Made by a program: the position numbers and the translations under genes. Positions 1 through 36,974 of a stretch of 36,974 bases of DNA are shown in pieces. The notes below the pieces were generated by a model that was not told where the DNA came from, made no database searches, and saw only the letters and a list, made by a program, of their open reading frames with translations. The stretch is from assembly GCA_022511205.1 (NCBI GenBank), contig JAFLRY010000018.1, forward strand, positions 1-36,974, written 5' to 3'. Every line of letters begins with the position of its first letter. Positions within the stretch are counted from its first letter, which is position 1. Source of the stretch: Eubacterium sp. (lineage in GTDB: Bacteria; Bacillota; Clostridia; Oscillospirales; Acutalibacteraceae).

Positions 1-400
1 CAAGTAAGCTATCGGGCTTGAGTTGAAGATACTCTTCGCCGACCATTTTATAGAAAACAGGTCTACCGCCGTTTCCGTCAATGTACTCAGCCGTTTCTGC
101 CTTAGTGGCATTGAAAACCTCGTTGTAGTAGTTTGCAACGTCCTCAAAGGAAGCAAAGTTTATTCCGCCGTACGTACCGGGTTCGAACGTGATAGGAGGT
201 GCTTCGCTTTCTTCCTCTTCGCCGTCCCCGCCGGAGCCTTTAATAATATCCTGCCACGTTCCGTCTTTGATCGTTGCAATAGCGTTATCCATTGCAGCCT
301 TAACATAGCTGACTTCGTCTTTTTTTACAATCGCGAAGGCGGCTATGCCGATAACGATAGCGCACACGAGAACGAGGGCTATTATTTTGATTGCTTTCAT
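1..400 (-). CDS. Truncated membrane-anchored/secreted protein of unknown function
   Basis: The reverse strand reads open from an ATG at 400 to the window edge, so only the first 133 residues are visible. A GGAGAGG ribosome-binding site sits just upstream. The protein begins MKAIKIIALVLVCAIVIGIA, a short basic start followed by a hydrophobic segment of about 20 residues, which reads as an uncleaved anchor or signal peptide; there is no lipobox cysteine. An acidic linker (GGDGEEEESEAPP) then leads into an extracellular-looking part with many aromatic and acidic residues. I do not recognise the family. It is divergent from the response regulator at 625 across an AT-rich spacer, but no functional link can be claimed. 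An overlapping plus-strand reading frame at 23-421 looks like a shadow, because it has no ribosome-binding site. Confidence 0.75.
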   Translation of the reverse strand, partial: MKAIKIIALVLVCAIVIGIAAFAIVKKDEVSYVKAAMDNAIATIKDGTWQDIIKGSGGDGEEEESEAPPITFEPGTYGGINFASFEDVANYYNEVFNATKAETAEYIDGNGGRPVFYKMVGEEYLQLKPDSLL

Positions 401-420
401 AATACCTCTCCTTATATATA

Positions 421-600
421 ATTGTATATAATATCAATTAATAATATATATTAATAATGTGAATTATATATTAATCAAATATTAATTAAATATTAATTAT
501 CGCCGTTTTCGGTTTATATATTGATAATTATGGTATAAAATATTTGCAAAAGCGTGATATTGAAAAATCAGGTTGCATTAAATTGGCTTTTATGCTAACA
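421..600. other. AT-rich divergent intergenic region
   Basis: This spacer between the leftward gene ending upstream at 400 and the response regulator at 625 is almost pure A/T from 410 to 500. It contains repeated ATTAAT/TTAATA words (for example near 437, 452, 472, 481 and 492). It probably contains the divergent promoters, but I could not pick a convincing -35/-10 pair with correct spacing. No reading frame or stable hairpin was seen. Confidence 0.4.
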
Positions 601-624
601 TTTACTAAAGAAGGAGGCGGGAAT

Positions 625-1311
625 ATGTTTAATATTTTGGTTGTTGAAGATGACAGAGAATGGCTGAAATCTGCCTGTATTGCGCTAAGGCGGCGAGGAT
701 TTAACGCGATATCTGCCGGCAGCAGCTCCCATGCGCTGGACAGAATGGACGATATGTTTATTGATATGTGTGTGGCGGGCATCAGCGGCTCTGACGCTGA
801 AACCTATAGCTTTATTGAATCATTAAAGAGAAGTAACTACCAATACCTTCCTATCATCATCGTTTCAGACAGCAATTCCTATGCCGATATGGAAAAGGCG
901 TTTAATGCCGGGGCGGACGATTACCTCGTTGTTCCCGTTAATTTTGACGAGCTGGCGCTCAGAATAAAGGCTTTGATGCGTCGCGCGAGCATCACGAACG
1001 AAAAAAAGATCAAAATCGGCTCTACGGCTCTTGATCTTGACGCTTTGACGCTCACTCAAAACGGCAATGAAACACTTTTGCCGCAAAAGGAATTTCTCCT
1101 TCTTTACAAACTTCTATCCTCACCGAATAAGATTTTCAACCGCCAGCAGATCATGGATGAAATCTGGGGATTTGACAGTGAATCGGACGAAAAAACGATA
1201 AACGTTCACATAAACAGGCTTCGCGACAGGCTGAGAGACAACGAGGATATTGAGATCCAAACCGTTCGAGGACTTGGATATAAGGCGATAGTTAAAGAAA
1301 AGGCTCGCTGA
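625..1311 (+). CDS. Orphan OmpR/PhoB-family response regulator with atypical receiver
   Basis: Predicted DNA-binding response regulator of 228 residues, the normal length for the family. Residues 1-120 form a receiver domain: acidic pair E8-D9-D10 and the likely phospho-acceptor D47 (MFIDMCVAGISG). Residues about 128-225 form a winged-helix DNA-binding domain (ending DRLRDNEDIEIQTVRGLGYK). The receiver is unusual: the near-invariant lysine of the KP motif is valine (DDYLVVPVNFDEL), and the proline after the phospho-Asp loop is alanine. The start is chosen at 625 because AAGGAGGCGG lies directly upstream; the frame is open back to 544 but has no ribosome-binding site there. No histidine kinase is visible in the window, so its partner and targets are unknown. 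The changed switch residues suggest altered or phosphorylation-independent control (inference). Confidence 0.85.
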   Translation: MFNILVVEDDREWLKSACIALRRRGFNAISAGSSSHALDRMDDMFIDMCVAGISGSDAETYSFIESLKRSNYQYLPIIIVSDSNSYADMEKAFNAGADDYLVVPVNFDELALRIKALMRRASITNEKKIKIGSTALDLDALTLTQNGNETLLPQKEFLLLYKLLSSPNKIFNRQQIMDEIWGFDSESDEKTINVHINRLRDRLRDNEDIEIQTVRGLGYKAIVKEKAR

Positions 1312-1330
1312 TTCAATCAAATTAGCCACT

Positions 1331-1365
1331 AAAAATACCCCTGCCATTACGGTAGGGGTTCATTT
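1331..1365. terminator. Bidirectional Rho-independent terminator
   Basis: A 9-bp stem (ACCCCTGCC at 1337-1345 with GGTAGGGGT at 1351-1359, one G-U pair) has a 5-nt loop. It is flanked by AAAAA on the left and a T-rich stretch on the right. It lies between two convergent genes and can serve both. Confidence 0.75.
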
Positions 1366-1387
1366 TCAGCCTTTATTCAGAGAGATA

Positions 1388-1930
1388 TTATCTCATAAGG
1401 TTATTGCGGATTCCTCTTACGTCCTGCAATGCCTTATAAAGGGCGTCATCGATCTTAAGAAGAGTATCCTCCGCATAATTATTAACAGCGGCAATAGAAT
1501 CTCTCTTATTCTTCTGAACGGCAGCAAGAATTTCATCCGCCTGAGTTGAAGCGTTGCCGAGTATCTCACTTGCGCGAGCCTGGGCCTCACGGATAGCGGC
1601 TTCGCCCTCCTCCTTGGCCTTCGCAATAAGTTCAGCGGCCTCAGCCTGAGCGGTCTGGGTGATCTGATCGCGTGCAACAAGATCGCGGGCCTGGGCGTGA
1701 GCCTCTTCAATAATAGCCTTAGCTTCTTTGTTGGCATCCTCCAAAATAGTGTTTCTCGAATCAATGATCGCCTTAGCCTGCTTCGTCTCGTGAGGCGTAT
1801 TGAGGCGGATATCCTCAATTATCGTCTTGATCTTCTCAACGTCAACAAGGCTTTTTTTCGTCATAGGCATCGAGGTAGCGTCATCAAGCACATCCTCTAA
1901 ATCTTCAAGTAAAATATCTGTATTAGTCAT
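1388..1930 (-). CDS. Coiled-coil protein resembling ATP synthase subunit b, downstream of coaD
   Basis: 180-residue soluble protein. Residues about 45-150 are alanine/glutamate/lysine/arginine-rich with the look of a long helical coiled coil (repeats such as AKAIIEEAHAQARDLVA and AAELIAKAKEEGEAAI). It has no membrane segment, so it is not a genuine F0 subunit b. Database annotation of such proteins often reads 'ATPase' or 'V-type ATP synthase subunit', which is probably only coiled-coil similarity; a DivIVA/Wag31-like scaffold role is also possible. Its start overlaps the end of coaD by 8 bp, so it is the last gene of the rsmD-coaD operon and is probably translationally coupled. The operon ends at the terminator near 1345. 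Function is unknown. Confidence 0.75.
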   Translation of the reverse strand: MTNTDILLEDLEDVLDDATSMPMTKKSLVDVEKIKTIIEDIRLNTPHETKQAKAIIDSRNTILEDANKEAKAIIEEAHAQARDLVARDQITQTAQAEAAELIAKAKEEGEAAIREAQARASEILGNASTQADEILAAVQKNKRDSIAAVNNYAEDTLLKIDDALYKALQDVRGIRNNLMR

Positions 1931-2414
1931 TCTTGCTTTCTCCTTTACATCTTTTTATTACATCATCTAAAATTTCAGCGGGAACAAATCCCGAAATGTC
2001 TCCGTTAAGGCGGCAGACCTCCTTAACCATGCTTGAGGATAGGAACATGTTTTTCCCCTTTGCGGTGAGAAAAACCGTTTCTATTTTAGGCAGAAGGCTT
2101 TGATTTGTAAGCGCCTGCTGAAATTCGTAATCAAAATCGGAAACCGCGCGCAGTCCCTTAACGATGGCCACCGCGCCTTTCTTTTTGGCATATTCAACGA
2201 GAAGTCCGCTGTAAGTATCAAACTCGATGTTCTCGCCCTTAACGCAGCTTTTCAGAAGATCTAAGCGCTCTTCTATGGAAAAAGTGGCGTTTTTCTCGCT
2301 ATTGCTCATTACTACGACGATAACCTTATCAAAAAGCTCCGCCGCGCGTTCTATAATATCTTTATGACCAAGGGTCACGGGATCAAAGCTTCCCGGACAA
2401 ATGGCTAATTTCAC
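1923..2414 (-). CDS. coaD: Phosphopantetheine adenylyltransferase
   Basis: Transfers AMP from ATP to 4'-phosphopantetheine to give dephospho-CoA, the penultimate step of coenzyme A synthesis (cytosol). The 163-residue length is normal. The N-terminus carries the nucleotidyltransferase signature GSFDPVTLGH at residues 8-17, with the T-x-G-H catalytic motif at 14-17. The C-terminal part has the family motif FLSSSMVKEV. It starts 7 bp after rsmD ends and overlaps the following coiled-coil gene by 8 bp. The rsmD-coaD pair is a widespread Firmicute arrangement. Confidence 0.97.
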   Translation of the reverse strand: MKLAICPGSFDPVTLGHKDIIERAAELFDKVIVVVMSNSEKNATFSIEERLDLLKSCVKGENIEFDTYSGLLVEYAKKKGAVAIVKGLRAVSDFDYEFQQALTNQSLLPKIETVFLTAKGKNMFLSSSMVKEVCRLNGDISGFVPAEILDDVIKRCKGESKND

Positions 2415-2421
2415 GAAACGA

Positions 2422-2958
2422 TCAGTCCTTTCGGTAAAGCGTGATTTTCGTTTTACCGTGGTTTCTTTCCCTATCTACCGAAAAACCGCTGAATTTTTCA
2501 GGTAATACCTCATCTTTAGAGGTCTCACAAATAATTATCGCGTTATCATTCGTTGCGCCCGCCATGTAAGGCATACATTTTTGAATAAAGCCCTTGCCGT
2601 AGGGCGGATCTAAAAACACTATATCAAAGCCGCCCGCACGGGTCAGATAAGAGATCGCGTCTCCGTTAACGAGCTGACTGCTGCTTGAAAACCCGCACCG
2701 CTCAACGTTGCTCTTAACTACGGCGGCGGCATTTTTATTATTTTCAATGAAAGCGCAAAACTCAGCGCCTCTTGACAATGCCTCTATTCCCAGCTGACCT
2801 GAGCCCGCGAAAAGATCGAGCGCTCTTTTCCCCTCAATTTCAAACTGGATCATACTGAATAACGCTTCTTTAACGTTTTCAGCGGTAGGTCTCGTAACAT
2901 CGTCACCGCGAAGAGTTTCAAGCCGTCTGCCACGGGCGCTGCCTGTAATTACTCTCAT
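2422..2958 (-). CDS. rsmD: 16S rRNA (guanine(966)-N(2))-methyltransferase RsmD
   Basis: SAM-dependent methyltransferase acting on G966 of 16S rRNA during 30S assembly. With the start at 2958 (MRVITGSARGRRL) the protein is 178 residues, matching the family. Visible motifs are the SAM-binding loop ALDLFAGSGQLGIEALSRGA and the catalytic tetrapeptide region VFLDPPYGKG. The frame remains open to 3009. However, the promoter at 3015-3043 places the transcript start near 3008, so the 5' extension (MYKNVQVCHS...) is unlikely to be translated. First gene of the rsmD-coaD-coiled-coil operon. Confidence 0.95.
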   Translation of the reverse strand: MRVITGSARGRRLETLRGDDVTRPTAENVKEALFSMIQFEIEGKRALDLFAGSGQLGIEALSRGAEFCAFIENNKNAAAVVKSNVERCGFSSSSQLVNGDAISYLTRAGGFDIVFLDPPYGKGFIQKCMPYMAGATNDNAIIICETSKDEVLPEKFSGFSVDRERNHGKTKITLYRKD

Positions 2959-3014
2959 AATGCTTGTCCTTAAGCAGATACTATGACATACCTGCACATT
3001 TTTATACAACTACA

Positions 3015-3043
3015 ATTATACAATCAGGATTTTAAGTAGTCAA
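3015..3043 (-). promoter_or_regulatory. Housekeeping promoter for rsmD-coaD operon
   Basis: On the minus strand, TTGACT (3043-3038) and TATAAT (3020-3015) are separated by exactly 17 bp, 57 bp upstream of the rsmD start. Confidence 0.8.
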
Positions 3044-3058
3044 GATATTTTATAAAAT

Positions 3059-4879
3059 TTATATATTATGGTAAAATTTGTAAATATTCTCTGCGTTTTT
3101 GGCGCTGATGGAATCGCACTGCATTAGCTCCTCAACACTGCTTTCCCTGATTTTGGAAATGGTTTTAAAGTGCTTCATAAGCGCTTTGGCTTTTGCCTCT
3201 CCAATTCCCTCTATGCTTAAAAGACTTGAGGAAAAAGCCGCTTTCTTATGCTTTTTATGATGATAGGTTATGGCGAAGCGGTGAACCTCCTCCTGAATGT
3301 CGGAAACGAGGGTAAAGGCGCTTCTGTGGGAATTTATCTCTATCTCTCCGCCGCCGAAAGCGATGGCACGGGTGCGGTGCTTGCTGTCCTTCACCATGCC
3401 GAAAACCGGAACGTTAAGCCCCATTTTTTCGATCACGGGAAGCACGGCGTTGACCTGCGGCTGACCGCCGTCAAGAAGTATAAGATCGGGCAAAATCTTA
3501 AAGGTACTGCCCTCTTCATCGTTGTAATAATGATTGAAGCGACGAGTTAAAACCTCGTTCATAGAGCCCACGTCGTTCTGTCCGTCAAAGCCTTTAATGG
3601 AAAATCTCTTATACGCCGATTTCATCGGTCTGCCGTTGTGGAAAACCACCATTCCGGCCACGTTATCGGCGCCGAAGGTGTGGGAAATATCGTAGCTTTC
3701 AATGTATTCGGGCGGTTTGGGAAGCCCCAACAGCTTCGCCAGCTCCTCTAAGGCGGTGAATTCCTTGCCAAGCCTGCCTTCACTCTGTGCGAGATGCTCC
3801 GCGGCGTTGCCACGGCACATATTTACGATGGACAAATGCTCGCCCTTTTGCGGGTGGATAAACTCAACTTTCTTGCCGCGCCTGCTCTCAAGGAACTGAA
3901 GCAAAAGCTCCTCGTCCTCGATTTCACCGTCAACGGCGATTCGCGCAGGAACACGGCTTCTCATGGCATAATAGCGCTCGATAAGCTCAAATCTTGCGGC
4001 GGGAAGATCCTCAACGGAATCGATTATCCAGAATTCACTGTCAGTCAATCTGCCGTTCTCAAATCTTATGACCTCAAAACACGCTTTCTTTTTGCCGTTT
4101 ACAATGGCGAAAACGTCCTCCTCAGGCACGTTTATGGCAACTACCTTTTGCTTTTCATCGAGATTCTTTATCGCCTTTATCCTATCGCGTAGCTTTGCCG
4201 CTTCCTCGAATTGCAAATTCTCCGAATACTCGTTCATCAGGCGCGTCATATCGCGGACCGCCGCCTGACTGCCGCCCTTCAAGAACGCCAGCGCATCCTT
4301 GATATTTTCCGCGTATTCCTCCTGTGTGATGCGGGCGGCGCAGGGCGCGGAGCAGATGCCCATAAAGCCGTTGAGACAGGGGCGCGTTTTGCCATAATCA
4401 CGCGGAAATTGCTTATTACAGCGCGGAAGCTTGAATATCCTTAACGTTTCCTCCACCGCCTGCTTAACGGAAAAGCCCGAAATGTACGGGCCTACATAGG
4501 TAGCGCCGTCATCATCAATACGCTTACACTCGGAAATGCGCGGAAATTCGCCCTTAGTTATCTTGATATAGTTATAGCCCTTATCATCCTTAAGCAGAAT
4601 ATTATATTTCGGCATATGCTGCTTGATAAGCGAGCATTCCAGCACGAGGGCCTCAAATTCGGTGTCAACGAGGATATAATCAAAATCATCAACGTTTTCC
4701 ACCATTCTGATCACCTTAAGGGAATGGTTTGAGTGGGAGCCGAAATAAGAGGAAACTCTGTTTTTCAGCTTCTTTGCCTTGCCGATATATATTATCTTTT
4801 TATCCTTGTTTTTCATAATATAGACGCCGGGCTGCATCGGCAGCGCCATGGCCTTTTTACGAAGCTCTTTTTCAGTCAC
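3059..4879 (-). CDS. uvrC: UvrABC excinuclease subunit C
   Basis: Makes the two incisions flanking a lesion in nucleotide excision repair, working with UvrA and UvrB. Domain order is complete: N-terminal GIY-YIG nuclease (GVYIMKNKDKKIIYIGKAKK, about residues 18-37), a UVR motif for UvrB contact (NLQFEEAAKLRDRIKAI, about 218-236), the RNase H-like second nuclease (YIESYDISHTFGADNVAGMV), and a C-terminal helix-hairpin-helix (LLSIEGIGEAKAKALMKHF). About 606 residues, the normal size. I place the start at the GTG at 4879, because AAAGGGG then lies 8 nt upstream; a GTG at 4888 overlaps that site. It follows the HPr terminator with no obvious promoter of its own, so it may depend on read-through. 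Confidence 0.97.
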   Translation of the reverse strand: MTEKELRKKAMALPMQPGVYIMKNKDKKIIYIGKAKKLKNRVSSYFGSHSNHSLKVIRMVENVDDFDYILVDTEFEALVLECSLIKQHMPKYNILLKDDKGYNYIKITKGEFPRISECKRIDDDGATYVGPYISGFSVKQAVEETLRIFKLPRCNKQFPRDYGKTRPCLNGFMGICSAPCAARITQEEYAENIKDALAFLKGGSQAAVRDMTRLMNEYSENLQFEEAAKLRDRIKAIKNLDEKQKVVAINVPEEDVFAIVNGKKKACFEVIRFENGRLTDSEFWIIDSVEDLPAARFELIERYYAMRSRVPARIAVDGEIEDEELLLQFLESRRGKKVEFIHPQKGEHLSIVNMCRGNAAEHLAQSEGRLGKEFTALEELAKLLGLPKPPEYIESYDISHTFGADNVAGMVVFHNGRPMKSAYKRFSIKGFDGQNDVGSMNEVLTRRFNHYYNDEEGSTFKILPDLILLDGGQPQVNAVLPVIEKMGLNVPVFGMVKDSKHRTRAIAFGGGEIEINSHRSAFTLVSDIQEEVHRFAITYHHKKHKKAAFSSSLLSIEGIGEAKAKALMKHFKTISKIRESSVEELMQCDSISAKNAENIYKFYHNI

Positions 4880-4904
4880 ACTTTCCACCCCTTTAACAAA
4901 GAAT

Positions 4905-4942
4905 AATAAAGAAAAAATAAGGGTACAGAAATACTCTGTACC
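4905..4942 (-). terminator. Rho-independent terminator after the HPr gene
   Basis: Perfect 8-bp stem GGTACAGA/TCTGTACC (4922-4929 with 4935-4942) and 5-nt loop. On the minus strand it is followed by a TTATTTTTTCTTT tract. It separates the HPr gene from uvrC. Confidence 0.8.
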
Positions 4943-4969
4943 GCAATATTTTAAATATTAAATTTGTGA

Positions 4970-5233
4970 TTAGTCGGCGAAACCGCTCTTAACAAGAGCA
5001 ACAAGACCCTCAACAGCGTTTTCCTCGTCTGAGCCGTCAGCGATAATACGGATATCGGTGCCGCCCATAATACCAAGTGAAAGCACGCCTAAAAGTGACT
5101 TTGCGTTAACTCTTCTCTCTTCCTTCTCAACCCAGATTGAAGACTTGAATTCATTTGCCTTCTGAATAAAAAAAGTAGCGGGGCGAGCGTGAAGACCAAC
5201 CTGATTCTCAACTTTAACATCTTTAACAAACAT
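4970..5233 (-). CDS. ptsH: HPr-family phosphocarrier protein
   Basis: Small phosphocarrier of the sugar phosphotransferase system and of carbon catabolite control. With the start at 5233 (MFVKDVKVENQ) it is 87 residues, exactly HPr size. Both regulatory sites fall at their classical numbers: the phospho-acceptor H15 in GLHARPAT and the HPr-kinase target S46 in NAKSLLGVLSLG. This supports a catabolic HPr rather than a Crh paralogue, which lacks the histidine. GAGAGG lies upstream of 5233; the upstream extension to 5269 has no support. It is a single-gene unit with its own promoter and terminator; ptsI is not beside it. The symbol is by family; the genome may hold paralogues. Confidence 0.93.
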   Translation of the reverse strand: MFVKDVKVENQVGLHARPATFFIQKANEFKSSIWVEKEERRVNAKSLLGVLSLGIMGGTDIRIIADGSDEENAVEGLVALVKSGFAD

Positions 5234-5302
5234 GCTTAAATACCTCTCATCATTAAAAATAAAACTCAAACTTATTTGTTAATCTTTTGTTCTGCTTTAC
5301 AT

Positions 5303-5330
5303 ATTATAACACTAAAGTGAAATAGGTCAA
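5303..5330 (-). promoter_or_regulatory. Housekeeping promoter for the HPr gene
   Basis: Minus-strand TTGACC (5330-5325) and TATAAT (5308-5303) with a 16-bp spacer, about 70 bp upstream of the HPr start. Confidence 0.8.
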
Positions 5331-5409
5331 CAGATTTTTTAAAGTTCGTAGGCTTTATGAATAAGACACAAATTATTTTGCTCCATTTTGTGCAAAATAC
5401 ACAGTTTTT

Positions 5410-6138
5410 TCAGCTTTTAAATTTTGACAAAATTTCGATGTCCTTTTTCGTCAGCTCCGCTTTTTCGAGCATATCGGGCCTACGCTCCAAAGTGCGCTTC
5501 AGGGACTGCTCTCTGCGCCATTTGTTCACGTTTTCGTGATGACCCGTTAGCAACACGTCGGGTACCGTTCTGCCCTTCCATTCATAGGGGCGCGTGTATT
5601 GCGGATATTCAAGAAGCGAGCTGAAATGGCTCTCCTCCTCAAAGCATTCATCATCTGAAAGCACGCCGGGAAGCAGCCTTGAAACCGCATCCGCAAGAAT
5701 AAGTGCGGGAAGCTCGCCGCCTGTTAAAACGTAGTCGCCAACGGATATTTCCTCAGGCTGTAATTCCTCGATAACGCGCTCGTCTATTCCCTCATAATGT
5801 CCGCATAAAAGGGCGATATTATCGAGTTTGGAAAGCTCTTTCACTCTCTCTTGCGTTAAAGTCTTTCCCTGCGGAGTTAAGTAGATAAGGTGCGGCTTAG
5901 TACCGAGCTTTTCGCAGATCGCCGCGTAGCAATCGTAAACCGGCTCCACCTGCATGATCATGCCCATACCGCCTCCGTAGGGAGTATCGTCCACTCTGCG
6001 GTGCTTGTCCTTCGTATATTCCCTTATATCGGTGCATTCAATTTCAACTTTCCCCGCTTTGCGCGCCCTGCCTATAATGCTTTCGGAAAGATAGGCGTTG
6101 CACATTTCGGGAAAAAGCGTTAGTATGTCAATCCTCAT
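5410..6138 (-). CDS. trmD: tRNA (guanine(37)-N(1))-methyltransferase
   Basis: Methylates G37 next to the anticodon in tRNAs reading CNN codons and so prevents +1 frameshifting. 242 residues, normal. SPOUT trefoil-knot motifs are present: YLTPQGKTLTQERV, LLCGHYEGIDERVIE and EISVGDYVLTGGELPAL, which together form the SAM pocket. The N-terminus MRIDILTLFPEM is typical. Its start overlaps the end of rimM by 11 bp. The usual downstream partner rplS is not present; the next gene is HPr with its own promoter. Confidence 0.97.
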   Translation of the reverse strand: MRIDILTLFPEMCNAYLSESIIGRARKAGKVEIECTDIREYTKDKHRRVDDTPYGGGMGMIMQVEPVYDCYAAICEKLGTKPHLIYLTPQGKTLTQERVKELSKLDNIALLCGHYEGIDERVIEELQPEEISVGDYVLTGGELPALILADAVSRLLPGVLSDDECFEEESHFSSLLEYPQYTRPYEWKGRTVPDVLLTGHHENVNKWRREQSLKRTLERRPDMLEKAELTKKDIEILSKFKS

Positions 6139-6637
6139 CGAAAAGTCCTTTCATCGGGAGAATTCTGATAACCTGATACTCGGTATTGATCTCCTTGATA
6201 ATATCGGGGATCATCGGAATGTAACTGTGCTTGCCCCAGCTCTCAATATCAAGGATATCGGAAGCGCCGTAATTCAGCACGTCAACCACCTTGCCGTATT
6301 CCTCCTCGGTTTCGGCGTTTACAACGTAGCAACCAATGATATCCTGAATATAATTCGCGCCTTCATCGATCACCGCGTCGTCACGATTTCCGTAAAGCAC
6401 TTTGCCTTTACAGGCCTCCGCCTCGTTGATTGAAGCGATTTCAGCGAATTTAATTATCGCGTGATTCTTTTGGGGGCGAACGCCAATGAGCGTAAGCGGT
6501 TCTTTGCCGTTTTCGTCAAGATAAAGGGTCTTGAATTGCTTGATATAATCGATATCGTCGCACCACAACTCCAGCTTCATTTCGCCCTTAAGTCCGTGGG
6601 TGTTGATAAGTTTTCCAACTTCAAGATATTGTTTCAT
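6128..6637 (-). CDS. rimM: Ribosome maturation factor RimM
   Basis: Assists 30S head assembly by binding uS19. 169 residues, normal. The N-terminal RimM beta-barrel starts YLEVGKLINTHGLKGEMKLE, and the C-terminal PRC-barrel region includes GCYVVNAETEEEYGKVVDVL and HSYIPMIPDIIKEI. It is first in a two-gene rimM-trmD operon with a strong promoter immediately upstream. In most Firmicutes this pair follows ffh-rpsP-khpA on the same strand; here it is on the opposite strand about 2 kb away. Confidence 0.96.
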   Translation of the reverse strand: MKQYLEVGKLINTHGLKGEMKLELWCDDIDYIKQFKTLYLDENGKEPLTLIGVRPQKNHAIIKFAEIASINEAEACKGKVLYGNRDDAVIDEGANYIQDIIGCYVVNAETEEEYGKVVDVLNYGASDILDIESWGKHSYIPMIPDIIKEINTEYQVIRILPMKGLFDED

Positions 6638-6654
6638 TTTATCACCAATAAAGT

Positions 6655-6683
6655 ATTATATATATTTTCGTGCCCGTTGGCAA
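6655..6683 (-). promoter_or_regulatory. Housekeeping promoter for rimM-trmD
   Basis: Minus-strand TTGCCA (6683-6678) and TATAAT (6660-6655) with a 17-bp spacer. It sits 18 bp before the rimM start and gives a very short leader. Confidence 0.75.
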
Positions 6684-6689
6684 TAGAAA

Positions 6690-6963
6690 AAGATCAAAAG
6701 GCTGTCAGCCAAAATAAAGAAACTTTTTTACTATATTTTCCGCTGCCGCGGAGGGGGATACCCTTTGCGCCTATCGGCGTAGGTTCGTTTATTTAATTTT
6801 TTATATTTGCGCCTGCCGGCGCAGGGCGTTACTCTCTTTCGTGTTGCGAAAGAGAGTAACCAGAGAAAGCAATTCAAGGGGAGATTTCGCTCACGCTCAA
6901 TAGTCCCCTTAAAAATCCCCTTTTGTTATTGCGGCACGCGCACAGTGCGCACAGTGCCGCAAT
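6690..6963. repeat. Cluster of intergenic hairpin repeats
   Basis: This 390-bp gap (6638-7030) has no credible gene but many inverted repeats. They are: GGCT/AGCC at 6700-6710; three related GC-rich hairpins of the form stem-TNNC-stem-AGG at about 6740-6753, 6766-6783 and 6808-6825; a perfect 14-bp stem GTTACTCTCTTTCG/CGAAAGAGAGTAAC at 6828-6841 and 6847-6860; AAGGGGA/TCCCCTT at 6876-6882 and 6904-6910; and a 10-bp stem ATTGCGGCAC/GTGCCGCAAT at 6928-6937 and 6954-6963 enclosing a second GCGCAC/GTGCGC stem. Two of the GC-rich units (6764-6783 and 6806-6825) are near-identical direct copies. The composition resembles dispersed intergenic elements of clostridial genomes; mobility is not shown. 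Confidence 0.6.
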
Positions 6964-6971
6964 TGACAGAC

Positions 6972-7000
6972 TTGGCAAATGCACTAAATCGTGATAGAAT
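6972..7000 (+). promoter_or_regulatory. Promoter for the HAD hydrolase gene
   Basis: TTGGCA (6972-6977), 17 bp, TAGAAT (6995-7000), 30 bp before the ATG at 7031. Confidence 0.65.
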
Positions 7001-7030
7001 GAATCGTAGTTTTAAATTTAAGGAGCAAAT

Positions 7031-7717
7031 ATGAAAGTTATTTTCTGGGATTTTGACGGCACTTTAGTACACTCCAATTCCCTATGGAGCGGCAGCGTTT
7101 ATAACGCGCTTAAGCAGGTCTGCCCTGATGCCAAGGTGGAGTTTACCGAAATACGCAAACATATGGCGCACGGCTTTACTTGGCATACTCCAAACGAGGA
7201 TTACAGCAGTATCACCGGCGACAAATGGTGGGATCATATGAACGCCTATTTTTGCAGTTGCTATATAGCGTTGGACGTTCCTGCAGATATAGCCGAAAGC
7301 GCTACAAAAAACATAAGAAATATCATTAAATGCAAGGAAAATTATACGCTTTATCCCGATTCTATCTCCACGCTGAAAACGCTTAAAGATATGGGTTTTA
7401 CGAACGCTCTGCTTTCAAATAACTATCCCGATTTGTGCGAGGTTTTGGAGAAGCTTAGTATTGCTGATTTGTTTGACAATATCATCATTTCCGCGAATGA
7501 GGGATACGATAAGCCGAGGAAAGAGATATTTGAAAGCGCAATGAATTTATACCCAAACGCCGAAGCATATTATATGATCGGCGACAGCATAAATGCCGAT
7601 ATTATCGGCGGAAATAGCGCGGGTATGACCACTATTCTCGTTCACCGCGGATACGATGAAAATGCGGATCATTGCGTTGACGAACTTGAACAGATCATTG
7701 AAATAATGAATAATTAA
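7031..7717 (+). CDS. HAD-superfamily phosphatase (subfamily IA)
   Basis: 228-residue soluble haloacid-dehalogenase-fold hydrolase, likely a phosphatase for a small phosphorylated metabolite. The four family motifs are present: nucleophile and acid D7/D9 in WDFDGTLVHSNS; the serine of ALLSNN (motif II); lysine in GYDKPRKEIF (motif III); and aspartates of MIGDSINADIIGG (motif IV). A helical cap of about 90 residues follows motif I, typical of phosphoglycolate-phosphatase-like or beta-phosphoglucomutase-like members. AAGGAG precedes the ATG. It converges on the NUDIX gene with only 3 bp between stop codons. The substrate cannot be read from the sequence. Confidence 0.88.
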   Translation: MKVIFWDFDGTLVHSNSLWSGSVYNALKQVCPDAKVEFTEIRKHMAHGFTWHTPNEDYSSITGDKWWDHMNAYFCSCYIALDVPADIAESATKNIRNIIKCKENYTLYPDSISTLKTLKDMGFTNALLSNNYPDLCEVLEKLSIADLFDNIIISANEGYDKPRKEIFESAMNLYPNAEAYYMIGDSINADIIGGNSAGMTTILVHRGYDENADHCVDELEQIIEIMNN

Positions 7718-7720
7718 AAT

Positions 7721-8284
7721 TTATCTGTAATCTTTTAATTTATCAATCAATTTTGAATAAATATTCTCGCAGAACCAAGGCTCTGAGGACTTAAGCATAA
7801 CCTCATCAAAGGAAAACCATGCAACGCCGCTGTTCTCGTCAGGGCGAACAGTAAGTACCTCGTTTTCATCTGCTTCAAGAAGATAGGTCACATTCAAATG
7901 AAGATGCGAGGAAACGTATTCTCCCCTTTTAACGTGACCGTCAACAGTAAGCACCTCAACGGAATAGATATCCTCCGTTACAGGAGTAACGTTTTTTACG
8001 CCGCTCTCCTCCATTGCTTCGTTGATGGCAACCTTTAAAAGATCAGTCTCGCCGTCCGCGTGACCGCCCAGCCACGCCCATGAATCATAGATATTGTGAT
8101 ATGCCATAAGCACCTTGTCGCGGGACTTATTCACCACCCACGCCGAGGTGGTCATATGCGCCGTAACGCTCTCCCTTGCGAAAACCTTTTCGCCCTTTTC
8201 AAGCCATTCAAGAATAAGCGCCTTATCCTTTTCCTCCTGCTCGTTATAGGGCTGATAGCGTCTTAAATCGTCAATTAATTTCAT
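7721..8284 (-). CDS. NUDIX hydrolase
   Basis: 187-residue NUDIX-fold pyrophosphohydrolase. The Nudix box is GHADGETDLLKVAINEAMEE followed by SGV: the metal-binding E-x-x-E-E core is intact, but the first box glutamate is shifted by one (T in its place) and the arginine is asparagine. It resembles the GGHADG group common in Firmicutes, which often acts on damaged or excess nucleoside diphosphate derivatives; the substrate is unknown. The N-terminal 40 residues (YQPYNEQEEKDKALILEWL) form the helical lead typical of that group. Its own promoter lies at 8321-8348. It is convergent with the HAD gene without a visible terminator between them. Confidence 0.88.
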   Translation of the reverse strand: MKLIDDLRRYQPYNEQEEKDKALILEWLEKGEKVFARESVTAHMTTSAWVVNKSRDKVLMAYHNIYDSWAWLGGHADGETDLLKVAINEAMEESGVKNVTPVTEDIYSVEVLTVDGHVKRGEYVSSHLHLNVTYLLEADENEVLTVRPDENSGVAWFSFDEVMLKSSEPWFCENIYSKLIDKLKDYR

Positions 8285-8320
8285 TTTTGCACCTCATCAA
8301 ATAAACCAACAATCAATTAT

Positions 8321-8348
8321 ATATTACCACAAGCAGATAAATAGTCAA
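8321..8348 (-). promoter_or_regulatory. Promoter for the NUDIX gene
   Basis: Minus-strand TTGACT (8348-8343) and TAATAT (8326-8321), 16-bp spacer, about 37 bp upstream of the start. Confidence 0.6.
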
Positions 8349-8471
8349 CAAGCTTCTGCAATAGTTACTGATATGCGACACTTTATATTGTATTTCGCTT
8401 CGTGGCGCAAACAAGAAATTGTGTCAAGACTTTTCGTGAAAATTTTTATGACAAAATTATCGCTTTTTCCC

Positions 8472-8500
8472 TTGACTTATGAATGAAGCTTAAGTATAAT
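8472..8500 (+). promoter_or_regulatory. Housekeeping promoter for ylxM-ffh-rpsP-khpA
   Basis: TTGACT (8472-8477), 17 bp, TATAAT (8495-8500). The leader to the GTG at 8556 is about 50 nt and contains GGAGGGGG. Confidence 0.85.
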
Positions 8501-8555
8501 ATGTTTTACTGTAAAGAGGAAATACTTTACACATTTTATTGGAGGGGGAATAAAA

Positions 8556-8918
8556 GTGGCTAAAAATTTGGAAATATCTTTTCTTCTTGATTTTTACGGT
8601 GAAATGCTCACTAAAAAGCAGCACGATTTTCTTGAGTACTATTATGACGAAGATCTTTCCCTTTCCGAGATCGCGGAAAACGAGGGAATAACCCGCCAGG
8701 GTGTTCGAGACGCTATCAAGAGAGCTGAAAACCAGCTTTTTGATATGGAAAACCGTTTGGGGCTCGCTAAGCGTTTCAACGAGATGCGCATCGGCCTTGC
8801 GGAGATCAAGGAATGCGCCGAGATCATCAACGATTTCAATCTTTCTCACGGACTTTCCAAGGAGATTTCATACAACGCGGCAAAGATCAAAACTCTTGCC
8901 GATATGCTCGGCGAGTAG
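8556..8918 (+). CDS. ylxM: YlxM-family SRP-associated helix-turn-helix protein
   Basis: 120-residue protein of the YlxM/p13 family, encoded immediately before ffh in many Firmicutes and thought to modulate signal-recognition-particle function. The sequence shows a sigma-70 region 4-like helix-turn-helix (LSLSEIAENEGITRQGVRDAI, about residues 34-54; family trait LTxKQ at 18-22) and a helical C-terminus. It starts with GTG behind a strong GGAGGGGG. It is first in the operon, 43 bp before ffh, and shares its promoter. Confidence 0.92.
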   Translation: MAKNLEISFLLDFYGEMLTKKQHDFLEYYYDEDLSLSEIAENEGITRQGVRDAIKRAENQLFDMENRLGLAKRFNEMRIGLAEIKECAEIINDFNLSHGLSKEISYNAAKIKTLADMLGE

Positions 8919-8961
8919 TCCGATAGAAATCAGCAAATATCTGTAAAGGAGTTGATTGCTT

Positions 8962-10362
8962 TTGGCATTTGAAGGTCTTTCGGAAAGGCTTGAAAATTCC
9001 TTTAAAAAGCTTCGTGCCAAGGGTAAATTGACCGAAGCGGACGTTAAAGAAGCAATGCGTGAGGTTCGCCTTGCGCTTTTAGAGGCAGACGTTAACTACA
9101 AGGTTGCCAAGGATTTTACAAAAAACGTTACAGACCGCGCCGTGGGCGAGGACGTTATGGAGTCCCTTACCCCCGGGCAGATGGTTATAAAGATCGTTAA
9201 CGAAGAGCTGACGAAGCTGATGGGCGGAGCGGAAAGCCGTCTCGCCATCGCAAATCACCCGCCGACGATCGTTATGATGTGCGGACTTCAGGGCTCAGGT
9301 AAAACCACACATTGCGCAAAGCTTGCTCTGAAGCTGAAAAAAGAGGGTCACAGACCAATGCTGGTCGCCTGCGATATCTACCGCCCGGCGGCTATTAAGC
9401 AGTTGCAGGTGGTCGGCGCTCAGGTGGACGTTCCCGTTTTCGAAATGGGCACGGAAAATCCCGTTAAAATCGCCGAAGAGGCTATTAAATACGCCAAAGA
9501 TCACGGTCACGATTACGTTTTTCTTGACACTGCGGGTCGCCTTCACATTGATGAAGAGCTTATGCAGGAGCTTCAGAATATACGCTCCACAGTCCACCCC
9601 AACGAGATATTGCTCGTAATAGACGCTATGACGGGTCAGGACGCGGTCAACGTTGCGAAAAGCTTTAACGAAACCCTCGGTATTGACGGCGTTATCCTCA
9701 CGAAGCTTGACGGCGACACGAGAGGCGGCGCGGCGCTCTCCGTAAGAGCGGTGACCGGCAAGCCCATCAAATTCGTGGGCACGGGCGAAAAGCTCTCCGA
9801 TCTTGAAAGCTTCCACCCCAGCCGTATGGCTTCAAGAATCCTCGGAATGGGCGACGTTCTTTCATTCATCGAAAGAGCTGAGCAAAGCCTTGATGAAAAG
9901 AAAGCTGCCGAGCTTGAAAAGAAGCTCGCTAAAAATAAGTTTGATCTTAACGATCTGCTCTCTCAGTTTGAGCAAATTGAGCGAATGGGAAACATTAAGG
10001 ATACTATCAAAATGATCCCAGGCATCGGCAACAAGATCAAGGACAGCGATATTGATGAAAAGGCTTTCACGAGGTTTAAGGCGATAATCTATTCGATGAC
10101 CCCCAAGGAAAGGGAGCATCCGGATATTATCAATCCCTCAAGAAAGCGCAGGATCGCGGCAGGCTGCGGAATGCAGGTGGAGGACGTTAACAAGCTCCTC
10201 TCCCAGTATAAGCAGATGAAAAAGATGCTCAGCCAGTTCGGCGGCAGAAGCGGCCCTAAAGTCAGCAAAAAAATGCAGCGTATGATGCAGCAAAATCCCG
10301 AAATGGCCCAAAAAATGCTGGGTATGACGGGCAGAGGGCGCAACAATCCCTTTGGTTTTTAA
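8962..10362 (+). CDS. ffh: Signal recognition particle protein Ffh
   Basis: GTPase that binds signal sequences of nascent membrane proteins with the 4.5S/scRNA and delivers ribosomes to FtsY. About 466 residues, normal. The N domain starts AFEGLSERLENSFKKL. The G domain has GLQGSGKTTHCAKLA (about 108-122), DTAGRLH and TKLDGDTRGGAALS. The methionine-rich M domain from about residue 300 ends GRGRNNPFGF. I choose the TTG at 8962: AAAGGAG lies 10 nt upstream and the product then begins MAFEG as in orthologues. A TTG at 8956 is in frame but only 4 nt from the site. Confidence 0.97.
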   Translation: MAFEGLSERLENSFKKLRAKGKLTEADVKEAMREVRLALLEADVNYKVAKDFTKNVTDRAVGEDVMESLTPGQMVIKIVNEELTKLMGGAESRLAIANHPPTIVMMCGLQGSGKTTHCAKLALKLKKEGHRPMLVACDIYRPAAIKQLQVVGAQVDVPVFEMGTENPVKIAEEAIKYAKDHGHDYVFLDTAGRLHIDEELMQELQNIRSTVHPNEILLVIDAMTGQDAVNVAKSFNETLGIDGVILTKLDGDTRGGAALSVRAVTGKPIKFVGTGEKLSDLESFHPSRMASRILGMGDVLSFIERAEQSLDEKKAAELEKKLAKNKFDLNDLLSQFEQIERMGNIKDTIKMIPGIGNKIKDSDIDEKAFTRFKAIIYSMTPKEREHPDIINPSRKRRIAAGCGMQVEDVNKLLSQYKQMKKMLSQFGGRSGPKVSKKMQRMMQQNPEMAQKMLGMTGRGRNNPFGF

Positions 10363-10434
10363 TTCGTATTAATCCAATCAAAAACAGATTTGGTTTAGTA
10401 AATAATTTTTAATATATCTTTGGAGGTAAGAAAA

Positions 10435-10677
10435 ATGGCAGTAAAAATCAGACTTCGCAGAATGGGCGCAAAGAAAGCTCCGTTTTACCGCGTAGTAGTT
10501 GCGGATTCAAGATTCCCCCGTGACGGTCGTTTCATCGAAGAAATCGGAACGTACAACACGATGGTTGAGCCTGCTGAGATCAAGATCGATGCCGAGAAGG
10601 CTAAGAAATGGATCGCAAACGGCGCTCAGCCCACCGATACCGTTAAGGACATTCTCAAAAAAGAAGGCATTCTTTAA
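10435..10677 (+). CDS. rpsP: 30S ribosomal protein S16 (bS16)
   Basis: 80-residue small-subunit protein beginning [20 protein letters not shown], followed by [19 protein letters not shown], the unmistakable bS16 signature. The start ATG at 10435 has GGAGGT 7 nt upstream; an in-frame TTG at 10420 would include the ribosome-binding site in the gene. Third gene of the operon, 72 bp after ffh. Confidence 0.98.
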
Positions 10678-10731
10678 TTTTAATCTTTAGTTTCAAATTT
10701 GTTGCAAAAGATTAAATCGGAGGTGTATTCT

Positions 10732-10965
10732 TTGAAAGATTTGTTGATATCCATAACGAAGGGATTAGTTGATGATCCAAGCGCAGTTTCAGTTGATGTT
10801 GACGAACCGAACGAAGAAGGCGTAACCGTATATCATCTTCACGTTGCTGAGGACGATATGGGCAGAGTTATCGGAAAGCAGGGCAGAATTGCAAAGGCTA
10901 TCCGTGTTGTTATGCGCGCGGCCGCAACAAGAAACGACGCAAAAATTTCTGTTGAAATTGATTAA
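10732..10965 (+). CDS. khpA: KH-domain RNA-binding protein KhpA
   Basis: 77-residue single-KH RNA chaperone that in Firmicutes partners with KhpB/EloR and affects cell division and small-RNA function. The KH core GRVIGKQGRIAKAIRVVMRA carries the GxxG RNA-binding loop (GKQG). Start chosen as the TTG at 10732 (KDLLISITKGLVDDP), because TCGGAGG lies just upstream; upstream in-frame codons have no such site. Last gene of the operon: a strong terminator follows within 15 bp, cutting the usual link to rimM-trmD. Confidence 0.95.
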   Translation: MKDLLISITKGLVDDPSAVSVDVDEPNEEGVTVYHLHVAEDDMGRVIGKQGRIAKAIRVVMRAAATRNDAKISVEID

Positions 10966-10978
10966 TTACAAGAGCGAA

Positions 10979-11008
10979 AGCGCAGTCCGAAACGGACTGC
11001 GCTTTTCA
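10979..11008 (+). terminator. Rho-independent terminator after khpA
   Basis: Perfect 11-bp stem AGCGCAGTCCG/CGGACTGCGCT (10979-10989 with 10993-11003), AAA loop, followed by TTTTC. Confidence 0.85.
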
Positions 11009-11025
11009 TTTGCGGCGCAAAAAGT

Positions 11026-11244
11026 TTATTTCTTTGGATACGGTTTCTTGATATCCGTTAGCTTAGCTATGTAATCTATTGATGTATTATAATACTCAGC
11101 AAAGGCTTTGATGGCGTCTAAGGGAGGTGTTCTCTCTCCGTTTTCATATCTGATATATGAGTTCTTTGATATGTACGCTATTTTAGCGCACTGTTTCTGC
11201 GATAAATCGTTATCCTCTCTAAGCTCTTTTAATCTTGTATCCAT
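11026..11244 (-). CDS. Small XRE-family transcriptional regulator
   Basis: 72-residue stand-alone Cro/CI-type helix-turn-helix protein (LKELREDNDLSQKQCAKIAY, then ISKNSYIRYENGERTPP at about 25-41), with no additional sensor domain. GGAGGG precedes the ATG. Its upstream region contains a minus-strand TAAAAT (11269-11264) and a perfect inverted repeat at 11276-11314, so autoregulation is likely (inference). It is converged upon by the khpA operon, whose terminator is 18 bp away. Small XRE regulators of this size are often found in mobile or toxin-antitoxin settings, but no partner toxin or phage gene is visible here. Confidence 0.85.
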   Translation of the reverse strand: MDTRLKELREDNDLSQKQCAKIAYISKNSYIRYENGERTPPLDAIKAFAEYYNTSIDYIAKLTDIKKPYPKK

Positions 11245-11275
11245 ACTGTCACCCTCCGAAATAATTTTAACAAAT

Positions 11276-11314
11276 TACCCCGTATGGGGTTGACAAAATC
11301 ACCCATACGGGGTA
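11276..11314. promoter_or_regulatory. Perfect inverted repeat, probable XRE operator
   Basis: Arms TACCCCGTATGGG (11276-11288) and CCCATACGGGGTA (11302-11314) are perfectly complementary with a 13-bp spacer. The left half is itself a smaller palindrome (ACCCC-GTAT-GGGGT). The arms flank and overlap the -35 and -10 of a rightward promoter and lie just upstream of the -10 of the XRE gene, as expected of a repressor site. Confidence 0.7.
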
Positions 11315-11318
11315 TTAT
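11290..11318 (+). promoter_or_regulatory. Strong rightward promoter inside the inverted repeat
   Basis: TTGACA (11290-11295), 17 bp, TATTAT (11313-11318): a consensus -35, ideal spacing and near-consensus -10. No coding region follows before a terminator. Confidence 0.7.
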
Positions 11319-11324
11319 TATTGT

Positions 11325-11403
11325 TGTAGCTCTTGTTTATTGCACAATAAACTCCAACTGCGAGAAAAAAGACTGAACAGAATTAGTCTGTTCAGTCTTT
11401 TTT
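11325..11403 (+). ncRNA. Candidate structured small RNA (about 80 nt)
   Basis: From the predicted start of the promoter at 11290-11318 to the terminator there are about 79 nt. No reading frame longer than a few codons is present (TTGTTGTAG and TTG-TTT-ATT-GCA-CAA-TAA are the only starts seen). The transcript would contain a hairpin GTTTATTG-CA-CAATAAAC (11335-11352), the box CTCCAACTGCGAG, and the terminator stem. Existence is inferred from promoter plus terminator only. Confidence 0.4.
11365..11403. terminator. Bidirectional Rho-independent terminator
   Basis: Perfect 11-bp stem GACTGAACAGA/TCTGTTCAGTC (11371-11381 with 11387-11397), 5-nt loop, flanked by six A on the left and six T on the right. 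It ends the leftward mutS2 operon and any rightward transcript from 11325. Confidence 0.85.
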
Positions 11404-11410
11404 ATTTTAT

Positions 11411-13783
11411 TTATTTCAGCGTAGCGATCGTAACGCCGCTCTCCCCTTCTCCGTAAACGCCGAGACGAAATTCCCTGATATTCGAATGGTGGTGAAGATA
11501 ATCTTTAACGGCAGTTCTCAGCGCGCCTGTACCCTTGCCGTGGATAATTCTTATCTCCGTAATACTGTTGAGCACGCATTTATCGATATAAAGCCCCAGA
11601 TTTTCCAAGGCTTCGTCAACGGTCTGCCCTCTTAAATCAATTTCAGTGCGCACGTCTGCGTCTGCCCTTGAGGTGGTGCGGTAAAGACTTGCCGAGCGCT
11701 TTGACTCACGCTTTTTCTTCTTCTCGGTGAGCATAAGATCGGTCATTTTTACGCGGGTTTTCAGCATTCCCGACTGCACGAGTACCTTATCCTTCCCGAC
11801 CTCAAGCACTTCACCCTCGCCGATACCGCGGATGATAACGCTGTCTCCCTTAATGACTTCGCGGGGAAGCGTGTAATCCTCGTCCCAATTATCCGCAAGC
11901 TCGCGGGGATTGACGATATCATCCATTTCGCCGAAGCGGGTTTTCATCTCACGGCGCGTTTTCCTCGCGATCTCCGTTGTGTTGGAGCTGTCTGTTTCCT
12001 TTTTCAGCCTTTCAAGCTGAAGCAGGAAATCTGAGCTTTGGCGTTTTGCGGCGTTGATTATTTTTTCCGCCTCGCGCTTTGCCTTTTCAAGCTCGTTCTT
12101 CCTGAGCTGTTCTATCTTATCCTTTTCTGATTGGGCTCTCGCCTTGATCTTGTTGGCTTCCTCAGTTGCCTTTTCCGCCTTTTCCTTTTCCGTTTCAAGC
12201 TCCATTCTGGTGTTTTCCAGCTTTTCGAGTACCGCTTCAAAGGAACGGTTATCAGAGCCAACAATGGCCTTAGCGCTCTCTACAACGGATTTTTCCATTC
12301 CCAAGTGTTCGGATATGGCAAAAGCGTTAGACCTGCCGGGAACGCCAATCAGAAGCCTGTAGGTAGGTCTTAAGGTTTCAACGTCAAACTCGCAGCAGCC
12401 GTTGGTGACGCCCGGCGTTTCAAGGGCGTATGCTTTTAATTCGGCGTAATGGGTCGTAGCGGCGATCATCGCGCCCTTTGAACGGAGATTTTCGATGATC
12501 GAAACCGCCAGCGCCGCGCCCTCAACGGGATCGGTACCCGCGCCAAGCTCGTCTATAAGTACCAGCGAATTTTCATTCGCCCTTTTCATAATGTCTATGA
12601 TATTCACCATATGGGACGAAAAGGTGGAAAGGCTCTGCTCAATGCTCTGCTCGTCGCCCACGTCAACGAGTACCTGATCAAATACCGCAACGCGGGACTG
12701 ATCCGCCACGGGGATCAGCATTCCGCACATGGTCATAAGGGTAAGCAGACCGATCGTTTTCACGGAAACGGTCTTTCCGCCCGTGTTGGGACCGGTTATA
12801 ACGAGTGTGTCGAAATCCTTGCCGAGATCAACGTTGATCGGCACGACTGTTTTGGGATTTAACAGAGGGTGGCGAGCCTTTTTCAGCTCAATAACGCCCT
12901 CGTTATTCAGTATCGGCTTTGAAGCCTTCATTTTGTAGGCAAGATGCGCCTTGGCAAATATCAGATTCAGCATAACGGAGCTTGTATAAGACTGCTTGAT
13001 ACTATCCGCAAAAGTGCCTGCTTCCGCTGAAAGCTCAAAGAGGATTCGCTGAATTTCGTCACGCTCTCTGCCCTCAAGCATTTTGATCTCATTATTCGTT
13101 TCAACCACCGCTATGGGTTCAATGAACACCGTTGCGCCCGATGCGGAGGTATCGTGAACGAGTCCCTGCACGTTGCCGCGGTTTTCCGCCTTAACGGGAA
13201 TAACGAATCTGCCGCTTCGCTGAGTGATGATCGCCTCCTGCAGATATTTCTGATAGTGGGCGCTGTGGATCATCGCGTCCAGTCTTTCACGAATGGAATT
13301 GGACTTGGCGCGGATCTTTCTTCTTATTTCAGCCAGCTCCTCGGAAGCGTTGTCCGCGATCTCATCCTCGCCGATGATCGCCGAGAAAATCTTTGTTTCA
13401 AGATATTTGTTTACGGTAATACCGTCAAAGAAAAAATCCAGATTCGTTCTTATGCCCGAGCAATGACCGTACCACTCGTAAAGGGAGCGAACGCAGCGAA
13501 GCGTGCCGGCAATATTCAGCAGCTCAACGGTATTCAGCGCGCCGCCTGCTGCCGCCCTGTGAAGCGGATTGTTGACGTTCTTAAGCCCTGAAAAAGAGGG
13601 CGCGCCGAACCGCGCTAAAAGCGAAAAAGCGTCCTCCGTTTGGGCAAGCAGAAGCTCCACCTCGCTGATATCGTTTGAGGGCGTAAGGCTCTTCGCCATA
13701 TCCCGCGCGTCATCACAGGTGGTTTCATTGGCGAGCATTTCAAGAACGCTGTTCAATTCAAGTGTTTCGTAATGCTTATTCAT
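11411..13783 (-). CDS. mutS2: MutS2: DNA recombination/ribosome-rescue ATPase with Smr domain
   Basis: 790 residues, normal for MutS2. It lacks the mismatch-recognition domain of MutS. Visible parts: MutS core; ATPase with Walker A GPNTGGKT (331-338) and Walker B LVLIDELGAGTDP; a long charged coiled coil (about 515-620); a KOW-like region; and a C-terminal Smr endonuclease domain starting IDLRGQTVDEALENLGLYID with RIIHGKGTGALR. In Firmicutes MutS2 has been linked both to suppression of recombination and to splitting of collided ribosomes. It overlaps the end of recO by 4 bp and is the last gene of the operon, which ends at the terminator near 11384. Confidence 0.96.
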   Translation of the reverse strand: MNKHYETLELNSVLEMLANETTCDDARDMAKSLTPSNDISEVELLLAQTEDAFSLLARFGAPSFSGLKNVNNPLHRAAAGGALNTVELLNIAGTLRCVRSLYEWYGHCSGIRTNLDFFFDGITVNKYLETKIFSAIIGEDEIADNASEELAEIRRKIRAKSNSIRERLDAMIHSAHYQKYLQEAIITQRSGRFVIPVKAENRGNVQGLVHDTSASGATVFIEPIAVVETNNEIKMLEGRERDEIQRILFELSAEAGTFADSIKQSYTSSVMLNLIFAKAHLAYKMKASKPILNNEGVIELKKARHPLLNPKTVVPINVDLGKDFDTLVITGPNTGGKTVSVKTIGLLTLMTMCGMLIPVADQSRVAVFDQVLVDVGDEQSIEQSLSTFSSHMVNIIDIMKRANENSLVLIDELGAGTDPVEGAALAVSIIENLRSKGAMIAATTHYAELKAYALETPGVTNGCCEFDVETLRPTYRLLIGVPGRSNAFAISEHLGMEKSVVESAKAIVGSDNRSFEAVLEKLENTRMELETEKEKAEKATEEANKIKARAQSEKDKIEQLRKNELEKAKREAEKIINAAKRQSSDFLLQLERLKKETDSSNTTEIARKTRREMKTRFGEMDDIVNPRELADNWDEDYTLPREVIKGDSVIIRGIGEGEVLEVGKDKVLVQSGMLKTRVKMTDLMLTEKKKKRESKRSASLYRTTSRADADVRTEIDLRGQTVDEALENLGLYIDKCVLNSITEIRIIHGKGTGALRTAVKDYLHHHSNIREFRLGVYGEGESGVTIATLK

Positions 13784-14517
13784 TTCTGTAATCCTTTATA
13801 AAATTCAAGAGCGCTCAGTCTGCGCTGAACGCGTGACAATGTATATTTTTCCGCAATGTCGGAAAGCAGCTTCAAATTCTCATCGCTGAGGCTGAAGCTG
13901 AATATCTTATTAGGCTCCGTTAAGCAGATAAAGCGCAGAGCCGTGATAACGTTTTTCGGAACAAGTTCTGCTCCTGTTTTCGGGCAGTTTTCGCAGTATA
14001 TCTTGCCCTCTAAAGTATCGAAATACATTGTTTCGGTTTCATATGTACCGCAGTTATCGCAGGCAAGAATAGAGGGCATATAGCCTCCGAGGCAAAGCGC
14101 TCTCAGCTCAAACACCGCCTTTATCTGCGTAAGGCTCTTTTCCCCTTTGCAAAGTAGATGAAGCGAATTGAGGGTAAGCCTTAAAACCTCCTCCTCGGGC
14201 TGTTCCTCGGCGCTCATTTCATAGGCAAGCTGAGCAAAATATTGGGCAAGGGTAAGCCTGTCTATATCCCTGCGAAGCCCGAAAAACACCTCGATCGGCG
14301 AAGCGTCGTCCACCACGAAAGCGTCCTTGGACTTATAAAGCGAAAAATCGCTGTAAGCAAAAAGCGTGGTGGCAGAGCCTAGCCTGCTTTTGATCTGCTT
14401 CGCCCTGCGCACGAAGGCTTTAACAAGCCCGAAATCAGCAGTAAGGAGAGTAACTAAGCGGTCACTCTCCCCTATCGTCTGCTCTCTGATTACTAAACCC
14501 TTCGTAATTCTGCGCAT
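13780..14517 (-). CDS. recO: DNA repair protein RecO
   Basis: Loads RecA on SSB-coated DNA together with RecR in gap repair. 245 residues, normal. The N-terminal OB fold begins ITKGLVIREQTIGESDRLVT. The zinc site is C153/C156 (CDNCG) and C175/C178 (CENC). The start lies inside the upstream yqzL gene (56-bp overlap), so translation is probably coupled. Neighbours era-yqzL-recO are the standard Firmicute order. Confidence 0.95.
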   Translation of the reverse strand: MRRITKGLVIREQTIGESDRLVTLLTADFGLVKAFVRRAKQIKSRLGSATTLFAYSDFSLYKSKDAFVVDDASPIEVFFGLRRDIDRLTLAQYFAQLAYEMSAEEQPEEEVLRLTLNSLHLLCKGEKSLTQIKAVFELRALCLGGYMPSILACDNCGTYETETMYFDTLEGKIYCENCPKTGAELVPKNVITALRFICLTEPNKIFSFSLSDENLKLLSDIAEKYTLSRVQRRLSALEFYKGLQK

Positions 14518-14614
14518 CGTTTTCTGCCTTTGCTGTGTTTTCTGCCTGTCTGTATTTCAAATAATCGTATATATTGCCCGTTTGGGTGAAGCGCACCCAG
14601 TTTTCATCAAGCAT
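14462..14614 (-). CDS. yqzL: YqzL-like small protein
   Basis: 50-residue protein starting MLDENWVRFTQTGNIYDYLK. The MLD..W..F..TGNI..YL pattern and the position between era and recO match Bacillus YqzL. Its function is not established. It is easily missed because of its length. GGCGGTG lies upstream. Its last 56 bp overlap the start of recO in another frame. The C-terminal half (QAENTAKAENDAQNYEG) is hydrophilic and probably disordered. Confidence 0.8.
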   Translation of the reverse strand: MLDENWVRFTQTGNIYDYLKYRQAENTAKAENDAQNYEGFSNQRADDRGE

Positions 14615-14640
14615 TCAGTATCACCGCCGTAAATTCAAGT

Positions 14641-14658
14641 GCGGATATTTTTATCCGC
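14641..14658. other. Hairpin between era and yqzL
   Basis: Perfect 7-bp stem GCGGATA/TATCCGC with TTTT loop, in the 87-bp gap between the era stop and the yqzL start. There is no U-tract on the minus strand, so it is more likely an mRNA structure or processing site than a full terminator. Confidence 0.45.
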
Positions 14659-14701
14659 AAACTTATTTTATCCTATGGCGGGATATATAATTTGTGCCAT
14701 T

Positions 14702-15589
14702 TTAATCCAATCCGAAATTGCGGATAAGACCTTCCTTATTTCTCCAGTTTTCCTTTACTTTAACCCAAGTGTGGAGGTTTACCTTGATATCAAAAAACTT
14801 CTCAAGATCCTGCCTTGCGTAGGTGGAAATATTTTTAAGCATGGAGCCGTTTTTGCCGATTATCATACCCTTATGGGTCTCGCGCTCGCAATAGATAGTT
14901 GCATCAATATCGAGGATGTCTCTGCCCTCGCGCTCATGCATTTTTTCAATTGCAACGGCGATACCGTGGGGTACTTCCTTATCCATAAGGCGAAGTATTT
15001 TTTCGCGTATCATCTCCGCCGCAAGCACTCTTTCGGGCTGATCGGTAAGCGTATCATCCGGGAAAAAGTGAGGGCTTTCAACGCAAAGCGCCTTCATCTC
15101 GTCGATAAGCTCGCCTACGCCGTCTCCCTGAGCGGCTGAAACGGGAACTACAGCCGTGAAATCGTAAAGCTTCGTAAGGCTGATGATCCTTGAAAGAAGC
15201 TCCTTTTTCTCTTTTACCATATCGATTTTATTGATAACAAGAATAACAGGCAGACGTTCCTGCTTGAATTTTTGAATCAGCTCAAGCTCCTTGGGATCAA
15301 GCTCACCGCTCGGCTCTACAACAAAAAGCGCGGCATCAGTACCGCCGATACTGTCGCCGACAGCGGTGTTCATATGCTCGCCAAGCTTATTGTGGGGCTT
15401 GTGAAACCCCGGAGTATCTGTAAATACAAGCTGTGTTTCATCAAGGGTCAGCACGCCCATTATCTTCGTTCTGGTGGTCTGCGGCTTTGACGAAACTATA
15501 GCTATCTTCGCGCCGAGAAGTCTGTTTAAAAGCGAAGATTTGCCCACGTTTGGCTTGCCTACTATGGCGATAAAAGCTGTTTTAGTCAT
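14702..15589 (-). CDS. era: GTPase Era
   Basis: Essential Ras-like GTPase that binds the 3' end of 16S rRNA and checks 30S maturation. 295 residues, normal. G1 GKPNVGKSS (11-19), G3 DTPG, G4 NKID, and a C-terminal type II KH domain (KGMIIGKNGSMLKNI) for rRNA contact. The start overlaps the ybeY stop by 1 bp. It is operonic with ybeY and phoH, which also act on 16S rRNA 3'-end or RNA metabolism. Confidence 0.98.
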   Translation of the reverse strand: MTKTAFIAIVGKPNVGKSSLLNRLLGAKIAIVSSKPQTTRTKIMGVLTLDETQLVFTDTPGFHKPHNKLGEHMNTAVGDSIGGTDAALFVVEPSGELDPKELELIQKFKQERLPVILVINKIDMVKEKKELLSRIISLTKLYDFTAVVPVSAAQGDGVGELIDEMKALCVESPHFFPDDTLTDQPERVLAAEMIREKILRLMDKEVPHGIAVAIEKMHEREGRDILDIDATIYCERETHKGMIIGKNGSMLKNISTYARQDLEKFFDIKVNLHTWVKVKENWRNKEGLIRNFGLD

Positions 15590-16110
15590 TAATTATCTCC
15601 CATATAATAGTTGCTGTCGCGCTTCAAACCGATATGTGTTAAAACCGTTTCCTCTTTTTCCCGCATTCTTACCTCTTCCATTCCGCCGGCCTCGTGATCG
15701 TAGCCCAGAAGATGAAGCATTGAATGAACGGTTAGAAAGCCCACTTCCCTTTGCAGACTATGGTTATAAAGCTTCGCCTGCTCAACGGCTTTTTCAACGG
15801 AAATAACTATATCCCCGAGAAGCTTCGCGCCTGTATCGTGATTGATATCGTATTTGCCGTTTTCACCCAGCGGAAAGGAAAGTACGTCCGTCTCCCTGTC
15901 TATATTGCGGAATTCGCGGTTTAAATCACGAATCTGCGCGTTATCCACGAAACGAACGTAAACCTCTGCAGGCCCATCAAAATTCTCGTTTTCAAGAACC
16001 GCGTGGCAGCAACGGCGAATAAGAAGCCTCATTCCCGCAGGTATTTTAACGGTGTTCTGGTCGTTCGTGATCCTTACCTTGTTTGAAATTCTGTCTCTGA
16101 TCTTGCCCAT
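15589..16110 (-). CDS. ybeY: Endoribonuclease YbeY (16S rRNA maturation)
   Basis: Zinc-dependent endoribonuclease involved in 16S rRNA 3'-end processing and ribosome quality control. 173 residues. The zinc motif H-x3-H-x5-H is complete: H129, H133 and H139 in HSMLHLLGYDHE. The conserved arginine region REFRNIDRETDVLSFPLGE is present. It sits between phoH and era, its usual place. Confidence 0.96.
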   Translation of the reverse strand: MGKIRDRISNKVRITNDQNTVKIPAGMRLLIRRCCHAVLENENFDGPAEVYVRFVDNAQIRDLNREFRNIDRETDVLSFPLGENGKYDINHDTGAKLLGDIVISVEKAVEQAKLYNHSLQREVGFLTVHSMLHLLGYDHEAGGMEEVRMREKEETVLTHIGLKRDSNYYMGDN

Positions 16111-16124
16111 AAAGTTTGCCCTCG

Positions 16125-17090
16125 TCAGTTTCTTTTTTCTTCGTTTTCGTATTTTTCATACGCTTTGATTATATCCTGCACCAGCTTGTGGCGCACAACA
16201 TCCTTTTGGGAGAATTTGCATATCTCAATATCGTCAACGTTTTTGAGTATGCGGATAACCTTTTTAAGGCCTGATTTCTTGCCGTCGGGCAGGTCTATCT
16301 GGGTGATATCGCCCGTAACCACCATTTTTGAATTGAAACCAAGCCTTGTTAAAAACATTTTCATCTGCTCGGGAGTGGTGTTCTGCGCTTCGTCAAGAAT
16401 AATAAAGCTGTCGTCAAGGGTCCTTCCGCGCATATAGGCAAGGGGCGCAACCTCGATTGCTCCGCGTTCGTGATAGCGCTGGAAGTTTTCGCCGCCAAGC
16501 ATATCAAAGAGCGCGTCATAAAGCGGTCTTAAATAGGGGTCTACCTTGCTTTGCAGATCGCCGGGCAGGAAGCCCAGCTTCTCGCCCGCTTCTACAGCGG
16601 GGCGGGTCAAAATGATTTTGTTTACCTCTTTCGCACGGAATGCCGTTACAGCCTTGGCAACCGCAAGATACGTTTTACCCGTACCGGCAGGACCGATACC
16701 GAAGGTTATCGTATTGTTATCGATCGCCTCGCAGTATCTCTTTTGCCCCAGGGTTTTCGGCTTTATCGGCTTTCCCTTTGCGGAAATGCAGATCGATTCC
16801 GATGACATCGAGGAAAGCTTATCCTCGTTTCCCTCACTGACAAGTGACAGCGCGTACCGCACGTTCTGCTCCGTCAGCGCTTCGCCCTTGTTGATAAGGG
16901 TAAGCAGACTTTTCAGCGCCCTAACCGCCTTTGAAACGCTTTCGTCATCGCCGATGATTTTCAGATCGCTTCCGCGGCTGATGACCGAAACGCCGTATTC
17001 CTTTTCTATTAAATTAACGTTTTCGTCAAAGGAGCCGAAAAGATTTACCGCCTGCTCCATTGCCTCAAGCTGAAAAACGTATTCCGCCAT
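16125..17090 (-). CDS. phoH: PhoH-like ATPase
   Basis: 321-residue PhoH/PhoL-type P-loop ATPase, of a family tied to RNA metabolism through its constant linkage to ybeY. Walker A GPAGTGKT at 133-140, Walker B region SFIILDEAQNTTPEQM, and a sensor motif VVTGDITQIDLP. The N-terminal about 100 residues form the KH-like lead found in PhoL. Overlaps the stop of the CBS gene by 1 bp and precedes ybeY by 14 bp. Confidence 0.95.
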   Translation of the reverse strand: MAEYVFQLEAMEQAVNLFGSFDENVNLIEKEYGVSVISRGSDLKIIGDDESVSKAVRALKSLLTLINKGEALTEQNVRYALSLVSEGNEDKLSSMSSESICISAKGKPIKPKTLGQKRYCEAIDNNTITFGIGPAGTGKTYLAVAKAVTAFRAKEVNKIILTRPAVEAGEKLGFLPGDLQSKVDPYLRPLYDALFDMLGGENFQRYHERGAIEVAPLAYMRGRTLDDSFIILDEAQNTTPEQMKMFLTRLGFNSKMVVTGDITQIDLPDGKKSGLKKVIRILKNVDDIEICKFSQKDVVRHKLVQDIIKAYEKYENEEKRN

Positions 17091-17890
17091 TAAACTATCT
17101 CCGCCTTAATAAGTTCTATTCTCCTGTCCTCAACCTTTAAAACGGTAAAGACGATGTTTTCAAATTCTGCTTTAACAGGCTCTTTCTCATCACCCGTTGG
17201 AAGAAAGCCCAAGAGGTTGATAACGAAGCCTGCAACCGTATCATAATCGCCCTCGGGAATGGATACTTTAAGTATCTCACTCACGTCCTCAATATCGGTA
17301 GAGCCGTCAAAGGTGTAGGTATGCTCGTCTATCTGCTCGATCTCCTCTTCCTCATCGTCATATTCATCCCGAATATTGCCAACGATGCTTTCAAGGATAT
17401 CCTCCATCGTAACAAGCCCGGCAGTTCCGCCGTATTCGTCAACCACTATGGCAAGCTGGATTCTCGTCTCTGTCATTTTCGCGAAAAGCTTGCCGCAGTC
17501 GATCGTTTCGGGCACGAAAAGCGGCTCGCGTATATAATCCTTAAGGCTTTCGTCGTGGGATATTTTCGTGCCAATAAATTTCAGCAGATCCTTAACGTAG
17601 ATTATGCCAACGATATTATCAATATCCTCATCGTAAACGGGTATCCTCGAAAAGCCAACCTTGATCGCCAGCGCCGCCACGTCCGCCAAGGAGGCGTTCG
17701 TATCCACCGCTTCAATATCCGTGCGATGAGTCATTATATCTCCGGCGTTGAGATCGTCCAGCTGAAAGATATTGCTTATCATTTCACGCTGAGTATCCTC
17801 AAGCTCGCCAACGTTTTTATCCTCGTCCACCAGCTGTTTTATTTCCTCTTCCGTTGAATTTTTTCGAAACAGCTTTATCAGATTGCCCGC
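17090..17890 (-). CDS. CorC/HlyC-type CBS-domain protein without membrane domain
   Basis: 266-residue soluble protein. It has two CBS motifs (MTHRTDIEAVDTNASLADVA at about 52-71 and a second around PLFVPETIDCGKLFAKM) that bind adenine nucleotides. The sequence VVDEYGGTAGLVTMEDILE is diagnostic of the family, and a C-terminal CorC_HlyC domain (TYTFDGSTDIEDVSEIL ... YDTVAGFVINLLGFLPTGD) follows. The DUF21 membrane domain of CorB-type magnesium exporters is absent, as in soluble CorC. In proteobacteria CorC often neighbours ybeY/phoH; the same linkage appears here. The start is at 17890 because GGAGG precedes it and the promoter at 17931-17959 places the transcript start downstream of the alternative GTG at 17929. 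First gene of the operon through mutS2. Confidence 0.9.
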   Translation of the reverse strand, partial: AGNLIKLFRKNSTEEEIKQLVDEDKNVGELEDTQREMISNIFQLDDLNAGDIMTHRTDIEAVDTNASLADVAALAIKVGFSRIPVYDEDIDNIVGIIYVKDLLKFIGTKISHDESLKDYIREPLFVPETIDCGKLFAKMTETRIQLAIVVDEYGGTAGLVTMEDILESIVGNIRDEYDDEEEEIEQIDEHTYTFDGSTDIEDVSEILKVSIPEGDYDTVAGFVINLLGFLPTGDEKEPVKAEFENIVFTVLKVEDRRIELIKAEIV

Positions 17891-17930
17891 CATAAAGGCA
17901 AAAACCTCCAAATACAATATAATTTTCACT

Positions 17931-17959
17931 ATTATATACTTTTTAAAATTATTTGTAAA
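17931..17959 (-). promoter_or_regulatory. Promoter of the CBS-phoH-ybeY-era-yqzL-recO-mutS2 operon
   Basis: Minus-strand TTTACA (17959-17954) and TATAAT (17936-17931), 17-bp spacer. No terminator was seen between 17890 and the one near 11384, so the seven genes may be one transcript. Confidence 0.75.
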
Positions 17960-17974
17960 GATATCTCTTTTATG

Positions 17975-18003
17975 TTGTAAAAAGAAGTTTTCTATGCTAT
18001 ACT
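17975..18003 (+). promoter_or_regulatory. Promoter of the FkbM-MscS-TSUP operon
   Basis: TTGTAA (17975-17980), 17 bp, TATACT (17998-18003), divergent from the CBS operon promoter. The leader to the TTG start is about 45 nt. Confidence 0.65.
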
Positions 18004-18051
18004 TTAAGCGGTATAATTTGCTTATAACGCATATATTTTCGGAGAATCAAA

Positions 18052-19104
18052 TTGCTTGATATAAATGAAACAGACGTGTGGCAGCAGCTCGCCCAAAGCG
18101 ATAAGCCTGCCGTTATCTACGGAATGGGTAACGGAGCGGAAAAAATCATATCCGTTTTAAAGGAATACGGCGTTGAAGTTGCCGATATTTTTGCCAGCGA
18201 TGAATTTGTAAGAGGCCATTCCTTTCTCGGGCATAAGGTTTTGAAATATTCGGACGTTTGCGAGAAATACGATGATTTCAACGTGGTGCTTTCCTTTGCC
18301 ACCCGCATTCCCGAAATGCTTGAAAGAATCGAAAGGCTCAGCAAGGAGCGCAGAGTTTTCGCTCCGGATGTTCCCATCGCGGGAGACGGAATTTTCACAC
18401 GCTCGTATTTTGAGGAAAACAGGGATAAATTTGAGTTCGTCTATTCTCATCTTGCCGATGAAGAGAGCAAAAGAGTTTATCAGAACGTGCTGAATTTCAA
18501 AATCAGCGGTAAAGTGGAATACCTTTACACCTCTACAGAATATGACAAGAACAGCATTTACAGAAATATTTTAAGGCTTAATAAGAACGATATCATCGTT
18601 GATATGGGCGCCTATGACGGCGATACTATAAGGGAATTCAACGGTTTTACAGGCGGATGCAAGCATATTTACGCCCTTGAGCCAGATGATAAGAATTTCA
18701 AAAAGTTAGTCAGAAATACTGTTGAGTGTAAAGGCGTTACACTTTACAATCTCGGAGCATGGAACAGGCGTGATACTTTACTCTTTTCAAAAAAGGCAGG
18801 CAGGCAATCCGTGCTTTCAACCAGCGGAACGCCCGTAAACGTTACGGATATAGACAGTCTGATAGACGATAAAGTGACTATGCTTAAAATGGATATTGAG
18901 GGCGCTGAGCTTAAGGCGCTTGAGGGCTGCGAGCAGACTATAAAAAAGTATTCCCCGAAGCTTTACATCTGCGCTTATCACAGAAATGAGGATCTGTTCG
19001 CGCTCCCGATGAAGATACTTGAATTCAATGAGAATTACAAAATATACTTCAGGCATTCGCCCTATATCCCCGCGTGGGAGAGCAATTTTTACTGCACGAT
19101 TTAA
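18052..19104 (+). CDS. FkbM-family SAM-dependent methyltransferase with N-terminal Rossmann-like domain
   Basis: 350 residues. The N-terminal about 130 residues look like a nucleotide-binding fold (PAVIYGMGNGAEKIISVLKE) of the sort fused to sugar-modifying enzymes. The C-terminal part is an FkbM-type methyltransferase: SAM loop IIVDMGAYDGDTIREF, acidic motif YALEPDDKNFKKL, and the family motif MLKMDIEGAELKALEGCE. FkbM members usually O-methylate sugars or polyketides; the substrate here is unknown. TTG start with CGGAG 8 nt upstream. It is first in a run with mscS (14-bp gap) and the TSUP gene. No glycosyltransferase cluster surrounds it. Confidence 0.85.
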   Translation: MLDINETDVWQQLAQSDKPAVIYGMGNGAEKIISVLKEYGVEVADIFASDEFVRGHSFLGHKVLKYSDVCEKYDDFNVVLSFATRIPEMLERIERLSKERRVFAPDVPIAGDGIFTRSYFEENRDKFEFVYSHLADEESKRVYQNVLNFKISGKVEYLYTSTEYDKNSIYRNILRLNKNDIIVDMGAYDGDTIREFNGFTGGCKHIYALEPDDKNFKKLVRNTVECKGVTLYNLGAWNRRDTLLFSKKAGRQSVLSTSGTPVNVTDIDSLIDDKVTMLKMDIEGAELKALEGCEQTIKKYSPKLYICAYHRNEDLFALPMKILEFNENYKIYFRHSPYIPAWESNFYCTI

Positions 19105-19118
19105 GGAGGTTTTGAGCC

Positions 19119-20165
19119 GTGGATGCGATTGCACATTTTTATACCGAAAACAAATTTTACGCCGATATCGTTATAGGTGTAGTAATTTTCATCGCGTTTT
19201 TCCTACTCAGAAAGGTATTCGCGGGCTTTATACTTGATTTATTTGGCAGGCTCATTTTTTTGCACAAGCCTGAGGACAGAAAGAGATTTAAAAAAACTTT
19301 GCTTATCCCCTTTTCCGCCTTTTTCGTTCTCCTTGGCGCATATATCGGTGTGTACATCAATTATCAGCACGAAGCCATAACGAAAGCCTTTAAAATTCTT
19401 GCTATCATCACGATTTGCCGCTGTATTCTCAGCTATCTTACTGAGCTTTTGCATACGCGTTTTGATCTTAACGACGAGCATTCAGCCGCCCACGGAGTAG
19501 TTGTAAAGTTCATTTCGAATATTTTCAAAATCGTCACCCTCTGCATCACGGTGGTTATGATCGTATCCGAGCTTGGCTACAACATAAACGGACTTATAAC
19601 AGGTCTCGGCGTTGGAGGTCTTGCGGTATCTCTCGCGGCGCAGGACACATTGAAAAATATAATTTCAGGCTTCATTATTTTATACGATAAGCCCTTCGTT
19701 TTAGGCGATCTTATCGAAACGCCCGATTTCAAGGGCTTCGTTGAGGATATCACAATGCGCTCCACACGGCTTCGCAAGCTTGATGATTCCATTGTTGTCG
19801 TTCCCAACTCCTCCCTTGCGGATTCCAATATCACCAATTACGCCGTTTTGAAAAGAAGGCTCGTTGAATTCAACATTGGCCTTTTATACTCCACCCCCAA
19901 CAGCGTTATTGAAAAATGCGAAAAAGAGATCAAAGAATTCCTTATGAACTGCAGCGCTGTTGATAATGAGACCATAAGGGTGCGCTTTACGGATCACGGC
20001 ACTTCGTCGCTTAACATAATTGTAAGGTGCTACGTTGATATAACCGACATAGAGATTTTCTTTGAATTCACGGAAACTCTTAATTTCAAAATTAAAGAGA
20101 TAATTGAAAACAACGATACGGATTTCGCTTATCCCACAAGAAGCATTAAAATAGAAAAAATATGA
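19119..20165 (+). CDS. MscS-family mechanosensitive ion channel
   Basis: 348 residues. About four hydrophobic segments lie in the first 170 residues. The last is the pore-lining helix with GLGVGGLAVSLAAQDTLKN, the Gly/Ala-rich TM3 signature of MscS, followed by IISGFIILYDKPFVLGDLIE and the beta domain (TRLRKLDDSIVVVPNS). The channel opens under membrane tension to release solutes on hypo-osmotic shock. GTG start at 19119, AAGGAGG 9 nt upstream. Its stop overlaps the start of the TSUP gene (ATGA), so the two are co-translated. Confidence 0.93.
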   Translation: MDAIAHFYTENKFYADIVIGVVIFIAFFLLRKVFAGFILDLFGRLIFLHKPEDRKRFKKTLLIPFSAFFVLLGAYIGVYINYQHEAITKAFKILAIITICRCILSYLTELLHTRFDLNDEHSAAHGVVVKFISNIFKIVTLCITVVMIVSELGYNINGLITGLGVGGLAVSLAAQDTLKNIISGFIILYDKPFVLGDLIETPDFKGFVEDITMRSTRLRKLDDSIVVVPNSSLADSNITNYAVLKRRLVEFNIGLLYSTPNSVIEKCEKEIKEFLMNCSAVDNETIRVRFTDHGTSSLNIIVRCYVDITDIEIFFEFTETLNFKIKEIIENNDTDFAYPTRSIKIEKI

Positions 20166-20932
20166 TCGAATTAATTTACGGAATTATAATAATCCTCGCC
20201 ACCTTTATGGGGGCATTCGTAGGTCTCGGCGGCGGCGTAATAATAAAGCCTATGCTCGATCTTATCGGACACGACCCGATCTCGGTTGTAAATTTCATAT
20301 CCGCCTGCGCTGTTTTCAGTATGAGCATTAGCTCCACTGTTAAGCACGTTAAGGCAAAAACAGAGATAGATTTCAAATTCATAGTCACCCTGTCTATAGG
20401 CGCGGTGGCAGGCGGGATCGGCGGCACGGCTCTTTTCGATTATCTGCTCACGCAATTCGATAATACCGCTTTGAAAAGGCTTCAGGGGCTTGTTCTCGGC
20501 ATTCTGCTGGTGGTATCAGTCATCTACATAAACGTTAAAAACGCCAAAAGCTTCAAGGTTAAAAATCCCGCGGGGATCGCTTTTGTTGGTCTCGCAATGG
20601 GCTTCATTGCCTCATTTTTAGGCGTTGGCGGCGGACCGATAAACGTTGCTTTTCTCGTGCTTTTCTTCTCAATGACTATGAAGGAGGCGGCAGTCTACAG
20701 CGTGGGCACGATATTCTTCAGCCAGCTTTCAAAGCTTGTTACTATGGTGATTAAAGGCACTATACCCGACTTCTCCCCCACCGTGCTTATCGTGGCGATA
20801 GTATGCGCCGTGGCGGGCGGAATTTTCGGCGCTAAGATGAACAAGAAGTGCAATGAAAAAGTGATAAAAACGGTGTTTACCGTTGTTGTTGCGGCGATCG
20901 CCGCAGTAAACTTTTATAACGCAATAGCTTAA
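20162..20932 (+). CDS. TSUP-family (TauE/SafE) membrane exporter
   Basis: 256-residue integral membrane protein with about eight hydrophobic segments in two homologous halves. Each half carries the family's glycine-rich motif: MGAFVGLGGGVIIKPML near residue 14 and IASFLGVGGGPINVAFL near 148. TSUP proteins move sulfite, sulfoacetate, thiosulfate or related sulfur anions. The gene overlaps mscS by 4 bp and is followed 56 bp later by a sulfatase, so export of sulfur oxyanions released inside the cell is a reasonable guess. The 56-bp gap contains a small hairpin (AGGCT/AGCCT near 20944-20960). Confidence 0.88.
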   Translation: MIELIYGIIIILATFMGAFVGLGGGVIIKPMLDLIGHDPISVVNFISACAVFSMSISSTVKHVKAKTEIDFKFIVTLSIGAVAGGIGGTALFDYLLTQFDNTALKRLQGLVLGILLVVSVIYINVKNAKSFKVKNPAGIAFVGLAMGFIASFLGVGGGPINVAFLVLFFSMTMKEAAVYSVGTIFFSQLSKLVTMVIKGTIPDFSPTVLIVAIVCAVAGGIFGAKMNKKCNEKVIKTVFTVVVAAIAAVNFYNAIA

Positions 20933-20988
20933 GGCTGACAGAGTAGGCTTGTATTGAGCCTCTCCGCCTTAATGAAAGGAGTAAAAAT

Positions 20989-22314
20989 ATGGGAAAGAAA
21001 AACATCATCTTCTATTTTTCGGATCAGCAGAGGTGGGATACCGTTAACGAAACGGTTACGCCCAACCTTATGAAGCTTGCCGAAGAGGGCGTTTTGTTTG
21101 AAAACAACTTCACCTGCCAGCCCGTATGCGGTCCTGCAAGGGCATGCCTGCAATCGGGTATGTACGCAACGCAGGTGGGCTGTTATTGGAACGGTATCGC
21201 CCTGCCGGATAACATTCCTCCCCTTGCGAGATATTTCAACGAGGCGGGATATGAAACGGCTTACATAGGCAAATGGCACCTTGCTTCCGACCGCTATCCG
21301 GGAATAGGACTGCACTGCGAAAAAGGCCCGATACCGAAGGAACGCCAGGGCGAATATCAATACTGGCGCGCGGCGGACTGCCTTGAATTTACCTCCCACG
21401 GTTATGACGGCTACGTATTTGACGGCGACGGCAACAAGATAGATTTCACAGGCTACCGCGCGGACTGCATCAACGATTTTGCCCTTGAATATCTTGAAAA
21501 CCGCGATAAGAGCAAGCCTTTCTTTATGTTCGTAAGTCAGCTCGAACCGCATCATCAGAATGACCGCCATTGCTATGAGGGCTACAAGGAGACCATAGAC
21601 GATTACAAGGACTATCCTATCCCCGATGATCTCACCTTCTTAAAGGGCGACTATAAGGAATGCTATCCCGATTATATGTCCGCTATCAACAGGCTCGATT
21701 ACAACGTGGGCAGACTCGTTGACAAGCTCAAGGAGCTGGGAATTTACGACGATACGATCATCATTTACACCAGCGACCACGGCAGTCACTTCAAGACGAG
21801 AAACCCCGAATACAAACGCACCTGCCACGAAAGCGCCAGCCACACTCCCCTTATCATAAAGGGCGGCGGCTTTGAGGGCGGAAAAAGAGAAGAAAGGCTC
21901 TCGAGCCTTATCGATATGCCGCCAACGATGCTTTCAATGGCGGGAATAGATATTCCCGAGCAGTATATGGGCGTTGATCTCACGAAGCAGATCGGTAACC
22001 CCGATGAAAAGCGCCAGTGCGTGTTTATGCAGATCAGCGAAAGCCAGTGCGGCAGAGCCATCCGAACGGACAGATTCAAGTACGCCGTTAGAGATGCCGG
22101 AATCGTTGGCTACATTCACCATAGCAGTAAGGTTTATTTTGAGGATTATCTCTACGATCTTGAAAAAGACCCGATCGAAAAGAACAATCTTATCAAGGAT
22201 AAAAAATACGCTCATGTCCGTCAGGAGCTGAAATATCTACTCATTGAGCAGATGGTAGCCGCCGATGAGGACAGACCTGTGATATTGCCCGCAATAATCA
22301 AGAGAAAGAAATAA
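20989..22314 (+). CDS. Type I sulfatase (formylglycine-dependent), cytoplasmic
   Basis: 441 residues, no signal peptide. Hydrolyses sulfate esters using a formylglycine made from C47 in the signature CGPARACLQSG (CxPxR). The second sulfatase signature GYETAYIGKWH is at 87-97. Metal-binding positions appear in IIFYFSDQQRWD and TIIIYTSDHGSHF. The first motif, SDQQRWD, is of the bacterial glycan-sulfatase kind rather than the DDxGYGD of many arylsulfatases. The substrate is unknown; a sulfated sugar from host mucin or glycosaminoglycan is possible. No maturase (anSME) is visible nearby. GAAAGGAG precedes the ATG. A 213-codon antisense frame inside it is a shadow. Confidence 0.93.
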   Translation: MGKKNIIFYFSDQQRWDTVNETVTPNLMKLAEEGVLFENNFTCQPVCGPARACLQSGMYATQVGCYWNGIALPDNIPPLARYFNEAGYETAYIGKWHLASDRYPGIGLHCEKGPIPKERQGEYQYWRAADCLEFTSHGYDGYVFDGDGNKIDFTGYRADCINDFALEYLENRDKSKPFFMFVSQLEPHHQNDRHCYEGYKETIDDYKDYPIPDDLTFLKGDYKECYPDYMSAINRLDYNVGRLVDKLKELGIYDDTIIIYTSDHGSHFKTRNPEYKRTCHESASHTPLIIKGGGFEGGKREERLSSLIDMPPTMLSMAGIDIPEQYMGVDLTKQIGNPDEKRQCVFMQISESQCGRAIRTDRFKYAVRDAGIVGYIHHSSKVYFEDYLYDLEKDPIEKNNLIKDKKYAHVRQELKYLLIEQMVAADEDRPVILPAIIKRKK

Positions 22315-22321
22315 TAAAGCT

Positions 22322-22355
22322 AAAAGGGTGGAACGATAAAGTTCCGCCCTTTTTA
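22322..22355. terminator. Bidirectional terminator after the sulfatase
   Basis: 13-bp stem AAAAGGGTGGAAC/GTTCCGCCCTTTT (22322-22334 with 22341-22353; one G-U), 6-nt loop, T tract on the right and A tract within the stem. It lies between the convergent sulfatase and surface-protein genes. Confidence 0.8.
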
Positions 22356-22364
22356 TATGCTCAT

Positions 22365-23219
22365 TTATGCATTTTTCTTATGCTTCTTTACTACGATGCT
22401 TATTACCACAACCGCGGCAACTGCGCATACACCTGCGGCAACGTATATCAACGCTGTGCTATCCATATCATTTTCGGTATTCTCAATTACTGAGTTTATA
22501 TTGTCAGTTTTAACCTCTCCGTTTGTTGCATCCGCAGTGATACTGTTCTCGTTTTCATTAGCAGCTTGATCCTTATCATTATCATTTCCTTTCGGATTTG
22601 AATAATCAACTAAAACATTTACGTAAGGGATCTCGTCTTGCCCGTTGATCAGCTTGATATCAATATAATTATCTTTTTGGGCTATGACCTCGTAGTTTTT
22701 GCCCTCTGTCATATTTGGAAATTCCCAACCTGTAACTGAGCCTTCAGCGGTATATTCTAATCTAAAGCCCTCTGAAGCAGGAGTATACGTTACAGTAACG
22801 TGTCCGGGGCGGGTGGTATTGGTATAAGCCGTTATATCCTGTACATTTGTGCGGATCGGCCAATGCTCAAAATCAACTAAAACATTGATATACGGAACAA
22901 TGTCTTTGCCGTTAAGTAATTTAAACTCAATATCATCCGTACCCCTGCTGAGGATCTCATAATCAACGCCTTCGGTCAGCGTGGGGAATTCCCAGCCGGT
23001 AACTGTTCCGCCGCCCCAATATCTATAGTGGTGGCTATCGGGAGAAATTTCGTAATCCTCAATAACGTCATTACTCTTAACGCCGTTAATATAAGTTAAT
23101 ACTTCTTTCGGATCCTCAATCACGGGCCATTTTTCGTCTGCCAAAGCGGGTAAGCTGCTTGAACACAAAATTACCAGCACCATAATAATTTCTGTAAATA
23201 AAGATACGAATTTTTTCAT
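22365..23219 (-). CDS. Secreted, C-terminally membrane-anchored protein with a duplicated domain
   Basis: 284 residues; I do not recognise a named family. A signal peptide (1-27, likely cut after LPALA) leads to two tandem copies of a domain of about 80-85 residues. The best-conserved stretches are TVTGWEFPTLTEGVDYEI (72-89) with VPYINVLVDF, and SVTGWEFPNMTEGKNYEV (161-178) with IPYVNVLVDY. An Asn/Asp/Glu-rich linker (209-253) then precedes a transmembrane helix (255-277) ending VVKKHKKNA. The topology is therefore extracellular with a single C-terminal anchor, not LPxTG. AAAGG precedes the ATG. The gene has its own ECF-like promoter, nearly identical to that of the carboxypeptidase gene upstream. 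Confidence 0.85.
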   Translation of the reverse strand: MKKFVSLFTEIIMVLVILCSSSLPALADEKWPVIEDPKEVLTYINGVKSNDVIEDYEISPDSHHYRYWGGGTVTGWEFPTLTEGVDYEILSRGTDDIEFKLLNGKDIVPYINVLVDFEHWPIRTNVQDITAYTNTTRPGHVTVTYTPASEGFRLEYTAEGSVTGWEFPNMTEGKNYEVIAQKDNYIDIKLINGQDEIPYVNVLVDYSNPKGNDNDKDQAANENENSITADATNGEVKTDNINSVIENTENDMDSTALIYVAAGVCAVAAVVVISIVVKKHKKNA

Positions 23220-23260
23220 TTTTAATCAACCTTTCTTAAATAAAATATAAACAAAATGCA

Positions 23261-23288
23261 ACGTCGGAATTCCGTTCTTAAGAACGTT
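23261..23288. other. Overlapping palindromes in the leader of the duplicated-domain gene
   Basis: CGGAATTCCG (23265-23274) and CGTTCTTAAGAACG (23273-23286) are perfect palindromes that share two bases. CAACGT and ACGTTG enclose both (about 23259-23288). They lie just after the predicted transcript start, so they could be a dimeric-regulator site or a structured leader. On the minus strand a T-rich stretch follows, so weak termination is also possible. Confidence 0.5.
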
Positions 23289-23300
23289 GTCATAATGTAA

Positions 23301-23327
23301 GTAATGAAAAACTGTAAAAGCGTTACA
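23301..23327 (-). promoter_or_regulatory. ECF-type promoter, copy 1
   Basis: Minus-strand TGTAAC (23327-23322), 15 nt, CATTAC (23306-23301). It aligns with copy 2 at 24379-24405: 31 of 38 positions are identical over TGTAAC...TATGA by hand alignment. TGTAAC is a -35 typical of ECF sigma factors such as Bacillus SigX. Confidence 0.6.
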
Positions 23328-23350
23328 AAGAATTTGAAAAATTTTCAGAA

Positions 23351-24307
23351 TTAAAAATCGTATGAAATAACCTCATTCAATGCGTCTATAACCTGAATAT
23401 CACTTACTGAATATGAATCCTTAAACTCCACCAAAGCGGATTTTGCGCCGTAATGCTCTTTGGCAAAGCCCATAATAAAGCCGTCATCTGCTCTGTACCA
23501 GTCGGAGTGTCCCCTGCTTATGCCAAGGCTTGGAACGAGGATATCTACAAGATCGGGATCGCCTAAAACGGAATTCTCCCAACCGTGGAAATTGATATAA
23601 ATGCTTGGTGTATACTTGTCCATAAGGCTTTTCAGCGCCCGTGACTCAACGGCTTTAAAGAGACCCTCTTTAAAATCGCGGTTCATATCAATGCCCGAGT
23701 AAGTGCATCTGCCGAAAGCATCTCCCTCATCAGCGCGATGATCGTTAACGCCGTACAATACACCGTCCGGATTGGCGCAGGGAACAATAACCATTTGATA
23801 ATCGCCGAGAGCTTCGGGGTTTTCCGAGTAATATTCAACCAAGCTGTAGCCGAGATCCACTAAAACCCTGCCGTCGTTCGCGTATTCATCCTCAAAGCCG
23901 TGAACGGCGAAATCCATAAAAAAGACCTTATCGTTATCACCGCGGCCGTTGATGATATATGCTTCAAGGGGTTGCCCCATTTCAGAATAACCGTAGATAT
24001 ATTTGGTGCACACTTCCTGTTCTGCTTCTTCGGTTTCTTCAACTTCTTCAACTTCCTGTACGGACTCCTCTTGTGGCTCGGTAACGGTTTCCGTTATTTT
24101 CTCAATTACAGGAATATCGCTCGGCTCCTCAACGTCACACTGATTAAATAATATCTGCGCTGCCATATCGCCAACCAAACTTTCAAAGTGTTCTATGATA
24201 ATGGCAACAGCTTCCGATCTTGCGCTTGCAAATGCGGGCAAAGCGCAAGAACACATAATTGCAATTACTATAATAATTGCACTTAATAACGATAAGGATT
24301 TTTTCAT
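23351..24307 (-). CDS. Secreted M14-family zinc carboxypeptidase
   Basis: 318 residues. Signal peptide 1-27 (ends LPAFA), then a long spacer with a Glu/Val-rich acidic stretch (PQEESVQEVEEVEETEEAEQ), then a compact M14 catalytic domain from about residue 100. Zinc ligands H136 and E139 (HGFE) and H241 (INFHGW), substrate-binding arginine R210 (GIDMNRDF), and catalytic E294 (ALVEFKD) are all present, so it should be active. M14 enzymes of this compact kind trim C-terminal residues from peptides, including peptidoglycan stem peptides; the target is not known. Start at the ATG at 24307: AGAGG lies 9 nt upstream; a TTG at 24316 is also in frame. It has an ECF-like promoter. Confidence 0.88.
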   Translation of the reverse strand: MKKSLSLLSAIIIVIAIMCSCALPAFASARSEAVAIIIEHFESLVGDMAAQILFNQCDVEEPSDIPVIEKITETVTEPQEESVQEVEEVEETEEAEQEVCTKYIYGYSEMGQPLEAYIINGRGDNDKVFFMDFAVHGFEDEYANDGRVLVDLGYSLVEYYSENPEALGDYQMVIVPCANPDGVLYGVNDHRADEGDAFGRCTYSGIDMNRDFKEGLFKAVESRALKSLMDKYTPSIYINFHGWENSVLGDPDLVDILVPSLGISRGHSDWYRADDGFIMGFAKEHYGAKSALVEFKDSYSVSDIQVIDALNEVISYDF

Positions 24308-24378
24308 TTCATTCAACCTCTTTCGAAAATTTTCCGGACAGCGCGATATTCATTTTCACTGCCGCCTTCATATTGCAA

Positions 24379-24405
24379 GTAATGAAAAATCCTCAAAGTG
24401 TTACA
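24379..24405 (-). promoter_or_regulatory. ECF-type promoter, copy 2
   Basis: Minus-strand TGTAAC (24405-24400), 15 nt, CATTAC (24384-24379), 72 bp before the carboxypeptidase start. Spacing and flanks are the same as copy 1 at 23301-23327. The two genes downstream share no other leader similarity. Confidence 0.6.
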
Positions 24406-24432
24406 ATTGAATTCAAAAAAATTTTTTGTAAC

Positions 24433-24466
24433 GAAAAAAGCCTGCCTTGCTGTTGCAAGACAGGCT
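24433..24466 (-). terminator. Terminator of the sigma-propeller operon
   Basis: 12-bp stem AGCCTGCCTTGC/GCAAGACAGGCT (24439-24450 with 24455-24466, one mismatch), TGTT loop, followed on the minus strand by TTTTTTCG. Confidence 0.8.
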
Positions 24467-24483
24467 CTCGTTTTTAAGGGCAT

Positions 24484-26391
24484 TTATTCATATTTATGTG
24501 ATGAAATTACGATTGTTTCGTTTAAGGGCGCATCATTGTTTATTTCAAAACAATACAGATAATCGCCAATGCATATCCATCTTCTTTCAATGAAATTTAT
24601 TTCATTTACAAAATGATTCGTGATTTCTATCTTATCGTTAACGATTTCAATTGTAAGAGCGCCGCTTTTTTCTTCATCCTCATTACGATATATGCAGGAA
24701 ACGGATATATAGCCTTTTTCGGCATTAACAACGTAATTATCAAAAATAAGTCCTACATCATAAAATTCTTTATAGTCAAGCAGTTTCGGAGCAGACTTGT
24801 CTGAAACATCATAAAGAATTATTGCAGAAGCATCTAAACCTTCATTTTTGCCAAGGCAGAGTACCTGGTTTTCATTAACGGGGATTATCAATTCAATCCA
24901 CAAGTCGCTGTCCATTGTGCATTTTTCAGCGGGATTTTGCGGGTCGGAGAAATCTATTACTCTAAACTTATATTCATTAGAATACTCGTCGCTGTATGTT
25001 GGGATATATGTCGAGATATACATCGCATCATCAGCAAAGCTTGCGCAGATAATTTGCTCTCTACCGGAAAAGCTCTTTGTTTTACCGATCACTTCCAATT
25101 TTTCGTTTAATACGAAAATATTATCCGTATCATAATAATCGCGTTCAAGAATTATCAACAGGTCATTTACTTCCAAAAGTTCTATGAAGTCATTAAAACG
25201 ACCGTTAATTATTGACTTCTCAGTAAACTCTATGTTGCCTTCATTTAGTTCGGCTTTTATGATGTCCAAATCATCACCGTAGTAAGATTTCAAACCGAAA
25301 ATATACAGATTTTGTTCACTGAAATATACGTTTGCAATGGTGCCAAGAACAGCTTTGGAATCTGATACTTTTTCAGCTTTTTCAACGTCTATGGCGGTTA
25401 TGACCGCAAAGTGTGAAACATTTGAATCTTCAAATACGCTTATATTATCGGCAGGAACCGAAACCGCATTGTTCAGTTTTCCGCACGAGGGGATCGTGTG
25501 TTTTCCCTTTTCTTTTGAAGCATAGTAATATGAAACGGTATACAAATAATTGCCGATCATCTGTGAGGAAACCTTCCTACCGCTCTGCTCAAATTCAGAG
25601 ATCAGCTTCGGAGCAGATCTGTCTGATATATCGTATATCTGAGTTACCGTTTTTTTGAAATCGCGCTCATATTCAAGGGAGGAATCACGATCCTCTATTC
25701 CGATTTCAACTACCAGCCGATCATTATACACATATAAGTCCGACATCCATGCGGAAAATGAATCGGAATACTCTTCTCCTTGAGTATCGACTTCATAATT
25801 AATGACAGAAATAAGCTCTGCTTTGTCTTTATTGATTTTATAAATATAAACTCTGTTTTGCTCTTTCTCCGCTCTACCGGAATCGTCATAAGGAGTATAA
25901 TTGTAGAGACGATAAACGTATTCTCCGTCGATTTTTATTTCGTCAGGCTCTTGAACATTTTCGGCTTTATCGCTTGTTTGAATTTCAAAGCCTCCTGCTC
26001 CGGCCTCTACCATAGGATCCCAGCCCATACGATCAATCATCAAATAAAGTGCTTCATAATCCTCGTTGGATGAATTGCTATCAACGCTTTCGGAAAAGGT
26101 TGAGCTTATATTCACTTCGTTATAATAATTTCCTACCTTATTACTGTTTCCGGAAAAGAGTCCGCCGACGTATGCCGCGTACATAATCCCCAAAAAGAGA
26201 ATCAATCCCGCCGCGGCGCTTACGATAGCCTTAACGTTATACCTCGGTTTAAGCTTGATAACCTTAGGCTCTTGCTTTGATAAAAGGAGTTGGTTGATCG
26301 CTTCTTCACTTAAGCTTTCGGGCGTGGCAGGATAAGTCTTTTCGAATTTATCTTTAACAAATTCAAAATCGTTCATATTATTGCGCTCCAT
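24484..26391 (-). CDS. Membrane-anchored beta-propeller protein, probable anti-sigma/sensor
   Basis: 635 residues. A cytosolic N-terminus of about 53 residues (NDFEFVKDKFEKTYPATPES, then LSEEAINQLLL) is followed by one transmembrane helix (about 54-76, AIVSAAAGLILFLGIMYAAY). The large extracellular region is predicted to be a beta-propeller of the COG4880/Beta_propel type. Repeated blade motifs are YDISDRSAPKL (about 253-263), VIDFSDPQNPAEK, and YDVSDKSAPKL (about 528-538). The gene overlaps the end of the ECF sigma gene by 14 bp, the usual place for the cognate anti-sigma factor, and the topology fits. There is no recognisable zinc-finger (ZAS) motif in the short cytosolic part. AAAGGAG lies 8 nt before the ATG at 26391. 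Sensor function is inference from topology and context. Confidence 0.85.
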   Translation of the reverse strand: MERNNMNDFEFVKDKFEKTYPATPESLSEEAINQLLLSKQEPKVIKLKPRYNVKAIVSAAAGLILFLGIMYAAYVGGLFSGNSNKVGNYYNEVNISSTFSESVDSNSSNEDYEALYLMIDRMGWDPMVEAGAGGFEIQTSDKAENVQEPDEIKIDGEYVYRLYNYTPYDDSGRAEKEQNRVYIYKINKDKAELISVINYEVDTQGEEYSDSFSAWMSDLYVYNDRLVVEIGIEDRDSSLEYERDFKKTVTQIYDISDRSAPKLISEFEQSGRKVSSQMIGNYLYTVSYYYASKEKGKHTIPSCGKLNNAVSVPADNISVFEDSNVSHFAVITAIDVEKAEKVSDSKAVLGTIANVYFSEQNLYIFGLKSYYGDDLDIIKAELNEGNIEFTEKSIINGRFNDFIELLEVNDLLIILERDYYDTDNIFVLNEKLEVIGKTKSFSGREQIICASFADDAMYISTYIPTYSDEYSNEYKFRVIDFSDPQNPAEKCTMDSDLWIELIIPVNENQVLCLGKNEGLDASAIILYDVSDKSAPKLLDYKEFYDVGLIFDNYVVNAEKGYISVSCIYRNEDEEKSGALTIEIVNDKIEITNHFVNEINFIERRWICIGDYLYCFEINNDAPLNETIVISSHKYE

Positions 26392-26917
26392 AAACAACAC
26401 TCCTTTCCGTTAATTCATTCTTCATTTTCGAGATGCTTCGGCTCAGTATCGTGCGAACGTTTCCCGCCGAATATCCCGCAATTTTCGCAACCTCTTTGCT
26501 TTTGAAGCCGGCAATAACTGAAAGATAAACGATCTCTCTTTCTTTTTCCGAAAGCTTATCAAGGCATTCTCTCAATTCCGTTTCTTCAATAAGCCTGTCT
26601 GAGTTTGGCGACGATATGTCCGAATAGCTCTCCAATTCGTCGGTATTTCTTCTCTTTATCTGCTCTTTTATATAATTCGCGCAACAAACGCTTAATATCT
26701 TAAATATCCACGAGGAAAAGGCTTCGGCCTTTTTCAGCTTTCCTATCTGCTCATATGCTGAAAGCACACAGGATTGCACAGCGTCCTCCGCGTCATCAAC
26801 GTTGCCGAGCTTATAATATGCATATCTGAAAAGCTTGTCCTTATAACAGCCGTAGAGCTTTGAAAACGCCGCCGTATCCCCGTTTTTCGCCAATTGTACG
26901 AGTTCGCTTTCAGTCAT
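26378..26917 (-). CDS. ECF-type RNA polymerase sigma factor
   Basis: 179 residues. Region 2 is LYGCYKDKLFRYAYYKLGNV then DDAEDAVQSCVLSAYEQI. Region 4 is LDKLSEKEREIVYLSVIAGF then KSKEVAKIAGYSAGNVRTIL. It lacks regions 1.1 and 3, as expected for an ECF factor. The start is placed at 26917 (MTESELVQLAKNGD), because GAGGTGAC precedes it; the frame extends to a GTG at 26935 that overlaps the ribosome-binding site. It is co-transcribed and overlaps with the propeller protein. Its likely targets in the window are the two TGTAAC/CATTAC promoters downstream; its own promoter is of housekeeping type. Confidence 0.93.
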   Translation of the reverse strand: MTESELVQLAKNGDTAAFSKLYGCYKDKLFRYAYYKLGNVDDAEDAVQSCVLSAYEQIGKLKKAEAFSSWIFKILSVCCANYIKEQIKRRNTDELESYSDISSPNSDRLIEETELRECLDKLSEKEREIVYLSVIAGFKSKEVAKIAGYSAGNVRTILSRSISKMKNELTERSVVYGAQ

Positions 26918-26942
26918 ATTGTCACCTCTCTTCACAGATATA

Positions 26943-26971
26943 ATGTTAATTTATTTCCTACTGTTTGTCAA
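26943..26971 (-). promoter_or_regulatory. Housekeeping-type promoter of the sigma-propeller operon
   Basis: Minus-strand TTGACA (26971-26966), 17 bp, TAACAT (26948-26943). A TAACGCT word just upstream resembles the ECF -35, but no matching -10 follows it. Confidence 0.65.
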
Positions 26972-27009
26972 TCAGCGTTATGGAAATCTTATACATTGTT
27001 AATTAATTA

Positions 27010-27033
27010 CCCCGCCGGGAAATCTCGGCGGGG
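27010..27033 (-). terminator. Terminator after the GPH transporter
   Basis: Perfect 8-bp GC stem CCCCGCCG/CGGCGGGG (27010-27017 with 27026-27033), 8-nt loop. The tail on the minus strand is AT-rich but not a clean T run. Confidence 0.6.
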
Positions 27034-27056
27034 CTTGTTTAGATTTATTAATTGAT

Positions 27057-28628
27057 TTACGCTTCCTCAGCAACCTCTTCAGCGGGTGCTTCAGCCTGCT
27101 CAGCTGCCGCGCGCTTTTCAACGAGAGCCGCAAGAATTCTCTTATGCTCCTTATCGGGAAGCGCATATTTCCAAGTGGGAATTGCTGAAAGAATCATACC
27201 TACGGCGGGAGGAATTGAAATAAGGAAGAACATTGAAGCAGCGAATACGCCGTCATTATAAGTAATGAAGTCCGCGCCCTCAGCAAGAGCCTTATTCATA
27301 GCGTCAATGTTTGTTCCGCTGTAGCCAACCATCTCATATACAACCGCGGAGATGATAGAAGCGATACCCGCGGAAAGCTTTGTGATGAAGGACTGACCGG
27401 AGAAGAATACGCCATCGGTACGAACACCGTTGTGGTATTCCTCGTGGTCGATGCAGTCCGCGATCATAACGGACTGAAGAACATTGATACCGCCCATTGC
27501 GCCGCCGGCAAGGAGGAATAAAATTGCCGAAAGAATAACCCAAGGCATCGGTCTTAAATCTCCGCCCGAGATCTTGTAGATAACATAGAGCGCGGCAAAG
27601 GGAATAGCGCCTACAAGAGAGAAGAAATTGTAAAGCGTTTTCTTCTCGATCTTCTTGATGAGAACGGGAGTTAAGCCCATAGCCGCGAACTGACCTACAA
27701 ATACAGCCGCCGCGATAATCACTAGCTTAATAAGGATTCCAAAGTTAAGTCCGGGATTTCCGTTTTCATCCTTAAGGATATTCATAAAGTCGCCGTTGGC
27801 GTAGTAGTAAGTAATAAGCGTGATCGCGCAGATCATAAGGAGCTGGATCGGGCTTCTGAGAATACCGGAAATAAGAATCTGTCTGAAAGGCTTATTTCTG
27901 AACATAATTTTGAAATTCTCAATGATCGTGTAGTGTTTCTCAGACTGCTCTACTCTTTCCTTAGCGGAGATACCGGCAAACTCAAACAGGATAGTTGAAA
28001 TGATCGTCATAACGGCGGCGGTTACGATAAAGCCGTACTGAGATGCCTTAGCGTGATCCATTCCGCTGCTCTCAAAGATACCTGCAACGACCTGAGCAAC
28101 CTGAACGATAAGTACGCTGACACCTGCAAGACCTGCCGCGATACGGGCGAAGCCGAGGATCTTGGAGCGGTCGCCCTCGTCCTCAGTCATAAGGGAGGTA
28201 ATGCCCCAAAGCGGAATATCGCAGATGGTATAAACCATACCCCAAGCGATATAGGAGATGGCCGCCCACGCAATAATAAGCGCTTTCTGAGTACCGGTTG
28301 AAGCTTCCGCATAGTTGCCGTTGATAAAGGTAAGGATCGTAACGATACCGATTATCGCCGGAAAGAACAGAAGATACGGACGGCATTTACCCCATTTGGT
28401 ACGCGTTTTATCAACGATAGTACCCATCATCGGGTCGTTGACCGCGTCCCAAACTCTGGCGATGGTGAAAATCCAGCCAAGCGCCATAGCCGGAAGGCAT
28501 ATAACGTTCTGGAAATAGAAGTAAAGACCTGTTGCGATTATGTTGTAGATAACGTTCTGCCCGAACAGACCTACCAGGTAACCGAACATCTCTTTAGTTG
28601 TGTAAGTTTTTGTGGCTTTATTCGCCAT
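27057..28628 (-). CDS. GPH-family sugar:cation symporter (MelB-like)
   Basis: 523-residue integral membrane protein with about 12 hydrophobic segments. GPH-family motifs are WDAVNDPMMGTIVDKTRTKW followed by GKCRPYLL, and in the second half IADCIDHEEYHNGVRTDGVF. The aspartates in the DAVNDP region fit the cation site of MelB. The family imports glycosides, pentosides or hexuronides with Na+ or H+. The C-terminus has an odd Ala/Glu-rich tail (EQAEAPAEEVAEEA). It has its own promoter and a palindromic site between promoter and start. The neighbouring alcohol dehydrogenase and sialidase suggest a host-glycan-derived sugar, but the substrate is not determined. Confidence 0.92.
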   Translation of the reverse strand: MANKATKTYTTKEMFGYLVGLFGQNVIYNIIATGLYFYFQNVICLPAMALGWIFTIARVWDAVNDPMMGTIVDKTRTKWGKCRPYLLFFPAIIGIVTILTFINGNYAEASTGTQKALIIAWAAISYIAWGMVYTICDIPLWGITSLMTEDEGDRSKILGFARIAAGLAGVSVLIVQVAQVVAGIFESSGMDHAKASQYGFIVTAAVMTIISTILFEFAGISAKERVEQSEKHYTIIENFKIMFRNKPFRQILISGILRSPIQLLMICAITLITYYYANGDFMNILKDENGNPGLNFGILIKLVIIAAAVFVGQFAAMGLTPVLIKKIEKKTLYNFFSLVGAIPFAALYVIYKISGGDLRPMPWVILSAILFLLAGGAMGGINVLQSVMIADCIDHEEYHNGVRTDGVFFSGQSFITKLSAGIASIISAVVYEMVGYSGTNIDAMNKALAEGADFITYNDGVFAASMFFLISIPPAVGMILSAIPTWKYALPDKEHKRILAALVEKRAAAEQAEAPAEEVAEEA

Positions 28629-28649
28629 AAAATCACCCCTAAATAAAAT

Positions 28650-28663
28650 TTGGTGAACACCAA
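28650..28663. promoter_or_regulatory. Palindromic operator candidate before the GPH transporter
   Basis: TTGGTGAACACCAA has perfect 6-bp arms (TTGGTG/CACCAA). An overlapping pair GGTGAA/TTCACC spans 28652-28669. It lies between the -10 and the ribosome-binding site, where a sugar-responsive repressor would block transcription. Confidence 0.5.
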
Positions 28664-28679
28664 TTCACCCTATCAATTT

Positions 28680-28708
28680 ATTTTAACTTATATTAGGATT
28701 TAAAACAA
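28680..28708 (-). promoter_or_regulatory. Promoter for the GPH transporter
   Basis: Minus-strand TTGTTT (28708-28703), 17 bp, TAAAAT (28685-28680). Confidence 0.6.
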
Positions 28709-28775
28709 TAATGAATATGTCCAAACATTTTGAAATTCGTTTGTAAATAATGACGAAACGTGTTGCGAAGCTATG

Positions 28776-28807
28776 AAAAAAGCACCCGAGCCGAAGCCTG
28801 GGTGCTT
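28776..28807 (-). terminator. Terminator after the Fe-alcohol dehydrogenase
   Basis: 8-bp stem AAGCACCC/GGGTGCTT (28780-28787 with 28800-28807) enclosing a TTCG-capped inner stem. On the minus strand a run of six T follows. Confidence 0.85.
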
Positions 28808-28823
28808 GAATGCAAATTAAAAT

Positions 28824-30032
28824 TTATGCCATAAATCTGCGGATAACGCTCTCCATATCATCGTAATTCATAATTACGGGAACGGGATAACCGGGGTTAC
28901 CCTCTTTGAGCGCTCTGCCGATAAGCGTGGGCAGATCCTCTTCCTTGATCATATCAAAGCTTGAGGGAATATTCATATCAGCGTTCATCTTTCTGATCGC
29001 TTCAATGAACTTAACTGCCTTATCCTCTGTGCTCTCGCCGCTGATGCCTACGATATCCGCAAGCCTTGCGAGCTGAGGATGGATCGCCTTGCCGTACCAC
29101 TCAAGAACGTAAGGCAGGATAACGGCGTTGGCAAGTCCGTGAGGCGTGCCGTAAAGACCGCCGAGATTATGCGCGATCGCGTGAACGTAGCCAACGTAGG
29201 CGCGTGTAAAGGCGCAGCCCGCAAGATAAGAGCCCTTGAGCATATTTTCTCTCGCCTCTAAATTCTTGCCGTTTTTGTAAGCTTCCTCAACGTTATCGAA
29301 GATAAGCTTAGTCGCTCTTTCAGCCTGATCGATCGTCTGCTTCGTATTGCTTTTGCCGATGTAGGCCTCAACCGCATGAGTGAGTGCGTCCATACCCGTT
29401 GTCGAAGTGATATGGGGTGGCAGACCTACGGTGAGAGCCGGGTCAAGCACGGCATATCTGGGACGAAGACAGATATCGTTGATCGCATTCTTTTCATGTG
29501 TTTCGGGATCGCTTACGACAGCGGCAACCGTTGTTTCAGATCCAGTTCCCGCAGTGGTGGGAACGGCGAAGAACGGCGGTAATTTTTTAAGCACCTTGAG
29601 ATATCCTCTCATCTGGCGAACGCTCTGTCTCGGCTTAACAACTCTTGCCGCGGCGGCCTTAGCGCAGTCCATCGGTGAACCGCCGCCGAAAGCGATAAAG
29701 CCCTGACAACCGTTGCTGACGTACATCTCACGCGTCGCTTCAATGTTCGGAATAGTGGGGTTGGGCTGAACTTCATCATAAACGACGTATTCAATACCAA
29801 CTTCCGTGAGCTTTTCGAACATAGGATCAAGCAGGTGGAGACCCATAAGACCCTTATCGGTTACCACGAGTACCTTGTTGATACCCTTGCTCTTAATGAA
29901 CTCGGGCAGCTGAAGGATAGAGCCGTTGCCCTCAAGGAGCTGAGGCTCGGACCAATCAAGGAAATTCATCGCAACTTTAAACGCCGTCTGATAAACTCTG
30001 TACCAGCACTTTTTTAATTCCCAAAGCATCAT
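28824..30032 (-). CDS. Iron-containing (type III) alcohol dehydrogenase
   Basis: 402 residues. NAD(P)-binding motif GFIAFGGGSPMDCAKAAA (about 113-130) and FFAVPTTAGTGSETT. The metal-ligand region is GMDALTHAVEAYIG and YVHAIAHNLGGLYGTPHG, with the histidines expected for Fe2+. Reduces an aldehyde to an alcohol or the reverse. Lactaldehyde/propanediol, butanol and 1,3-propanediol dehydrogenases all share this fold, so the substrate is open. AAGGAGG precedes two adjacent ATG codons (30032 and 30029). Monocistronic, with own promoter and terminator. Confidence 0.93.
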   Translation of the reverse strand: MMLWELKKCWYRVYQTAFKVAMNFLDWSEPQLLEGNGSILQLPEFIKSKGINKVLVVTDKGLMGLHLLDPMFEKLTEVGIEYVVYDEVQPNPTIPNIEATREMYVSNGCQGFIAFGGGSPMDCAKAAAARVVKPRQSVRQMRGYLKVLKKLPPFFAVPTTAGTGSETTVAAVVSDPETHEKNAINDICLRPRYAVLDPALTVGLPPHITSTTGMDALTHAVEAYIGKSNTKQTIDQAERATKLIFDNVEEAYKNGKNLEARENMLKGSYLAGCAFTRAYVGYVHAIAHNLGGLYGTPHGLANAVILPYVLEWYGKAIHPQLARLADIVGISGESTEDKAVKFIEAIRKMNADMNIPSSFDMIKEEDLPTLIGRALKEGNPGYPVPVIMNYDDMESVIRRFMA

Positions 30033-30062
30033 AAAACCTCCTTTTGAATTAATTTCGAATTT

Positions 30063-30091
30063 ATTTTACTAAATTTTGTAAGAATTTGCAA
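30063..30091 (-). promoter_or_regulatory. Promoter for the alcohol dehydrogenase
   Basis: Minus-strand TTGCAA (30091-30086), 17 bp, TAAAAT (30068-30063). The divergent sialidase promoter on the plus strand is less clear (possible TATATT at 30127-30132). Confidence 0.65.
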
Positions 30092-30186
30092 TAGATTTAA
30101 AAAAGTTATTTATATTTGCCCCGATTTATATTACAATGGATATAGTCGAAGTCAAACCTACGGCAATATTTTTTAGAGGTATCACT

Positions 30187-31524
30187 ATGAGCGATCCAAA
30201 GCTTTTATTCTGCGGCAGCAGTCCCGCTTTTCTTAAAGAGGAGCTAACGAAATTCAGCAACAAGGCGAACGGCGGCGTGGCGTTTCGAATCCCAAGCATT
30301 ATTAACGCAAACGGAACTCTTATTGCGGCGATCGACAGAGCCTCTTCAGGCGCGGACTGGGGCTATATCGAAACAGCAATAAGACGGAGCGAGGACGGCG
30401 GCAAAACATGGAGCGATTTAGAGGTCATCGCCGCTCCGCCCGCGAGGGAGGCAAGGCCTTCTAAGGATTGCTATTCATCGGGCTTTTTCATTGACCCCTG
30501 TATAGCTATCGCGCCCAACGGCGACGTAATTATGGTCGTTGATTTCTGGGCGGAGTGTAAAGGTCTTTTCAAGCCGAATCTTCTTGATAAAACCAAAGCC
30601 CCTTACGCTCAAATCAACGGCAAAACGTTATCGGTAATTTATGATAAAAATGATGATCCCTATTATATCAACGAGGACGGTAGCGTGCTTGATAAGGACA
30701 AGTCGGCAACCAATTACAGGGTAAAGGGCTTGGGTTATCTTTACAAGGGTGATGAATATCTCGGGAATATTTTCCTGCACGGCGAGGCAGGCGTTAACGA
30801 AATGGGCGTTGACGTTACGTTTGGTGCCCCGCTTACGGCACCGAGACGTTGCTACGTTTATATGATGAAAAGCAGTGATAACGGCAAAACTTGGACAAAG
30901 CCGAAGGATATTACGGGTATGTTCTTAAAAAAGAGTGACGGCTTCTTTCTCGGCGTTGCGCCCGGCGTTGGCTTAACCACCCACAGCGGCAGGATCATTA
31001 TGCCCCTTTACGCCGGCGGAAAGGGTACTGTTGCCATCTACAGTGACGATAACGGCGAGACTTGGCAGAGAACGGGCGATCAGCCCTACACCGAAAATAT
31101 CGGCGAATGGCAACTTGTCGAAGCCCCGGACAATACTCTCATCGCTTTCGGCAGACAAAAGAAATACGGCAAAACGCCCGTTTCAATATCCCGCAACAAC
31201 GGCACGAACTGGGTAAAAGTAAAAAAAACTAAAATATACGCTCCCACTTGTCAAAAGAGTATCATAGCTGTGGACGATTATATTTTGTGTTCCCACGCAA
31301 GCGAAAGAAAGCGCGCCAACGGAATGCTCTCGGTCGGCAGGCTTACCAATAAAAAAAGATATTGCGACCGTGTGGAATGGATTTCTCACAAGCCTATAAA
31401 CGAGGGTTTCTTCGCCTATTCCTGCCTTGTTCAGATAGACGATGACACGATTGGCGTTATGTACGAATCCCAGCCCAGCAGTTATTTGGAGTTCAAGACC
31501 TACAAAATCAGCGAACTTTTATAA
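30187..31524 (+). CDS. GH33 exo-alpha-sialidase, cytoplasmic
   Basis: 445 residues, no signal peptide. It hydrolyses terminal sialic acid. FRIP motif at 33-36 gives the first triad arginine R34. D57 (SGADWG) is the likely acid/base, E312 and R323 (VEAPDNTLIAFGRQ) the nucleophile partner and second arginine, R374 or R376 the third, and Y411 (GFFAYSCL) the nucleophile. Four Asp boxes: SEDGGKTW (68-75), SSDNGKTW (229-236), SDDNGETW (286-293) and a weaker SRNNGTNW (335-342). The arrangement follows clostridial NanH-type enzymes. In the APGRG motif of those enzymes the arginine is valine (APGVG, 258-262). AGAGG lies 7 nt before the ATG at 30187; the upstream frame to 30136 has none. Substrates must be imported. 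No nanA/nanE/nanK is visible in the window. Confidence 0.92.
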   Translation: MSDPKLLFCGSSPAFLKEELTKFSNKANGGVAFRIPSIINANGTLIAAIDRASSGADWGYIETAIRRSEDGGKTWSDLEVIAAPPAREARPSKDCYSSGFFIDPCIAIAPNGDVIMVVDFWAECKGLFKPNLLDKTKAPYAQINGKTLSVIYDKNDDPYYINEDGSVLDKDKSATNYRVKGLGYLYKGDEYLGNIFLHGEAGVNEMGVDVTFGAPLTAPRRCYVYMMKSSDNGKTWTKPKDITGMFLKKSDGFFLGVAPGVGLTTHSGRIIMPLYAGGKGTVAIYSDDNGETWQRTGDQPYTENIGEWQLVEAPDNTLIAFGRQKKYGKTPVSISRNNGTNWVKVKKTKIYAPTCQKSIIAVDDYILCSHASERKRANGMLSVGRLTNKKRYCDRVEWISHKPINEGFFAYSCLVQIDDDTIGVMYESQPSSYLEFKTYKISELL

Positions 31525-31530
31525 AAACAC

Positions 31531-31559
31531 TTGCAAAAGCTAATTTAATGTAATATAAT
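31531..31559 (+). promoter_or_regulatory. Housekeeping promoter for pheST
   Basis: TTGCAA (31531-31536), 17 bp, TATAAT (31554-31559). Transcript start expected near 31566. Confidence 0.8.
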
Positions 31560-31565
31560 AATAGC

Positions 31566-31817
31566 CGATAAAAAACGCCTTGACGAAGGAAAGTAACTTT
31601 TATAAGTCATTCAGAGAGCAAAACCTTTGGCTGTGAGTTTTGTATGGCGAGTTTCAGTGAAGTTCCCTTCCGAGCGGTCGTGCTGAAAGCTTCAGTAGGC
31701 GCGAACGGTGTGAACTCCGTTATAGGTTCAATGAGTGTTTGCTCGGATCGATGCAAAAATTAGGGTGGTACCGCAGGTTATAACAACTTGTCCCTTGGTT
31801 AAGGGGCAAGTTTTTTA
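31566..31817 (+). ncRNA. T-box riboswitch leader (Phe)
   Basis: This 5' leader senses uncharged tRNA-Phe and lets transcription reach pheS. Visible parts: Stem I with AGAGAG (31613-31618); a likely UUC specifier at 31663-31665 in the GAAGTTCCCTTC context; the T-box consensus AGGGTGGTACCGC at 31762-31774; and the competing terminator AACTTGTCCCTT/AAGGGGCAAGTT (31785-31796 with 31801-31812) followed by TTTTTATTTTT. The specifier assignment matches the phenylalanyl-tRNA synthetase genes downstream. Confidence 0.93.
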
Positions 31818-31861
31818 TTTTTAGAATAGCCCCCTCGAAAAATAAAGAAAGGAAAAAAGCT

Positions 31862-32914
31862 ATGAAAACACAACTTGAAAAAATCAGGCAGGCCGCCAAG
31901 GAAGCCCTTGATTCTTTTGAAACGAAAGAACAGCTTGAAGAAGCAAGGATCAAGTATCTCGGCAAAAAGGGCGAGCTTACCGCTATTTTAAAGCAAATGG
32001 GCAAATTATCCGCCGAGGAGCGCCCGATAATCGGTCAGCTTGCAAACGATATCCGCGCCGATATCGAGCAGAAGATCGTTGCCAAAACCGAAGAATTAAA
32101 GCAAAAGGAAGTTCAGCGTGAGATAAACGCTATGCCCGAATTTGATATTTCGCTTCCCCCCGCGCTTGACAGAGGCTCATATCACCCGATAACCCTCGTT
32201 CAGCGTGAGTGTGAGCGCATTTTCAAATCAATGGGCTTCACCGTTGAGGATTACAGCGAGGTCGTTACCGATTACGAATGCTTCGAGGCGATGAACATCC
32301 CGAAGCACCACCCCGCAAGAGATATGCAGGATACTTATTATCTCGACAACGGTCAGCTTTTAAAGACCCACACCTCTGCCGCTCAGAACGCGATTTACCT
32401 TAAATACAAGGACGCGCTTATCAATGACGGCGTTCCGATCAAGGCAATCTTCCCCGGAAGATGCTTCAGAAATGAGTCTACCGACGCCTGCCACGAAAAC
32501 ACCTTCTTCCAGATGGAGGGCGTTATGGTGGACAAAAATATTTCCATTTCAAACCTCATCTACTTTATGAAAACCATGCTCTCCGAGGTGTTCAAAAAGG
32601 ATATCAAGGTGCGCCTGCGCCCGGGCTTCTTCCCCTTCGTTGAACCGGGCTTCGAGCTTGATATAAGCTGTCTTATCTGCGGCGGAGAGGGTTGCCCCTC
32701 CTGCAAGCACAGCGGCTGGCTGGAGCTCTGCCCCTGCGGAATGATCCACCCCGAGGTGCTTAAAATGGGCGGAATCGATCCCGAGGAATACACAGGCTTT
32801 GCCTTCGGTCTCGGGCTTACAAGACTTGCAATGATGAAATACGGAGTTAAGGATATCCGCGATCTCAACAGCGGCAATCTTAAGGCTCTTTCACAGTTCA
32901 CGGACGACGAATAA
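31862..32914 (+). CDS. pheS: Phenylalanine-tRNA ligase alpha subunit
   Basis: Catalytic subunit of the alpha2-beta2 synthetase charging tRNA-Phe. 350 residues, normal. N-terminal coiled coil (1-85) for tRNA contact. Class II motif 2 region FPGRCFRNESTDACHENTFF, and motif 3 GFAFGLGLTRLAMMKYGV. A cysteine-rich CLICGGEGCPSCKHSGWLEL segment near 264-283 is the insertion normally seen in Firmicute PheS. AAAGGAAA precedes the ATG. Controlled by the T-box leader; pheT follows after 25 bp. Confidence 0.98.
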   Translation: MKTQLEKIRQAAKEALDSFETKEQLEEARIKYLGKKGELTAILKQMGKLSAEERPIIGQLANDIRADIEQKIVAKTEELKQKEVQREINAMPEFDISLPPALDRGSYHPITLVQRECERIFKSMGFTVEDYSEVVTDYECFEAMNIPKHHPARDMQDTYYLDNGQLLKTHTSAAQNAIYLKYKDALINDGVPIKAIFPGRCFRNESTDACHENTFFQMEGVMVDKNISISNLIYFMKTMLSEVFKKDIKVRLRPGFFPFVEPGFELDISCLICGGEGCPSCKHSGWLELCPCGMIHPEVLKMGGIDPEEYTGFAFGLGLTRLAMMKYGVKDIRDLNSGNLKALSQFTDDE

Positions 32915-32939
32915 GATACGGTAGAAAGGAGATTCAGCA

Positions 32940-35300
32940 ATGTTTTTATCAATGAATTGGCTCTCTGATTTCGTTGATTTCAGCGGGCTTGACAAAATAA
33001 AGCTCATAAACCGTTTTTCACTTTCAACCGCCGAGGTGGAAAGCGAAATATTCCATAAGGGAAGCGACATCAGCGGTATCGTAGTTGCCGAGATCAAATC
33101 CGTTCTCCCCCACCCCGATTCACAGAAGCTTCATCTTTTGAAGGTTGACGCGGGCGACGGCGAGTTAACGGACGTAGTATGCGGCGCGCCCAACGTTCGC
33201 GAGGGTATGAAAACCGCCTTCGCAAAGGTCGGCGCCAAGATCGGCGATATAGATATCGCTCCCAGAAAGCTTGCGGGCTACACTTCATACGGTATGTGCT
33301 GCTCCGAAAAGGAGATCGGTATCAGCGACGATAACTCCGGCATTATGGAGATCACCGACGACGTTGCCAACGGCACCGATTTAAAGGAAATTTACGAGAT
33401 CGAGGATATCATTTTTGAGGTTGATAACAAATCCCTCACCAACCGCCCTGATCTTTGGGGCCACTACGGCATTGCCCGTGAATTTGCCGCCATTGCAGGC
33501 AGAGAGCTTAAGCCCATTGAAACGGTTGATTTAACGAAATACAGCGCGCTTCCCAAGGTCGATCTTAAAATCGAAGATCCCCTTTGCCAGCGCTATTCCT
33601 GCTTACAGTTTGAAAATATCAGCAGAAGCGTAAGCCCCGTTAATATGCGTATCCGCCTTTACTACTGCGGAATGAGAGCCATCAACTTTCTTGCGGACTT
33701 GACCAACTATCTTATGCTTGAAATGGGTCAGCCCATGCACGCCTTTGACTCCCGCAAGGTTGAGAAAATCAGGATCAAAAGATTTGACACGCCCTTTGAG
33801 TTCACCACCCTTGACGGCGTTGAAAGGCACATAGATGAAAACACCCTTATGATCTGCAACGGCGACAAGCCCGTTGCTATCGCCGGCATCATGGGCGGAC
33901 TTGACAGCGAGATCGTTGAGGACACCTCCACCCTTACCCTTGAATCCGCTACCTTCGACGCGGTTTCTATCCGCAAATCCACCGTTCGCCTTGCCCACAG
34001 AACGGACGCTTCAATGCGCTACGAAAAGTGCCTTGATCCCGAAATGACCGTTCCCGCTATCGCCCGCTTCGTTAAGCTACTTACCGATAATGACGGCGGC
34101 GTTCAGGTAGTCTCCGCCCTCACGGACGAGTACGCTTACAAATATGATAAGATCAGCCTCACCTTTGACAAGGCATTCGTAAACAGATACACGGGCATTG
34201 AGATCGGCAACGATACTATCGTGAAAACTCTGAAGGCTCTCGGCTTCGGCGCAGAGCTTGAGGGCGACGTTTTCACCGTTTCCGTTCCCAGCTGGCGCGC
34301 CACCAAGGACGTTACGATGAAGGCGGATATCATTGAGGAGATCACAAGAATTTACGGCTATGATAACTTTGATATCCACACCGCAAACGCTCCCCTCTAC
34401 CCCGTTCGCGCGGATGAGGAAAAGTCCGTTGAGGACAGGATCAAAGATATTCTCGTTAAGCGTTTCTCTCTCCATGAGCTTCACTCCTACATCTGGGCTT
34501 ATCACGATGAGATGAAGGCTCTCGGCATTGAGATCGAGGACAACGTTAAGCTCGTTAATTCCACCAACCCGAATATTGAAACGATCCGCCGCTCGATCGT
34601 TCCCACTCAGCTTTGCCAGCTGAAGGCAAACACCGCGTTTGCCCCCGATTTCGGCATTTTCGAGATCGGCAGAGTAGTGAACGGCATCGATGAAAACAAC
34701 CTTTGCGTTGAGGAAAAGAAGCTTGCCGTAACCCTTTTCAGCAAAACGAAATCAACGGAGCAGCTCTATTTTGAGCTTCGCGATATTCTTGCCGTTGTCA
34801 GCGACGATATCAAGCACACGAAGCTGAGCTTTAAGGCTATTGAGGCAACACATTCCTACCAGCATCCGAAAAATCTTAATGCCATTTACTGCGGTGAAAC
34901 CGAGATCGGCGAGATCGGCATCGTTCACCCCACTGTTCTCAAGAAGCTTGATAAAAAGGCAGCAGTCGTTTTCGCTGAAATAGACGTTAAAGCATTCGCC
35001 GAAATCAAAAACGCCGGCATCGTTTACAGGGAAGTTTCAAAATATCCCGAGATCGAGATCGACCTCTCCTTCGTATCGGATAAGTTTGAGCCCATCGCCG
35101 CCGCGATCGAAGCCGCTAAGAGCAATCTCATCAGAAAAGTTAAGGTAGTTGACGTTTACGCGGGCGAAAATTCCAAGTCCATCACCGTCAGAATAACCTT
35201 CTCCCATTCCGAAAAAACCCTTACGAAAGAAGAGGTTTCCGCTGTAACAGACGCTCTTATCGAACGTTTAAGCACCGCGGGAATCGCGCTTCGTTCGTAA
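32940..35300 (+). CDS. pheT: Phenylalanine-tRNA ligase beta subunit
   Basis: 786 residues, normal. Domain order: N-terminal EMAP-like tRNA-binding domain (about 39-150, VVAEIKSVLPHPDSQKLHLL, CGAPNV); B3/B4 editing domain that hydrolyses Tyr-tRNA-Phe; B5 DNA-binding-like domain with GIMGGLDSEI nearby; inactive synthetase core; and C-terminal FDX-ACB anticodon-binding domain (REVSKYPEIEIDLSFV ... ITVRITFSHSEKTLT). Pairs with PheS from the same transcript. Confidence 0.98.
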   Translation: MFLSMNWLSDFVDFSGLDKIKLINRFSLSTAEVESEIFHKGSDISGIVVAEIKSVLPHPDSQKLHLLKVDAGDGELTDVVCGAPNVREGMKTAFAKVGAKIGDIDIAPRKLAGYTSYGMCCSEKEIGISDDNSGIMEITDDVANGTDLKEIYEIEDIIFEVDNKSLTNRPDLWGHYGIAREFAAIAGRELKPIETVDLTKYSALPKVDLKIEDPLCQRYSCLQFENISRSVSPVNMRIRLYYCGMRAINFLADLTNYLMLEMGQPMHAFDSRKVEKIRIKRFDTPFEFTTLDGVERHIDENTLMICNGDKPVAIAGIMGGLDSEIVEDTSTLTLESATFDAVSIRKSTVRLAHRTDASMRYEKCLDPEMTVPAIARFVKLLTDNDGGVQVVSALTDEYAYKYDKISLTFDKAFVNRYTGIEIGNDTIVKTLKALGFGAELEGDVFTVSVPSWRATKDVTMKADIIEEITRIYGYDNFDIHTANAPLYPVRADEEKSVEDRIKDILVKRFSLHELHSYIWAYHDEMKALGIEIEDNVKLVNSTNPNIETIRRSIVPTQLCQLKANTAFAPDFGIFEIGRVVNGIDENNLCVEEKKLAVTLFSKTKSTEQLYFELRDILAVVSDDIKHTKLSFKAIEATHSYQHPKNLNAIYCGETEIGEIGIVHPTVLKKLDKKAAVVFAEIDVKAFAEIKNAGIVYREVSKYPEIEIDLSFVSDKFEPIAAAIEAAKSNLIRKVKVVDVYAGENSKSITVRITFSHSEKTLTKEEVSAVTDALIERLSTAGIALRS

Positions 35301-35315
35301 AATTTTAAAAAAACA

Positions 35316-35344
35316 TTGTAATTGAGGAAATTATTGTATATAAT
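35316..35344 (+). promoter_or_regulatory. Promoter for ireB and the next gene
   Basis: TTGTAA (35316-35321), 17 bp, TATAAT (35339-35344), directly after pheT. GGAGGTGA lies before the ireB GTG. Confidence 0.75.
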
Positions 35345-35395
35345 TAAATATGTAGTTTCCGGCAGTATTGCAAAATTACAGGAGGTGACTTTACT

Positions 35396-35641
35396 GTGAC
35401 TGATAAAACTATGACTTTTAAGATCGGCGAAAACCGCGAAGATATTATGAAGGATATTCTCACGCAGGTTTTTGACGCGCTTAGAGAAAAGGGATACAAC
35501 CCTATCAATCAGATCGTGGGATATATTCTCTCGGAGGATCCGACGTATATCACCACCCACAACAACGCAAGAAGTCTTATCAGAAAGATAGACCGTGACG
35601 AGCTTTTGTCCGAACTGGTAAAGTCTTACCTTAATAATTAA
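35396..35641 (+). CDS. ireB: IreB-family regulatory phosphoprotein
   Basis: 81 residues (UPF0297/YrzL). In Enterococcus, IreB is phosphorylated by the Ser/Thr kinase IreK near its N-terminus and controls cephalosporin resistance and envelope stress. The core [20 protein letters not shown] and [16 protein letters not shown] are nearly invariant in the family, and threonines T5 and T7 sit where the phosphorylated residues lie. GTG start with GGAGGTGA upstream. In most Firmicutes the next genes are ruvX and a DUF1292 protein; here an unrelated 98-residue gene follows. Confidence 0.95.
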
Positions 35642-35661
35642 AGTATAAAGGAGGACTTTAT

Positions 35662-35958
35662 TTGGCAGAAGTAAAGGATACTTTCCTTACTTATAAAGGA
35701 AAGCCTTTGGTTCGATGCGGTAAAACCGTTTATTACGGCAATATGTCCGATCCGTGCGTAGTTTGCTTAAATATTCAGAGCGAAAAGGAGCTTAAGGATA
35801 TAACGCTTTCCGAAAAGGTGCTTATCCAGCTTATCAACACGGATCCCACCGTTATCAACCCGAAGGAGAAAATAATCAAAAAGAGCGAAAAGGTTGGGCT
35901 TTTCACCGCCCTTGATCTTGGCGCGGTATGGCTTGAAAGAGAGCTAAAGAAAAAATAA
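35662..35958 (+). CDS. Conserved-looking hypothetical protein downstream of ireB
   Basis: 98 residues, TTG start with AAAGGAGG upstream, 20 bp after ireB and before a strong terminator, so co-transcribed with it. I do not recognise the family. The N-terminal third (FLTYKGKPLVRCGKTVYYGN) is rich in Tyr, Gly and basic residues and reads as beta strands. It carries cysteines at about 19, 32 and 35 (VRCG, PCVVCLNI). The C-terminal half is helical and ends in a basic tail (ERELKKK). No signal peptide or membrane helix. The cysteine pattern is not a complete classic zinc motif. Confidence 0.75.
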   Translation: MAEVKDTFLTYKGKPLVRCGKTVYYGNMSDPCVVCLNIQSEKELKDITLSEKVLIQLINTDPTVINPKEKIIKKSEKVGLFTALDLGAVWLERELKKK

Positions 35959-35967
35959 TTTTAAAAG

Positions 35968-35998
35968 ATACCGTCTGAATTCTCAGACGGTATTTTAA
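35968..35998 (+). terminator. Terminator after the ireB operon
   Basis: Perfect 11-bp stem ATACCGTCTGA/TCAGACGGTAT (35968-35978 with 35983-35993), ATTC loop, followed by TTTT. Confidence 0.88.
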
Positions 35999-36000
35999 CT

Positions 36001-36058
36001 CTCCCTTACACAAGGGAGCCTTTCTTTTTTATTGTAGGGGACGGCGCCCTCGACGTCC
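36001..36058. repeat. Second hairpin and intergenic repeat-like segment
   Basis: CTCCCTT/AAGGGAG stem (36001-36018) followed by CC and TTTCTTTTTT could back up the terminator. The next segment (AGGGGACGGCGCCCTCGACG at about 36037-36056) is GC-rich with internal symmetry, unlike the surrounding spacer. It resembles short dispersed repeats of gut clostridia; copy number cannot be judged here. Confidence 0.4.
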
Positions 36059-36082
36059 TGTTTTACGGAGGGATGGTAAATA

Positions 36083-36856
36083 ATGGAACTACGATTAAAA
36101 TTCAACGAGGACGCGGCAAATTATGACAAGGCGCGCCCATCATATCCAGACGAATTATTCGCAGATATCATTGCGTATTCGGGTATTTATGAAAACAGCA
36201 ACATTCTCGAAATCGGCATCGGAACGGGGCAGGCAACGCTCCCCTTTCTAAAGCTCGGTTGCAACGTCACCGCCATTGAGCTCGGCAGCGATCTTGCTGA
36301 ATACACAAGGTCGAAGTTTTCAACCTATAAAAATCTTAAAGTTATCAACGCAGATTTCATTGAAGCTGATTTGAAAAGAAAGCATTTTGATCTTATCTAC
36401 TGCGCAACGGCGTTTCACTGGCTTGAGCAGGAGAAAGCGTACAATAAAATCAAAATGCTGTTAAAGCCAAACGCGACGCTGGCGTTGTTTTGGAATCATC
36501 CGTTCCCCAACAGAGCGGATGATAAAACAAATGCGGCAAGTAAGCGGGTATACGATAAATACCGCCCGACTGATAAACCTATTACCGAATTCACCGAAAA
36601 AGACTTGGAAATCCGCAAAAAAGCGCTTGTGCAAAACGGCTTTGCAAATGTGGAAGCGAAACTTTATAAAAGAACGAGAACGCTTACCACACAGGAGTAT
36701 ATCGCGCTGATAAACACATATTCCGACCACCGCGCCCTGCATGATGATATAAAAGTTTCTTTTGAAAAAGAAATGATATCAGCCATAGATTCATTAGGCG
36801 GAAAAATCAACATCTACGATACGATCGATCTTTATCTTGCCAAAAAAGAAAAATAA
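36083..36856 (+). CDS. Class I SAM-dependent methyltransferase
   Basis: 257 residues. The N-terminal seven-strand Rossmann fold has motif I ILEIGIGTGQATLPFLKLG (about 41-59), acidic motif II TAIELGSDLAEY, and motif IV FDLIYCATAFHWLEQEKAY. It belongs to the UbiE/Methyltransf_11-like group; the FNEDAANYDKARPSYPDEL start is typical of small-molecule methyltransferases. The substrate is unknown. GGAGGG lies 10 nt upstream of the ATG. It stands alone between the ireB terminator and the tRNA; no clear promoter was found. Confidence 0.88.
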   Translation: MELRLKFNEDAANYDKARPSYPDELFADIIAYSGIYENSNILEIGIGTGQATLPFLKLGCNVTAIELGSDLAEYTRSKFSTYKNLKVINADFIEADLKRKHFDLIYCATAFHWLEQEKAYNKIKMLLKPNATLALFWNHPFPNRADDKTNAASKRVYDKYRPTDKPITEFTEKDLEIRKKALVQNGFANVEAKLYKRTRTLTTQEYIALINTYSDHRALHDDIKVSFEKEMISAIDSLGGKINIYDTIDLYLAKKEK

Positions 36857-36880
36857 ATATCCAATATATAAAAATTTATA

Positions 36881-36909
36881 TTGATTTCTTGAAAAACTTG
36901 TGCTATAAT
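36881..36909 (+). promoter_or_regulatory. Promoter for the tRNA-Pro gene
   Basis: TTGATT (36881-36886), 17 bp, TATAAT (36904-36909), about 12 bp before the tRNA. Confidence 0.8.
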
Positions 36910-36920
36910 ACAACAGCAAT

Positions 36921-36974
36921 CGGGGTGTAGCGCAGGTGGTAGCGCACCAGACTGGGGGTCTGGGGGCCGCAAGT
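36921..36974 (+). tRNA. tRNA-Pro (anticodon GGG), truncated by the window end
   Basis: Acceptor strand CGGGGTG, D-arm GCGCAGGTGGTAGCGC, and anticodon stem CCAGA/TCTGG enclosing the loop CTGGGGG, which reads anticodon GGG. The sequence ends in the variable/T-arm region, so the 3' part is outside the window. Confidence 0.9.

Follow-up and report, generated by a model that had tools for sequence, protein, structure and literature searches.

The stretch analysed here, referred to as the window, comprises 36,974 nt of an Eubacterium sp. contig (JAFLRY010000018.1); the host is an uncultured gut-type bacterium. Open reading frames and Pfam searches confirmed the four adjacent minus-strand genes described in the first-pass annotation, encoding an ECF sigma factor, a propeller protein, an M14 protein and a duplicated-domain protein. 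The sigma factor gene (26378..26935, minus strand) encodes a protein of 185 residues with only sigma2 and sigma4 domains (PF04542 and PF08281, both above the Pfam cut-offs), the domain composition of an ECF sigma factor. Its likely start, judged by eye, is the ATG at 26917, preceded by AGAGAGGTGA, and its −35 recognition helix reads SAGNVRTILSRS. The propeller gene (24484..26400, minus strand) probably starts at the ATG at 26391, as judged by eye, and thus overlaps the sigma stop codon. Its product matches PF09826 from residue 142 (E = 7.9e-56; 190.4 bits against a cut-off of 22.4) and contains a single hydrophobic segment (residues 54–84), giving a predicted layout of a cytoplasmic N-terminus of about 50 residues, one transmembrane (TM) segment at 54–84 and an extracellular PF09826 beta-propeller. 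The N-terminus carries a conserved DFxFIKxKF-type motif. A sequence search for a relative of solved structure returned none, only two weak matches (E = 0.05 and 0.09).

The remaining two genes encode predicted surface or secreted proteins. The M14 zinc carboxypeptidase gene (23351..24316, minus strand; likely start ATG 24307 by eye) matches PF00246 (E = 8.9e-14; 52.2 bits against a cut-off of 21.6), and its product, a predicted enzyme, has a hydrophobic N-terminal stretch consistent with secretion and, by eye, the HxxE, NR, H and E zinc and catalytic motifs. The duplicated-domain surface protein, which we designate SURF (22365..23219, minus strand), is predicted to be secreted and membrane-anchored, with hydrophobic segments at residues 1–29 and 252–281. 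It matched no Pfam family above cut-off, and its predicted structure (pLDDT 45) was too poor for searching. The sigma–propeller operon has its own intrinsic terminator, as previously claimed (24436..24469, minus strand; −24.7 kcal/mol, z −6.8, followed by a T run), which is absent from the list of a separate promoter/terminator scan of the region. A hairpin 3′ of the SURF gene (22322..22353, minus strand; −17.1 kcal/mol, z −4.6) is a possible terminator.

Near-identical promoters had been reported before the last two genes, and the sequence TGTAAC-N15-CATTAC indeed has exactly two exact matches in the window, upstream of the M14 and SURF genes. The conserved core extends beyond CATTAC to TACTT, so the motif as first drawn was present twice but incomplete. 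The ECF-type promoter of the M14 gene (24377..24405, minus strand) reads TGTAACACTTT-N13-TACTT and scores 21.3 against a position weight matrix (PWM), and that of the SURF gene (23299..23327, minus strand) reads TGTAACGCTTT-N13-TACTT and scores 14.3, the weakest of the three regulon sites. The bare hexamer pair, allowing up to two mismatches, was not significant in the window (3 found against a shuffle mean of 1.77; 30 of 100 shuffles reached 3). The extended site TGTAACNNTTTNNNNNTTTTTCATTAC, sought with up to three mismatches across the whole 1.9-Mb, 74-contig genome, gave three matches against one for the reversed-pattern control: the two window sites and a third copy on another contig, before a gene for a lipoprotein-like protein with an HExxH motif.

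The sigma–propeller operon is preceded by a sigmaA-like promoter (26943..26971, minus strand; TTGACA-N17-TAACAT, 10 of 12 matches), one of three equal-best sigma70-like matches in the region, in a scan that as a whole was no richer than shuffles (17 versus 13.4, sd 3.6). No ECF-type site was found before the window sigma gene, where the best ECF PWM score is −16.1, and the positive autoregulation associated with ECF sigma factors is not indicated for this operon. The normal promoter originally assigned to the operon is real, but it is an exception, most of the relatives examined having an ECF-type site at this position.

The pairing of sigma factor and propeller extends well beyond the window. 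In an unbiased sample of 19 genus loci chosen by propeller homology alone (L044–L062), an ECF gene adjoins a one-TM PF09826 gene in 18, namely 17 loci plus L047, whose sigma gene an ORF filter had hidden; L056 begins at a contig edge. Loci L178–L226 do not constitute such a sample, since most were fetched for holding promoter sites. Across named genome contigs, an ECF gene lies beside the propeller gene in 66 of 79 propeller loci (65 plus L319, whose sigma gene was also first hidden by an ORF filter), and three of the 13 loci lacking one are unjudgeable at contig edges. The two genes usually overlap or abut, the window sigma gene having an overlapping conserved partner, and the pair is kept in the genus and beyond. 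The ECF-linked propellers have a predicted cytoplasmic N-terminus of about 30–60 residues ahead of the TM segment, in which the DFxFIKxKF motif is conserved throughout the sigma-linked family; the TM segment starts at a median residue of 57 in 65 ECF-linked propellers, versus 9.5 in 30 PF09826 proteins from the phylum, one of which is ECF-linked. Compared with the family profile, the partner sigma factors gave 57 strong and 8 weak matches, suggesting at least two ECF lineages.

These features bear on the best-surviving alternative, in which the sigma factor drives the regulon but is itself controlled otherwise, the propeller being a co-transcribed surface protein and not an anti-sigma factor. 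PF09826 Beta_propel proteins, which belong to the same propeller family as the window protein, often occur alone: 29 of the best 30 phylum loci lack a neighbouring ECF gene, and their TM or signal segments lie nearer the N-terminus than in the window family. A Pfam search also recognised no known anti-sigma domain in the propeller N-terminus. Against this reading stand the retained N-terminus with its motif, the overlapping or abutting genes and the association with what appear to be at least two ECF lineages. Moreover, Tt-TolB, a protein of the same layout, binds its sigma factor via residues 1–39 (PMC3397946). We regard a purely co-transcribed propeller as improbable, roughly a one-in-eight prospect, and favour its role as an anti-sigma factor.

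We next consider the promoter in relatives. The motif TGYAAC-N18-TACTT, with at most one mismatch, lies upstream of 15 of 18 sigma–propeller loci (14 of 17 plus L047) and also before some M14 and other secreted-protein genes. In 80 genus genomes, TGYAACRCTTT-N13-TACTT with at most one mismatch gave 108 matches, versus 38 for the reversed pattern, with a match in 57 genomes; 48 of the 108 were labelled as at the sigma operon, including G047 and G012, whose contigs end before the sigma gene is visible, and G009, where it was confirmed. Median PWM scores were 38.9 for the upstreams of 47 sigma genes and −14.5 for those of 322 unrelated ORFs, although the matrix was built from 43 sigma sites that mainly belong to the tested 47-gene set; the 12 unrelated ORFs scoring at least 8 include the reported distant targets. 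Away from the sigma gene, 29-mer scores of at least 15 occurred in 17 of 55 propeller-positive versus 2 of 25 propeller-negative genomes (p = 0.027), and all 21 sites scoring at least 18, a threshold picked after the scores had been seen, were in propeller-positive genomes. A few sites fall inside genes (L178, L185), and some precede genes with no obvious surface role, such as an FGGY kinase in G064 and G044. A search of the genus for the exact extended window motif with two mismatches had given 25 matches outside G000 against 21 for the control; the apparent non-conservation was discarded once the C/T change and the TACTT core had been recognised in the sigma upstreams of relatives. At the level of sequence, both the sigma–propeller pairing and its associated TGYAAC-N18-TACTT promoter are conserved. 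The proposed check for the motif before orthologues thus succeeded for the sigma operons of relatives, but for only some of their M14 and surface genes.

The third −35 base of this promoter covaries with an amino acid in the −35 helix of the sigma factor: TGC accompanies VRS or VRC in 73/73 sigma–site pairs and TGT accompanies NVR[Q/T] in 6/6 (Fisher 1e-7, a statistic that ignores phylogeny). The count covers 79 of 93 sigma proteins (site score ≥8; 14 dropped), and two of the six T cases were set by hand, the base being taken from the targets for the window and from the operon leader for G067. Since the NVR[Q/T] sigma factors sit in one subclade, which also has four VRS members, a single evolutionary change, or two, may account for the covariation. 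Because of this covariation, the sigma factor very likely reads the TGYAAC-N18-TACTT promoter. The AAC of the −35 element, assigned to the window sigma by the covariation, fits an ECF promoter; the −10 core is ACT and not the CGT of the classical ECF definition, later definitions being limited to domain make-up (PMC8103513).

The motif could instead be a sigmaA promoter overlapping some other regulator's operator, with the ECF gene a mere neighbour. The genus consensus TTGCAA-N17-TATACT does resemble a sigmaA promoter. However, the common −10 core ACT carries a C at the position where sigmaA prefers an A, ends of the GACACTATA or GCACTTAA type occur in many of the wider relatives, both window sites are absent from the sigma70-like list, and the ACACTTT stretch after the −35 element is conserved. 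The covariation of helix and base, and the restriction of the strongest distant sites to propeller-bearing genomes, also argue against it. We therefore consider this explanation quite unlikely, and retain recognition by the ECF sigma factor. Less credible still is that the window promoters are alike merely through duplication of one gene's flank, with no regulon: the M14 and SURF genes resemble each other upstream for tens of bases and encode similar signal peptides at their start, as judged by eye, but a third site precedes an unrelated gene on another contig, and in other species the same motif lies ahead of sigma operons and of M14 genes.

Links of the M14 and surface proteins to the sigma factor were seen in a single sigma subclade, and even there in some members only. 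Promoter sites precede 5 of 28 M14 genes having upstream DNA, the window's own included (G056, with no ORF match, and G090, with 2 nt upstream, were left out, and for three of the 28 the available upstream DNA was shorter than 450 nt). All five are in genomes with a sigma factor of an 11-leaf subclade (5 of 7, versus 0 of 21 elsewhere; p = 2e-4). In all five promoters the third −35 base fits a sigma type present in the same genome, but since both types occur in G024 and G058, the fit is informative only in G000, G004 and G015. G021 has an M14 gene located 3.9 kb past the propeller gene, and what precedes it is a sigmaA-like promoter. A SURF homologue adjoins the sigma–propeller pair on the same strand in G067 and G064. 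The exact sequence TGTAACA-N17-TACTT, sought in seven genomes (that of the window, G077 and five encoding an NVRQ sigma), gave six matches, all regulon sites, against three for the control; none was found in G022, G017 or G077, and the pattern misses the SURF site (TGTAACG). Relatives of the lipoprotein-like protein occur in 8 of 80 genomes, its own included, the others matching only the C-terminal part, and lack regulon support. Of the ECF/propeller regulon first proposed, the pair and a dedicated promoter before surface genes are borne out by sequence, whereas the four-gene set is not conserved.

Taken together, we interpret the locus, with a probability of about 0.78, as a one-TM ECF sigma/anti-sigma switch in which the propeller acts as both anti-sigma factor and sensor, controlling a surface-protein regulon. 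In the proposed mechanism, the cytoplasmic N-terminus of the propeller (DFxFIKxKF...) would hold the sigma factor at the membrane. Sensing of an outside ligand or envelope damage by the propeller would lead to release of the sigma factor, through proteolysis or conformational change, and the released factor would turn on secreted envelope-remodelling or protective proteins. The NVRT helix of the window sigma fits the TGTAAC sites found at three putative target transcription units, those of M14, SURF and the HExxH lipoprotein-like protein. In most examined relatives, autoregulation of the sigma operon by the sigma factor is also probable. In the window species, where a sigmaA-like promoter takes the place of the ECF site, the supply of the sigma factor is probably free of such feedback, leaving the propeller as its only control.

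In canonical ECF/anti-sigma systems such as Bacillus SigX/RsiX, a sigma2–sigma4 protein recognises a −35 AAC, has a downstream one-TM partner and controls envelope-type targets. The window system shares the protein type and the partner, and its −35 AAC and predicted envelope-type targets also agree; its family differs in the −10 core ACT in place of CGT, the propeller sensor and the lack of a recognised anti-sigma domain, and the relatives of the window sigma also differ in their start-site palindrome. The earlier statement that no characterised system with this set of parts is known has to be modified: Tt-RpoE1/Tt-TolB of Thermoanaerobacter tengcongensis comprises an ECF sigma factor and a one-TM TolB-type anti-sigma factor of about 645 residues that binds the sigma through its N-terminus and inhibits it (PMC3397946). 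As Tt-TolB is characterised, the one-TM propeller anti-sigma kind is already known. Like Tt-TolB, the window propeller is encoded directly 3′ of the ECF gene and has a short N-terminus, one TM segment and a large outside propeller; Tt-TolB is annotated as TolB and the window protein as PF09826, and the likeness is one of layout. Tt-RpoE1 activates its own promoter, tGTTAC-N16-CGTC, in contrast to TGYAAC-N18-TACTT in the window family and to the window sigma operon with no autoregulatory site; the accessible text (PMC3397946) describes no targets beyond that promoter. A literature search of partial coverage found no paper on an ECF/PF09826 pair. What is new here is the PF09826 version, its promoter code, the M14/surface regulon and the start-site palindrome of relatives. 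The analysis yields a testable sigma–promoter code of one base and two residues with a predicted regulon, and carries the concept of a propeller anti-sigma factor, characterised in a single thermophile, over to a large group, the sigma family occurring in many uncultured Clostridia, including rumen and gut MAGs.

The analysis also brought to light a covarying palindrome at the predicted transcription start of the sigma operons of relatives, whose letters vary by species while the symmetry is kept. It was present at 44 of 70 sites, against a shuffle mean of 5 and maximum of 13. Target promoters of the same sigma factor mostly lack it, and in the window species the sigma operon has neither an autoregulatory promoter nor a palindrome. 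It may tentatively represent a control element of a new type, located at the start site and superimposed on ECF autoregulation, either an operator bound by a rapidly evolving dimeric regulator or a 5′-end RNA pairing, although we would not expect this to hold in most outcomes. An RNA hairpin was judged by eye to be less likely, because the symmetry often reaches the centre and leaves no loop. Ten relatives each carry 2–11 copies of the word GAAAGCTTTC (53 in total versus 7 for the reversed word), which is commoner than its control yet not confined to the sigma operon. Long palindromes were also found at three sites labelled as non-sigma, namely the window SURF site, L182 and L224, of which the latter two, ending at a contig edge, are probably sigma operons.

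The four adjacent minus-strand genes that the first-pass annotation described (22365–26935) were borne out by sequence and Pfam. The sigma gene (26378–26935) encodes sigma2 and sigma4 domains, and the propeller gene (24484–26400) a PF09826 beta-propeller (E = 7.9e-56) with a single hydrophobic segment at residues 54–84. The M14 carboxypeptidase (23351–24316; PF00246, E = 8.9e-14) carries a single, N-terminal hydrophobic segment, and the surface protein (22365–23219), for which the Pfam scan gave no family above cut-off, has one at either end. The regulatory signals reported for these genes also held: an ordinary promoter for the sigma operon (TTGACA-N17-TAACAT), a strong terminator 3' of the propeller gene, and near-identical promoters before the M14 and surface-protein genes, TGTAAC and CATTAC being the same in both at a spacing of N15. 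With the T-run included and up to three mismatches allowed, the window's genome (G000) contains three such sites, these two and G000:C1:99816, which starts about 70 nt 5' of the likely ATG of a lipoprotein-like protein. Judged by eye, this protein has a lipobox-like N-terminus and an HEVSH motif; it gave no Pfam match. Adjoining the four-gene region, a TauE-type exporter (PF01925) lies directly 5' of a sulfatase (PF00884) at 20162–22314(+), possibly as a sulfatase/sulfite-export pair.

Homologues of the propeller protein were found in 22 of 40 genomes, and a profile search (E 1e-3) detected it in 55 of 80 genus genomes, a count that takes in a few short or TM-region matches; both figures include the window's own genome. 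Co-occurrence of the gene families, which had been proposed as a check, was confirmed for the sigma–propeller part: among 19 relatives' loci picked on propeller homology alone, sigma lies directly 5' of the propeller gene in 17 and beside it in an eighteenth, L047, and the one remaining locus, L056, starts at a contig edge. Among the best 80 of 431 named-contig loci, mostly MAGs from Ruminococcaceae, Eubacterium, Ruminococcus, Mogibacterium, Lachnospiraceae and others, 79 contain the propeller ORF and 66 an adjoining ECF gene. Across the phylum, PF09826 occurs in 101 of 398 genomes, with an ECF neighbour at one of the 30 best loci. The TM segment starts at a median of residue 57 in ECF-linked propellers versus 9.5 in these 30 phylum proteins. 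The ECF-linked form thus resembles a secreted propeller to which a cytoplasmic N-terminus, with DFxFIKxKF conserved, has been added. The propellers of L320, L322 and L324 have a DFEFIKD-type N-terminus (DPEFVKD in L322) and, between it and the TM, a long linker rich in acidic residues and proline; no ECF gene was found within these loci, and the partner sigma may lie elsewhere in the genome.

The system is most likely an ECF sigma kept at the membrane by a partner whose propeller acts as sensor. The model for this proposal is Tt-RpoE1/Tt-TolB, in which residues 1–39 of the one-TM Tt-TolB bind Tt-RpoE1, a sigma that activates its own gene (PMC3397946). The propeller protein would bind sigma and hold it at the membrane, a signal perceived by the propeller would lead to sigma release, and the target products would serve envelope remodelling or protection. 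Genome comparison establishes the pairing, predicted topology, promoter, covariation and candidate targets. The view that no characterised system has these parts needs narrowing, since an ECF sigma with a one-TM propeller-type anti-sigma is a known kind. What appears new is this PF09826 family version, its promoter code, the M14/surface regulon and the start-site palindrome, none of which was found in the literature searched, with partial coverage.

Relatives' sigma genes are preceded by TTGCAACACTTT-N13-TACTTA-n-ATATGA, equal in layout to the window's sites, although most have C in place of T in the -35, and the -10 centre differs. Allowing one mismatch, the common core gave 108 matches in 80 genomes versus 38 for the reversed pattern. 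Using a position-weight matrix trained on 43 sigma sites, sigma upstreams scored a median of 38.9 (47 genes, 40 at ≥8) versus -14.5 for unrelated ORFs (322 ORFs; 12 at ≥8, distant targets among them). Scores in G000 were 24.6 for the lipoprotein, 21.3 for M14 and 14.3 for the surface protein; the window's sigma operon lacks an ECF-type site (-16.1). A site with at most one mismatch stands 5' of 14 of the 17 sigma genes, and L047 has a site as well; of the remaining three, L054 has two mismatches, L058 a weak version and L062 none. An ECF-type site before the sigma operon therefore appears to be the rule, and the window's species the exception.

Directly 3' of the -10, from the predicted +1, relatives' sigma operons carry a palindrome, in forms including TGAAAGCTTTCA, TGAGAGCTCTCA, TGACGgCGTCA, TGACATGTCA and AACGACGTCGTT (loci drawn from L044–L062, L178–L226 and L268–L347). 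Arms of at least 4 were present at 62 of 70 sites in 34 distinct forms, plain ATATATAT accounting for 5 of the 62. Arms of at least 5 occurred at 44 of 70 sites versus a mean of 5.0 (maximum 13) in dinucleotide shuffles, and in 2 for the next 28 nt. Once the set had been thinned, the palindrome was present at 15 of 30 sites versus a mean of 1.7 (maximum 6) in shuffles and a mean of 4.3 (maximum 8) in a half-swap control. The palindrome's symmetry is thus retained while its letters vary. It is mostly missing from target promoters: at 22 sites other than sigma operons, arms of at least 5 were found at three (shuffles 1.9), two at contig edges, probably sigma operons, and the third the window's surface-protein site. 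No palindrome was seen by eye at the window's sigma operon.

Distant sites, meaning those away from the sigma operon, with a 29-mer score of at least 15 were found in 17 of the 55 genomes that have the propeller and in 2 of the 25 that lack it (p = 0.027), and all 21 scoring at least 18 lie within propeller-positive genomes. Across the 79 site-bearing sigma proteins, the third -35 base covaries with the region-4.2 helix residue that follows VR: TGC sites accompany xVRS in 71 and VRC in 2, and TGT sites NVRQ in 5 and NVRT in the window's sigma (Fisher 1e-7, kinship ignored, the base set by hand in two T cases). We take this residue to correspond to S172 of E. coli sigmaE. S172 is named as a -35 contact in PMC3397946. 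All NVR[Q/T] sigmas fall inside a single subclade of 11 leaves (support 0.965), which also includes four VRS members; this suggests that the change arose few times. At all five M14 promoters with a site, the -35 base fits a sigma found in the same genome, a fit informative in G000, G004 and G015, as G024 and G058 carry both sigma types.

The motif was likewise recovered upstream of other genes, as had been suggested. M14 genes carry the site in those five genomes (scores 18.4 to 33.9), and the remaining 23 of 28 score ≤ -2.4; it is present in 5 of 7 subclade-sigma genomes with M14 versus 0 of 21 others (p = 2e-4). A surface-protein homologue lies 5' of sigma behind a TGTAAC site in G067, and 3' of the propeller gene in G064. 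Exact TGTAACA-N17-TACTT gave six matches in seven genomes, all regulon sites (control 3), and none in G022, G017 or G077 among the seven. Predicted distant targets comprise two choline-binding-repeat proteins (G058), signal-peptide/C-terminal-TM proteins (G024, G063), duplicated lipoprotein-like proteins (G050, G007) and an AMP-binding protein resembling DltA (G061), with signal peptides and anchors assigned by eye. FGGY kinase genes of two species (G064 and G044; loci L195:626-2203 and L208:242-1843) are odd targets for a surface regulon. The common theme of the predicted targets is the cell surface, with exceptions.

At several loci, single-domain surface-protein homologues adjoin an ABC-exporter-sized gene pair; in L373:3638-10118, on which Pfam was run, the pair proved to be ABC genes, accompanied by a sortase gene and a LytR-CpsA-Psr gene, and L370, L371 and L375 have similar layouts. 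The window's genome also contains a second ECF operon (G000:C39, L225:132-2650), encoding a 167-aa sigma, a 340-aa protein that gave no Pfam match and is hydrophobic over a stretch close to its N-terminus, and an M14 protein 63–68% identical to the window's M14.
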